A DNA stretch of 64,000 bases, taken from contig NC_092661.1 in assembly GCF_032118995.1 (NCBI RefSeq), positions 17,335,506 to 17,399,505 on the forward strand, read 5' to 3'. Both the position numbers and the translations under genes were made by a program. Positions 1 to 64,000 of the stretch are shown here, in pieces (within the stretch, counting starts at the first letter, position 1; each line of letters begins with the position of its first letter). The DNA comes from Asterias amurensis. Its lineage: Eukaryota > Echinodermata > Asteroidea > Forcipulatida > Asteriidae. The notes under the pieces were generated by a model that was not told where the DNA came from, ran no database searches, and saw nothing but the letters and a program-made list of their open reading frames with translations.

Positions 1-1227
1 ACCGTACCGTTCACTATCTCAACGTAAACGAATTCAAACCTTTTCCCTCATGACCCACAAAACCACATGACCTTTATACTTGGAACCAAACTCAACCCAT
101 GTATAGTTCCGGGGGAAACAAACGATAGGTTTGACCATGATTTGACCATCCTCTCCGGATGTTGGTTGAATATATCCTTTCACTCACATGGACGAAAGAG
201 AGCATTTCTATACATCACATACTCTCATATTGTCAAACCACATTGTTGTGTTGTAAAATTAAATCGAAATTGTTACAAAAAACGTATTAAAAGTAATAAT
301 TTACTCCGAAACTTTCAATCCCAAAACTCAGTATTTTTAATGGAGGAGGGGGGTCTTCAATATCAACAACAACAAAATTCCCCTGTGCCCCCCCCCCCCC
401 CCTCCCGACCCCTTGTACGTAAGTTGTGTTGCATAATGATGGTTATATTCTTTCTTAAAATAACTATAAACCAATGGGATGGAAACAGTAAATCTAATTT
501 GTTTCATCCTTTTAAGTATTTGATTGTAATACAGTTATTTATGATACCCACTGGTTACGATTATGACAACCGAAGACTACTAAACCAATGAATACAAAAT
601 AGTTGCCAAAATAGACTCAAGTTGAAGTTTTGCGTAGAACAATAAATGCCAATGATGATTATTTACAAAACAAGTAGCCACAGTGCGGTTCAGCGTTGAA
701 CTGTTTTAATATGAATTCATGATTCACTGATGAGTAAAGTTTGACGTGAGTATTTCAGTGATCTCGTTAGCCTGGTGTTTTGCGACCCAGACCCACCACA
801 CATTGACATTGGGCCAGCATCGCGTGCTGGAAATGGTAAAGATACTTTCCCTGTTTACGATTTGTCGATTCCAATTAAACAAAGACTAATTTACTAAACT
901 CAAGGTTTTGAAAAGTACAGTCACTCGCATATTGTTCTCTGATCGAGCGTGCACAATATAAACGTGCCTTATAAATTATGTTGTTATGTAGATTAATTGT
1001 AACTCATAACATTAACCAATTTTTGCTCTGAATCTTTCTCTTGCGAAACAACAACAACAACAAAGACAAGACAAGGCAAGACATTGCGTGTATTCAGTGT
1101 CGGTGTCCCGGTCGTTTGGTTTCCAAATTTTACACGACGACACGACGAAATAATTTTCCCATGATTTTAAGTTGTTGTGTTACTCGTGGAAAGAATTTAC
1201 TTGTCATCAGACTCTAGTCTACATCTA
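1..1227. other. Non-genic flank, no gene recognised
   Basis: No convincing coding region is visible. An open frame of 174 codons at 67-591 has no recognisable domain and runs through a poly-C tract near 387-402, so it is treated as chance. The DNA is AT-rich with short CAA runs near 1050. Confidence 0.5.
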
Positions 1228-1434
1228 TCTATACTATTAAAAGCGTAACCCGCGCCATCTTGGATTGAAAATTAGAAGGTCCAGTGGCATGGCATTCTTG
1301 TGGAAATCAACACGATTAAGTGTGTGGAATTCAATACGTTTGTGTGGTTTCAGACGTCGGGTTGCAAGTCTACAAAACCCTGATCCAAACTCCCACTTAC
1401 AAGTCATCTGATTGGAGAAAGTTTGGGCAGCGAC

Positions 1435-1830
1435 AGTGTGTCAACCACTGGTCGATGTTGTTACCAGACATCCTAGAAATCTTTCTGACAGCCGACTCAT
1501 TGAACAGTGTTTCGCAGATGGTTCTCCGGATTGGTTCACTCATTGCCCCTTGCCTGCCCACCCGCCATTCGATCAGCCCTTTTTGGTCGGGTTACTTTCA
1601 TGTTGTACTAAGCATGGTTTTCCGGATTGGTTCATTCATTGCTGCGCAGGGTCGAAAGGGTCGAAGAGGCTGGGTGCCAGGACAAAACCGAAACAAATCT
1701 CACGAATTTGCATTGAATGGTTGAAGTAACTCACAGATTGTTGTTTCGCAGAATACCATGTGTCAACCACTGGTCGATGTTGTTATCAGACTTCCTAGAA
1801 ATCCTAGTGACAGGTGACTCATTTGTTGAA
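1435..1830. repeat. Diverged direct duplication (~85 bp) inside Helitron-like copy 1
   Basis: The segment at about 1436-1520, containing TCAACCACTGGTCGATGTTG, recurs at about 1758-1830 with substitutions. Similar internal duplications of about 72-75 bp are present in copy 2 at 39.6-39.9 kb. Confidence 0.6.
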
Positions 1831-3139
1831 AAGATTAAATGGAGAATACTTATTTGAAAAAACATTCACTTCCAAACGGCATGAGAATTATCATGATGGA
1901 CAAGGATGGGATCAAACAGAAGCTTTATAATTTGGAAACATTGGGTAGGCCGGCTATAGGTTGGAAGGTGTCTCAGGGAACTTTACAATTAATAACATTT
2001 TGGGGTGGGGGGGGGGGGCTTTACACAAAGAGCCAATAACCGCTCCTTACATTCTGGTCAGTGTATTGTGAGTGGTGTGGTGTTTGGTTTTGAGACACAT
2101 GTTGCTTGGTGAAGGAAAGGTTGAAAGTGGCGACCTCAGACTTGCAAAAATCTCCATACAGAAATTGCACTATTGATGCAAAACGTATCTTGCTGTTTTT
2201 AAACTATGGACGTTATCTTTTGCAGGAAACTCAAATGAGTACCTGAATACCGTCTTAGAATACGGTCTGTTCATGGAGGTATGGTGTTGCAGTTTCAGAG
2301 TTTACCCCATCACGGAAGTTTGTGAAACTTATACACGTACGACAAAGGCTGTTTTGAAGCTGTAAAAAGAACTTTGCATTGGTCAAACATGTTAAGCAAA
2401 ACGACATTAAGTTTCCTTTTGAATAAGTCCATTCAAAAAATTGGTTAGAGCAGTGTGTCGGTCAGGTCTCAGAATGTACATTTGCCAAACCCATTTTGTA
2501 GCCTAGTTTAGCAGTCGGTCCGTTATTAACAAAAAAGACCTCATGCGGCTGAATGGGGTACATTTTTAGGAGTTTGTCTATTGACCCAAACTGGACGTAA
2601 CAAACCCTAAAAATAACTTGACATGCTTTCTCAAAGTGAAATAAGTTAGAGAAAATTAAGGAGTGAGGATGAATTTATCGTTTTTATTTAGTTTGTACGA
2701 TATAGGGTTCCAGAGATATGGGATGTATGGAGGTTTGTTCCTAGAGCAGCTGTGAACATGAACGCGGTCAGAAATTGTGTCTGTTGTCGTTAAAATTTCG
2801 TGAGATGCAATAAGCCCAAAGTGACAAAACACTTTTTTGGCGTTCACGTTAAGTGCTCCCGTAACGTGCAGCCTATTGACCAGAAAGTTTACAAGACCAA
2901 TTCAGATGAGAATAAACTAAAAAGAGGCCCTACGCTCTTACCGCCCCCCCCCCGAAAAAAAAACCTAAAACAGTAGATTTGTGGCACACAGCATGTGCGA
3001 AAACTCGCTTTACTTATACTACAGTGCTGTAGCAACGCTATGTATCGTGGGACGTGAAAATGTCATTTTTGACGATGTTTTTTAAAAAGGAAATGCAAGC
3101 ATTATGAATGTATATTGAGCGTGTGGGGAAAGTTTTGGT

Positions 3140-6100
3140 AGTGTAGTACAACGTATACACAAGTCAATGGGAAACCACACAACCATACACAAGTCAAAGG
3201 GAAACTACACAACCATACACACGTCAATGGGAAACTACACAACCATACACAAGTCAATGGGAAACTATACAACCATACACACGTCAATGGGAAACTACAC
3301 AACCATACACAAGTCAATGGGAAACTACACAACCATACACAAGTCAATGGACACTTCACAACCATACACAAGTCAATGGATTGACACAACCATACACAAG
3401 TAAATGGGAAACTACACAACCATACACAAGTCAATGGGAAACTACACAACCATAACCAAGTCAATAGGACACTTAATACAACCATACACAAGTCAATGGA
3501 AAACTACACAACCATACACAAGTCAATGGACAGTTCGCAACCATACACAAGTCAATGGGAATTGACACAACCATACACAAGTCAATAGGAAACTACACAA
3601 CCATACACAAGTCAATGGGAAACTACACAACCATACACAAGTCAATGGGAAACTACACAACCATACACACGTCAATGGGAAACTACACAACCATACACAA
3701 GTCAATGGGAAACTACACAACCATACTTAAGTCAGTGGGACACTTCACAACCATACACAAGTCAATGGGAATTGGCACAACCATACACAAGTCAATGGGA
3801 AACTACACAACCATACACAAGTCAATGGGAAACTAAACAACCATACACAAGTCAATGGGAAACTACACAACCATACACAAGTCAATTGGAAACTACACAA
3901 CCATACACAAATCATGGGAAATTACACAACCATACACCAATCAATGGGAAACTACACAACCATACACAAGTCAATGGGAAACTAAACAACCATACACACG
4001 TCAATGGGAAACTACACAACCATAAACAAGTCAATGGGAAACTACACAACCATACACAAGTCAATGGGAAACTACACAACCATACACAAGTCAATGGGAC
4101 ACTTCACAACCATACACAAGTCAATGGGAAAATACACAACCATACATAAGTCAATGGGACACTTCACAACCATACACAAGTCAATGGGAATTGACACAAC
4201 CATACACAAGTCAATGGGAAACTACACAACCATACACGAGTCAATGGGAAACTACACAACCATACACAAGTCAATGGGAAACTACACAACCATAAACAAG
4301 TCAATGGGAAACTACACAACCATACACAAGTCAATGGGAATCTAAACAACCATACACATGTCAATGGGGAACTACACAACCATACACAACTCAATGGGAA
4401 ACTACACAACCATACACAAGTCAATGGGAAAATACACAACCATACATAAGTCAATGGGACACTTCACAACCATACACAAGTCAATGGGAATTGACACAAA
4501 CATACACAAGTCAATGGGAAACTAAACAACCATACACACGTCAATGGGAAACTACACAACCATACACAAGTCAATGGGAAACTACACAACCATACACCAA
4601 TCAATGGGAAACTACACAACCATACACAAGTCAATGGGAATCTAAACAACCATACACATGTCAATGGGGAACTACACAACCATACACAACTCAATGGGAA
4701 ACTACACAACCATACGTAAGTCAATGGGACACTTCACAACCATACATAAGTCAATGGGACACTTCACAACCATACACAAGTCAATGGGAATTGACACAAC
4801 CATACACAAGTCAATGGGAAACTACACAACCATACAACGTCAATGGGAAACTACACAACCATAAACAAGTCAATGGGAAACTACACAACCATACACAAGT
4901 CAATGGGAAACTACACAACCATACACAAGTCAATGGGAAAAACTACACAACCATACACAAGTCAATGGGAAACTACACAACCATACATAAGTCAATGGGA
5001 CACTTCACAACCATACACAAGTCAATGGGAATTGACACAACCATACACAAGTCAATGGGAAACTACACAACCATACACGAGTCAATGGGAAACTACACAA
5101 CCATACACAAGTCAATGGGAAACTAAACAACCATACACAAGCCAATGGGAAACTACACAACCATACACAAGTCAATTGGAAACTACACAACCATACACAA
5201 ATCATGGGAAATTACACAACCATACACCAATCAATGGAAACTACACAACCATACACAAGTCAATGGGAAACTAAACAACCATACACAAGTCAATGGGAAA
5301 CTACACAACCATACACAAGTCAATGGGAAACTACACAACCATACACAAGTCAATGGGAATTGACACAACCATACACAAGTCAATGGGAAACTACACAACC
5401 ATACACACGTCAATGGGAAACTACACAACCATAAACAAGTCAATGGGAAACTACACAACCATACACAAATCAATGGGAAACTACACAACCATACACAAGT
5501 CAATGGGAAAAACTACACAACCATACACAAGTCAATGGGAAAATACACAACCATACATAAGTCAATGGGACACTTCACAACCATACACAAGTCAATGGGA
5601 ATTGACACAAACATACACAAGTCAATGGGAAACTACACAACCATACACACGTCAAAGGGAAACTACACAACCATACATAAGTCAATGGGAAACTACACAA
5701 CCATACACCAATCAATGGGAAACTACACAACCATACACAAGTCAATGGGAATCTAAACAACCATACACATGTCAATGGGGAACTACACAACCATACACAA
5801 CTCAATGGGAAACTACACAACCATACGTAAGTCAATGAGACACTTCACAACCATACATAAGTCAATGGGACACTTCACAACCATACACAAGTCAATGGGA
5901 ATTGACACAACCATACACAAGTCATTGGGAAACTACACAACCATACACACGTCAATGGGAAACTACACAACCATAAACAAGTCAATGGGAAACTACACAA
6001 CCATACACAAGTCAATGGGAAACTACACAACCATACACAAGTCAATGGGAAAGACTACACAACCATACACAAGTCAATGGGAAAATACACAACCATACAT

Positions 6101-7350
6101 AAGTCAATGGGACACTTCACAACCATACACAAGTCAATGGGAATTGACACAAACATACACAAGTCAATGGGAAACTACACAACCATACACACGTCAATGG
6201 GAAACTACACAACCATACACAAGTCAATGGGAAACTACACAACCATACACCAATCAATGGGAAACTACACAACCATACACAAGTCAATGGGAATCTAAAC
6301 AACCATACACATGTCAATGGGGAACTACACAACCATACACAACTCAATGGGAAACTACACAACCATACGTAAGTCAATGGGACAATTCACAACCATACAT
6401 AAGTCAATGGGACACTTCACAACCATACACAAGTCAATGGGAATTGACACAACCATACACAAGTCAATGGGAAACTACACAACCATACACAAGTCAATGG
6501 GAAACTACACAACCATACACAAGTCAATTGGAAACTACACAACCCTACACAAGTCGATGGAAAACTAAACAACCATATACAAGTCATTGGGAAACTAAAC
6601 AACCATACACATGTCAATGGGGAACTACACAACCATACACAAGTCAATGGGAAACTACACAACCATACGTAAGTCAATGGGACACTTCACAACCATACAT
6701 AAGTCAATGGGACACTTCACAACCAAACACAAGTCAACGGGAATTGACACAACCATACACAAGTCAATGGGAAACTACACAACCATACACAAGTCAATAT
6801 GACACTTAATACAACCATACACAAGTCAATGGGAAACTACACAACCATACACAAGTCAATGGACACTTCACAACCATACACAAGTCAATGGGAAACTACA
6901 CAACCATACACAAGTCAATAGGACACTTAATACAACCATACATGTACACAAGTCAATGGTAAACTACACAACCATACACAAGTCAATGAGAAACTACACA
7001 ACCATACACAAGTCAATGGGAAACTACACAACCATACACAAGTCAATGGTAAACTACACAACCATACACAAGTCAATGGGAAACTACACAACCATACACA
7101 AGTCAATGGGAAACTACACAACCATACACAAGTCAATAGGACACTTAATACAACCATACATGTACACAAGTCAATGGTAAACTACACAACCATACACAAG
7201 TCAATGAGAAACTACACAACCATACACAAGTCAATGGGAAACTACACAACCATACACAAGTCAATGGGAAACTACCCAACCGTACACAAGTCAATGGGAA
7301 ACTACACAACCATACACAAGTCAATGGGAATACACACAGCCATACACAAT
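3140..7350. repeat. 30-bp minisatellite array, about 140 units, with higher-order repeats
   Basis: Tandem units of 30 bp carry the core CATACACAAGTCAATGGG. Variants recur in fixed order (GGGACACTTC, GGGAATTGAC, GGGAATCTAA, CATACGTAAG), showing higher-order duplication. The GGGAATCTAA variant lies at about 4341, 4641, 5752 and 6294; the 542-bp and 1111-bp spacings are roughly 18 and 37 units. The rare ATCATGGG variant at 3911 and 5201 marks a 1290-bp (43-unit) duplication. Because 30 is divisible by three, several frames on both strands stay open and give decapeptide repeats such as GNYTTIHKSM. These are judged not to be genes. Confidence 0.95.
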
Positions 7351-7794
7351 TATGCGTGAGATTTTTCAAAGCTCAAATCCGAAATTTAATTATGGACAAA
7401 AAAAGTGTTCCAAATGCATCAAAAACCTCTTCATAATAATTAAAACTAACATGAGGTACACAGAATATGTTGATGGTTAATGTCGAGGTACAATTGTGTC
7501 AGATTATTTCCTTCCAAACTAACAAAAAAATTACTAAAAATGATGTCCAAAATCCTCCGCTCACTTCCTCTGCCTGTTGTGTCTTCGCTAGTGGAGCGCA
7601 TTTAACGAGTTTGCTAAGTGAATCGGGAAACGCTTATTGCGCTCTGCCGAATTTTAGTTGAACCTTCTGGAAGAGCAAAAGCGTGTGCAATCTGCAAATT
7701 TGTGCTCTGTTTGTACAAAGTTTGTACAAAAAACGATGATTCTAATAAACTGCGTGCAATCTGAAGATTGTGCAAACATTGTGGATCCCGCTAG

Positions 7795-8349
7795 TATTAA
7801 TGACGGAGGTTAATCCACTAGATGGCGCTATTTCGTGTAATAATGTATTGGCTATCATCATGCAGATAGACTAAAAACAACAACCACAGACTTGGAACAA
7901 AGAATAGCTAGAACTCTGGAGTGAAAATAAGATCACCCATGAATCACAAGCCCTATTTTCTATGGGTAGACTGTTACGGCTGAGACTGTTGCCGTCGATC
8001 CAGCCGTAGCCAGTAGCCAGTAATGCGGAAGCGGCCTCAAGACAGCAATCAATTACATGACGTCATTTTGTAAACCATTGAGGCTCCCACGGTAACAGGT
8101 GCTGCTTTACTCACATGTTAGTGCGCTCCTGAAAACAAAAAAACCTTACCGTGTTTTTCCAAATCATCGTTGCAAACCTAATTTCATCTGGAATTAACAA
8201 AAATATATTTCATAGAGAGCCCCTTTCAGGATAATTTAATAAAACAAATAAGAAACGTTTGTCTTCTACTCAAGCTTTTAAAAGAAAATTATAAGCCGCT
8301 TCACTAAGTTGACACTTGGATATTACTCCGCAATACGGAACCGCTCAAC
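7795..8349. other. Intergenic, probable upstream region of the GTPase gene
   Basis: No coding region or clear repeat copy is seen. The stretch lies directly upstream of the proposed GTPase start codon and should contain its promoter and 5' UTR, but no TATA or other core element stands out. Confidence 0.35.
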
Positions 8350-11300
8350 ATGGGCACTGGGTGCAGCGTAAACAATGGTGGTAAGTTTTAAATAAAATGT
8401 GTATTTCTGTTTGATTGCTAGGCGTCTCAACAAAGAAGAAGAATGTATTAAGATTTCTTACTTATATGTAGGCTTCCAGAGTTATTATTAAATGTTTGGA
8501 GGGCTTAAAATATGGGGAGAACCTTGCCCACACTGAGAGTGCCAACTCGACCGGAAAAGGCCATAGTGTTTGCACATAGATAGTTTTTATGTCCACGGCA
8601 TGCAGTCGGCAAAACTTCCGTTCTGTTCCGTTGTTTATCTGCTGGCAAACCTGCCGGTGTCGCATGCAAATTATGTTATTGCATACGCAATAATGTCTGC
8701 CGAACGGTTTTGCATATACAATACAATCGTGTCCGCCCGGACGCTGATGCATAATATGCAATTGTGTCCGCCCGGACACAATTGCATATGCAGTTGTGTC
8801 CGGGGTACCGGTCAACTCGGTTGCAAGCCAACTCGGTCCCAAGTCAACTCGGTCCCAAGTCAACTCGGTCCCAAGTCATCTCGGTCCCAAGACAGGGAAG
8901 GTGGGGAGGGACCGCAACCCAAGTTATTTGAACAATATTAGCCTATATTTGTTATTTATTTTCGACCAAACAGTAATTTCCTTAATAAATTTATTTTTTT
9001 AATTAATAGATTTTGGATATTATTTATTATTCTTATAAGTTAACTTGAAAGTTTTCTTTATAATTTAACCAAACATTAATTTCCTTTCTTCATTTTTTAA
9101 TATTTGCGTAATTCGTACTGTTTTTAATATTATTTAATTTTAAATGTAATTTACTTCTTGAACAGAAATCAAAGAGGATTCAATTATTAATGTTTGTCAA
9201 TTAATGAATTGTTGAGAGCCATACAGAAAACAATGTACCCTGGTGGTTGAAAGAGATGTTTTTTTTTAGTTGAAATTTAATGGCCAACAAAATTGGTAAT
9301 TTTCAAAAGTGATTGTTGAATATAGAAACAAATAGGTCTATATTGAAAGCATCGAATATTATACCCTGAACATCGGTGCACACTTATCATGAACAAAGTC
9401 AAAGGACATTATTTTTTTTTTTTCCAATTCAAAGAAAACATACAATTACTTCCCGTCAACCATATGGACCGAGTTGACTTGGGACCGTGTTGAACCCAAT
9501 TGGTTGTCGAAGTTCGAGATAATAATGAAATAAAAAACACCCTTGTCACACGAAGCTGTGTGCTTTCAAATGCTTGATTTCTAGATCTCAAATTCTAAAT
9601 CTGCCGTCACAAAATCAAATTCGTGGAAAATTACTTCTATCTCGAAAACTATGTTACTTCAGAGAGAGCCGTTTTTCACAATGTTTTTCAACAGCTCCCT
9701 ATAACTCATTACGAGGTAAGGTTTTATGCTAATAATTATTTTGAGTAATTACCAATAGTGTCCACTGCCTTTAAAAAAACGTTCCCTGCTATGGTGCTAG
9801 TATTAAAGAACCGAAACTATAGTTTCTAGAAGTACCCTGCTACCAGTTGGTTAAAGTTTACCAGTCAATTACTTGATACTGTTTTGTGAATTGTTATTAT
9901 CTTTGTTTGATTTCAGACCTTGCTTACCAGGGATTTGGTGACGTGCCTAGCTTCAAAATAGTCTTAGTAGGTAAGTGTGTATGGCCAGTAACTAACATGG
10001 TCAGCCATTTATGCATTTTTGACTTGCATAAATGGCCGACCGTGTAAGTTTGCAAAGTAAAAGGTAAGCACGCAATTTCGAGGCAAAGTTGTGTGGATCA
10101 TTGTATTCTACTTTTAAAACATCTTTCCAACCATATGCATTTATTAACAAATGGTTACAAATGCTTTTTATAGACCAACTGGACCGATCCAAGGCAATTT
10201 GTCCCTTTAAAGCCATTATACACTTTCGGCACAGAAAAAAAAGAAAAAGTTCACAGATTTACAAATAACTTACAGGGTTTACAGAAGGTAATGGTGAAAC
10301 ACTTCTCTTGAAATATTATTCCATGAAATGCTATACTTTTCGAGAAAACATTAAAACAATTATCAATTCTCGTTGTCGAGAATTATGGATTTATTTTAAA
10401 CACATGTCATGACACGGCAAAACATGCGGAAACAAGGGTGGGTTTTCCCCGTTATTTTCTCCCGACTCCGATGACCGATTGAGACTAAATTTTCACAGGT
10501 TTGTTATTTTATATAGAAGTTGTGATACACGAAGTGTGGGCATTGGACAATACTGTTAACCGAAAGTGTCCAATGGCTTTAAGATCGCTTTTCTGAGAGC
10601 CTTTGACTTCACAACAAGAATAAATGACTGAAATGAAATGAAACGATCTAGTTCTGTGGTGAGATTGTATTCCTAGTTTCAAATCGTACAATGTTTCTTT
10701 TGATTTCAGGTGATCCCGAAGTTGGTAAGAGCAGTATTTTTATGCGTTACTTCTTGAATCAATTTGACTACAGCTACAGAACGACTACTTCAGTCAGTAT
10801 TGGTGAGTCACATTTGGTAAACTTCAGGATGTTTTTTAGCCGGAATCCTCCAAAATTCAACATCCATAAATTGTCAGACTCGGGGTGTCCTGCATGGACA
10901 ATGTACATTTTTAATAATACCTCTCATGATAGTGGAGGGTGGACTCAAGTTTCCCTTTAAGCTGAAAATTTAGTCGGCTTGCCTTTTAGTCGGATTGCCT
11001 TCCAAAACAGAGGAAATGGCAGACGAAATGCCGTTACAAAATAGTTGATTTCTGGATACCAGTCGCTGTACCTTATTTATACCTATATTATTATTATTCT
11101 TATTATCTGTTTATTTCTCCTCACTGTAGAGAATGTAGTGAAGAAGCTGAATGTTCCAGAGCATATCATCGTATCGGTGACCATTTGGGATCTACCGGGC
11201 CGTGAGGAGGTCGATCTGAGAAAGAGCTACTACAAAGATGTGGATGCTGCAATAGGTAGGCTCCGTTTGGTCTGAATATTTTTCTTTTGAACACAATGTC

Positions 11301-14300
11301 TACAGGTTTACATTAAACTTACACAGTTTGAAGATAATGATATTAGAAAGCGTACCTGAAAATAGTAGTTGCTGAGGTGTTGTAGTTTTTGAAAAATGAG
11401 TAAAACAATGTCATAAAAATACGTTTTTACATGCTAAAATAATTTTCATCTTAAGAACACCGAGACAAAAATTATTTTCATGACATTGTTTTAATCATTT
11501 CTCAAAAACTACAGCACCTCAGCAAGTAATATTTTCAGGGAAGCTTTCCACCAACATTATCTTCAAACTGTGTAAGTTTAATGTAAATCAGTGGACATTG
11601 TGTTTTTTTGTCCTACAAAAAGTACCCAGACCCTTTAAGCCTAAGAAACAACACACTGCACACATGGCAATTTTGCTGGTTTTATTACATTTGCTTTGAT
11701 GGTTCAACTAAATCCAATTTTTAACTGAATTCTTGGGGTGTTGTTAGTGGGATGGACATTCTCAATGCACTGGCTGGACGAGTACATTTTTTTTTTACAG
11801 TTATTTTTATTTCCGCTACATGTTTTATTAGTTGTGGTTAACATTGCTGACAAGGAGAGCATTGAGCTGGCTGGAACATGGAGGCAGGACATCCACAATC
11901 ACTCCGTCATCTCCAAGAAGAAAGTAGAGAAAGAAGGCAAGGTGTCAAAGGTCGTAGTAGAATATGAGAAGGCAGACCCTACTCAGCTTCCTGTACTTCT
12001 GCTTGGGAATAAATATGACATTGTAAGTATGTAGTAACTTGCAAAGTATATTTTCTGTATAGCGCCCTCTCTTGGTTGTTACTGTTTAGTGTTATGGTTG
12101 TTTACAAAATGGCTGCTGTTGAGTCAGTCTTGTATTAAATAAAGCTACGCTCAGTTCAGTAAAGAATTGTCTCCACGACTGCTAAAAACAAAAAAACTAT
12201 GATTTGAGGCATTGCACGGCGAGGTATCAATATATATTTGGTTTGCGGTAACACCATGTGTGTATCTACTGCCAGGTAGAGTTTGTTCTTAGAGAACTTA
12301 AAGGAACGTTACAGAGTTGGTAGGAAACAAAAATCGTGAAGATCACAGAATAACATAAAACTTACATGGTCTAATGCATGATGATAGTAGAAAACATCCC
12401 ATAACATATTGTTGAGAAATAAATAATCTTATTTTGTATTTGGAGTTTATCGCTCAGTGAGCGTTTTATTCATTTTTCTTTTTGCATCGATGTCATGCAA
12501 AAATGGGAAATGGCTTTTCACTATTTTCTCGTGACCCAGACGGCCAATCGATATCAAACTTCTACAAGTTTGTTAGTTTATATATCTGATGGATTACATA
12601 AAGTGTTTACACTACCAGCAACTATTTTGTCCGCAAAACCAATTCTGTAATGTTCCTTTAAATGTGCGCAGTTACTTTTTGTGCTGGAGCAGCTCTTTAT
12701 AAAAAATTCACCCCAAGCGGCTTGCATATAAATGAACATAGCAGCTTCAAACGGTACATGTGACATTTTGACCGACAACCTTATTCTAGTAAGCAAAAAT
12801 GAAATGCGCTTAGTTACTTTTTGTGCTGAATCAGCTCTATAAAAATTAACTCTGGTGTCACCACTCCAGTAAAATCTCTTGATTATCCATCTTTTTGAAT
12901 GTTTGCAGATAGAGGAACGAGAAGCCTTGAAGGAAATCAGTAAAGACGTGGAAGAAATCCAGACATCTCATTCCTCGGATGTCCTGCAAGAAGATGACAA
13001 TAAACCAAATAACCTCATCCTCAGAATCAACTCAAAAGATGGAGCTAAAGAAACCGATTCAAGACCGATTCAGTATGTAATATAGTTTTTATACCGTTCT
13101 TCTCCTTTAAGTTTGTTTGTTTGTTTGTTTGTTTGTTTTATTTCCATTTGTACAACAAAAAATACAACAATGATGATTTCAAGTATATAAATACTGTTAT
13201 AAATTTAAATTAAGTACAAATGGGGGTTGCAGCCAGAGGAGGTAAGACCCTCCTGTAGTGGAGCACTCGAACTGCTATAAAAAAAAAAAAATGCTGCACT
13301 GGTTTCACAAATGAAAGGTGTAATATGAAAGTAAATTATAGTTCTTGCATACATTGTCATTTTCTCCAGTAGTTTGTTCGTCTGTCTGTCTGTCTGTCTG
13401 TTTTGTCTTTGTCTTGTCCTCAGCATGTAACTTTGTTTATGTATTTTGTTTTGTAAAAGCAAGCGGCTACAAGCTACCTGGCTTAGTTGGGGCCTAGCCT
13501 CTGGGCGCTCTACCGCTAATTTATTCTTTCTCTGTCTTTTATATACTTCATGTAGTTCTGTAATTTGTTAGTGGAAATAAATGTGAATTGAATCAAATTG
13601 AAGGAAAAGACGCAGCCTAGATGACGAGAAGACAGATGCGGAGAAAGAGTACATCAGCGGTGATGAGTCGCCGAGGATGAAGGGGAAGATGGAGGATGAA
13701 AGAGTGGAGGAGAGGGATGTCACCGTCTGGAAGTATGAAGAGGAACATGAGCCAGAAGTAGAGCTTCCTGAAGAACTGGAACTCCTTGAGGCAGCGGCGG
13801 AGCAACATGGATTTGTTGGAAGGTAAGATTTAAGTCCACCATCTTTAGGAATCTTTTGACACATTTTGAAGGACCTCAGAAGACTTGACAGGACAGATAG
13901 ATGTATAAATCTGAGTGTCGTCTGTTACGGATGTTCTGTCCAAGAGGAAGAGTATATATCAAAAACAGCAGGGGGGGCCAAGGACTGACCCTTGTTGAAC
14001 ACCAGACAGTAGATCAAGAAGTTGCGAGAACTGACTTCAATCATCCTCATTAGTTAATTCATGTTCTTATTGCATTTAATTGGTGGGTCTTTCACATGAT
14101 GTTGGTTTCGTTGCATTAGTCATCATCTTTCTTGTGCGTGTTTGTAACAGGGGTCAGTTTTATTGTTGCTGTTAATTATTTTCATTATTTTTTTGTACCT
14201 TGTTTTTGTTCTTGTGTACGTTTGTCTGCTTCACATGTGCGGGGTTACATACCTGTTGGTAATAGTTATTTTAGTCTATTTTTGTGACCCCTGACCCCTA

Positions 14301-17300
14301 TCTTCGGATATTTTCATATTCTGCATTTGTTGTTATGGCCCCTACACTCACACTTATGCTACTGTCAGTCTTTTGCGTTTGTTTTGTTGTATTTTGTATT
14401 TCGTAGCTTTCATACATTATTTTTGTTTAACGTTTATCGAACTGTGTTTGTTCATTCCTTTCTTTTCAGTGTTGCCGTCTCGGCCAAGAACTCTGACGGC
14501 GGTGTGGATAAAGCCATCCAGGCTCTGATCCGCCATCTTCTAGAGAGGAAACTCAAAGACAAAGCCTTGCAGAAGATGGAGGCAGTGGAAGTCCGGAGAC
14601 GCAAGAAGAAGAAGACAAAACCCAAGAAGGTTAACCCCGACGACTTCCAACCTCTTGAGAAGACGGACATTGAAGAGGTGAACGATCACTTTAATGGGAT
14701 GTGAATTTTAATTTAGAGAAAGTCCTGTTAAAGATAGTGGACACTATTGATACTTGTCAAAGACCATGCGGTCTTCTCACTTGGTTTATTTCAACATATG
14801 CACAACATAACATACCTGTGAAAATTTGAGCTCAATTATTCGTTGGAGTTGCGAAATAATAATGAAAGAAAGACCACCTTGACTCACGAAGTTGTGTGCT
14901 TTCAGATGCTTCATTTCGGGACCTCAAAATCTAATTCTGCGGTCTTGAAATCAAATTCGTGGAAAATGACTTCTTTCTTGAAAATTACACTGCTTCAGAG
15001 GGAGACGTTTCTCACAATGTTTTATACTATCAACAGCTCTCCATTACTCATTACCAAGTAAGGTGTTATGCTAATAATTATTTTGAGTAATTACCAGTAG
15101 TGTCCAGTGCCTGTAAAGAACTTTGAGTTTAGCCACAAAAACTTCAAAAATATACATCCTTTCCAAGGAATGGATGTGGCTAACATTGATTTAATTGGGT
15201 CATTCGCCCCTGTGTTTCTAGCTGGATTGGCAGCATATTGCGCCACAGCCCCTTGTAAACCATTACATGGTGCTAAGGATTAGGTCTTATACATCAAAAT
15301 TTCGTCCCATGCTTTGCAGTAATAATACCTGGCGCTTTGTATACTTTGGCAAAAGGCGCGTTATGAATACGGTTATTATTATTGTTATTAAACTGACTGG
15401 TGGGGGCCGGTGGAGGGTCAGGGAACCGAGTATTCAGTGCTTTTCATTCATCGGCATAAGGGTAAAACCAAATAATACAAACAATATTCATCTGAGATTT
15501 ACGGCAGCACCATGTGTAAATCTCTGTTGAGTAGTGTTGGTTATGAGATGACCGGTGATTGACAACTCAACTTTTCAATCAGTATGCTCTGATTTATCTT
15601 CAGGAGAATGCTGGGGATCTGTTACTGGATGATGCTTAAGTACTTTGTTGGAGATTAACTGGTAGTTGGGCTTGGCTCGATGGTGCAAGCTACCTGTCAA
15701 TCTCCCAGGAAGTACTTAAGAAGCATCCAGCAACAGAGCCCAGCATCCTCCTCAAGATAATCAGAGAATACTCTTTGAAAAGTTGAGTTGTCGACCCCTG
15801 GTTCTTCTCAGAACCAACACAACTCAAAAGAGATTTACACATGGTGCTACCGCACAATCCCAACTGATTATACTCCCGCCACAGTTTTGAATCTTACAAA
15901 TACATGGAATATTCTTTATCCATTGAAAACAACTGGATGTCATCTTTTAAAGTGAACGTTACAGAATTGGTAAGAAACAAAAATCGTGAAGATCACAGAT
16001 TTGTATAAAACTTGCGGTCTAATGATGATGATAGTAGAAAACATCCCTTGAAATATTTCTGTCAAAAGATTCATATTTGATGAGAAATAAATAATCTAAT
16101 TTTCGCGTTTGAAGTTTATCGCTCAGTGATCGTTTTATTCATGTTTGTTTTGGCATCGATGCAATGCAAAATTTATAATCGGTTTTTCACTATTTTCTCG
16201 CCACCCAGATGGAAAATCGACCTCAAACTTCTACAGGTTTGTCAGTTATTTTATATGGTGGATTAAAGAAAGTGCTAACACTGCCACCAACTGTTTTGCT
16301 AGCAAAACCAATTCTGTAATGTTCCTTTAAGTCTAACCCCCAAAATCTCGACGTTTCTTTTCCCCCACTCCTCAGATGGACAAGCTATTTATGCAGTCCA
16401 ACTTGAGCCTGAGCAGGATTCATGAGACCAGCCTAGCTTACAATCAGTCAGTGCGGCAGTTCAAGAGAGAGTGCCTGAATGCTGGACTCGTGGGCGGTCT
16501 CAAGAGTTCCATTGAAGATTGCATCGGAGGATTGAGAGCAGCCTTGCAAGAACTCAGCCTGGAACTTATGGTGAGGTTTGAAAAGTGGTGGAGATTTAAA
16601 ACAGAAAACTATAAATCTGGATTATTTTTCTCGGAAGAGTTGATTCATTCTTACTGTGTAGTTTCTAGTACGACAAAATTTGGTAACTGTTCATAAAAAT
16701 CTACAAATCATAGGTTATTATTATTATTTATATGGCGCTCTACGGAGAAAGCACTTTACATTAGACTAGGACAAAAAGAAAAACAAACAAACTAGGATGG
16801 GTTGGGGAACAGAAATGTCTTGAGGAGGCTTTTGAACACGGGCAACAAGATTGCCTCTCGTAGGGGAGCTTATTTGATGGCGAACAAGATCCCCAGCTTT
16901 CCGTCTAGGTCTAGGAACATGAAGCTAGGCATCGCAACTATCATGAAGCTATCTCTCTTGAATCAAACCCCCAAAAACCCTTTGTTCCTTCTCTGAGCAA
17001 AAAATTGATGATAAATGAATTTGTTGAAGACATTTGGGGATTAGGTGGAAGCAAACTAAGACTGTCCTAAACTTACCCAGTCAGTTTCCCTTGTGGTTAA
17101 TTACTTGGTATCAAATATTTTTGTAATGAAATTCGCACAATACAAATCAGAATGTTTTTGTTATGTTGATGTTGATTTTTAGACCCAGGACAAGGATGGA
17201 TTTCTAGAGCTAGTAGTTCAAGGTGAAGTCGTCTACGAAGAAGAAAAATCTGAAGAAATTAAGAAAGTCATGGACACTTTCCAGTCAGAGGTGAGTCCTT

Positions 17301-18081
17301 ATCTCTGTTACAATAGGAAGCTTTCGATTCAGGTCGGGAGGAGGGAGGGAAGGGATGGTAAGGGAGCGAAAAATCGATCGGCGCATGCGCAAAACTGAAC
17401 ATATAGGATTGGAACTGCCTCTAGTTACCGGGCATTTTTAGTGGTCTAGTTGGTAAGACACTGCTCTAGAAGAGACTGATCCATTAAGCTCCGCCCCATT
17501 GCGTATTGACCAATCACAACGCAACGAAGGTCCAACAAATAAGGTCCGACATGTGTGCGCGTATATTGGCGCGCGCGGAAGAGTTGTGCAGAAAGGCATT
17601 GGAGAGCCCCACGTGTTCTTGCTCACACATGCGTCGATGGGCGGAGCCTACTGGATCGATCTATTGCAAAGGTCGTGGGTTTGAATACCAGAAAAGTACG
17701 CTATACAGTGCTTACACACATCGGTGTAAGGGTAAAACCAAATTTAATATTCTAAATATCCATGATGCAAATTTAACATCTATTCGACAAATTTCTTGTT
17801 TGATATTCCAGGTTGTAGTTGCTTGCAGTGCCATTCTTTGTGATAACCCAAGCTCTGATGCAGACCTCATCCGGATGGACGCTAAGATCACGGACAGCTG
17901 TTCCCACATGTGGGCCCTCGCCGAGAAGGAGCAGCCACTCAGCCCCAAAGACAAGAAGAAGATCCAGCACAAGGTGGATTACAATCGAGCAAGGATAAGA
18001 CAAGCTCATATCCAGTGTGCACAGAGTCTTCAAGACGTTGATGGTCTGTATAAGAAGATCAAAGCTGCCATGTTATGGTAA
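8350..18081 (+). CDS. Rab-like small GTPase with acylation-type N-terminus, G4-G5 insert and long C-terminal extension
   Basis: Eleven exons join in frame with GT-AG introns: 8350-8380, 9917-9970, 10710-10802, 11130-11255, 11832-12022, 12909-13072, 13604-13822, 14470-14677, 16376-16570, 17183-17290 and 17812-18081, giving 552 residues. Seen: P-loop GDPEVGKS (29-36), switch-I TTTSV (53-57), G3 WDLPGREE (79-86), YYKDVDAAI (93-101) as in Rabs, G4 NKYD (161-164) and G5 SAK (297-299). G4 and G5 are about 130 residues apart instead of about 30; the insert is acidic and charged. The Ras Gln61 position is Arg84 and Ala59 is Pro82. The start MGTGCS fits N-myristoylation with a neighbouring palmitoylatable Cys5, and the C-terminus (KIKAAMLW) has no prenylation cysteine. 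A Lys/Arg-rich stretch (about 330-347) precedes a mostly helical region of unknown type. Inferred role: membrane-anchored, GTP-locked or slow switch. The first exon and the exon 7 acceptor are the least certain. No named orthologue was recognised. Confidence 0.82.
8756..8787. repeat. Near-perfect hairpin in GTPase intron 1
   Basis: Two 15-nt arms (ATGCAATTGTGTCCG and its complement) are separated by CC. Several related CCGGACACAA motifs occur within 8690-8805, suggesting a degraded palindromic repeat next to the foldback element. Confidence 0.7.
8809..9486. mobile_element. Foldback element with 16-bp repeat arms, short copy
   Basis: The left arm carries about five 16-bp units with the core AACTCGGTCCCAAGTC (about 8813-8892). 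The right end has the same units inverted (9468-9486). The interior is AT-rich with no gene. It is the same design as the 61148-62253 element, with GG replaced by GTA in the unit (CTCGGTCCC versus CTCGTACCC). Its right end abuts a truncated M1 copy. Confidence 0.6.
9487..9774 (-). mobile_element. MITE family M1, truncated copy
   Basis: Matches the M1 consensus from the ACCAATTGAG-like segment to the terminal CACTGCCTTTAA. The outer ~100 bp of the other end is missing where the foldback element abuts. It lies in GTPase intron 1. Confidence 0.8.
9985..10210. mobile_element. MITE family M3 (palindromic), half copy
   Basis: Contains the central hairpin around GCCATTTATGC and one full arm of the element at 27701-28076. 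It ends CCCTTTAA, and this TTAA is shared with the next element. Confidence 0.8.
10207..10582 (+). mobile_element. MITE family M2, full copy
   Basis: Runs from TTAAAGCCATTATACACTTT to CCAATGGCTTTAA, flanked by TTAA. Nearly the same sequence occurs at 58768-59141, with a third, inverted copy at 34819-35175. It lies in GTPase intron 2. Confidence 0.85.
11262..11638. mobile_element. MITE family M5, long imperfect hairpin
   Basis: Both halves fold on each other around about 11450, for example CTACAGCACCTCAGCA against its complement near 11370. The right end is ACCCTTTAA; the left end starts within about 7 bp of the exon 4 donor. Confidence 0.75.
12225..12297. repeat. Dispersed repeat fragment (GCGGTAACACCATG type)
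   Basis: The motif GCGGTAACACCATGTG and the flanking CTGCCAGGTAGAG recur inverted at 29270-29410 and in part near 46095-46150 and 15490-15510. It is a fragment of an uncharacterised dispersed repeat. Confidence 0.5.
12298..12661 (+). mobile_element. MITE family M4, copy 1
   Basis: TTAAAGGAACGTTACAGA at the left and TCTGTAATGTTCCTTTAA at the right form terminal inverted repeats flanked by TTAA. It is very similar to 15947-16330. It lies in GTPase intron 5. Confidence 0.85.
13111..13139. repeat. (GTTT)n microsatellite
   Basis: Seven consecutive GTTT units in GTPase intron 6. A (CTGT)n run of about five units lies at 13380-13401 in the same intron. Confidence 0.9.
14728..15116 (-). mobile_element. 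MITE family M1, full copy
   Basis: Begins TTAAAGATAGTGGACACTAT and ends TGTCCAGTGCCTGTAA. Inner landmarks are TGAAAGCACACAA and GGAGCCGTTTCTC, both inverted. It lies in GTPase intron 8. Confidence 0.85.
15197..15390 (+). repeat. SINE-like tail, TTATTATT-ended
   Basis: Shares with 51751-51950 the sequence from a CCCCTGTGTTTCT-like start through CTTTGTATA and a GCG...TTATTATT 3' end. This looks like the 3' half of a SINE or LINE tail. Confidence 0.55.
15499..15858. mobile_element. Long palindromic MITE in GTPase intron 8
   Basis: The left arm from CACCATGTGTAAATCTCT pairs with the right arm ending AGAGATTTACACATGGTG. The arms are about 150 bp with substitutions around a centre near 15680. Direct or inverted SINE and M4 sequences flank it. 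Confidence 0.75.
15947..16330 (+). mobile_element. MITE family M4, copy 2
   Basis: TTAAAGTGAACGTTACAGAA to TTCTGTAATGTTCCTTTAA, TTAA-flanked, near-identical to 12298-12661. It ends about 45 bp before GTPase exon 9. Confidence 0.85.
17438..17745 (+). mobile_element. tRNA-derived SINE split by a MITE
   Basis: The head (GGTCTAGTTGGTAAGACACT) and the B-box part (GGTCGTGGGTTTGAATACC) are separated by a 192-bp insert. The tail has the ACACATCGGTGTAAGGGTAA motif. The uninterrupted SINE at 32125-32315 serves as the empty-site comparison. Confidence 0.75.
17471..17662. mobile_element. MITE with GATCCATTAAGCTCCGCCC ends, inserted in a SINE
   Basis: Terminal inverted repeats run from about GACTGATCCATTAAGCTC to GGGCGGAGCC...GATCGATCT. 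A second copy, inverted, is at 29824-30036. Comparison with the SINE at 32190 (CTCTAGA joined to ATTGCAAAGG) defines the insertion point. Confidence 0.75.
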
Positions 18082-18086
18082 AATCT

Positions 18087-18468
18087 TTAAAGGCACTGGA
18101 CACTATTGGCAATTACTCAAAATAATTGTAAAAACATATTTAGTATTAACAAGCAACGGAGAGCTGTTGATAGTATAAAACATATTTAGAAACGGCTCCC
18201 TCCAAAGTAGTGTAGTTTTTGAGAAAGAAGTTTCACTAAAATATTTGAACTGAATTTGAGACCTTACCTGAGGTCTCAAATTCAAGGCATCTGAAAGCAC
18301 ACAACTTGTGCAACAAGGTGTTTTTTCTTACACTATTCTCTCGCAACTTCGATGACCATATATGAGTCCAAATTTTCACAGGTTTGGTATTTTATTCATT
18401 TATGTTGAGATGCACCAAGAGACAAAACTGGTCTTTGACAATTACCAAAGGTGTTCAGTGAACTTTCC
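18087..18468 (+). mobile_element. MITE family M1 directly after the GTPase stop codon
   Basis: Starts TTAAAGGCACTGGACACTAT five bases after the TAA stop, so it should lie in the 3' UTR or final intron. The centre has the usual GAGACCTTA/TGAGGTCTC hairpin. Confidence 0.85.
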
Positions 18469-18755
18469 AGGGGGGGGGGCTGCTTTTTCCTGGCTAGAAT
18501 TAATGTGTCTTTCAAATGGTTTAAAGTGCTTGGGTAGATTTGCTTAAGCAGAACATATTGCAGAACAATTTTTTGCTAAGCAGAAATGAGCAGGATCCCA
18601 GTGACAAAGTGTACATGTGACAGAGTAGTTTGGCTGATAACCTTATAATCTGGTAAGCAACATGTGGTTGTGTTTAGCTACTTTTTGTGGTTAAGCATTT
18701 TCATGAAATTAGGCCCTGATGATTTAGAACAGTCTTAAGGGATTGTGTTCACTCC

Positions 18756-19000
18756 GGGGCCAAATTTCATAGAGCTGCTTAAGCAAACAATTCTGCTTAG
18801 CAAAATAATCATTGTTAGTAAAATCAGAATACCGGCCAAGACTCCACTCAGTTGTTATGCTAAGTAAACAACAGCTAAATACCAGTCACAAGCAATGTAT
18901 ATGGCATGAAATTTTTGCCAGTAACATGTGTAAAAAAGGGGAGCTATTTTCGTGTTTAACCAAAATATTTGATTAAGCAGCTCTATGAAATTGGCCCCTG
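18756..19000. mobile_element. hAT-like MITE, GGGGCCAAATTTCATAGAGC ends
   Basis: Left GGGGCCAAATTTCATAGAGC and right GCTCTATGAAATTGGCCCC are inverted repeats of about 19 bp, followed by subterminal GCTTAAGCA-type motifs. A target duplication could not be defined. Confidence 0.65.
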
Positions 19001-19156
19001 TTGGCATAGCGTGTGGCTAGATTCTGAGGGTGTCATGCAGTTTTAAATTACTGTTGAGAAGGAAGGTTTCTAAATTACTTTATATTTTTATGCGAGTATA
19101 ATTTGTTTTTACCCTTATAGTGGTGTGTACTTTCATGTTTTCTGTGAACAAATCCA

Positions 19157-19325
19157 AAGGCAAATCACTCGGGTGGGATTCGAACCCCTGACCATTGCAT
19201 TACTAGAACACAGTTCCTACCACCCGACTGATTTGCCGGCAGATTTTTTTCACAGAACTCGGGGAAAGTACTGAGTAAAGGTATACAGTCTTTAGTACAC
19301 ATCAGTGTAAGGGTAAAAATAGTAT
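19157..19325. mobile_element. tRNA-derived SINE, rearranged
   Basis: The inverted B-box-like GGGATTCGAACCCCTGACCA is followed by TTTCACAGAACTCGGGGAAA and ACATCAGTGTAAGGGTAA, which are the SINE body and tail seen at 32125 and 57100. Confidence 0.6.
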
Positions 19326-19332
19326 ATTATAA

Positions 19333-19440
19333 GGGAATCAATGTGTGGTGAAGAGGCTTTCAACTAGTGGTTAAAACCCGCCAAGGCCTGGTTCTTGATA
19401 ATTTCATCAAGACGAAGTCGACCAGTAGGAATGAAGAAAC
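19333..19440. mobile_element. Half copy of the palindromic MITE at 27391-27553
   Basis: GGGAATCAATGTGTGGTGAA through GCCTGGTTCTTGATAATTT matches one arm of the 27.4-kb palindrome; the other arm is missing. Confidence 0.7.
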
Positions 19441-19799
19441 TGTCTTATAAGCACAGGTGCATCCTCGCGGTCACGCCCATGTTTCAACACTTTTTACTGG
19501 TGTTATATCATCCGTTCAAACATCCCCACGTGATGCCCTCTTGACCAATCAGAATGGATGTACTGTAGGTATTTATGAATATTCTTCATAAACATAACAC
19601 AGTATCAAATATTTTTATATGGCCTTGTAAAAAGAGTAATGACAGTGTCCACTTTTAGTACAGTCTAGAAAGTTCCAACTTCAGAATGAAAAGGTAGCTA
19701 AAGAAAATGATGCACTGTTTAAAAAAATAGTTATTTTTGAGACAAATTGCTAAGAATAGTGTTTCAGATATGGATAGAGGCACCATACCAGCAACCAGT

Positions 19800-20460
19800 T
19801 TAAAGGGAAGGTGTACGCTTGTTTCTCGCACTAAAATTTAAAGACAAAGAAAACCTTTGTTAGTAGCCTACAGCAACTTTCGATAGTAAAAAGCTTACTG
19901 AGAAACGTTTCACTTTAAAGGCACTGTACACGTTTGGTAGTTGTCAAAGACCAGTCTTCTCACTTAGTGTATCTCAACATATATACATAAAATAACAAAC
20001 CTGTGAAAATTTAAGCTCAATTGGTCGTCGAATTGCGAGATAATAATGATAGAAAAAATACCCTTGTCACAGGATGTTGTGTGCTTTCAGATGCTTGATT
20101 TTGTGACCTCAAAATCCAATTCTGAGGTCTCAAAATCAAATTTGTGGAAAAATACTTCTTTCTTAAAAACTACGTTACTTCAGAGGGACCCGTTTCTCCC
20201 AGTGTTTTAAACTATCAACCTCTCCCCATAACTCGTTACCAAGTGAGGTTTTATGCTAATGAATATTTTGAGTAATTACCAATAGTGTCCACTGCCTTTA
20301 CAGTAATGTGGTTATGTAAACAGATATCAATTTTTCTGCGCATAAATTTGAATCTTAGCAGTGATACTTCTCAGGCTGTGTATTCGGACATGAACTTTTC
20401 TGGATTTTTGACGATATCTCAAAAACGCGACCACCTTTGGAAATGAAATTTTCACAGGTT
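19800..20460. mobile_element. TTAAAGGGAAGGTGTACG-type element containing an M1 copy
   Basis: Starts TTAAAGGGAAGGTGTACGCT. It is interrupted by a complete inverted M1 (TTAAAGGCACTGTACACG to CACTGCCTTTA, 19915-20300) and resumes with a TTCACAGGTT segment. Its own right end is not clear. Confidence 0.5.
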
Positions 20461-20478
20461 ATTATTATTGTATTCTAG

Positions 20479-20535
20479 ATGTCTGCCAACACTATGCTTG
20501 ACAAGATGAATATCAAAAACAAATTAACAAGGTAA
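20479..20535 (+). other. Exon-like segment downstream of the GTPase stop
   Basis: A TATTCTAG acceptor-like site is followed by an open frame MSANTMLDKMNIKNKLTR ending in TAA. Splicing from a possible donor at 18078 (ATG|GTAAAA) would put TGA at the junction, so this would be a 3' UTR exon of the GTPase, a separate small gene, or chance. Confidence 0.3.
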
Positions 20536-20819
20536 ACAAATTTCAGGACCCTGTTTCATTTATATAAAAATAAAATAAAAACTGTTTCTTTCGTCACCTG
20601 AAATAAACATGATAGTGTAATGTGATGTCATGTTTTTTTCCAAACTATTTTTGTTTTCATTCCATACTGAATCTTCCATTTGTTATACAGTTTGTATATT
20701 TTAGTGTAAAGATTGTTATAGATATTATTATTAAAAAAAAACAATTCATATATGTTGCTATTTTATAAAAATCCGTCCATGAAACTCAAATATTATTTGT
20801 ATATTTTGCAACTTATAGA

Positions 20820-20932
20820 AATAAATCTCTGTATATTTATAAATTAATAGCAAAAACATTATTTTGTGTACATGATCGAGCAGGAATAAAATAAAAACTT
20901 CCATTTTTGTGGATTTTAAATTTTACAATAAA
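20820..20932 (+). promoter_or_regulatory. Candidate polyadenylation signals, GTPase 3' end
   Basis: AATAAA occurs at 20820-20825, 20885-20890 and 20927-20932 in AT-rich DNA, about 2.8 kb after the stop codon. Which is used, and whether the intervening MITEs are spliced out, cannot be told from sequence. Confidence 0.4.
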
Positions 20933-21625
20933 GTCATGATATAGAAGGTCAAAATTGTGTTTTTTATGATTGAGGATTTATTGTTCTCTGGTTGAAAAAT
21001 AATGTTGATGGTTTATTCGGTTGATTGTTTATTTACTTAAAAGTGTCATCGCAGCAGCCTGCTGAATTGTGACACAATTCACAATCGTTCAAAGTACTAC
21101 AATAGTTATTAAAAAGCTTTACAATAGAAAATACATGGTTTTGTTTTTTAACCGCTTTCCGCTGTGCAAAACGTGATATTTTTCATTGAAAAAAAAAAAG
21201 ATCCTTTGTGAATTTTATTACCGAGAACAGTCATTTTATGGAGGTAACTTTCTGGCGTGGGAGGGTGTAATTTTTTTCCAACGTGTTCTAAATAATAAAA
21301 AAAGTTTCAACATTTTTGTCTCAACTCAAGCAGCTATGTGAAATAATTGTGTTCTAAGCGGTTCATGGGTTTGTTTACCAACAATGGAAAGATAGCGTAA
21401 TCATCTAAAAATAGAAACTAGTCATCAAGCTCTTGAGGGCGCCCTCAATGTATGTCTGATAATGAAATGAATCAACACCACCTGATTGCATATAGAACGA
21501 ACTACAGCACACCCCTTACAAAAACAACAACCTTTTATGAATTGAATTCTCTGTTTCGATATTTGGTATCACCATTATTTCCATCTCTGGGGTGTTTAGA
21601 GTTAGAGAACACAACTCCTTTCAAA

Positions 21626-24600
21626 ATGTTCAAGAAAAAACCTACGGAGAAAGGTAAGAATTACTCCTAGAACTATTTCGGTTTCGTCCGGCTATCGTCT
21701 CCCGTTAGGCGTTAACGGGAGACGATAGACGGGAGACGTTGGTTGGTATTTTATTGAATATTTAGAAGCTAGGGGTAGTAGGCCTATATGGCCGGCACAA
21801 AAAATAAAATAAAAAGCTCATTCAATTACTATCGAACAAATTTAATTCCATTTTTGTCCCAAGACAATGGCTACTTGATAGAATCCGGAAATATCTCAAG
21901 GCATAACAGTAAAACTACCCACCCCCTTGAATGAAGCACAAACACTTCAAAACAATCTGTTTTAACCCTATTTCAGAACAGCAAATGTTTGGTTTCAGGA
22001 GTTAAAAAAAACAATCTGTTATATTTTCTCTCTAATGTAGACCGTTAGCTTTATCAGAACTTATTTCTGTCTGCAGACAATCTATACAAAAATTCCATTT
22101 TCACTTAATTTTTTATATTTTTTTTCCGAATTGGCACACCATAGAATGCCAAATAGCAACCACATCACGTGATCCATCTGACTTAAAGAGAATGAAACTC
22201 AATCTAGCAGATTTTGTTACGAAATTTAGAGGTTGGATGATTTTTCTTAGGCTCATTTAATTGTGGCATAATAGTACAGACCGTAAGTAAACAGTGGAGC
22301 TTCTGTCACCGGGGGAGCTTGCACAGTCTCGCAGTAAACGAGAATCAAAGTTTGGTTTCAAAAACATATAAGGGTCGATAACATATGATGCTACGATACT
22401 TAATTTTTATATAAATACTAGGCCTAAATAAGTTATTTTAATAATAAATTAGACATAATAAAACTGATAGTACTATGGACCTGGAGGTACCTCCATGGTA
22501 ATTTATGTACCATGGAGTTAGTAATGTTTATACCATGGAGATAGAATCCTCCATGGTTATACCGTGGAGGTAGAAAAAGACTACCTCCATGGTTAAAATA
22601 CAAACAACCCTTCCCTGACTAGGTTAGGCAGTGTTAGGTTGCATGAGTTGCTAGCTAGTACTAAGTACTTATAAAATAGAAACTAGAAGGCTCCCCTGTG
22701 AGCCTTCTAGTTAGGTGAGCTTCATGCAGCTTCATTCAGCTTCTAGTTATGAAGGGATTTTGAAGATTCTGATTAAAGACAGTGGATACTATTGGTAATT
22801 GTCAAAGACAAATCTTCTCACTTGGTGTATCTCAACATATGCATAAAATAACAAACCTGTGAAAATTTGAGCTCAATTGGTCGTCGGAGTTGGGAGATAA
22901 ATATGTAAATATGAAAGAAAAAAACACCCTTGTCACACGAAATTGTGTGCTTTCAGATGCTTGATTTCGAGACCTCAAATGGTAAACTTGAGGTCTCGAA
23001 ATAAATTCGTGGAAAATTACTTCTTTCTCAAAAACTACGTCACTTCAAAAGGAGCCGTTTCTCACAATGTTTTTTAACTATCAACAACTCCCTATTACTC
23101 ATTACCAAATGAGGTTTTATGCTGATATTTATTTTGAGTAATTACTAAAAGTGTCCACTGCCTTTAAAGATATAAAGCACCTGATTTTAGTTTTTAGCCC
23201 TGGAAGCGAAGACCTAACAGGTCTTTATCACAGGAAAATGCAACCGCTTTTAATTACATGTTTTTTAATGAGTGAAAAAGCAGTGGTTTGGTTTCTACAG
23301 TTTCCTGTTTACAGGCTGCGTTGGTCAGATGTGAAAACATTTATCTGAGTGAAACTCTAAGAGTGCTTCATCCGTCCTGTAGGCCTATTGCCACCGACTC
23401 TCTTTATCACCAAGAACAGGAAAACACTTTTTGTAAAAAAAAGTCTTTAATGAGTGAAAAAGCTGTAGTTTGGTTTCGTCGGCGATGTGATTCCATCAGC
23501 GATGTGAAAACATTTACCTGAGAGGATCCGTCCTGTATTGCCACCCACTCTCTTTATTGTTTATCAACAAGAACAGGAAAACACTTTTTGTAAATAAAAA
23601 AAAGTGTTTAATAGCTTGGACCAGTCTCAAAAGTTGAGACTACTCTTTATAGTTGGGACCAGTCAATAATAGTTTGGACCAGTCAATAATAGTTTGGACC
23701 AATCAATAATAGTTGAAGTATCAGAGCAGATCAGGCAGCATGATGATGGCAGTCTTATCATTAAGGCCTGTATGGAGCAAGTGTACTTAAAGGCAGTGTA
23801 TACTATTGGTAATTACTCAAAATAATTGTTAGCATAAAACCATACTTGGTGATGAGTAATGGGGAGAGGTTGATGGTATAAAACATTGTGAGAAACAGCT
23901 CCCTCTGAAGTGACATAGTTTTCGAGAAAGGAGTAATTTTTCATGGATTTGATTTTGAGACCTCAGATTTAGAATTTGGGATCTCCCAATCAACCATCTA
24001 AACTTCGTGTGACAAGTGTTTTGTTTTCTTTCATTATTATCTCTCAACTTCGACTACCAATCGAGCTCAAATTTTCACAGGTTTGTTATTTTATGCATAT
24101 GTTGAGATACACCAAGAGAGAAGACCGGTCTTTGACAACTACCAATAGTGTCCAGTGTCTTTATTGAATCTCATTTGGTTATTTTGTTTGCTTGGTTTTT
24201 TTTTTCAGAGGTGATGAGGCAAGTTGACAGGGATCTGAAGAATACACAGCGAGGTTTGGACAGGGACAGAGCTAAGCTGGAAAGGGAGGAGCAAAAGATT
24301 GTTAGTATTTACACCTCTTCTTAAAACTAACACACACACACAGGCATAAATCTTTTTCAAAGTCAAACTATACCTAAGTTATGTTTATTACTTCTAGAGA
24401 TTAACAGACAGTCAAGTTAACCATCATTCATAATACCTCAGACTGTTTCGCTATTCCTATTGGTGTAGAGCGCGTCACGTAGGGGTGTTTAAACCTTTGA
24501 TAATGACTAGTGTTTTTTATAACCGGTTGTGAGCAGATACTCCACGCTAGTCTTGGTGCAAGACATTTCTTGTTACGGGGGATGCGGGCACTGTCGGTAA

Positions 24601-27600
24601 GTTGGCTGCGCTGTGTGTGAAAGGAAAAGGAGAACGTGTTGCACCAAGACTATACGTGCACGAACGCAACCGGAAACTGTCGAAAATAGGCATCTCAGTC
24701 ATAACAATGCAACACACGGACGCGGTACGTACAGAGCTAAAGCACATCAGAAACGGATAAGGTTTACAGAGTTTTTTACTTTATTTCGCATTTTGAACAA
24801 AAAGGCATATATGAATAGGAGTAGAAGAGTAGTGACTTGTTCTTTCAACACAGGGTCGTTGTCGTGTGATAAAGGCCCGAGCCAAAGGCGAGGGTCTTTA
24901 TCACACGGCATTGACCCTGCAAGGTTTTTAAACGGCCGTGAAAGATCTCGTCGCTACACTTTTATTCCCTTATTATCTTTGAAAAAAATTACTTATTTTT
25001 CTCCCCTTACAGACCCTTGAAATTAAAAAAGCTGCTAAGCAAGGTAACAAACAGGTAAGCACATTTTGAAGACGTTTTGATTAAAGAGTATTTGCATGTG
25101 TAGGGCCTGATTTTCATTAGGTTTATCGCAATTCAGAAACGCACTGCATTGTGGGAAGGAATATGGGGCGGTTACTATGCAGTTTGTACGACTCGCGCAT
25201 GCAACATCTATACCTTTGTGTGGGTTCAACAGTGCCCTCTCTTGATATTTTGCCATTCGCGATGAACCTTATGTTTGACAATTTTTCTGATGCATGTGTT
25301 TGATGTAATTCAAGTTAATACGCCTTTAAGGGCTTGAAGTACCCTGTTGTCGGCTGGCCAGAGTCAAGTGAGTTTCACAATGGCAGGTGACCTCACATTA
25401 ATGTCTGTCGAGCCACTTTCACTCCACTGCAAGAGGAAAGCCTCTTTACCAATTCTCCATTTCATTCTACCCTGCGCTGTCTGTTGCCAAGCAATGCCCC
25501 TTTATGTTCTTAGTTCGTCTCTCCATCCTTTGTTTTGTCGCCCTCTTTTTCCTGTCCTGTTTCTTTGAGTCCAGTTGGTTGTTTTGCGTGCCCACCTGTT
25601 GTCATACCTCCTAGCTAGGTGACTTGCCAACACCCACCTCTTGAGTTTAATTGTCTTAATTATATCCAGCACTCTTGATTTCTTTCATAGATCCTCATTT
25701 GCCACCCTGTCCTAATTTGTTCTCCTATCATTATCCCTTCCATAGCCCTCTTTGTCACCCTAAAGGCCCGGTCACACAGGCCCCGATAACGAGAACGATA
25801 AAAATGCACGCCCTCGATTGGTTGAATGAGCGTGGGCGTATTCTGCGTGGAGCATTTCACCCAGTCGAGGGCGTGCATTTTTATTGTTCTTGTTATCGTT
25901 CTCGTTATCGGGGCCTGTGTGACCGGGCCTTAAGTTTTTTCTATAGTCATTTGGTGATCGTCCATGTCTCAGCACCGTACGATAGGACAGGTATTATGCA
26001 CTGATCGAATACCTGTCTTTTCAGGGATACAGGAAGGGCGTGGTCTCGAAAGATGTAGCTCAGTGTGCCAAACTTCACCCATCCTAACTGGATTCTTGTC
26101 TTTATTTCATCTCCTGTTTCGTTGTTGACGGTGATCTTCTTACCCAGATAGATGTAGTTGTCTACTAACTTGCATTAATAATAATACCGAAATATGCTGT
26201 GTTTACCAATACAGGCTGCTACAGTTCTAGCCAAACAGTTGGTCAACCTCAGGAAACAAAAGACAAGAATGTATGGAGCCAGTGCAAGGGTGTCGTCCGT
26301 CAATACACAGGCAAAGGTATGCAATGTAGGACTAGGCAAGAGTGTAGACATGAATTTAAACTTTTTTATCAAACTGTGGTATTTGGCCGAGCGGTCATAA
26401 GCACAGAACTCAAGCTCTGCAGTTTCTGATCAGCAGAGTGTGGGTTCAAGTCCCAGTCTTTACATTTAATAATAATAATCCTAATAACCAGTTTTTATGT
26501 AGCGCTTTTCACACCTGAAGGGCGTCTCAAAGCACTTCCAACATTATTACCCCTGGTCACTGGGCCTGAATCACTCCTTAAACCATCTCAGCTCCCTGGT
26601 GGGGAGTATGCAGCCTGTGCAACATTAATATGCGCTACTCAGCTAAATCAATCACAAGAACCATCTCTGCCCTAACAGGTACCCATTTACCCCTGGGTGG
26701 AGAGAAGCAATTATAGTTAAGTGGCACTTACTCAAAATAACTGTTAGCATAAAAACTTACTTGGTTACAAGCAATGGAGAGCTGTTGATAGTATAAAACA
26801 TTGGGAGAAACGGCTCCCTCTGAAGTAACGTAGTTTTCGGGAAAAAGTAATTTGCCACTTAAATATTTCACAAATTTGATTTTGAGATCTCAGAATTAGA
26901 TTTTGAGGTCCCAAAATCAAGCATCTGAAAGCACACAACTTTGTGTGACAAGGGTGTTGTTGGGTGCTGGACGGTCTATCTTAAGAACCGTTCAGACACA
27001 CAGAGTTGAACTCGATTGGGTTGAACCGCGAGTGAAACCGACTGTAGTACTGTGTCTCAACGAAATAGTGTTCTGACCTTCTATGTACAGCGCCTTTGAG
27101 CAACTCATTGGATACACCACACTTTATAACTTCTTATTCCTTTTGAAGTGCAGCCTTCAAATCAGGATTGAAAATAGTTGCAAAGCCAGACACACCAGGG
27201 CGATCTGCGCGATGCCCACAGCATTCCCTTAAAAGGAGTTGTTTACGCGAGGGCAGTGGAGGGCTCTACCATTTTATAGCTGGAGGGGTGTTGTGTTGAA
27301 AGAAATCATTTTACAATTATAATTTTTGCATTTATTTTACTTTTTGACCAAAAAGTGATGATGTTTTTGACCGAAAAGGTAGTTATGAATGGGAATCAAT
27401 GTGTGTTGAATCGGTTTTCAACTTGTGGTTTAAACCCACCGAGGCCTGGTTCTTGATAATTTACATCAACTTCGTCTCGGTAAATTATCAAGAACCAGGC
27501 CTCGTTGGGATTAAACCACTAGTTGAAAACCTCTTCACCACACATTGATTCCCTTATTTATTCACCAGTTGTGGTTTATTTAATCTGTTAAAGTTGTATA

Positions 27601-30600
27601 TTATACTCCGTTCTTATTTCAGACTATGCAGTCAAATAAAGCCATGGCAACAGCTATGGGAAACACAACGAAGGTAAGCACTTATCAAATTGTGAAATCG
27701 TTAAAGGAACACGTTGCCTTGGATCGCTAGAGTTGATCTTTGAAAAGCGTTTGTAACCGTTTGTTATAAAATGCATATGATTAGAAAGATATTTTAAAAG
27801 TAGAATATAATTATCCACACTAGTATCACTCGAAATTGCATGGTTTTCCTTTTACCTCATCGACTAACACGATCGGCCATTTATGACTCCCATAAATGGC
27901 CGACTGTGTTAGTTCGCAAAGTAAAAGGAAAACCACGCAATTTCGAGGCAAACTTGTGTGGATCATTGTATTCCTACTTTTAAGTCATCTTTCTAACCAA
28001 ATGCATTTTATAACAAATGGTTACAAATGCTTTTCAAAGACAAACTCAACCGATCCAAAGCAACGTGTTCCTGTAAATCCAAACCATACAAACCGCATCG
28101 GCCGTGGAGCCGGCTGGACAGTCCAGGAGGATTCAGCAATATTTCGGGGAAGATAGATAATCAGTTTGGGTGACTTCAACGGCCGGAAGACATTTTCACT
28201 GGTCTCGGGTCAGTGGGCCACTGTTAATTTCTACCCCATACATGTATAGGTTATTGTTTGTATTAGCGCCTTGTGGGCTTTATATGATTGCATTATTATT
28301 GTTAATAATTATTGTTGTCTTCAGGCAATGAGTGCAATGAACAAACATGTCAGCCCAGAGAAGATGATGCAAGATATGAAGAAATTCCAGATGGAATCGG
28401 ACAAGATGGAAATGAAAGAAGAACTCAGTAAGTAGTACTACTAATATTAATAGTGGCTGCTTATACAGCGAGCATCTCATCACTCAGTGTCGCTCAAGGC
28501 ACTTTAAAGGCAGTGGACACTTAATTACTCAAAATAACTTTTTGCATAAAAACTTACTTGGTAACCAGTAACGGGGAGAGTTTGATAGTATAAAACGTTG
28601 TGAGAAACGGCTCCCTCTGAAGTAACGTATTTTTCGAGAAAGAAGTAATTTGCCACAAATTTAATCTCGAGACCTCAGAATTAGATTTTGAGGTCACGAA
28701 ATCAAGCATCTGAAAGCACACAACTTCGTGTGACCATGGTGTTTTAATCTCGCAACTTCGACGACCAATTGAGCTCAAGACAGGTTTGTTATTTTATGCA
28801 TATGTTGAGATACAGCAAGTGAGAAGACTGGTCTTTGACAATTACCAAAAGTGTACAGTGTCTTTAAGATTGATTTGTTGCAAATGCATATTATTATTAT
28901 CATTTATGACACCATGCTGGATGCTGGTTGTCATGTAAAAATCTGTGAACATTAAAATGTTACCAATGCTGTTCACACTCTTTAGACTTGCCCACAAATG
29001 TAACTTTGTAACTTCAGTGATTAGATTACTGAAAAGTAAAACATTTATTATTTCATAAAACGATTGTCTCCTGACAATGACTAGAGCAAGCTAGTCGAAA
29101 TGTTGAGACCAAATTCCGAACTGACTCTGCGGCAGTACAGTTATTACGATCCTATAAGCTAAAGTAGTAGTCCAGTCAATTTCTATACCATGCGCCCTGG
29201 TAATAGTTATAAAGCAGGACAGTTCTTTTCAGAACTGAGAAGTCTCCCGAACCTCCGATTTTCTACTCCCTGGCAGTAGAATAAAGCAAGACAGTTTCCT
29301 AAGAACAACTCTACCTGGCAAGTAGATATACATACATGGTGTTACCGCAAACCAATATATAAAGATGTTATTATATATGGGATTTGAGGCATTGCATGTT
29401 GAGGTACATGTATAACATTGCATTTGATTATAATAACTATAGTTTTCTATGTATTTTTTTATGGATTGGTAATTTTTAGTGTGTATTTTGTAGTGTGTAT
29501 TTAAGTAAAAACATGTTTTTAGACACGCAAAACCAAAATGCATTTCACTGTATGTTTTACGTATGTTTTTGGTATATTGTTGGTACACCTACATGTGTTC
29601 GTCTGTCATTGTTGTCCCTTGTCTTTGTCTTTGTTTGTCTTATTACATGCAGTGTTAGTCTGTCCATAGGCTTAGGGTCTAAGGCCAAGGCTTCACACAC
29701 TCCTAAGTTTTGCCCTTTTGAATAGTTAATAATGTTGGCTACTGTTTATAACTTTCATTGCTAATATTTATGAAACACGAATGATGTATTATGTGAGGGC
29801 AATACCAAAGAAAATGTTTTATTGAACTGATCGATCCATGAGACTCCGCCCACGGCGCACGTGTGGGCAAGAACACGTGAGCCTCTCTGCTATTACCATT
29901 CTGCACAACTCTGCCAGGCGCGCCAAGCATACGCTCATGCATGTCGGACTTTATAGTGTCATACCTTTAGTTGTGCAATGGGTTGTGATTGGTCAATACG
30001 CAATGGGGCGAAGCTTAATGGATCGGTCTATTGAATGTGACAATCAAACATAAAGAATAATATTATTTTCTTCTCCTCAGTGGATGACACCTTAGATGCC
30101 ATGTTTGAAGAATCAGGAGATGAGGAAGAGCAAGATGCCATTGTCAATCAGGTCCTCGATGAGATTGGTATCGAGGTATCAGGAAAGGTAAGACGCTTTA
30201 TATTAGGTTGCGGGAATTTAGGCAATTGCCTACATGGCCCCTGGTCATTGCCTGAAGGCCAAGTCACACTGCAGCCAAAACGATAACGATCACGACGCAA
30301 AGAGAACGCATTCTATTGGTTGAAATGCTCCACTCAGAATACGGCCACGCTCATTCAACCAATCGAGGGCGTGCATTGTTAACATTCTCGTTATTGAGAC
30401 CTGTGTGACCGGGCCTTGTGCCCTGAACTCTTTCCTAGTAACTCCTTCCTCAAAGAGTAGAGTGCAGGTGCCAGACCTAGTCTGGCTTGACTCAAAAAAT
30501 ATATGCCACTGATACAGTTGCACATACTCTGGTTGAGGCATACATTAAAGTTCGCGACAAAAGAGTTTTAATAAAAGATTGGAATTTGTGGTGGTTTTTG

Positions 30601-31063
30601 TTTTGTTTTATAAAACATAAATATTTTATTGTTATCTTGGATATGATTGCACATGTTAGCTTCTGAAAACTGAACACAGTAAGTATTTTGAGTAGCATAT
30701 TGTAAACTCTCTTTGTGGCCCTTTAATAATATTAATTTAATAATTTATTATTTATTTGTTTATATAGCGCATGTTCTAATATAATTTTGACCAAAATGCA
30801 AGAAAATATACACTATAAAAATATACCCGTACGTGCTATTACACACATTAAAATGAATAAAGGAAAACAGCGATAACTTAACTTATTAGCAATTTGTTTT
30901 ACTGTTTTTATATAGACACCATATCACAACCTTGTTTTCTTTTTCTTCATTACAGTTATCAGATGCACCTACTGCCTCACAACGGCTACCAGCGAGCAGC
31001 GAAAGTTCAAAGGACGCCGATCGAGATATAGAGGCGCAATTAGCAAGGCTTTTAAAAAATTAG
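21626..31063 (+). CDS. CHMP2B: Charged multivesicular body protein 2B (ESCRT-III)
   Basis: Eight exons join in frame: 21626-21653, 24209-24300, 25013-25054, 26215-26316, 27623-27673, 28325-28427, 30081-30187 and 30956-31063, giving 210 residues (human CHMP2B has 213). Recognised from memory of the family: N-terminal MFKKKPTEKEVMRQVDRDL, then LEIKKAAKQGNKQAA and VLAKQLVNLRKQKTR in the basic alpha1-alpha2 hairpin, DDTLDAMFE, and NQVLDEIGIEVSGK. The C-terminus DIEAQLARLLKN fits an MIT-interacting motif (MIM1) that recruits VPS4. The protein polymerises with CHMP4/CHMP3 on endosomal and other membranes for budding and scission. The basic half and acidic half needed for autoinhibition are both intact, and no frame break was seen. 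An upstream in-frame ATG at 21452 would add 58 unrelated residues; 21626 was chosen because it matches the family N-terminus. CHMP2A is less likely because the KQKTR and IGIEVSGK signatures are 2B-like. Introns are full of MITEs. Confidence 0.93.
21659..21735. mobile_element. Half copy of palindromic MITE at the CHMP2B exon 1 donor
   Basis: ATTACTCCTAGAACT begins 6 bp after the exon 1 boundary and runs to CTATCGTCTCCCGT plus an inverted GGGAGACGATAG. It matches one arm of 63619-63707. Confidence 0.7.
22471..22600. repeat. Cluster of CCATGGAGGTA palindromes in CHMP2B intron 1
   Basis: At least five direct or inverted ACCATGGAG/CTCCATGGT motifs lie within 130 bp, including GAGGTACCTCCATGG and ACCTCCATGGTTA, spaced about 18-32 bp apart. 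No known element is recognised. Confidence 0.75.
22773..23167 (-). mobile_element. MITE family M1, full copy (CHMP2B intron 1)
   Basis: TTAAAGACAGTGGATACTAT to GTGTCCACTGCCTTTAA, with TTAA at both ends. Confidence 0.85.
23634..23715 (+). repeat. Short tandem repeat, ~21-bp unit
   Basis: About three units with the core GACCAGTCAATAATAGTTTG in CHMP2B intron 1. Just upstream, two diverged copies of a region with GTGAAAACATTTA and ACTCTCTTTAT (23270-23610) form a larger duplication. Confidence 0.7.
23787..24163 (+). mobile_element. MITE family M1, full copy, next to CHMP2B exon 2
   Basis: TTAAAGGCAGTGTATACTAT to GTGTCCAGTGTCTTTA. It ends about 45 bp before exon 2, so it contributes to the upstream part of the acceptor region. 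Confidence 0.85.
24851..24929. repeat. Hairpin element in CHMP2B intron 2
   Basis: CAGGGTC...GTCGTGTGATAAAG pairs with CTTTATCACACGGC...GACCCTG. The arms are about 30 bp around GCCCGAGCCAAAGGCGAGGG. Confidence 0.8.
25763..25932. mobile_element. Palindromic MITE, AAGGCCCGGTCACACAGG ends
   Basis: Near-perfect inverted repeat: AAGGCCCGGTCACACAGG and CCTGTGTGACCGGGCCTT. Inner arms contain CGATAACGAGAACGATAA and CACGCCCTCGA. A diverged copy is at 30255-30418. Both are in CHMP2B introns. Confidence 0.85.
26375..26729. mobile_element. tRNA-derived SINE head next to inverted SINE tail
   Basis: The head at 26380-26460 has the A-box TTGGCCGAGCGG and B-box GTGGGTTCAAGTCCC. From 26469 the same family's tail is inverted (TTATGTAGCGCTTTTCACAC, TTACCCCTGGGTGGAGAGAA). 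The tail's reverse complement matches 55550-55797. Confidence 0.7.
26730..26955 (+). mobile_element. MITE family M1, partial, joined to the SINE tail
   Basis: ACTCAAAATAACTGTTAGCA through TGAAAGCACACAACTTTGTG matches M1. The terminal ~25 bp are lost at the SINE junction and the far end is lost near 26955. Confidence 0.8.
26956..27390. other. Intron 4 sequence with no recognised element
   Basis: Single-copy-looking CHMP2B intron between an M1 fragment and a palindromic MITE; nothing further was recognised. Confidence 0.4.
27391..27553. mobile_element. Palindromic MITE, GGGAATCAATGTGTG ends
   Basis: GGGAATCAATGTGTGTTGAA pairs with TTCACCACACATTGATTCCC. Inner arms include GCCTGGTTCTTGATAATTTA and its complement. 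A half copy is at 19333-19440. It lies just before CHMP2B exon 5. Confidence 0.85.
27701..28076. mobile_element. MITE family M3, full palindromic copy
   Basis: TTAAAGGAACACGTTGCCTT to AAGCAACGTGTTCCTGTAA. The arms pair over about 170 bp around GGCCATTTATGACTCCC. It starts 28 bp after CHMP2B exon 5. Confidence 0.85.
28504..28867 (+). mobile_element. MITE family M1, full copy (CHMP2B intron 6)
   Basis: TTAAAGGCAGTGGACACTTA to GTGTACAGTGTCTTTAA. A small deletion near the left end removes the TTGGTA portion. Confidence 0.85.
29065..29160 (+). mobile_element. Penelope-like element fragment
   Basis: GACAATGACTAGAGCAAGC followed by TAGTCGAAATGTTGAGACC resembles the terminal sequence typical of Penelope-like retroelements. 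It is a short old fragment with no coding capacity. Confidence 0.45.
29166..29823. other. CHMP2B intron 6, mostly unassigned
   Basis: Contains a GGTGTTACCGCAAACC repeat fragment (about 29270-29410), which is the inverse of 12225-12297. The rest is AT-rich with no recognised feature. Confidence 0.45.
29824..30036. mobile_element. MITE with GATCCATGAGACTCCGCCC ends, second copy
   Basis: Matches 17471-17662 in opposite orientation, including GGTTGTGATTGGTCAATACG and GCATGTCGGAC. It ends about 45 bp before CHMP2B exon 7. Confidence 0.75.
30255..30418. mobile_element. Diverged copy of the AAGGCCCGGTCACACAGG palindrome
   Basis: CCAAGTCACACTGCAGCC to CCTGTGTGACCGGGCCTT, sharing the CACGCTCATTCAACCAATCG core with 25763-25932. 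Confidence 0.75.
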
Positions 31064-31159
31064 CACCTTGGATCGTGCAAGTCTTGCATTTATTCAGTTC
31101 GATTATAAAGCTTGGGGTCTGTTAAAGTGTGCAAATTGTTTCCTTCTTTTGCGGTAGTA

Positions 31160-31800
31160 CTCACACTTGGTACTTGGTACTTGTACTTGCTACTTGTGCT
31201 TGAGTAGTACTCAAAGTCTTACTTTTATTAGACTTGTACTCCGCTCACAAAATACTCAACTGAAAGATAAACTATACTCGAAGGGTGTGGGACTCGTCTG
31301 TTGGTACTTGGCTGTTGGAATTGGTACTCATTTGTTGGACTTGGTACTCAGATGTTTGACTTGGTACTCAGATGTTGGACTTGGTACTTGGCTGTTGGAC
31401 TTGGTACTCATCTGTTGGACTTGGTACTCAGATGTTGGAATTGGTACTCGGATGTTGGACTTGGTACTTATCTGTTGGAATTGGTATGCATCTGTTGGAA
31501 TTGGTACTCAGATGTTTGAATTGGTACTCATCTGTTGGAATTGATACTCATCTGTTGGACTTGGTACCTGGATAATGGACTTGGTACTCATCTGTTGGAC
31601 TTGGTACTCAGGTGTTGGAATTGGTACTCATCTGTTGGAATTGGTACTCATCTGTTGGAATTGATACTCATCTGCTGGAATTGGTACTCATCTGTTGGAC
31701 TTGGTACTTGGCTGTTGGAATTGGTACTGGATATCAGAATACTTGGTACTCGGATACTTGTACTTGTACTCAATGGCCCAAGTTCTCATACTCAAGTACT
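31160..31800 (+). repeat. 20-bp minisatellite downstream of CHMP2B
   Basis: About 22 units with the core TTGGTACTCATCTGTTGGAA in the main block (31301-31740), and degenerate TACTTG units on both sides. It starts about 100 bp after the stop codon and so probably lies in the 3' UTR. Open frames through it (for example GTHLLELVL repeats) follow from the simple repeat. Confidence 0.95.
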
Positions 31801-32124
31801 AACCAGCCATCCTACTTGGCAGTATTTGATTCTTGACTGAACAATACTTTGATGACAACACTTTTTCATTCACACATGTTAAAACACGCTGCAAAAACTG
31901 TGAAAGACCAGAATTCGCACTAGGTGTAACCCCAACACATCATCCCATGAAATTATACGAAAAAGATATTTTGGAATTGAGTATTCAGTTTGAATACTTG
32001 CAAGATTTGTACTGGTAACTGTACAAACATATTTTATTATGGGTAGTTTATCTGTGAATACTGCTTGTATATATACATAAGTATGAGTTTTGATGTATGA
32101 GATATTAGAAGAGATGTTAAATTT
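31801..32124. other. Downstream of CHMP2B, no gene recognised
   Basis: AT-rich; probably 3' UTR or flank. No clear AATAAA was found between the stop codon and 32.3 kb outside mobile elements, so the mRNA end is undetermined. Confidence 0.35.
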
Positions 32125-32315
32125 GCATCAGGGATAAAGAATATTCATTTTTGTTTTACCCATACAGATGGTATGACACTGCTCTAGAATTGCAAAGGTC
32201 GTGGGTTCGAATCCCACCCGAGTAATATGCCTGTGATTTGTTTTTTCACAGAACTCGAGAAAGTATACTAATACACATCAATGTATATGGGTAAAACCAA
32301 AATTAATATATTATA
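32125..32315 (+). mobile_element. tRNA-derived SINE, uninterrupted body
   Basis: GTGGGTTCGAATCCCACCCG is an intact B box. It is followed by TTTTTTCACAGAACTCGAGA and ACACATCAATGTATATGGGT. It is the empty-site counterpart of 17438-17745. Confidence 0.7.
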
Positions 32316-32383
32316 AGAGATTGACTGAATGATGGGGTTGAATTAGATCTGCTCCATGTTCTGACACCCATGTTTTGATGACC

Positions 32384-32766
32384 CTAAAGACACTGGACAC
32401 TATTGGTAACTGTCAATGACCAGTCTTCTCACTCGCTGTATCTCAACACAGGTACAAAATAACAAACCTGTGAAAATTTTGACTCAATTAGTTGTTGAAG
32501 TTGCAAGAGAACAATAAAAGGAAAAAAAACACTCTTGTTGCACAAAATATTGTGCTTTCAGATGCATAATAAAAGGCTTCAGGTCTCATGTCTTTTATGA
32601 TTTGAGTGACAAATAACCTCTCTCTCAAAAACTATGTTACTTCAGAGGGAGCCGTTTCTCACAATGTTTTATACTATCAACAGCTGTCCATTGCTCATCA
32701 CCAAAGTAAGTGTTTATGCTAAACATTATTTTGAGTAATTACTAAATGGCGTCCAGTGCCTCAAAT
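32384..32766 (-). mobile_element. MITE family M1, full copy, first of an inverted pair
   Basis: TAAAGACACTGGACACTATT to GGCGTCCAGTGCCTCAAATT. The next M1 copy begins at once in opposite orientation. Confidence 0.85.
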
Positions 32767-33147
32767 TAGCAGTGGACACTATTGGTAACTACTCAAAATA
32801 ATAATTAGCATGAAACCTTACTTGGTAACAAGCAATGGAGAGCTGTTGATAGTATAGAACATTGTGAGAAACGGCTCCCTCTGAAGTAACGTAGCTTTTG
32901 ATAAAGAAGTTATTTTCCACGTGCTTGATTTTGAGACCTCAAAACAATATTTTGAGGTCTAAAAATCAAGCATCTGAAAGCAAACAACTTCGTGTGACAA
33001 GTTTTTTTCTTTTTTCGTTATTATCTCGCAACTTCCACAACCAATTGAGCTCAAATTTTCACATGTTTGTTATTTTATGCACATGTTGAGATACACCAAG
33101 TGAGAATACTGGTCTTTGACAATTACCAATAGTGTCTAATGTCTTAA
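32767..33147 (+). mobile_element. MITE family M1, full copy, second of an inverted pair
   Basis: AGCAGTGGACACTATTGGTA to GTGTCTAATGTCTTAA; the centre has AGACCTCAAAACA with an inverted TTTTGAGGTCT. Confidence 0.85.
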
Positions 33148-33720
33148 GGCACATGCTTGTCTACATGACCATTAATCTTCAAACTCTCTCCTATTCCTTG
33201 GACTTCCTACGATTGATTAGCAGGTTTGTGATTCCTTGAGAACAAATCTTCATTAAGATTTTGAAATTAAATATGTTATGTTTTGTGGTGAAAGTAATTG
33301 CCTTTGAATTTAATAGGAGGGAATTCAATTAGCACTGACGATGAAACATGTTAATTACATTCATTGCATAGTTCCGTCTTATATTTTGATAACTTTAGAA
33401 AAGGGTGAAATTAATGTCCGTGCACAAACACAGTTTTGTGGAATTAGTAATTTATTGAATATATTGTGCTGTCTCCAGGACCAGCCTGTTGGAGGGCGCA
33501 CAAAAGTAAAAATATATCATAAAACAATTAACACAGAAGAAGTAGAATTGATGTATTTTAAGTTTTGTTTATGTCTAGATATTATATAAAAATATCATAA
33601 TTTTGCTATTAAAATGAGAAATTCAGAAACCATTATCGTCATCATCTAGGTTATATATAAATATCTAGTTTTGCACTCATAATTAACATGTACTATTTTG
33701 AAACCATATACATAGGCATC
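33148..33720. other. AT-rich intergenic DNA, nothing recognised
   Basis: No gene-like or repeat-like structure was identified. A weak open frame at 33341-33589 has no recognisable domain. Confidence 0.4.
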
Positions 33721-34300
33721 TTAAAGTCACCTGGAAATAGCATTTTTTTTCTTTCAACATAAGAGTATATGCTTACGAACAATAAAACAATTTTTTTAGT
33801 AATTGTTTGTCACGATTTATATGTTTAAAAAATATATAAAGTTGTTTGGGGGGCTGACTCCGCCTACCCCTTTTGTGACGTCAATCGAGGCAGACTTTGC
33901 CTGCAGTGCGTATATTAAACACACGTGCAAAGTACATGTACGTCCAAGTCGTGAGTTGGTACATTTCAACAAATGTTTTTCTGCATTCAGCAGCAATTCA
34001 CCTGGTCGGCATTGCCGGAAAAAAAATTAAAAATTGTTTTGAAACGTACAAACTCACGACTTGGTCCGTACATGTACTTTGCAATTGTGTTTACTCTACG
34101 TATTACAGGCAAAGTCTGCCTCGATTGACGTCACGAACAGCGCCCTCTCGGGTCCAGGTCTACACTTAAATTTGTAAATAACATAAGAACTGATTGTTTA
34201 AAACCTTAGTTAACTGTTTATTCACATTCCACTCATCAAAACATATGTATTGGTGACAAAAGCTTTATTTTGAAAAAATACCACTTCCAGGTGACTTTAA
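33721..34300. mobile_element. MITE family M6, THAP-bearing Kolobok-like derivative, copy 1
   Basis: TTAAAGTCACCTGGAAATAG and the inverted CCACTTCCAGGTGACTTTAA are TTAA-flanked terminal inverted repeats. Subterminal arms with TGACGTCAATCGAGGCAGAC are inverted too. In the middle, on the minus strand, CCGGCAATGCCGACCAGG encodes a THAP-type start (MPTR...IAAEC). It is a deletion derivative of a larger transposon. Confidence 0.8.
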
Positions 34301-34469
34301 GGCACATTCAGAAATCGAGTTTTTACTTCAACAAAAATAATATCTTAACTAACAAACTAAGAAGAATAAGAAAAAAGACTTAGCTGGCCAGGTTCATCAA
34401 TTCCATTCTTGATTAAACTACACAAGTTTTGTTTATTCAAGGGAAAAGCAAATATGCGTGCTTACTGTA

Positions 34470-34707
34470 GCAGAACACTTTGCTTAAGCCTTAGCGTATT
34501 TAACAGGTTAGCAGAAAAAGTGGGCGGCCATATTGCGTGTTTACTGTGGTTTGCATTGTATGTGTGACGTCATTTATTTTCGTGCGGTAAGCACCGGAAG
34601 GTTAGCATGCCTTTTCGTATGCTTACGGTTAGCAGCGCTATGAGATAGAAATTGCACAGTAAGCACAAAATCGGCCGCTAAGCAGCGCTATGAAATTTGG
34701 CCCTGGT
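34470..34707. mobile_element. hAT-like MITE, degenerate
   Basis: Right end GCGCTATGAAATTTGGCCCTG resembles the ends of 18756-19000 and 45363-45617, with subterminal GCTTACGG and GGTTAGCAG motifs. The left end is unclear. Confidence 0.4.
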
Positions 34708-34818
34708 GAGTCGTAGTTTTAACCATCACTCGAAGTAGTCAATATTTGAATATTGTTCCATACAAAAGGCTTTCATTTACGGTGCTCATATCAAGGCTGT
34801 TGCAATCGCACTACATCG

Positions 34819-35175
34819 GTAAACAGTATTGTCCAAGGGCCCACACTTCGTGTATCACAAGTTATATATAAAAATTTACAACAAACCAGGAAAATTTAGG
34901 CTCAATCGGTCATCGGAGTCGGGAGAAAATAACGGGAAAACCCACCCTTGTTTTCGCACGTTTCACCGTGTCATGTTATGTGTTTAGAATAAATCCGTTA
35001 TTCTCGATATTGAGAATTGATATGTTCTAATGTTTTCTCAAAAAGTAAAGCATTTCATGGAATAATATTTCAAGGGATGTCTTTCACCATTACCTTCTAT
35101 AAACCCTGTAAGTTGTTTGTAAATCTGTGGACATTTTTATTTTGGTTCTGTTCCGAAAGAGTCCAATGGCTTTAA
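34819..35175 (-). mobile_element. MITE family M2, inverted copy
   Basis: CGGTAAACAGTATTGTCCA to GAGTCCAATGGCTTTAA. The outer ~18 bp of the left end are replaced. Confidence 0.8.
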
Positions 35176-36878
35176 TGCTGCTAATAATAGAGTAGGTTAG
35201 CAGGTGTTCTTTTTCTCCATAATAGTAGTCTTTTTTTTAACGAAGTCTAGAAAAGGGACTTTTATGTCTGCAGTCTTCATACAAACAAATATCATAATAC
35301 TTGTTTGTTATCCTCTTTACGTTTATATTTATTTTTATTCCGAAAAACAACTGCGCCCAAGACGACTATGCTTCTCAGAATTTTGTTTTACATTTTCCGA
35401 CTTGCTTGTAGTTTGGTTTTTAAGATTTAGGTTGTTTCAAAAAATAATGTGTGCGGTCCGCCTTCATAGTTTGTTTTCAACATTTTTTTTTTTTTTTTTT
35501 GGAAAATAGAATATAGCTGTTTCAAACAACATTTCAACCAAAAGGTTGAATGTTTCGACCCAAGTAGAGTCTTTCTCGAAGGCTTTGTTTTTCATCGAAA
35601 CGTCAGGCCATAAAACTGTTTTCCCTTTTTTTATTTGTTCACATTTATCTTAAACCTAGACCACCGCTGCCTTAAGGGTTAATTACGTAACGGCTACTCG
35701 CTTGTGTTTGTACAAAATACATATTTGTCACTTTTTTCTGACTTGTTTTTTGGTGTCCGTTTTAAGATTGTAGTTGTTTCTGGTGTTAGTCTGGGTATTT
35801 TCTTGTTGATGTTTCTCCAAGAAGTCTATTATTAATATGCAAAAGCAAGTAGAAGACTCACGTGATGTTCACAGTCCTTCATACGTTTTTTTTTTATAAC
35901 ACTTCATACTTCATATCAGACTATTTTCCGACTTGTTCGTGGTTCGGTTTTAAGATGTGGTTTATTTCATTTGTTTGTTTTGTTACAGTAGTAGGTAATA
36001 GCAGGTTTTTTGTTCCCCAGTAGTTTGGGTTTGTTTAGTGAGCGAAAGCTAGAAGAAGACCATGTGCGTTTCGTTCTAATTTACACAAACATGGACAGCA
36101 GATGCCAAGGCGCACTACGGCTTCTCACAGATTGTGTTTGTGCAAAAAAAAAGAAACCAGCATGAAATCAACAGACAAACAATACGTCATAGCATAGCAA
36201 GATTCCAAAGTGGCTTCTAGTTGTCACGCAGTCTTGACGCATTGCCGTAATTGAAGTAAACACTTCAAGAAAGGGAAAACATAGTTGGCACGAAGGGGAT
36301 TTCGTAAGTATAGGCTTATTAGTCTGTATGGTTGAATTACTCTGAGCCACGCTAGTGTCATTGTTCCATCCCAACTTAATAATTGGCCCAATTGTAGTTG
36401 GGACCGGTCCCAAATTAAGCGTTAAAGTTATGTCCGTCGGAGATGCTGTCCCCTAGCCCTATAATGAGAAATTAGGGAGCTTTCGATACGGGACGGGAGG
36501 AGCCAGGGGACGGTAAAAAAAATTCTAAGCGGGTTTTTTATTTTTTTTTTTTTTTTTTTGGGGGGGGAGGGTTTTCAGGGAAGATGAGGCCACTTTTAGC
36601 ATCAATTGGCATTTTTTACCTACTACATTCTCACGTGGTGCAATTCCAACAAAGCATGCACTCAGTAGTGGTGTGAACAAAAATGGAAGACGGAACGTAC
36701 ATGTTAACGCATGAAACTGCTAAGGAGACATGTACGTGCACTTGTATCGATACAAGTAGAGAGGGTACTGTAGAAATGCTTGGTTGGTTGCACCCTGTGA
36801 GAAAGAAGGTAAAACACGCCCATTTATGCTGTTTTTTTTTCTGAGGAAAAAATACGCGATAAGGGAATACTGATTATT
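35176..36878. other. Intergenic, no gene recognised
   Basis: T-rich DNA with duplicated segments (CGACTTGTT.GTGGT near 35398 and 35930; TTTTTCTGACTTGTTTTTTGG near 35734). A Penelope-like end motif (GTTTCGACCCAAGTAGAG) lies at about 35548-35600. Poly-T and poly-G runs lie at 36539-36569. Confidence 0.45.
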
Positions 36879-37131
36879 AGGGCGTTCGATTAGCTTCCCT
36901 GGGTCGACCCCGCGGTGCACACTCGGGTGAGCCCCCCTGACAAGAGCTAATCGGACGATCACACTCGCCCTCTCGTGGTGACGTCATGCACCTCGGGCCA
37001 CCCTAAGTGAACCACTCCGCAAGCAGGGCACTGGGGGCTGACCTGGGTGAGCCCCTGGAATGACGTCAAAGCTACTCGAACGCACCGGGGGCAAACCGGG
37101 GTCGACACCGGGAAGCTAATCGAACGCATCC
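36879..37131. mobile_element. MITE with GCGTTCGATTAGCTTCCC ends
   Basis: GGGCGTTCGATTAGCTTCCC and GGGAAGCTAATCGAACGC are inverted ends. The interior has TGACGTCA and GGGTCGACCCC motifs. Related copies are at 60042-60194 and, degenerate, 38577-38762. Confidence 0.75.
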
Positions 37132-37355
37132 TATATAATAATAGAGATAAGTGTAGGGAGCGGAAACATTGACTGGCGCATGCGCCAAACTGAACTAGTC
37201 TCCGTCCTGCAGAGTTTAAGAACGATTTCGAGGTGAAACAACGCCCGGTGTCACGGTGTCAACGTTCCGGGTGACGTCACCGGGCATTTCGGCATGCTGT
37301 AGTCACGGTCTCAGATGTCCGGCGAGCATTTTTTTTTCATACCACAAACTGTCGA

Positions 37356-37424
37356 ATGAGGTGCATGCTGGTCTAGCTTGTGATCAAATTTGATAGCTAG
37401 CTAGACCAGCATGCACCTCATTCC
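37356..37424. repeat. Palindrome, 25-bp arms
   Basis: GAATGAGGTGCATGCTGGTC and GACCAGCATGCACCTCATTC flank TAGCTTGTGATCAAATTTGATAGC, giving a nearly perfect hairpin. Confidence 0.85.
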
Positions 37425-37677
37425 ACGTCTATTGTGCGCGTACCAAATATTTGCGATAAGGTCTATGGCAACCTGTGTACCTTCTGCTGATTGTGCCCTC
37501 TGTTGACGTCAAATACTATTAATACAGTGGATCGAATCTCTCGAGGAGGTAATCACAGACAAACTACATCGTAGACGGACAGCAGGGGGTGGGGTGTTGT
37601 TCAAACCATGGGCGGAAGTAAAGTCGCGTCAACACTCTTTGTATAAATTATGTACACAACACTTTTAGATGTTTTAA

Positions 37678-37889
37678 CTTAAAGACACTGGACACTTTTG
37701 GTAATTGTCAAAGACCAGTCTTCTCACTTGGTGTTTCCCAACATAATGCGTAAAATAACAAACCTGTGGAAACTTTTGCTCAATTGGTTGTCGAAGATGC
37801 GAGAAAACAATGAGAGAAAAAACACCCCTGTTGAAGTTGTGTGCTTTCAGAAATGATGCTTGATTTCGAGACCTCACAATATCGTTCTA
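37678..37889 (-). mobile_element. MITE family M1, truncated
   Basis: TTAAAGACACTGGACACTTT through GATTTCGAGACCTCAC; the distal half is missing. Confidence 0.8.
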
Positions 37890-38576
37890 CAAACTTGTCT
37901 ATGTTTACTGTACATTATGTGCGCAGGTCATCCGCACTTGTAGCACTGGGCTTACGGGAGCACCTTGCGGGGAATTTAAGACAATAGAACATTGTACACT
38001 ACAAGATATGTATTTGCTAAACCTGGGGTGAATTTTTAAATAATTTGTGTGTTTTTGTATAGATTTTGCCTGTTTGTTGTTAATTCCATTTTTCTTAATG
38101 CTGTAAAAACTTTGTAAATTTGAATTACTTTTGGTTATTTTTTATTCAGATTAAAATAAACCATTAATAAATAAAGTTCACAAGGAGTTAAGACTAGTCT
38201 TATCTCGAGTTAGGACGAGTTATTCGTCCTAACTTAAGACTAGCCGTTAGTTTCGTAAATCTCCTATAGTCTTATATTAGGACTAGTCCTCATTGTGATG
38301 TCTAACCCCTGGACCCCCACAAGGGAATTCTTCAAAAAGGAATGATAGAACAGGACCCCACAAGCCGGATCGTATTAAGTTTGTGTGTCTGCATTACGGA
38401 GGCCGTCAGGCCGACTGCCTGGTCGGGTGTGGAAACTTCATGGTTTTATGTGTTTCTTTATATGTTTTGGAGGGGGCTTTCGGATATGCTCTCGTATGCA
38501 GTTCATGCATTTTAAATGTTCCGTTAGGCCCACTGCAAACATTGCAGGATGGGAAGCAAATTAATTATTAATTTTC
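37890..38576. other. Intergenic, short palindrome only
   Basis: No gene. A degenerate palindrome with CGAGTTAGGACGAG and CGTCCTAACT lies at about 38180-38300. Confidence 0.4.
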
Positions 38577-38762
38577 GAGCGTCCAATCACAAGATTCCCT
38601 CTAAAGATTCGAATACGGCTGGACGAACGTGGGCACACAATTACCCCACGTTCGTCCTCGAACCAGGAAAAACCCCCAGACACGTCACCACGTGAGCCTT
38701 CCCGTGGTGACGTCAGTGCACCTCGGGCCAGCCCCAGGTGACCCAATCACGAACGCACCCTA
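38577..38762. mobile_element. Degenerate MITE related to 60042-60194
   Basis: An internal hairpin CGAACGTGGG.../...CCCACGTTCG and the motifs GTGGTGACGTCA and CGAACGCACCC match the 36.9-kb and 60-kb elements. Confidence 0.55.
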
Positions 38763-38956
38763 TATCTCTAGGATGTTCGGGGTGGGGGGGGTTAATTAGT
38801 GAAACCGTTCAGGAACGACAGATACGTCCTCAAAAAATACGTCCTATGAAGGAAGTCTGAGGATGAACGAAAAGAAATTCAAGGTTTGTCAAGGCTACCC
38901 ATTCTTTTGTAAACGTAGGCAAAACGTTGGCATGAATCAACCAAGTTGCAACTTAG

Positions 38957-39077
38957 GCCGTGTCCGAAACGGCTACAGCTACGGCTAGATCGCGCGCGTC
39001 TGCCTATTCTTCAACACTGGTAGACGCGCTGATCTAGACGTAGCTGTAGCCGAAGTCGTCGTTTCGGACACGGCCTA
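38957..39077. mobile_element. Palindromic MITE, TAGGCCGTGTCCGAAACG ends
   Basis: TAGGCCGTGTCCGAAACGGC pairs with CGTTTCGGACACGGCCTA, with inner arms CTACAGCTACG. A copy at 44648-44781 lies inside an M6 element. Confidence 0.85.
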
Positions 39078-39440
39078 TACCACAATTTTGTGCAATGTTC
39101 TATAACATGAACAATGTGTTGTGGCTACAGTCTTTGCGGGAAAACAGAATAGGCGAACATACTTTATCGAATCTTCTTAGAACACATCGTTCTCAAAAAT
39201 GCCTCCATGGAACATTCTGTTGTTCTTTCCCCTGTCCCTGCACTTACAGTTTCCCATGGACTTGTGCCCTTGTGGGACTTTAGAACTGCCATATATATGG
39301 AGTTCTTTTCCCCCTCTTTTTGTTATTTTGTTCTTTGTCTCCATACCATAAGGATTGCCGACAATGAGCACATTACAGTTCATAGCGATTTCATTCACAC
39401 GGTGTCTCTACGCAAAACTCACTATGGAGCCGTGTACATT

Positions 39441-40488
39441 GCGTAACCCGCGCCATCTTGGATTGAAAATTAGAAGGTCCAGTGGCATATGGCATCCTTG
39501 TTGAATCCAACACGGTTGTGTCGTTTCAGACGTCGGGTTGCAAGTCTACAAAACCCTGACCAGAACTCCCTCTTAAGAGTTGTCTGATTGGCTCGAGTCA
39601 CGACCGATATCTCGTTACATGCGTGGTTGTCTGGTTTTGATATGGGCCACCTGTTGGTCGAAGGGGGAAGCCGTAGGCTGCACACAGAGCCACCTCTGTG
39701 GTTGTCTGGTTTTGATATGGGCCACCTGTTGGTCTAAGGGGGTGGCAACCTCGGACTCCCATTAACATTTCTCCATACAAAATTAACCAAACTGGCCTAC
39801 AAACCCTTAAAACAACAAGGCAAATGTTTTGTGAAAGTGAATTAAGTGAGAGGATGTAGGGGTAGCTGGCCTACAAACCCTCAAAATAACAAGGCAAATG
39901 TTTTTTCTGAAAGTGAACTAAGTGAGAGAATGTAGGAGTAGTTATTAAAGACCAATAAAATTACCGTTTCTATTATTTTAGTTTGTATAGGGTTCCACAG
40001 ATAATTATGATAACATATAAAATTGGATGTTTATCAGGGGATTTCGTCACGCGGGGCGCGCGCCACGGCGGATGTTGACCAGAAAGTTTACATGAGAATT
40101 AATTGATATGAGAATAAACTAAAGAGGCCGACGCTCTGTTACTCCCAAAAGCGGTGGTAAAAACAGTAGATTAGATGTTGCAAAACATGTTCCGAAAACT
40201 CGCTTTATTTGGTGCTCCGACAACTTTGTATGCGTCGTTGGACGTACGCTCAATAAATCACGATGAATGGGGCCTTAGATTCTAAAATCGTGTACACGTT
40301 ATTGGAAACAAAGCCAACATCATTCAACAGTTATAGCGACCAATCATTAAATTTATTTATGTTCAATACAATTTTCAATACAATTTTTTCAATACAACTC
40401 CCTTACCCCCACATTACCTTTACAACAATTGTATACTACAATCCTCCTCATCTAGCGGGGTGCCGCGCGAAGCGCGGCATCCCGCTAG
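39441..40488 (+). mobile_element. Helitron-like element, copy 2
   Basis: Shares two blocks with 1228-3060 (from GCGTAACCCGCGCCATC onward, and near 40060-40250). It ends with a 14-bp-stem hairpin, GCGGGGTGCCGCGC-GAA-GCGCGGCATCCCGC, directly followed by CTAG and then T, the canonical Helitron 3' structure. The 5' TC end is missing. Internal direct duplications of about 72-75 bp lie at 39623/39698 and 39794/39866. No helicase gene is present. Confidence 0.7.
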
Positions 40489-40596
40489 TTATTTATAATA
40501 ATTAAATGTGGAGCTGACAAAAAAGTCACAGACAGTGCTCACGTTTTGTGCGATCAACCATTCACATGAAACAACAAAGCTGTGAACATTTGGGCC

Positions 40597-40969
40597 TAAA
40601 GGGAAGGTACACGTTTGGTAATTACTCAAAACAAATATTAACTTAAAAACTGACTTGGTAACGAGCATTGGAGAGCTGTTGATAGCAGATCAAATAGAGG
40701 GAAATGACTCCCTCTGAAGTACGTAGTTTTTGAGAAAGAGGTTATTTCGCACTAAAATAATAAAACACTTCTAGCCAGAAGTTTTTTGTTCTTATCTGAA
40801 AGCACACAAATTCGTCCAACAAGGGTGTTTTTCTCTCTCCATTTTCTCGCAACTTCGATGACCAATTTAGATAAAATTTGCACAGGCTTGTACCTTTATG
40901 CTTATGTTGGGATACTCCAAGTAAGAAGACTGGTCTTTGACAATTACCAAACGTGTACCTTCACTTTAA
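40597..40969 (+). mobile_element. MITE family M1, divergent subfamily copy
   Basis: Ends CTAAAGGGAAGGTACACGTT and AACGTGTACCTTCACTTTAA differ from the main M1 type but the interior matches. The left end resembles 19800. Confidence 0.75.
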
Positions 40970-41160
40970 TCCACTGTGTAGAGTCCGGTTCATTCTTCTT
41001 GCGAATACGAAATCGATACGAATTTTGACGTCACAAATTCGCAACGAGTATTTCGCATCAGTTCACTTGTGCTAAACTCCTGCGAAACAATTGCTGTGAG
41101 GGCAGCCCTGTGATGTAAAAATTTGCTTCGCATTCGCAGGAAGTAATAACCGGGCTTCAA

Positions 41161-41486
41161 AGCACTGGACACTATATTGATAATTTTCAAAGACCAGTGT
41201 TCTCAAAAGAGAAAATAATGGAAGATGGAAGAAAAACAAACTTGTCGCACAAGTTGTGGGCCTGCTTTCAGATGCCTTGATTTCGAGACCTCAGCTGATG
41301 TCTCTTATTCAATTCAAATTTTTTAGTGTGAAAATATTTGTTCTTTCTCAAAAACTACGTTTTACTTCAGAGGGAGCCGTTTCTCACAATATGTTATTCT
41401 ATCAAGAGCTCTCCATTGCTCGTTACCAAGTAATTGTTTTTGCTAACAATTATTTTGAGTAATTACCAATAGTGTCCAGATAATTT
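41161..41486 (-). mobile_element. MITE family M1, diverged
   Basis: CACTGGACACTATATTGATA to CAATAGTGTCCAGATAA, with internal deletions. Confidence 0.75.
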
Positions 41487-42271
41487 AGGTCAGGAGAACA
41501 TAGTTCTTAAAAACATGCACAATTTTCAGCATGATGTAAACTAATTGTCTTTAAGGTCGGAAGGAACAACCACAATCAGATTCAGAATTGGTTTGTTCTT
41601 TTTTCTTTCTTTTTATAGGTTTATATGAAACAACAAACATGACCGAATTTGCGGAAATCCGTTGTTTTAGGCAGGAGAAAATAGTTGTTTTAGAAATGAA
41701 GACACACACAATGTTTCAGCCTGTGACATATTTGTCCTTTACTTTGGGTTGTAACAGCGGAAATCAACGGGGTTTTTAAAAAATAGGTGTTCAAGTAAAG
41801 TCTTATTGGAAACTACTTCATTTTTTTAAAGGAAAATAATTTACATGAAAAATGGTTCGCATGAATATTATAAATAGTAAGCTTTCGAACTAAAAACAAA
41901 CAGTGATTGTTTTTATCGTTACATATCTCATTTTAGAGTCATGTATACATGTTATCACTAGCAACTTTAATACGGATATGGTGAAAATATAAACTTAAAT
42001 ATACAATAACGAACAAAAACACAAAGTGTATCAACACCAACCCACCCCTTCCCTTGTTTTGTTTTTAAATGTTCCGATTTCGGCACCTGTAGCATTATGC
42101 CATTAGCAGACTGACACAAGTCTAATTATGTACCATCGTGCATCACCAATTTCGGCTCGTATCATTTTGAATAAAGCTCGACTCATACTATTAAATAAGA
42201 AGAAGAAATACTGGTAATGCGCACATATCCACCCTGCTGGGTGTTCAAGGCGCAGAGACTCTAATAAGCTC
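41487..42271. other. Intergenic, downstream of the GPCR
   Basis: AT-rich, no gene recognised. It should hold the 3' UTR of the minus-strand receptor; no clear polyadenylation signal was identified on that strand. Confidence 0.35.
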
Positions 42272-43303
42272 TCAACCATCTTTACAAATAAATCCCATAA
42301 TAACCTTCTTCAAGCCTATTCGGAACTTGACGTTCCCTCCGCTGTATATGAATGGGTTGAGGCAGCTCCCGAAGAACACAAAGACCGTACTTATGGTGCC
42401 AATCCTCAGTGGAATCTCGTGGTTCTGTATGAGGGATATCAACTGAATGATGACGTAGGGTATGGCCATAGTGAAAAAGACCAACACGACCACTATTGCC
42501 GTCTTCAGGACCCCAATTTCTTCTCGGCTGACTGTCGTGGGAAACTTGATTGCTCGAATGGCCGTTCGACCACTTGAGGATACCGATGAGGAGCGTGTTG
42601 AGGGTTCGTTAGACCGGGGTCCACGATAGCATTTCCTAGACTTGTGTAGTCGCTTCTTGTTCACACAGACGTATCTCAGAATTTGCAGGTAACAGGCAAG
42701 GATGAATATGTTCGGTATGAAGCCGTAGCAGGTGAAACAGGCAAGTGTGTAGGAAGGACTATGCAGCCAGTCTATGGTGCACACCACTCTGGTAGGGGCC
42801 CATGAAAACTTCCCCCATCCAACTAAGGGACCGACGGCACTTAGCCCGGACCACACCCAGGGGAAAAGCAAGAAAAACCAGTCCAGTCGTTCGCGGGTCT
42901 TTCTTGAGAAACGAATGCTCTTGACGAAGATGAAACGGTCCAGTGCAATCATACACAGCGTCATGTTGGATGAGAATATGCTGACAGCCTTGATGAAGGC
43001 AATTGTGCTACAAGCAACTTCACCGAAAACCCAGCGCTCCTTAATGAGGGTGATGGCACTGGTCGTCATGACAAAACCACCCAGGCCAATATCCCCTATG
43101 GTTAGGTTGATCAGCAATGCACTGGCCTGCATTTTTATTTTTCGGAGGGTTAGGAATGCGAGCGAGTTGCCGATGACCGACACTGCCGCCATGAGCGAGA
43201 ATAACACGGCGAAGAAAACCCTCTCCTCCCACGTCAGGTTGGCTTCTTCATCGTAAAACGTGGAGTTGGTTGTGCTGCTGTGATTTGCAAATATGGAAGC
43301 CAT
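42272..43303 (-). CDS. Rhodopsin-class (class A) GPCR, single exon, opsin-like but lacking the retinal lysine
   Basis: A 343-residue uninterrupted frame with a CCATGG start context. The extracellular N-terminus has three N-glycosylation sequons (N7, N13, N22). Seven hydrophobic segments carry class A landmarks: N46 in TM1 (IGNSLAF), D71 in TM2, C98 at the top of TM3 and C175 in ECL2 for the disulfide, DRF (122-124) in place of DRY, P282 in TM6 without the usual CWxP, and NPFIY (316-320) in TM7. ECL2, with GPLVGWGKF and VVCTIDW, resembles opsins and melatonin-type receptors. The opsin Schiff-base lysine position (six residues before N316) is Phe310, so it should not bind retinal covalently. 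Expected role: plasma-membrane G-protein signalling with unknown ligand; ICL3 has a Ser/Arg-rich stretch (230-250). Intronless receptors of this class are common in echinoderms. Not assigned to a named orthologue. Confidence 0.92.
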   Translation of the reverse strand: MASIFANHSSTTNSTFYDEEANLTWEERVFFAVLFSLMAAVSVIGNSLAFLTLRKIKMQASALLINLTIGDIGLGGFVMTTSAITLIKERWVFGEVACSTIAFIKAVSIFSSNMTLCMIALDRFIFVKSIRFSRKTRERLDWFFLLFPWVWSGLSAVGPLVGWGKFSWAPTRVVCTIDWLHSPSYTLACFTCYGFIPNIFILACYLQILRYVCVNKKRLHKSRKCYRGPRSNEPSTRSSSVSSSGRTAIRAIKFPTTVSREEIGVLKTAIVVVLVFFTMAIPYVIIQLISLIQNHEIPLRIGTISTVFVFFGSCLNPFIYSGGNVKFRIGLKKVIMGFICKDG

Positions 43304-43759
43304 GGCTTAGGTCGGCCAGAAGAAAACTGAGATGGATCAGCAGTGCTCACTGAAATAACAGTGCAGTAGCTTGGCTCAAGGTTTACTGACTTTTATTGCT
43401 TGCAAAAAGGGAACCCTGAACAGTCACGTGACTCAATCTGAGGACTATGCATACGTGATGGTATTGGTCCAAGGCTCTTAATGGCACCACTCTCTGACTT
43501 CACGAAATGTATAGATATTATACCACACGGCACATAACAGTACTTGATACCGCGGGGTCGAAGCATGGCTTTTTGAGGTGTCAGTTATACAATCATGTAT
43601 AATACATTATTAATCATGTTGAGATATCGGTGACTGCGTAGACTTGTGGACAAGTCGTTAACGTCTGTCGCGGTGAGATAGTCAAGTCGTAGTGGCGTAA
43701 TGATTCAAGTTTCCGCGCGATCAAATACTGCTGCTCTCACGTGAGGCCACTGGCTTGCA
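43304..43759. other. Region 5' of the GPCR with a MITE half copy
   Basis: Presumed promoter. 43465-43575 (CCAAGGCTCTTAATGGC to GGGGTCGAAGCATGG) matches one arm of the palindrome at 47558-47974. 43640-43690 (ACTTGTGGACAAGTC, GTCTGTCGCGGTGA) is inverted at about 44212-44290. Confidence 0.6.
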
Positions 43760-44142
43760 AAACTGGACACTATTGGCAATTGTCAAAGACCAGTCTTTTC
43801 ACTTGGTGTATCTCAACATATGCATAAAATAACAATGCCTGTGAAAATTTAAAAGCTTAATTATTGGTCATCGAAGTTGCAAGATAACTATGAAAGAAAA
43901 AACACCCTTGTCACTCGAAGTTGTGTGCTTTTAAATGCTTGATTTTGAGACCTCAAAATCTAATTCTGAGTTCTCGAAATCAAATTCGTGAAAAATTAGC
44001 CTACTTCTTTCCGAAAACTACGTCACTTCAGACGGAGCCGTCTCTCACATACTCTCAACAGCTCCCCATTACTCGTTACCAAGTAAGGTTTTGTGCTGGT
44101 AATTTTTTTGAGTAATTACCAATAGTGTCCACTGTCTTTAAA
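43760..44142 (-). mobile_element. MITE family M1 between inverted flanks
   Basis: AAAACTGGACACTATTGGCA to GTGTCCACTGTCTTTAA. The flanks are inverted repeats of each other (see 43304-43759), so this M1 may have landed in the loop of an older palindrome. Confidence 0.8.
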
Positions 44143-44448
44143 AGGGACTGTACAGCGCGAGAGAAGTTATCTTGCGGGGTCCAGCAGTCTCTTGATAACA
44201 TCGCCCGTGTCGCGGGAATCGTGGAGGGAGTCGGAACGTATCACCGCGACAGACATTGTAAGGACTTGTCCACAAGTCTAGTGACTGCGCAAAACAAACT
44301 TAGCCAATCCGAGACTACTAAAGAAATGACGTCATACATGGTGGTGGATCTGACAAAATATATAGTCAAAAACAGTGTTTCGTTTGATCAACAGTAAGTA
44401 ATTAACATTGTGACAGTTTAATCATGTGAGTGAGTAGGAAGAAAATAG

Positions 44449-45283
44449 TTAAAGTCAACTGGAAGTGATTGTCAAAATAAAGCTTTTGCCACTAAAGTAT
44501 GTGTTTTGATGAGTGGAATATGAATAAACAGTTAACTAATGTTCTACAAAATTAGTTTAAATTTTATTTACAAATTTAAAAGTAGGCCCGACCCGAGAGG
44601 GCGCTGTTCGTGACGTCAATCGAGGCGCGTTGCTTGAAGAGAAAATAAGGCCGTGTCCGAAACGACGACTTCGGCTACAGCTACGTCTAGATCAGCGCGT
44701 CTACCAGTGTTGAAGAATAGGCAGACGCGCGCGATCTAGCCGTAGCTGTAGCCGAAGTCGCCGTTTCGGACACGGCCTTAGTAGTCTGGCCATGTACACT
44801 ACGTCTGGATACCTGATCGGAACGATGCTTACGTACAGAACTACGGTCACGGAACAGACTGCACGCACTGTATGGCTGCTGTACGGACGGTCTACTCTGA
44901 TTACCCAGCACGGTGAATCGCATGCAGTGCCAACACAAGACCACTTTGCAAACTGACCCCATCTTTAGTTGTTTTGCTGCATCCAGCAGCAATACACCTG
45001 GTCGACATTGCCGGAAATGCAAGAAAAAAAAAACTTTTTCGAATTATACAAATTCACGACTAGGACTTGCATGTACTTGCACGTACGTGTGTTCGATGTT
45101 CGATCGAGGCAAAGTCTGCCTCGATGGACGTCACAAAAGGGGTACCCGGAGTCACCCCCAAACATCGTTTTTTTAAACATATAAATCGTTACAAACAATT
45201 ACTTAAAAAAATACATTTTATTGTTCATAAACATATACTCTAATGTTTGAAGAAGACAAAATTATAATTCCAGGTGACTTTAA
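44449..45283. mobile_element. MITE family M6, THAP-bearing Kolobok-like, copy 2
   Basis: TTAAAGTCAACTGGAAGTG and CCAGGTGACTTTAA are TTAA-flanked ends. On the minus strand (about 45018-44946) a THAP-domain start MSTRCIAAGCSKTTKDGVSL is visible; the frame then ends. The element also contains a 134-bp palindromic MITE (44648-44781). Confidence 0.8.
44648..44781. mobile_element. Palindromic MITE nested in the M6 copy
   Basis: TAAGGCCGTGTCCGAAACG and CGTTTCGGACACGGCCTTA; the second copy of the 38957-39077 element. Confidence 0.85.
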
Positions 45284-45362
45284 AAAACATGTACAATTTT
45301 CGACATGTACAATTTTTGGGTGTAACAACCTGAATCAGCTGTTGCATATTATTCTTTACATG

Positions 45363-45617
45363 CAGGGCCCAATTTCATGGCTCTGCTTACCGCCGAATTC
45401 TGCGCTTACGATCACGATTCCCCGCTTACGTGCAAGCGCCGAATTTCTGCGCTAGCCTCATAAGCGTAGAATGCCTAGTAACGTGGAGTACGCACGCGCA
45501 GAAGCCCAAATTCGCCGCTAACCCGTGAAATAGGCTTGCCGTAAGCACAGAATTCCATGCTTCCGTAAGCGCCGATTCTGTGCTTAAGGTAAGCAGAGCC
45601 ATGAAATTGGGCCCAGG
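45363..45617. mobile_element. hAT-like MITE, CAGGGCCCAATTTCATGGC ends
   Basis: CAGGGCCCAATTTCATGGCT and AGCCATGAAATTGGGCCC are inverted ends, with subterminal arrays of GCGCTTACG/CGTAAGCGC. A near-identical copy is at 53009-53263. Confidence 0.85.
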
Positions 45618-45648
45618 TTCCAGATACAGTTTTCTCGAATAATATGAT

Positions 45649-46034
45649 TTAAAGGCATGGACACTATTGGTAATTACTCAAAATAATTATTAGTATTAAA
45701 CCTTACTTGGTGACGAGTAATGGGGAGAGGTTGATGGTATAAAACATTGTGAGAAATGGCTCCCTCTGAAGTGACGTAGTTTTCGAGTAAGAAGTAATTT
45801 TCCATGAATTTGATTTAGAGACCTCAGATTTAGAATTTGAGGTCTCGAAATCAACCATCTAAACGCACACAACTTCGCGTGACAAGGGTGTTTTCTTCTT
45901 TCATTAATATCTCGCAACTTCAATGACCGATTGAGCTAAAATTTTCACAGGTTTGTTATTTTATGCATATGTTGAGATACACCAACTGTGAAGGCTAGTC
46001 TTTAACAGTTACCAATAGTGTCCACTGTCTTTAA
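45649..46034 (+). mobile_element. MITE family M1, full copy
   Basis: TTAAAGGCATGGACACTATT to GTGTCCACTGTCTTTAA, TTAA-flanked. Confidence 0.85.
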
Positions 46035-46637
46035 TTTCAGAGGGAAATATTGTACATGATTATGAGTACATTTCCATCTTGAGATGAGTACATCTTCTCT
46101 ACCTGGTCAATTATGGTGTAACCGCAAACCTTCCCCTATATACATCTTCTCTATTTTTGTAACCTCTTATTTTATATTTGCTGGGTATTGGATGTTCGAA
46201 TGTATTTTTATATTGTAAACCTAAACCATTCAATTTCGTTTTGAGTCGAGTCAAATTCCTTTAGCGCTATGTTCAATTTAGTGTATCGTCATTCTTTTTC
46301 GAGACACACACGCCTCAAGAAGCGACTGCGAATTTGAATGCTGCTTTGATGAATTGTTAAATTGAATGATTATTTTGTAAAATCGAATGACGCAACACCT
46401 ACATTTGACTAATCATAAAACGAAACCGAATGACCCTTTTGAGTAGCATTCGATTTAGCGCGAAATAGAATAGCTTGATGGTTAAATTGGCTGCTCATTT
46501 TCCGAATTTGGCCGAGAAAACCTATATAAAGGTTTTAATGTCTTTAAATGTTAAATTGCTTCGTTACTACAAACTACCTCAACCCGTGGTCATTGAGAAT
46601 GTTCCTGTGCTATAATTACATTCATATGATATCCCCC
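46035..46637. other. AT-rich intergenic DNA
   Basis: No gene. A small GGTGTAACCGCAAACC repeat fragment lies near 46110-46135, and several short ATTCGATTT-like motifs follow at 46180-46480. Confidence 0.4.
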
Positions 46638-47025
46638 TTAAAGGCAGTGGACACTATTGGTAATTACTCAAAATAATGATTAACATAAAACCTTGCTTGG
46701 TAACGAGTAGTGGGGAGAGGTTGATGGTATAAAACATTGTGAGAAACGGCTCCCTCTGAAGAAACGTATATTGTTTGAGAAAGAAGTAATTGTCCACGAA
46801 TTTGATTTCGAGACCTCAGAATTAGATTTTGATAACTCGAAATCAAGCATCTGAAAGCACACAACTTCGTGTGACAAGGGTGTTTTATCTTTCGTTATTA
46901 TCTGGCAACTTCGACGACCAATTGAGCTCAAATTTTTACAGGTTTGTTATTTTATGCATATGTTGAGATACACCAAGTGAGAAGACTGGCCTTTGACAAT
47001 TACCAATAGTGTCGTATGGCTTTAA
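46638..47025 (+). mobile_element. MITE family M1, full copy
   Basis: TTAAAGGCAGTGGACACTAT to GTGTCGTATGGCTTTAA, TTAA-flanked. Confidence 0.85.
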
Positions 47026-47557
47026 ACTATGAATGCAAAGAACCCCGGTGAACCTTTTAGCACCCTTTTGTGATTGCTCCCGTACTTTGTATCCTTGCGG
47101 ATAGAGACAGGGGCCCAGTCTAATTAAGTCTAAGCTTTCTGTAACTATTGATATCATAGCGCCCTCTAACGATAGTTTCAGTTTCCGTACGTAACTTGAG
47201 ACTTTTTTACACGTTGGTACACTATACCCAATATTATCGGAACAGTAGTTTCATCAGCAAACTATACTACGTCATTAGGACATCATTTATTACATACTAA
47301 TTATCTTGTTATACACGGAACACACATGTGTTTTTTAACATTGTAAAAAAGACCTAATTGAAGTTAAAATTTTGAGAAAGGTGAAAAAAAAACATCCATG
47401 TTGCCCAAATTTGTGTGCTTTCAGAATTGCTTCGGGCCTGAAATCTTTCTCAGATTCAGACAATTTATTGAGACATAACCTTATTAAGGTTACGTAATTA
47501 ATACTTTGACGTGCCTAATGAGGCATTTTGGCATGTACCACGGATTTACGCGACTCC
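47026..47557. other. Intergenic, weak M1-like remnant
   Basis: 47340-47470 (GTGTGCTTTCAGAATTGCTT, GACATAACCTTATTAAGG) looks like a decayed M1 fragment; nothing else was recognised. Confidence 0.35.
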
Positions 47558-47974
47558 TGTAAAAGTAGCCTTGTCCAAGGCTCCTTAATACGCAAGTACC
47601 GGCCCACTCTGATTTCACGAACTGCATATATAGATACTATACTGCACGGTATACATACAGTACTTTTAAGTACTGTATGTATTAAAATACAGTGGGCCAT
47701 GGGGTCGAAGCATGGTTTTCGAGGATTTGGAACCTCGTACAACCGAAGCCGAAACAAATTCGGCCTCGGTCGAAGCATGGTTTTCGAGGTTTTGAACCTC
47801 GTACAACCGAAGCCGCAACAAATTTGGCCTCGTTGTACGAGGTTGAAACCTCGAAAAACCATGCTTCGACCCCACGGTATCAAGTACTGATATGTACCGT
47901 GCAGTATATGCAGCTCGTGAATTCAGAGCGGGCCGGTGCTTTCGTAAAGAGCCTGGACAAGGCTACTGTAAACG
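47558..47974. mobile_element. Long palindromic MITE with nested hairpins
   Basis: Outer arms GTAGCCTTGTCCAAGGCTC and GAGCCTGGACAAGGCTAC. Inner arms GGGGTCGAAGCATGGTTTTC and GAAAAACCATGCTTCGACCC. A perfect ACAGTACTTTTAAGTACTGT lies inside, and the motif CCTCGTACAACCGAAGCCG is directly duplicated. A half copy lies 5' of the GPCR. Confidence 0.8.
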
Positions 47975-48149
47975 TTGCTCCGCGATTTTCACCTTTTTTT
48001 TCTCTCTCTCAAAAAGAACATTGTTTGTCTGTTTTTTTGCTGTCTTTAAACATGAGAAACTGATCGTGTCGTGACGTAGTTCAGTTTATAGTTGTGGTTA
48101 GTGAGTGTACACACAGTGATTGGGTCGGGGAGTAGACAACTTTTTTTTA

Positions 48150-48314
48150 ATATTCAAATATTTTAGTGAGAAATTTTAGTGAGAAAAAACTTCATAAAGG
48201 AGCCGTTTTTCACAATGTGTTATACTATCAACAGCTCTCCATTGCTCGTTACCAAGTAAGGTTTCGTGCTAACAATTATTTTGAGTAATTACCAATAGTG
48301 TCCAGTGACTTTAA
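48150..48314 (-). mobile_element. MITE family M1, truncated
   Basis: GGAGCCGTTTTTCACAATGT through GTGTCCAGTGACTTTAA; only the terminal third remains. Confidence 0.75.
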
Positions 48315-48770
48315 GAGACTTTAAGAGACGTGCCTGAATAAGCAGACAATTGTTTTAGCACTGCTTAGTTAGCAACTCTATGGAAAGCGCTGAAACACCA
48401 TTGCAAAAACTGGAGGTGTTAAATTGATTTTTTTCACAAAAAGACGGCGTTACAACACAATATAAAGTGTTGCTTGTGCTCGTTATTTTATCATAGGTGA
48501 AAAAACACCCTGTTTATTTTGTCACATAAAAAAAACCCAAAGGAATCAACCTGGAAAAAAAAAATCTTCAAACATTAGAACATATGTTTATGAACAAATT
48601 AAATAATATTTTTAGTAATTGTTTGTAACGAGTTATATGTTAAAAAATAGATAAAGTTGTTTGGGGGTGACTCCGCCTACCCCTTTTGTGACGTCACTCA
48701 AGGCAGGACTTTGCCTCGATCGAACATCGAACACACGTACATGCAAGTACATGAAAGTCCTAGTCGTGAG

Positions 48771-49707
48771 TGTCACAAGTGATCTAGTGTTGTAAATAAA
48801 CCCATGTGTATTTTTTATACTTCCCTCATTTATTTTATTGGTCAAGAGTTTAGAGACCCAATGAACATTCATTTAATTCTGTGATGCAGTCAGTGAACTA
48901 CAGTTGAGTGAACAAGTCCTTATTTGGAAAGACATGAGTGGGCTGATGTAGTTTGTATGTGTGTACATTAAAAGGCGACTATTGCAGTCTACCCGCAGAA
49001 CACTCGATTTAATAGGTCTCCTTTGTGATTTATCTGCGGGAGTAGGCGTGAGTTTTCATGCGTGACCTCGGTTTGAATACTAATTAGTCAAAAGGGCTTC
49101 TGAAATTCAGTCTTATTCGGCCTTATTTGACAAGTACTGACAGAAATACACTGAAATGAAGAGCATGTCTGTCGTTATGTATAAAAAAAAATCGGTGCAA
49201 CTCAAATTTTAAAAAGAGAAATTTGTACGTAAAAAAATTGCTTCCAAAACAGAGAAAACAAGTCACAAAAACACGGAAAATTTTCATGTTATGAATGTCA
49301 GCAACATATGGATAGATTATTTCATATTCTACCTGGAAATGTTAAAAGCGAGACCGGATCGTTCCTAGTCCAGTCAGGATACAGCGATTTCCACCGTTAA
49401 TCCAGATCTCACATTACGAAAAAGTCAACTATTACTAGACAGAATGGTTTTCTTGCACGGGTGATTGGCTGACGATGACATCATCGACTGATAGGGCAGC
49501 ATGCTGATTTTCGTTGGCATGGTACCCCGACCACCAAGCCTAAGTTAGTCAATAACAAAAGCGCCCGTCTATACCTCGGCTGAACCAGTCAATAACAAAA
49601 GCGCCCGTCTATACCATGGGCTGAATGAGCTGTTCATTCAGCCCATGGTATAGACTTCGTCTTCTTACATTTGTTGTTTGGAGCCACATCCCGTGGTTAT
49701 GTGACAC
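48771..49707. mobile_element. 937-bp element inserted in the M6 copy
   Basis: Starts TGTCACAAGTGATC and ends GGTTATGTGACAC, with TGAG directly repeated on both sides (48767-48770, 49708-49711). The M6 sequence continues across the insertion when compared with 44449-45283. The interior has a 22-bp palindrome around CCATGGGCTGAATGAGC (about 49610-49660) and no gene. Confidence 0.65.
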
Positions 49708-49752
49708 TGAGTTTGTACATTCGAAGAAAAAAAATCTTGCATTTTTCCGGCA

Positions 49753-49913
49753 ATGTCGACCAGGTGTATTGCTGCTGGATGCAGCAAAACAAATAAAGAT
49801 GGGGTCACTATGCAAAGTGGTCTGGTCTGACGTATTTTCCAGCGCTGTGCAGCAAACACTTCGAGCCGTCGAGAATCCGGAACACACCACACATTTTGAA
49901 ATGAAAAGAAAAG
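49753..49913 (+). pseudogene. THAP-type C2CH zinc finger remnant of the M6 transposon
   Basis: One frame reads MSTRCIAAGCSKTNKDGVTM, matching the THAP start (M-x-x-x-C-x4-C) and the KDGV motif. After a TGA, a second segment at 49842-49913 reads ALCSKHFEPSRIRNTPHIL, matching the THAP second half (LCSxHF). The two halves supply Cys5, Cys10 and the later Cys and His ligands. The middle of the domain (Trp-containing) is not visible, either lost or spliced out. In Kolobok and P-type transposons THAP domains bind terminal repeats. Confidence 0.7.
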
Positions 49914-50442
49914 TGCTTTTCTAAAATATGACGCCATCCCAACAATTTTCTAGCTAGTGGGAAGTCGAAGAAGGTACATGAAAGACGTGACGAACCTTAG
50001 GAGCATTTGCCTAACGTGAAAAAAATCGGGTATTGTTTCAACTTTGGGGTATGTTTTTAGCTTGCGCCGAGCGTCACTATCTTGTGATGGCACTGCATGC
50101 GATTCACCGTGCTGGGTAATCCGAGTGGACCGTCCGCACAGCAGCCATACATTGCGTGCAGTCTGCTCCGTGACCGTAGTTCTGTACGTAGGCATCATAC
50201 CGATCGGGTGTACAGACGTAGTGTACGGGGCCAGACTATTCATTTTGTCTTCAAATATCGCGCCTCGATTGACGTCACGAACAGCGCCCTCTCGGGTCGG
50301 GCCTAATTTTAAATTTGTAAATAAAATGGAAACTAATCTTTTAGAACCTTAGTTCACTGTTTATTCATATTCCACTCATCAAAACACATATTGCAGTGAC
50401 AAAGGCTTATTTTGACAAAATACCACTTCCAGGTGACTTTAA

Positions 50443-51125
50443 AGGGTTTGGGTCCTTTTTGTGCGACGCAAAACACAAAATTCGTGTCCATAGATACACG
50501 GTTTAAAGATATATAGTAGAAAGCTTCCTTTGTGAAGGTGCTGTCTAGTTTGGGACGAAAATAATCATTTTAGCATATCGGCGGATGTACCAGTCTCTCA
50601 TGTCGCTCTGTGATTTTCACCCTTTTTCTCGAAAACTTGACGACTAATGAAGCTGATCATATTACATACATCTTTATACACATTGAGTTTACTGATTTAT
50701 AGTGGATCATGTCATGGCCAAACACTTTATATACAGAAGGATAACAACATTATTAAGAGAGTTGCCGACCTCAAACATTCAAAATATAGACTTCACTCAA
50801 TCTTGTCCACGCCATTTGTTTTGGGTTTGCCATTCAAAATGATGTGAAATCACATGACATTGCCGTTCCATTGCACGCAAGTGCAAGTAAAACACTGCAT
50901 GAAAAACAGCTGTAGCGGATTCTTCCATTTCTTTTGTTAAAATGACCCAAACAAATGTGGCCATGTGTACATCAACAAAGATCATCCATTAAGCTTATAA
51001 TACTATTTAAAAGACTCTCCTACTATTCGAAATTCTTAGTGCGGAACATGGTAACAAAAAGCTACACAGCAGGCTTCGTCACACCACTCTCAATCATACA
51101 TCTAACCAGTGAGGTACGCCGTATA
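50443..51125. other. Intergenic, no gene recognised
   Basis: Begins with TTAAAGGGTTTGGGTCC, possibly the start of another TTAA-type MITE (about 50439-50660) whose other end was not found. The remainder is unassigned. Confidence 0.35.
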
Positions 51126-51579
51126 AGGGAAATGGACAACTTTGGTAAATAATTGTCAAAGACCAGTATTCTCACTTGGTGTATCAGGTTAGCGTTGATG
51201 TATCCGGCAGGATATTTTGCTGACTTAACCAATGGAGATGGAGATGTATCCCAACATAGCCTATGCATTAAAATTAACAAACGAAAATTTGGGCTCAATT
51301 GGTCATCCAAGTTGCAAGAGAATAACGACAAAAAAACACGGTCCTTGTTGCACACATTATTTTGTGTGCTTTCAGATGCATGCATGCTTCAGCTGAGGTC
51401 TTTTATTATTTGAGTGAGGAATTATCTCTTTCTCAAAAACTACGTTACTTCAGAGGGAGCCGTTTTTCATAATGTCCAATACTATCAGCAGCTCTCCGTT
51501 GCTCGTATACCAAGTAAGTTGTTATGCTAACACATGTATATATTTTGAGTAATTACCAAACGTGTCCAGTGCCTTTAAA
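51126..51579 (-). mobile_element. MITE family M1 with a ~60-bp insert
   Basis: GGACAACTTTGGTAAATAAT to CGTGTCCAGTGCCTTTAA. The extra sequence at about 51185-51245 (CAGGTTAGCGTTGATG to GAGATGGAGATG) splits the TGTATC...CCCAACATA segment. Confidence 0.75.
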
Positions 51580-51750
51580 CATTAAGTCTTCCTTGGGCAC
51601 CTTCATTGTATTATGTCGTGTACGATAAAGGCTATGTGGACCCTTAATTTTACTTCTTCCTTCGGATGTGACGTAAAGCCGTTGGTCCCATTTTTTGTGT
51701 TATGCATATAAAAGAACACAGTACACTAATATCGAAAAGAGAAGGGATAC

Positions 51751-51950
51751 GCCCCGGTGTTCCTTGCTGTGGCTGCTATTAGGCGCGCCGTAGCACCGTG
51801 TAATCCCTTATAAGGTGCTAAATAATTGGGTCTCAGAATTCATCACCGTAATAACCTATCTTTCTGGAAGTTTGTATATACTCAGCGCCTTTAGTACCTT
51901 GTTTGGTAGCTACGTGCGCTATATAAGACTTGATATTATTAACGAATAGG
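51751..51950 (+). repeat. SINE-like tail, second copy
   Basis: CGTAGCACCGTGTAATCCCT, AAGGTGCTAAATAATTGGGT and TGCGCTATATAAGACTTG followed by ATATTATT. It is related to 15197-15390. Confidence 0.6.
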
Positions 51951-52358
51951 GTAGGTGGCCTTAGCCTTCGATACAAACCAGACCTTCTACAGAGACTTCG
52001 ATATTATTATTTCCGTGAGTGAATCTATAAACAGGTTAATTAATGAGCCATTTATGCATCATTTAATGGAAGCCGGTATAACACAGCAGAGGATACCATG
52101 CATGTCATTTTGAGCTATTTTTGGTGAGGTTTTAAATAGCTAGTCGCGTTGTTTTCCGCTGCATCAGGATTATTTATAGCTCGAGGCTTTCATATCATTA
52201 AATCTCAGGTTGATATCTTCGCTGCAGCGATATTTATCCAACAAGCCTTCGACTGGAACCTGTACTTCTCCACTGTTGTACTACTGGTCTTTACAACAGT
52301 GTACACTATAACATGTGACATTGTAATAAAGGATGTTTCTAAGTTTGGACCTCTGCCT

Positions 52359-52514
52359 TTAAATGTACTTGACACCTTTGGCAATTGTCAAAGACCAGTA
52401 TTCTAACTTGGTGTATCTCAACATGTGCATAAAATAACAAACCTGTGACAATGTGGACCCCATTGGTCGTCGAAAGTTGCGAGGGAATAATGGAAGAAAA
52501 AACACCCTTGTCTA
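52359..52514 (-). mobile_element. MITE family M1, truncated
   Basis: TTTAAATGTACTTGACACCT through GAAAAAACACCCTTGTCT; the rest is lost. Confidence 0.7.
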
Positions 52515-52634
52515 ATATATTCTCTGCATTTAAAAAAATCTTTGTTGATTGGCCACTTCTTTATAAAATGTTTGTTACGGCTTTGTATTGTTTTCATGAA
52601 GTATGGAAATTATATGTGAGGTTGAACTGGACCT

Positions 52635-52980
52635 GGTATTAACTCAAAATAATTGTAAGCATAAAAACTTACTTAGTTACAAGCAATGGAGAGCTGTTGA
52701 TAGTATAAAACACTGTGAGAAACAGCTCCCTCTGAAAACGTAGTTTTTGAGAAAGAAGTAACTTCTCACTAAAATATTTGAATTTAATCAGAGACCTCAG
52801 CTGAGGTCTCGAATTCAAGCCGACAAGGTTTTTTTTTCTTTTCTTCCATTGTTATCTCGCGTCTTCGACGACCAACTGAGTCCAAATTATCACAGGTATG
52901 TTATTGTACGCATATATGTTGAGATACACCAATTGAGAAGATTGGTCTTTAACAATTACCAAAGTTGTCCAGTGCCTTGA
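52635..52980 (+). mobile_element. MITE family M1, lacking the outer left end
   Basis: TTAACTCAAAATAATTGTAA to TTGTCCAGTGCCTTGAA. Confidence 0.8.
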
Positions 52981-53008
52981 ATTTGGTGTCCTTTTGTTCC
53001 TTGTTCAT

Positions 53009-53263
53009 CAGGGCCCAATTTTATGGCTCTGCTTACGGCCGAATTCTGCGCTTACGATCGCGATTCCCCGCTTACGTGCAAGCGCCGAATTTCTGCGCTA
53101 GCCTTGTAAGCGTAGAATGCCTAGTAACGTGGAGTACGCAAGCGCAGAAGCCCAAATTCGCCGCTAACCCGTGAAATACGCTTGCCGTAAGCACAGAATT
53201 CCCTGCTTCCGTAAGCGCCGATTCTGTGCTTACGGTAAGCAGAGCCATGAAATTGGGGCCCTG
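53009..53263. mobile_element. hAT-like MITE abutting SLC5 exon b
   Basis: CAGGGCCCAATTTTATGGCT to AGCCATGAAATTGGGGCCCTG, a near copy of 45363-45617. It is preceded by pyrimidine-rich TTTTGTTCCTTGTTCAT and followed immediately by the exon, so it occupies the splice acceptor. Confidence 0.85.
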
Positions 53264-53352
53264 GTGGTTTGACTGCCGTCATTTACACTGACGCGTTTGG
53301 ATCAGTGGTGATGGTCGTCGATGGACTCATTGTAAGTGACTTTTATTAGGAG

Positions 53353-53609
53353 ACGTTGGAACGCTAGGTGGCAGCAGACTCTGTGTTCTGAGCCTGCGCA
53401 AATTTTACGATTGAACTCCTTCGCTTGGCCTCAGAGTCTTTCCTTAACCAAAGACGCTGGGATGGGCAAACGTATCAATATGGAAAACGCGTGCACAAGA
53501 ATCTGTGCAAGCTAGTTAGCCCATCCTAGCGGTCCTGGATAGAACTGGCCGCTGGGGCCCAGCGAATTGAACTCCATGGAGTCTGCTGTCACAAAGGGTC
53601 CCTGAAAGC
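53353..53609. mobile_element. MITE, GGCAGCAGACTC type, longer copy
   Basis: ACGCTAGGTGGCAGCAGACT at the left and GGAGTCTGCTGTCACAAAGG at the right are inverted. It is related to 54662-54780 and to a fragment at 60260-60285. Confidence 0.6.
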
Positions 53610-53969
53610 CTCACATTCAGTATGTTTACGTTCATTCAGTATCTTAAAAGTGCAAATATTTTTCACCATCTTTTGTAGGCTATACCAAGTAAGTTGTGTC
53701 CGTCCAAATCTGTAAACTAGTGTAATTTTAATCTTACCAATGTTGTAAAAATGGGCACTTAGTCGCCATGATCAAAGCAGGAATATGGCCTGGTGGCCTT
53801 TAACCTTCGTATTATACTACAGTGTAAAGCCAACTGAGGAGGTTATTATCGTACATGGAATTATGAATCACCAGTTACAGGGTTAGAGTTCACAGTTCGA
53901 TCTATGTTCTTCCTCCATGGTTCCATGTACAGCCACATTACTTGATTTGATGAAGACAACACATCCCCT

Positions 53970-54347
53970 TTAAAGGCAGTGGACACTATTGGTAATTACT
54001 AAAAATAATTATTAGCATAAAACCTTACTTGGTAACGAGTAATGGGGAGCTGTTGATAGTATAAAACATTGTGAGAAACGGCTCCCTCTGAAGTTATTTT
54101 TGAGAAAGAAGTATTTTTCCACGAATTTGATTTCGAGACCTCAGAATTAGATTTGGAGGTCTCGAAATCAAAAATCTGAAAGCACAAAACCTTTGTGACA
54201 AGGGTGCTTTTTCTTTCATTATCTCGCAACTTCGATGACCAATTGAGCAAAACATTTCACAGGTTTGTTATTTTTATGCATATGTTGAGATACACCAAGT
54301 GAGAAGACTGGTCTTTGACAGTTTCCAATAGTGTCTAGTGTCTTTAA
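53970..54347 (+). mobile_element. MITE family M1, full copy
   Basis: TTAAAGGCAGTGGACACTAT to GTGTCTAGTGTCTTTAA, TTAA-flanked, just upstream of SLC5 exon c. Confidence 0.85.
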
Positions 54348-54661
54348 TACAAGCTATAATTAGCAGAATATATATTTTATTTTTAACTCAACATAAAAGC
54401 AATCCACGCGGTTGGCGGATACGACCAGCTCCAGATAAAGTACATGCAGGCCATCCCCAGCACCACCCTAGCAGACCCGACCACGCCCTGCGGTTACCCG
54501 AGACAAGACGCCTTGATATGATGAGAGACCCAGTGACGTCAGACCAACCCTGGCCTGGAGCAGTCTTAGATAGATATAGTCTTCGTTGGGGTGTGGTACT
54601 TCTGTACCGACCAGGTCAGTTTTCATCATCTATTTATTTGGAATGTCAAATAATAATGGTA

Positions 54662-54780
54662 GACTTTGGAACGCTAGGTGGCAGCAGACTTACCAGGTAA
54701 ATTTCCACTGTTTACGTAGATATATCGAGAACAATGGCTTTACCTGATAAGTCTGCTGCCACCTAGCATCGCAAAAGTCC
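54662..54780. mobile_element. Palindromic MITE, GGTGGCAGCAGACTTACC arms
   Basis: GACTTTGGAACGCTAGGTGG pairs with CCACCTAGCATCGCAAAAGTC; the arms continue through GCAGCAGACTTA. It lies in the SLC5 relic. Confidence 0.8.
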
Positions 54781-55209
54781 CCATTTGTCACTTGTCTGTG
54801 GTGCATAACAGAAACTATTTTGGGAAATGTTCTGAGCCCAATTTCTTGGAGGCAACAACAAAAATAAACATACGAACACATTACCAAAAGGTTTGTTTGT
54901 GCAAAAAGTTCAGTGATTTGGTGATTTATTGAGTCAAAAGTTCGAAAATTAAGTTAACTTATATAGACTTTCATTAACAAAAAGATTATAAATTAATTTT
55001 ATGATCAACACAAATTATAGCATATAGAGAAAAAGTCTTCTTTGATTTTACAAAACTGTATATACACTAGTATCATTTATTGTATCGCATGCATCCCTGT
55101 CATTCGATTGGTGGAAACGCGTCACGTGGCATACTTTAATTGAGTTCAATTTTTCACAGGTTTGTTATTTGATGCATCACTTACTGTTAGCAGTAGAGTG
55201 TGTGTTGTA
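54781..55209. other. AT-rich intergenic DNA
   Basis: Nothing recognised apart from a short M1-like TTTTTCACAGGTTTGTTATT at 55150. Confidence 0.4.
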
Positions 55210-55330
55210 AGGACTATTGGTAATTGTCAAAGATCAGTTTTCTCACTTGGTGTATCTCAACATATGCTGAAAATAACAAACCTGTGAAAATGAACAATTC
55301 TACGACCTAAAATCTTTAAGAAACGATACA
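55210..55330 (-). mobile_element. MITE family M1, left fragment
   Basis: AAGGACTATTGGTAATTGTC through AACAAACCTGTGAAAATG matches one M1 end; it then breaks off before the SINE. Confidence 0.75.
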
Positions 55331-55339
55331 TACAAGGGT

Positions 55340-55797
55340 GTAAGGGTGCCGTGGCCGAGTGGATAAGAACACCGAACTCAAGCTCTGATGATTCTGTTAA
55401 GTAGAGTGTGGGTTCGAATCCCGGTCGTGACACTTGTGTCCCTGAGCAAGACACTTATAATATCAACAGCTCTCCATTGCTTGTTACCAAGTAAGTTTTT
55501 ATGCTAACAATTATTTTGAGTAATTACCAATAGCGTCCAGTGCCACTTAACTATAATTGCTTCTCTCCACCCAGGGGTAAATGGGTACCTGTGAGGGCAG
55601 AGATGGTTCTTGTGATTGATTTAGCCGAGTAGCGCATATTAATGTTGCACAGGCTGCATACTCCCCAGGGAGCTGAGATGGTTTAAGGAGTGATTTAATG
55701 CCCAGTGACCAGGGGTAATAATGTGAAGCGCTTTGGGACGCCCTCTGGCTGTGAAAAGCGCTATATAAAAACGGGTTATTATTATTATTATTATTAC
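55340..55797 (+). mobile_element. tRNA-derived SINE with an M1 fragment inside
   Basis: The head has the A-box GTGGCCGAGTGG and B-box GGTTCGAATCCC, in a tRNA with a long variable arm (Leu/Ser-like). It continues with TGTCCCTGAGCAAGACACTT. An M1 end (55456-55546) interrupts it. The tail resumes CTTAACTATAATTGCTTCTC and ends GCGCTATATAAAAACGGG plus (TTA)n. Confidence 0.8.
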
Positions 55798-56314
55798 AAA
55801 TAATTAGAGAGAAAACAACTGATTATAGTTTATGGCCACGTTTATGTTTCCTTACAACGACCCACATCCACTAAACTGTAACATTTACTACGCGCCTAAA
55901 CAGTTCTTGTCAGCTCTACAACAATATGAACCTCTTTACAAAATAGAATTTTAAATGAAAACTGTTTTCAAATATTTACAACTATGATGACAGTTTCTAA
56001 TACTGTTTCCACTGCAAAAGCCAGGGTGCTAAAGTTGCACCAAGGGTGTTATCACATAGATACAGAAGGAAAATCAAAATTAACATTAAAATGGTACTAA
56101 ATAACACAAAATGCAGAATATTTTTTCAAAACGCATCATGCAATATACAATAATAGCATATCAAGGTTTGATATAGCAATAGCTCGAGTCCCACTCTAAT
56201 CAAGTTGTCTTTGTTCATCCCCAAATAAATTAAAACTGAAAAGAAATTGTGTGTAACCGCTCCTTGCGATAAAAATACAGCACATCACTTGGTGTGTGGT
56301 GAAGTTTTGACCTC
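55798..56314. other. AT-rich intergenic DNA, no feature recognised
   Basis: Neither coding signals nor repeat matches were noticed. Confidence 0.4.
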
Positions 56315-56898
56315 TTAAAGTCACCTATCAATATAATTTTTTTTTCTTTCAAACATAAGAGTATATGCTTACGAACAATAAAACATTTTTTTAGTAATTG
56401 TTTGTCACGATTTATATGTTTAAAAAATATATAAAGTTGTTTGGGGGGCTGACTCCGCCTACCCCTTTTGTGACGTCAATCGAGGCAGACTTTGCCTGCA
56501 ATGCGTATAGTAAACACACGTGCAAAGTACATGTACGTCCAAGTCGTGAGTTGGTACATTTCAAAAAGTGTATTTCTGCATTCAGCAGCAATACACCTGG
56601 TCGGCATTTCCGAAAAAAAAAAAAAAAAATGTTTTGAAACGTACAAACTCACGACTTGGTCCGTACATGTACTTTGCAATTGTGTTTACTCTACGCATTA
56701 CAGGCAAAGTCTGCCTCGATTGACGTCACGAACAGCGCCCTCTCGGGTCGGGGTCTACTCTTAAATTTGTAAATAACATAAGAACTGATTTTTTAAAACC
56801 TTAGTTAACTGTTTATTCACATTCCACTAATCAAAACACATATATTCATAGTATCAAAAGCTTTATTTTGGAAAAATACCACTTCCAGGTGACTTTAA
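56315..56898. mobile_element. MITE family M6, THAP-bearing Kolobok-like derivative, copy 4
   Basis: TTAAAGTCACCTATCAATAT to ACTTCCAGGTGACTTTAA, TTAA-flanked, nearly identical to 33721-34300. On the minus strand at 56607-56572 it reads MPTRCIAAECRN, the THAP start with both first cysteines. Confidence 0.85.
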
Positions 56899-56904
56899 GT
56901 ATAT

Positions 56905-57155
56905 TAATCTTGGTTTTACCCGTCCACACCCATAATTTTTTTACCACTGTATACTCAGTACTTTCCCGAGTCCTGTGAAAAAGGCTTCACTACCGAGTTG
57001 CCCGGTAGCTAGAGGCAGTTCGAATCATATGCTTTTTATTGGCAGCGAGTACCGCAACGATGTTTAATTTGCATCGGGGATAACGATTTTTTGTTTACCC
57101 ATACACCGATGTGTGTTAGCACTGTATACTTAGTACTTTCCCGAGTCCTGTGAAA
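56905..57155 (-). mobile_element. SINE tails, duplicated, downstream of the fibrinogen-domain gene
   Basis: The segment TACTCAGTACTTTCCCGAGTCCTGTGAAAA occurs twice (57% of the region each side of about 57020), with TTTACCCATACACCGATG between. This is the inverted tail of the SINE at 32125. The second unit contains a minus-strand AATAAA (57040-57035) that could serve the neighbouring gene. Confidence 0.55.
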
Positions 57156-57163
57156 ATAAGTGG

Positions 57164-58159
57164 TTAATTTAGGACTTCCCGTATTTTCATGTCGCATTTT
57201 TTGAAGGAGTACGACCAGCCCCTATTGTAGTACCATTGTATCCCGTGTCCATATCCACCCTGGTCACCCCCATAGTAATATTTACCGTTCAGATGTGCCT
57301 TGAAACAGTTATCGAACCACCAGGCGCCTTCGTATATCGATGCACAGTCACCGGGGCTGGAATCGTTGTCAAGATCCCCAGTTGAAAATGGAACCCCATT
57401 TTGTGGGATCATTGAATCCCCTTCTGTACTATCAGCGCTGTATAAGCCAACCGAAAGGGTGTACTTATTTCCCCATACAGCAAACTCACCGTACGTTGCC
57501 CAGTAAGTTTTCCCTTCCCAGTCTTCCAAATCCACTCTGAGTTGCCATTGGCCCGCTCCGGTGAGGTCACGCAGGATATCATTCCCCAACCAGAACTCAT
57601 TTTGTAGATCACCAAACCCAGATTGGTAGTCGGCCCAGGAACGGTGAAAGTTACCAGAGCCGTCTTGTCTCCTCTGGATTACGATCCAGCCTCCTCCATC
57701 TGTCTTCATGTCACAGTAAACCTGCAACAATCTATCAGTCGGTGCATCAGGGTAAATGGTGTATACGCCATTGGTAAGATAGCCGGCTTTAGCAAACATC
57801 AGACATGTACTAAAGCTGGCATCAGTTGGAGTTGAGAGAGCAGGGGTCTCCAAATTCCCATCGTAGTAGACACTTCCTCGTAGACTAACAAAGTCAATGT
57901 TACTGTCAGCTCTATTTGCGTTATTCAATACGCAAATACGTTTATTTATGTGGTAATTGAAGGATGTACAATTGGAATTCATAGAGCAGTCTCGCCCACA
58001 GACTACATGAGAAGATACCGTCTTCCACTGAATTGCATTGTTGAGTAAAGCCCGGTTACTGGCTGGGTACAAGTCTGGTATGAACCATCTCTGTACACTC
58101 CCGCTGCATTGATGTAACAAGAAAGTCAGACAGAATGCTATCATGTCAACTTTCATCAT
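57164..58159 (-). CDS. Secreted PAN/apple plus fibrinogen C-terminal domain protein (FReP, ficolin-like)
   Basis: A single-exon frame. The start at 58159 (MMKVDMIAFCLTFLLHQCSG) gives a signal peptide and about 331 residues; the frame stays open upstream to an ATG at 58249 (361 residues), which would bury the signal. After the signal comes a cysteine-rich segment, HVVCGRDC, NSNCTSFNY and KRICVLNN, resembling a PAN/apple domain. A fibrinogen globe follows, with VYCDMKTDGGGWIVIQRRQD, FWLGNDIL, the calcium-site region DLDNDSSPGDCA, the GAWWFDNC motif, LNGKYYYGG, and the ending WSYSFKKCDMKIREVLN. In invertebrates such proteins act as soluble lectins or immune recognition factors; that role is inferred. 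Its cysteine set for the fibrinogen disulfides looks present. No intron is seen, unlike vertebrate ficolins. A PAN plus fibrinogen pairing without collagen repeats is the main peculiarity. Confidence 0.9.
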   Translation of the reverse strand: MMKVDMIAFCLTFLLHQCSGSVQRWFIPDLYPASNRALLNNAIQWKTVSSHVVCGRDCSMNSNCTSFNYHINKRICVLNNANRADSNIDFVSLRGSVYYDGNLETPALSTPTDASFSTCLMFAKAGYLTNGVYTIYPDAPTDRLLQVYCDMKTDGGGWIVIQRRQDGSGNFHRSWADYQSGFGDLQNEFWLGNDILRDLTGAGQWQLRVDLEDWEGKTYWATYGEFAVWGNKYTLSVGLYSADSTEGDSMIPQNGVPFSTGDLDNDSSPGDCASIYEGAWWFDNCFKAHLNGKYYYGGDQGGYGHGIQWYYNRGWSYSFKKCDMKIREVLN

Positions 58160-58338
58160 GGTGTCTACGATGCCAGTCGAAAGGTGAAGTAAATGAACCA
58201 TCGTTGAAGCTTCCAAGTGGGGTAAGCCTACCACCAGCCAGAACAACAAAGGGTAGAAATATTTCAGTTCGTAGATTCAACTTTTGACTGAGTAGTGCGC
58301 TATTACTGGACTCAAGCAATTTGACGGCGTCTAATGAA

Positions 58339-58562
58339 GCTATAGATAGCAAACTGTCCTCGAAGCGAAGCGAAGCGCAACCATGGGAAAAACAATTATG
58401 AGACAATTTACGCCTCTTCTAAAAACCTATAGCAACTAAATGGTAATGGAGCTATAGATAGCAAACTGTCCTCGAAGCGAAGCGAAGCGCAACCATGGGA
58501 AAAACGATTTTGAGACAATTTATGCCTCTTCTAAAAACCTATAGCAACTAAATGGTAACCGT
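58339..58562. repeat. 112-bp tandem duplication 5' of the FReP gene
   Basis: The unit starting GCTATAGATAGCAAACTGTC occurs at 58339 and 58451 with only a few differences and contains the short repeat GAAGCGAAGCGAAGCG. It probably lies in the promoter or 5' UTR of the minus-strand gene. Confidence 0.95.
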
Positions 58563-58767
58563 TGGCAACTGGTAAACTCTTACTTAAGTGGTATTGATCA
58601 TTTTTACGGCCGTCATGAAATATGCGCGATGTATAGCGCATGCTATTCATTGCCATAATTATTTTTTAAACAAATCAGTTTACACTTGAGGACATAGTTA
58701 ATTTTAGCTAAATTTCATTTTAGCTCCAGTACAAGGTTGCACCAAAATTGAAACGAGTTTTATCCGC

Positions 58768-59141
58768 TTAAAGCCATTATACACTTTCGGTCAAAAAATT
58801 TAAAAAAAATCACAAATTTACAAATAACTTACAGGGTTTACAGAAGGTAATGGTAAAAGACTTCTCTTGAAATAGTATTCCATGAAATGCTTTACTTTTT
58901 GAGAAAACATTAAAACAATATCATTTCTCGTTAGCGAGAATTACGGATTTTCTTTTAAACACAATGTCATGACACGGCGAAACGCGCGAAAACAAGAGTG
59001 GGTTTTCCCGTTATTTTCTCCCGACTCTGATGACCGATTGAGCCTAAATTTTCACAGGTTTGTTATTTTATATATAAGTTGTGATACACGAAGTGTGGGA
59101 CTTGGACAATACTGTTTACCGAAAGTGTCCAATGGCTTTAA
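58768..59141 (+). mobile_element. MITE family M2, full copy
   Basis: TTAAAGCCATTATACACTTT to GTCCAATGGCTTTAA. Its terminal TTAA is also the start of the next M1 copy. Confidence 0.9.
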
Positions 59142-59524
59142 AAGCACTGGAAACGTTTGGTACCAAGTCAAAGACCAGTATTCTCACTTGGTGTATCCCG
59201 TCATATGAATGAAATAACAAACTTGTAAAAACTTGGACAAAATTGGTCATCGAAGTTGCAAGAAAAAAATACCGAAAACACTCTTTTTGCCCCAAATAAT
59301 GTATGCTTTCAGATGCAAAATAAAAGGCTTTATTTGATGTCTTTTATTATTTGATTATTTTATTATTTGAGTTAGAAATTACCTCTTTCTCAAAAACTTT
59401 TTTTCAGAGAGAGTCGTTTTCACAATGTTTTATACTATCAACAGCTCTCCATTGCTCGTTACCAAGTAAAGTTTTATGCTAATAATTATTTTGAGTTGTT
59501 ACAAATAGTGTCCAGTGCCTTTAA
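59138..59524 (-). mobile_element. MITE family M1, full copy, sharing TTAA with M2
   Basis: TTAAAAGCACTGGAAACGTT to GTGTCCAGTGCCTTTAA. Confidence 0.85.
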
Positions 59525-59639
59525 TGATTGATAACCTTGTCCACTTTACATCTTAATGTACAGTGCGACACTGTGTAACTCTCATATGTAAAAGAATGAA
59601 AAACAGCACCCTTTATACATTTCGAGTTGTCCTTCATAA

Positions 59640-59830
59640 TTATGACTCTAAAAAAAGAGTGGTGTTATTTCACTCTTTTCGAGGGTTTCCACTTCAGGAC
59701 AGAGTGAAAAATCACTCAAAAAAGATGCAAACTTCAATTTAAAAAAGTGGAAGACTCGGAATAGCGATCTCCCTCATGTGGCTCTTCAAAGAGTGCTTTT
59801 TCACTCCTTTGCATTTAGAGAGTATATGGA
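59640..59830. repeat. Imperfect inverted repeat rich in AGAGTGAAAAA
   Basis: Motifs AAAGAGTG and CACTCTTT alternate at 59650-59690, 59700-59730 and 59785-59820. It resembles a decayed MITE; no second copy was noticed. Confidence 0.4.
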
Positions 59831-60041
59831 TATTGACGCCAATATAAATTTACATATCTTCAACAACAATAACACCCCCCCCCCCTCTGTTTTTTGTTTA
59901 GGTATTTTTTTAGCAACGTGTTCCGGCAGCCAATAATTTGACCCGTGCGAAGGCTGGTGCTGTATTCGGAGGATATCTTAAACTCTGCAAGAAGTTCGTA
60001 ATTATCATTCCTGGTGTGGTTGCACGGGCGCTGTTCACACA

Positions 60042-60194
60042 GGGTGCGTTCGTTTAGCTTCCCTGGGTCGACCCCGGTGTGTGGCAGTTTATTTTTCCAG
60101 GACGAACGTGGGTTATTATCTGCACACGTTCGTCGTGGGAAAAAAAACCGCCACACACCGGGGTCGACCCTGGGAAGCTAAACGAACGCACCCA
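60042..60194. mobile_element. Palindromic MITE, GGGTGCGTTCGTTTAGC ends
   Basis: GGTGCGTTCGTTTAGCTTCC pairs with GGAAGCTAAACGAACGCACC. Inner arms GGTCGACCCCGGTGTGTGGC and the hairpin GACGAACGTGGG/ACACGTTCGTC. It is related to 36879-37131. Confidence 0.85.
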
Positions 60195-60427
60195 TTGGTA
60201 AACAATAGTCCTATATAGGGCTAAGGGTAAACATATACAAATATTGGGTTTATTATGACTGGGCGCTGGGTGGCAGCAGACTCTGTTTCGTGTAAACCAG
60301 AAATGTTCTCCGAAAAGTGCACGTGCTGAGAACTGCGTAAACATACTACAAGTTGTCGTTTCGGCTATCCCACATTTTGTGTCACTGTTTTCTACCGAGC
60401 TTAATAATAATTTTATTCAACAATGAT

Positions 60428-60680
60428 CTTAAAAGCAGTGGACACTCAAAATAATTATAAGCATAAAACCTTACAATGTAACGAGTAATGGGGAGTGGTT
60501 GATAGTATAAAAACATTGTGAGAAACGGCTCCCTCTGAAGTAACGTATAGTTTTCGAGAGAGAAGTAATTTTCCACGAGTTTGATTTCGAGACCTCAGGT
60601 TTAGAATTTGAGGTCACGAAATCAAGCATCTGAGAGCACATAACTTCGTGTAACAAGGGTGTTTTCTTTCGTAATTGTAT
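60428..60680 (+). mobile_element. MITE family M1, truncated
   Basis: TTAAAAGCAGTGGACACTCA through GTGTAACAAGGGTGTTTTC; the distal third is missing. Confidence 0.8.
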
Positions 60681-61138
60681 AAGTCAGGAGGAAAAAAAAA
60701 TGACGAAAAGACATGCACATTTTCAGTAGCATGTCAACAACATGTCCTTCATTTTGGTTGTAAACAACCTGGGATCTGTTTGACTTTTTTTAACGCTTTC
60801 AGATACAGTTTTCTAAATTCCGCTTAATTTCAGAGGGAAATTATGTTATAGAAAACAAAGTCCTATATTTATTAGGGCAGATAATGACAATAATGGATTT
60901 GATTTTTGACATAATGGACTTGCACAAAAGAGCTAATTAGTACTGACAGTAGTGTCTTTCATAAACAGGATATTGACCAAGAATTATTGGGTCATACAGA
61001 ATGTAGCCTCGCTGGTGAGGACCGTCGCGCAGTAGTGATGATCCATACCTCTCATAAAAATCAATCTCCACTGGGAACGACGTTTGAGAGAACTTGGCCG
61101 AGTATTCATCGAGCTGCTTAACGGCCGATTTTGTGATA
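60681..61138. other. Intergenic, no gene recognised
   Basis: Some similarity to 41490-41780 (AGGAGAAAATAG, TTTTCAGCATGA, TTGTCCTT.A.TTTGG), suggesting an old dispersed repeat; otherwise unassigned. Confidence 0.35.
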
Positions 61139-61147
61139 ACTGCTCAC

Positions 61148-62253
61148 GAAACAGGTCAACTCGTACCCAAGTCAACTCGTACCCAAGTCAACTCGTACCC
61201 AAAATATTGTACCCAAGTCAACTCGTACCAAAGTCAACTCGTACCTAGGTCAACTCGTACCCAAGTCAACTCGTACCCAAGTCAACTCGTACCGTACAAC
61301 GTACGTTGTATGCCGAAACGGAGAATTTCCGTGCGGCGTGATTTTGTAAGCGATAGGAAATAAAAATGATGTTCTACCATCATATGGAGCTCACTTTTAT
61401 TAATAATAATCTCACGAATTTCGTTTTTAATAATGTTTGTTCATCTCATTTCTGCCTTTTTCCGCTAGGATATTCATTCAGATCCATTGTGGTTTCTTTT
61501 AAATTCCCGTGTTGAAGGGTCGCCGTGAAAGGCGTTGAGCAGACTATCAGATGCACACTAGTTCTTCGTATCAAGGAGGTATAAATATTTCGACCTCCAT
61601 GTTCATATGAGACCAATTATTTTCAATGAAAAGATATACTATGTATAAAACGCAACCCTTCATGTTTACCTTGGTGTTTTTCCTGTTAAAGTGTTCCCAA
61701 AAGAAAATTTCATGGTAAGAATTCATTCAATTCATTCATTTGCGTTATGTTCTGATTATCGTTTTCCGATTCAAACAAGTACATTTTAACAAATATACTG
61801 TTCCACTTTTTCCAACCAAAACACTTTGCGTAAATTCTTATTATCTTTTTCCGAATAAAAAAACCCCAAAAATTCATTCTAACAAGCCTATATTAAAAAA
61901 AAAGTTCTCTGATTAATTTTCCCCACCGATAGGGCCTAAGTAAAAAAAAAACTGCAACATGAAAAAAAACAAGAAAACAAAATCATTGCAACAATGAATA
62001 GCTAAATGTGTGATTAACAATATAAATAAATAAATTAAACTACAATATTTATCAGGATGAGTAAACAAAAATTGTAAACATTTATTTGGGTGCGAGTTGA
62101 CTTGGGTACGAGTTGACTCAGGTACGAGTTGACTCGGGTACAAGTTGACTTAGGTACGAGTTGACTTGGGTACGAGTTGACTTGGGTACGAGTTGACTTG
62201 GGTACGAGTTGACTAGGGTACGAGTTGACTTGGGTACGAGATGACCCGAATTC
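61148..62253. mobile_element. Foldback (Mutator-like?) element with 16-bp arrays as terminal repeats
   Basis: The left arm (61155-61293) is about nine units with core GTCAACTCGTACCCAA. The right arm (62086-62246) is about ten units of the inverted motif TTGGGTACGAGTTGAC. Tips align as GAA-ACA-GGTCAACTCG and GAA-TTCG-GGTCATCTCG. ACTGCTCAC is repeated directly outside both tips (61139-61147, 62254-62262), a 9-bp target-site duplication. The 0.8-kb interior is AT-rich and non-coding. The 9-bp duplication and long arms suggest a non-autonomous Mutator-like or foldback transposon. Confidence 0.8.
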
Positions 62254-62262
62254 ACTGCTCAC

Positions 62263-62655
62263 AGTAAGCACACAAAAATGTGTTTACTATAAATCCTTAA
62301 TTCTCGTAGTCGAGAATTGATAATTGTTTTAATAATTCCTTGACTCGTATACCGATGATGTGTTTTAATTAAATTTGCTAACTTGCCAATTCCAACAGAG
62401 GGCGCCCTTTTACAGGGACCAACCCTGACCAACACTGACTCGCTGACAAGTTCACCCAAATTTTGGCAACTTTATAAATATAAAACCCCCAAAATAATAA
62501 TACTAGAAGATAGTTCCGATATTCGTAAAGTATTTGAGAAAGAAAGAAAATTAAAGTCATATTATTTTGTTATTGACAAGTTATTACTTTTGCCGGAGTA
62601 AATTGCTAATTAATTTATATTTTCGGTAGTGTAATTATTATCCCTTTAGCTTCCG
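62263..62655. other. Intergenic, no gene recognised
   Basis: A short hairpin TTAATTCTCG/CGAGAATTGA lies near 62290-62310, like the centre of M2. The rest is AT-rich. Confidence 0.4.
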
Positions 62656-62745
62656 TGATTGGTTAAAAACCTACAACGTCATCTGACGTTGTTGACAGTT
62701 ACAATCGCCACCATTTTATAAAATGGCTGCGCCCATGAGCCAACT
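62656..62745 (+). promoter_or_regulatory. Candidate promoter with CCAAT, CRE-like and YY1/TATA-like palindromes
   Basis: An inverted CCAAT box (GATTGG, about 62657-62662), a palindrome CAACGTCATCTGACGTTG (62674-62691) resembling paired CRE half-sites, then CCATTTTATAAAATGG (62711-62726) containing TATAAA and followed by CTGCG. AAAATGGCTGCG is a YY1-like start-site motif. Their spacing suits a TATA/YY1 core promoter driving the exon at 62980. Confidence 0.5.
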
Positions 62746-62979
62746 AAACAACAACGATTTTTGCGTCCTGTTTCAACCATTCTCCTTGATAAAGTGTATG
62801 GTCATGTGGAAATCCTCTTAAGCTTGGAAGGAAAAGACGGTCAGTGACTGGACGAATAATTAATAACCATCATTGAATTTGTTGTGAACTTCGTTTCACG
62901 GTCACGGTGGTGTAATTTTTGTAACGTGTCAGTTGTTGTTGTGAGCTTTATTTTTTGTTTTATATTAAATTATAATATA

Positions 62980-63067
62980 ATGTCATGGAATTCTGTTGTA
63001 ACTCCACTGTCGATGTCAGAGCAGGATCATCAGCAACAATCATCATGTCAACAAACCAATATTCCAG
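62980..63067 (+). CDS. First coding exon of an unidentified gene running off the window
   Basis: ATG at 62980 opens MSWNSVVTPLSMSEQDHQQQ and the frame continues to a CCAG|GTACAG splice donor at 63068. The peptide is Gln/Ser-rich and has no recognisable domain. The promoter-like cluster about 250 bp upstream and the donor support a real gene start. No further exon was found before 64000. An upstream in-frame ATG at 62884 would add a hydrophobic leader and is less favoured. The product is unknown. Confidence 0.45.
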
Positions 63068-63216
63068 GTACAGTACTCGTTTTTTGCAGTAAAATTATCC
63101 TAAAATTAAAAGTACTTAGTATGGTCATGGAGCAATAAACTAGATAGTAGTGTAGTGTAGTCTGAGAGAAAAGGCATACGATTACGAGGAAAGATTGAGG
63201 GAACTTGGGGATAACT

Positions 63217-63332
63217 TTCCGTATGGCGCCACCACTTTTTCACTCATTTTTACAAAAAGGGATATGTCAATCAGGTAAATTAGATACTATATTATTTTAT
63301 TTCGAATGAAAAAGTGGTGGCGCCATACGGAA
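63217..63332. mobile_element. MITE, TTCCGTATGGCGCCACCAC arms
   Basis: TTCCGTATGGCGCCACCACT and AGTGGTGGCGCCATACGGAA form a perfect ~27-bp inverted repeat (extended by TTTTTCA) around a 60-bp AT-rich loop. Confidence 0.85.
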
Positions 63333-63618
63333 ACTTTTCCGAACTTGGGGTGCATTTTGGCGACTGTAACCAATAATTGTTTCTGACGTCGCAACTCGGT
63401 TATCGTTCAGTCTTAACAGCAGAACCAACGACCAACAACCGAAACAGTTTTTGGTTGGGGTCGCCAAAACGCACTCCTGTTTTTATTACGAATGCTGTTT
63501 TTTAGTATTTGTTTTCATTCAAGGGCACAATTAATAATAATATATTACTCTGTGCATTTATGTAAATATTATACCACCACAAAAAACACAAATCACAATA
63601 AATACCCACGATCATCAC

Positions 63619-63707
63619 TTACTCCTAGAACTATGCCGTTTCGTTTCGCTATCGTCTCGTTTACGGGAGAAGATAGTGAAACGAAACCGCAAAGTTCTAG
63701 GAGTAAT
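63619..63707. mobile_element. Palindromic MITE, TTACTCCTAGAACT ends
   Basis: TTACTCCTAGAACT pairs with AGTTCTAGGAGTAA; inner arms GTTTCG and CTATCGTCTC. A half copy sits at the CHMP2B exon 1 donor (21659-21735). Confidence 0.85.
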
Positions 63708-63780
63708 CATCACTATTTAGGAGTAATCATCATCTATAAATTATGTCACCCACCCTTCAACCAATAAGGACTGCTACTAA

Positions 63781-63912
63781 TTTCCCTTTGTTCCAAGAAC
63801 ACTCGTTGAATGGAACCGCCTACCAGTATGTATAAGAGAAGCTCCTTCAATAGACTCATTCAAGACTATGCTAGATAAAAATCCAAATGACCACTTTCTG
63901 AAGGGGAGCTGA
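63781..63912 (+). mobile_element. LINE ORF2 C-terminal fragment
   Basis: The frame reads FPFVPRTLVEWNRLPVCIRE and APSIDSFKTMLDK, then stops at TGA. RT...WN.LP...APS.DSFK is the conserved tail downstream of the reverse transcriptase in CR1/Jockey/RTE-type LINEs. A TAA directly precedes it, so only the last ~43 codons remain. Confidence 0.75.
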
Positions 63913-64000
63913 CCTGAACTTTTGTCCACTTGCAACACCACACCTGCAACTTATAATGTATATCCTGTGAGGAGTTTGTTGCAGTATTCGACAGATACAG

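Follow-up and report, generated by a model that had tools for sequence, protein, structure and literature searches.

A probable divergent Rab-related GTPase gene of Asterias amurensis with a predicted acidic insert between G4 and helix alpha4

The window, a stretch of 64,000 nucleotides from Asterias amurensis, contains a predicted gene of eleven exons on the forward strand (8350-18081). When joined, the exons comprise 1659 bases encoding 552 residues plus the stop codon, with no internal stops, and all ten junctions conform to GT..AG. An in-frame TAA is located 15 codons upstream of the start codon, and no ATG occurs within the 50 codons preceding it. The locus is organized as follows:

8350..8380 (+): exon 1, with the start codon; the N-terminus reads MGTGCSVNNG and has a myristoylation-type motif and Cys5
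9917..9970 (+): exon 2, beta1 strand FKIVLVG; the Pfam Ras match begins at residue 24
10710..10802 (+): exon 3, G1 P-loop GDPEVGKS (residues 29-36) and switch I
11130..11255 (+): exon 4, G3 WDLPGRE from residue 79, with Arg at the place of the catalytic Gln
11832..12022 (+): exon 5, alpha3, a charged insertion of ~20 residues before beta5 (judged by eye), and G4 NKYD
12008..12019 (+): G4 motif NKYD, residues 161-164
12909..13072 (+): exon 6, opening portion of the acidic insert (residues 166-220)
13336..13602 (+): dispersed repeat, 3' end, adjoining exon 7; left limit approximate
13604..13822 (+): exon 7, remainder of the acidic insert (residues 220-272) followed by helix alpha4 (273-292)
13761..13820 (+): alpha4 segment ELPEELELLEAAAEQHGFVG before G5, covered in part by the Rab38 alignment
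14470..14677 (+): exon 8, beta6/G5 VSAK, alpha5 and polybasic RRRKKKKTKPKK (residues 335-346)
14480..14488 (+): G5 motif SAK, residues 297-299
16376..16570 (+): exon 9, start of the C-terminal extension, predicted to form two helices
17183..17290 (+): exon 10, middle of the extension
17812..18081 (+): exon 11, end of the extension with long predicted helices, stop codon; C-terminus AAMLW

Coding bias of each exon was compared with 5000 equally long stretches outside the gene's exons and the training ORFs; these background windows overlap and may include unmodelled exons. Stop-free background stretches with an equal or higher score numbered 5 of 5000 for exon 6 and 0 of 5000 for exon 7. The short exons 1 to 3 were not distinct from background (462, 271 and 223 of 5000, respectively). 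Searches of the genome revealed no second copy of the gene: at E 10 the protein sequences of insert and tail matched only themselves, and the other matches of the whole protein were generic GTPases, with an E value of 9.9e-6 at best. The idea that exon 6 is part of a repeat was rejected because at E 10 its protein sequence retrieved nothing but exon 6 itself from the genome (all five candidates scored). A DNA search covering intron 5 to position 13460 likewise left exon 6 unmatched among the best 40 of 5232 candidates, which is a weak negative, as the known repeat ending at 13602 was also absent from these.

The encoded protein belongs to the Ras superfamily, as judged from the match to Pfam Ras (PF00071; E 2.5e-21, 76.4 bits versus a cut-off of 21.6), a match to NCBIfam small_GTP (E 3.4e-15) and the presence of G1, G3, G4 and G5 (GDPEVGKS, WDLPG, NKYD and SAK). 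Among the best 60 of 837 PDB matches, the first 52 were Rab or Ypt proteins, which made up 56 of the 60 overall, the other four being Ran/Gsp1. The signature stretches of Rab proteins are IGVDF, WDTAGQE, YYRGA and LVYDIT. Inspection by eye found TSVSI, WDLPGRE, YYKDV and VVNIAD instead. Moreover, the prenylation cysteine that marks the Rab C-terminus is absent: the most C-terminal Cys is at position 532 of 552 and the chain ends with AAMLW. Rab38/Rab32/Rab7L1 and Rab9/Rab7, which the available text of PMC3425129 assigns to Group III, were the best-scoring solved structures among the matches listed, with Rab21 also among them. The nearest other exon in the same genome belongs to a Rab9-like gene, so named from its likeness to Rab9A (29% identity, E 9.9e-6). 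In contrast to Rab38, Rab32, Rab7L1, Rab9 and Rab7, the protein lacks the catalytic Gln and C-terminal cysteines, has degenerate signatures, and carries an insert of ~100 residues and a long tail.

The original prediction had drawn attention to a wide separation of G4 and G5. Indeed, NKYD starts at residue 161 and SAK at residue 297, i.e. 136 residues apart. The typical Rab spacing of about 30 residues, which it had taken as reference, also held up: among eight control GTPase loci of the same genome, taken from a search in which the best 150 of 259 candidates were scored, seven had distances of 29-35 residues. Three of these were determined by script (L001, 30; L002, 32; L005, 30) and four counted by eye (L003, 29; L004, 32; L006, 35; L008, 30), with G4 or G5 of L006 and L008 deviating slightly from the patterns of the script. 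L007 was left out because its exon stops before G4. A Rab-like GTPase with a long C-terminal extension and ~100 surplus residues separating G4 from G5 is supported.

The excess had been ascribed to two extra exons. Exons 6 and 7 do contain the insert, but exon 7 seems to end with ~20 codons of alpha4. These encode ELPEELELLEAAAEQHGFVG, which aligns in part to the segment of Rab38 directly before its SAK (HGFVG...SAK is common to both), and exon 7 therefore appears to be in part ordinary G domain. The predicted acidic character was borne out for residues 168-272 (Asp+Glu 30%, Lys+Arg 18%, net charge -13), whose mean hydropathy of 0.328 falls on the disordered side of the boundary at 0.458. At E 10, the insert alone had no hit in Pfam, and neither insert nor tail had one in the PDB. 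With residues 171-273 deleted in silico, Pfam Ras scored 88.8 instead of 76.4 bits and Rab38 63.4 instead of 55.3 bits. Rab38, which had aligned to the full protein in two separate halves (23-125 and 283-320), now aligned in a single stretch (residues 23-217 of the shortened protein). Higher score and unbroken alignment therefore indicate an insert within an otherwise complete domain. Pfam still scores the domain of the insert-free protein in two stretches, the best being 24-126. A 135-residue piece running from the second half of the insert through alpha4 and G5 to alpha5 had no Pfam hit at E 10, not even to Ras, and a 48-residue alpha4-G5-alpha5 piece found Rab38 only at E 0.075, ranked under two unrelated P-II entries. 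Judged from sequence, the insert is a largely charged, net acidic segment of about 100 residues with disorder-typical composition, located between G4 and the putative helix alpha4. A literature search on long insertions in the Rab GTPase domain found no paper, a weak negative.

With reasonable though not strong confidence, we favor a joint explanation in which the product is a divergent Rab-related GTPase with N-terminal acylation, a switch slowed by Arg, a flexible acidic arm and a helical tail. The N-terminus MGTGCS, judged against the PROSITE-type myristoylation pattern, is compatible with dual lipidation. Gly2 would carry myristate and Cys5 palmitate, and these would anchor the protein to the membrane in place of C-terminal prenyl groups, in the manner of ARA6 and Plasmodium Rab5B. 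ARA6/RABF1 and Plasmodium Rab5B are small and are not known to have such an insert or tail. Gly2, a nearby Cys and the missing C-terminal lipid motif are common to these proteins and the present one according to the available text of PMC3912013, but they are of Rab5 type. In WDLPGRE, Arg occupies the place at which aligned Rab38 and Rab9A show GQE. As far as the motif allows one to tell, this exchange would slow GTP hydrolysis and, except where a GAP acts, leave the protein GTP-bound for most of the time. The acidic insert may serve as a flexible arm for partner binding at the stretch of the Rho effector insert: in Rho proteins the insert helix follows G4, precedes G5 and contacts the effector (PMC4432619, as far as available). 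However, the Rho insert helix has ~12 residues, whereas here the same stretch holds ~100 acidic residues; apart from it the domain is Rab-like, and no Rho protein was among the best 60 of 837 PDB matches.

Beyond polybasic RRRKKKKTKPKK, the protein continues for ~190 residues. AlphaFold2 predictions of single exons, run with no relatives, gave a best mean pLDDT of 79 for exon 9 (the other four of five models, 64-69) and 69 (best of five) for exon 11; they weakly suggest that these two exons, the largest of the extension, are helical. Such a tail would act as a scaffold or dimerization part. The best of two Pfam hits in the C-terminal piece, Sey1_3HB (E 0.015, 14.7 bits versus a cut-off of 24), was dismissed as chance. 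A Rab domain within a long protein is also found in Rab44, Rab45/RASEF and Rab46, but there it is C-terminal and preceded by an N-terminal EF-hand and a coiled coil (PMC8303950, as far as available). Here, the GTPase is N-terminal and no EF-hand occurs among the seven Pfam families at E 10.

RabTitans are large. They were reportedly proposed by Elias et al. in 2012 as a group of the last eukaryotic common ancestor. The original prediction knew of no matching family and thereby passed over this described, if disputed, Rab-like group. In the available text of PMC3425129, its members from lancelet, Dictyostelium and Naegleria are only distantly related to Rabs and all lack C-terminal cysteines. 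Weak Rab similarity and missing C-terminal cysteines fit this description, which names a lancelet member; the likeness is one of description. By score the nearest kinds appear to be Rab38/9/7L1/32-type Rabs, and by description only RabTitan. That the protein is a RabTitan orthologue, insert and tail then being possible family features and not novelties, is a tentative reading to which we give somewhat less than even weight. A different view is that two genes were fused in the model, one for a GTPase that stops at 14704 and one, made of exons 9-11, for an independent helical protein. The frame of exon 8 continues to a stop at 14702-14704 and exon 9 opens with ATG, so that the extension could come from another transcript. 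In addition, only one donor of the gene scores lower than that of exon 8 (GAG|GTGAAC; 2.5, from approximate weights), and AATAAA/ATTAAA words occur at 15387, 16086 and 16262 and nowhere in 18081-19500. These words are, however, far from the stop and uninformative, and the exon 9 acceptor is in phase and the richest in pyrimidines (16/17). We regard such a fusion as unlikely.

The integrity of the G domain itself depends on exon 7. Splicing exon 5 straight to exon 8 shifts the frame, but skipping exon 7 alone keeps it, exon 7 being symmetrical (phase 2-2). Phase matching therefore constrains exon 7 less than originally claimed: the phases do join and the frame is open, but to exclude an artefact on these grounds was too strong, given this symmetry and an acceptor of poor quality where a repeat ends. 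The adjoining repeat, presumably a non-LTR retrotransposon, has at least 39 other copies (best 40 of 105 candidates), and 14 of those listed end exactly at 13602. The acceptor AG (13602-13603) thus straddles the repeat-host junction; its tract has pyrimidines at 7 of 17 positions, the fewest of the ten acceptors, and use of exon 7 is therefore the weakest link. Junction 6-7 also has the lowest-scoring donor of the gene (-1.3 with the same approximate weights). Conceivably, the repeat removed the old acceptor region and splicing bypasses exon 7 in many or all transcripts, which would leave an in-frame 5-6-8 product without alpha4, switch-dead or partly decayed. Against this stand 72 stop-free codons with a coding bias equalled by no stop-free stretch among the 5000 of the background, a strong exon 7 donor (7.1) and the Rab38 alignment of the exon 7 end. 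Moreover, this repeat copy differs by about 19-25% from eleven aligned copies, hinting at an old insertion since which the frame has survived. Skipping thus seems improbable to us, and we retain the divergent Rab-related GTPase with its acidic arm.

A more elaborate version of this reading, to which we assign little credence, is a Rab-clade switch changed at three control points (dual N-terminal acylation, Arg for Gln, and an acidic arm of ~100 residues at the Rho-insert site), in which the retrotransposon 3' end would set alpha4 inclusion and yield GTP-competent and GTP-incompetent forms. If the insert is translated, a Rab-type G4-alpha4 loop tolerates ~100 residues, versus about 12 in Rho, and a concrete animal protein becomes available for testing what the disputed RabTitan group is. 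Likewise, an acceptor at a repeat-host junction, in front of an exon seemingly required by the fold, would be an example, open to direct testing, of a mobile element rebuilding a splice site. The frame stays open with each of the acceptors at 13604, 13610 and 13616, which differ by up to 4 residues. Further in-frame AGs within exon 7 end before 13658, 13676, 13703 and 13715 (scan of 13480-13720); their use would trim the insert by up to 37 residues with alpha4 retained.

Joining the eleven exons reproduced the original prediction with all its phases and yielded a protein of 552 residues, in which GDPEVGKS starts at residue 29, WDLPGRE (with Arg in place of Gln) at 79, NKYD at 161 and SAK at 297. 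The claimed abnormal separation of G4 and G5 was borne out, as the motifs lie 136 residues apart, compared with 29, 30, 30, 30, 32, 32 and 35 residues in seven of eight control GTPase loci from the same genome (three distances determined by script and four by eye; the exon of L007, the remaining control locus, stops short of G4). The distance of 35, counted by eye, belongs to a Rho-like locus. The original prediction was held to be at stake if transcripts joined exon 5 directly to exon 8. This join is out of frame and such a transcript could therefore not encode the remaining protein, while joining exons 5, 6 and 8 keeps the frame and loses alpha4.

The insert starts a few residues past NKYD, ends ahead of alpha4 and contains 30% acidic and 18% basic residues; its charge and hydropathy put it on the disordered side of the boundary. 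Both of its exons are free of stops, and only 5 (exon 6) and 0 (exon 7) of 5000 background stretches were both open and equal or higher in coding-bias score. A search of the whole genome (491.5 Mb in 23 contigs, of which the window represents 64 kb) found no second place for the protein of exons 6 and 7. Deletion of residues 171-273 raised the Pfam Ras score from 76.4 to 88.8 bits and the PDB score of Rab38 from 55.3 to 63.4 bits. The top PDB row was Rab38 (55.3 bits) for the full protein and Rab9A (64.4 bits) for the shortened one, which aligned with Rab38 without a break from residue 23 to 217. Thus, the G domain begun before the insert behaves as if completed by the part that follows it, and the protein is collinear with Rabs on both sides of the insert. 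In the PDB sequence alignment, EAAAEQHGFVG at the end of exon 7 and SVAVSAKN...ALIRHLL in exon 8 pair with KEHGFVGWFETSAK...LVKHIL of Rab38. The second half of the domain was weak when tested apart: a 48-residue piece retrieved Rab38 at E 0.075, ranked after two P-II entries, and a longer piece of 135 residues that includes it gave no Pfam match. Order and collinearity therefore carry the argument for one G domain. In Rho proteins, an insert helix of about 12 residues contacts an effector, as described in a section of PMC4432619; judging from motif order, this helix would occupy the same place as the acidic insert. A further, smaller insertion of about 20 residues, starting with SKKKVEKEG at residue 129, lies ahead of beta5 (by eye against the Rab38 alignment).

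Among the rows listed in the PDB sequence search, the best-scoring solved proteins were Rab38, Rab9A, Rab7L1, Rab21, Rab9B, Rab23 and Rab32, all of which except Rab21 are members or relatives of Group III, given in a section of PMC3425129 as Rab7, Rab23, Rab29, Rab32 and Rab7L1. Two defining Rab features are lacking, namely the signature stretches and the prenylation cysteines, none of which is present at the C-terminus of the 552-residue protein, and we therefore name it Rab-like rather than a Rab. Elias et al. reportedly proposed a group designated RabTitan. On the missing cysteines this is the best-fitting described group and includes a lancelet protein, the likeness being one of description only, as worded in a section of PMC3425129 that also doubts the group. 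RabTitan is listed with patchily distributed proteins in a section of PMC6057913 and with ancestral Rabs that were not found in kinetoplastids in one of PMC5399786.

The N-terminus, MGTGCS, matches an N-myristoylation pattern and offers a cysteine suited to palmitate. The start codon is preceded, at a distance of 15 codons, by an in-frame TAA. N-terminally anchored Rabs have precedents in Plasmodium Rab5B and ARA6, according to a section of PMC3912013. Past G5 follow alpha5, the polybasic stretch RRRKKKKTKPKK (335-346) and a tail of ~190 residues, for which neither a Pfam match above the cut-off nor a PDB relative was found. AlphaFold2 predicted two helices for exon 9 alone (mean pLDDT 79 in the best of five models, 64-69 in the others) and three helices, two of them long, for exon 11 alone (mean pLDDT 69). 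The GTPase could end with exon 8, leaving exons 9-11 outside its transcript, since reading past exon 8 meets a stop codon at 14702-14704 and since exon 9 opens with ATG. However, the acceptor of exon 9 is the best in the gene, and exons 9-11 therefore likely belong to the same transcript as the GTPase exons. We consider the overall picture, chiefly its anatomical part, somewhat probable. Its functional steps are tentative: an N-terminal lipid anchor may hold the protein, GTP hydrolysis might be slow, the insert might act as a partner-binding arm and the helical tail as a scaffold.

Splicing of exon 7 adjoins the following feature:
13336-13602: 3' end of a dispersed repeat, the last base of which forms half of the exon 7 acceptor

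The acceptor AG is completed by the first base beyond the repeat. At least 39 other genomic copies exist among the matches listed (best 40 of 105 candidates scored); 14 of the 39 listed matches reach the repeat end at 13602 and the remaining 25 stop between query positions 159 and 232. The tract upstream of the acceptor has 7 pyrimidines in 17 positions, fewer than at any of the other nine acceptors; of the ten donors, that of exon 6 scores lowest (with approximate weights). The better-looking acceptors within the repeat, which would start the exon at 13556 and 13572, run into a stop or give the wrong frame. Because exon 7 is still open and domain-like, we read the repeat as an insertion, presumably old, to which splicing of exon 7 has since adapted. 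Intron 5 holds a high-copy dispersed repeat (12295-12665; about 80-92% identity), with at least 39 other copies listed (best 40 of 5232 candidates scored).

At 3155-7349, a 30-bp unit is repeated in tandem about 139 times, which would account for the long open frames abundant in this region; none of four ORFs taken from it had a Pfam match above the cut-off. The window also contains:
8811-8891, 61155-61293 and 62086-62245 (the last in inverse orientation): tandem arrays of closely similar 16-bp units (GTCAACTCGGTCCCAA / GTCAACTCGTACCCAA)
42272-43303, minus strand: rhodopsin-type 7TM receptor in a single open frame (Pfam 7tm_1, E 8.5e-39)
57164-58273, minus strand: ORF with PAN and fibrinogen C-terminal domains (Fibrinogen_C, E 4.3e-66)

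Elsewhere in the genome, contig 23 carries a COX1 gene with 8 AGA and 9 AAA codons whose frame is unbroken when translated with table 9, the echinoderm mitochondrial code and the only code tried; this agrees with an echinoderm source. Two full-profile COX1 copies with internal TGA codons lie on contig 5 (658874-660214, designated L030, and 675294-676634) and are either mitochondrial DNA copied into the nucleus or an artefact of assembly.
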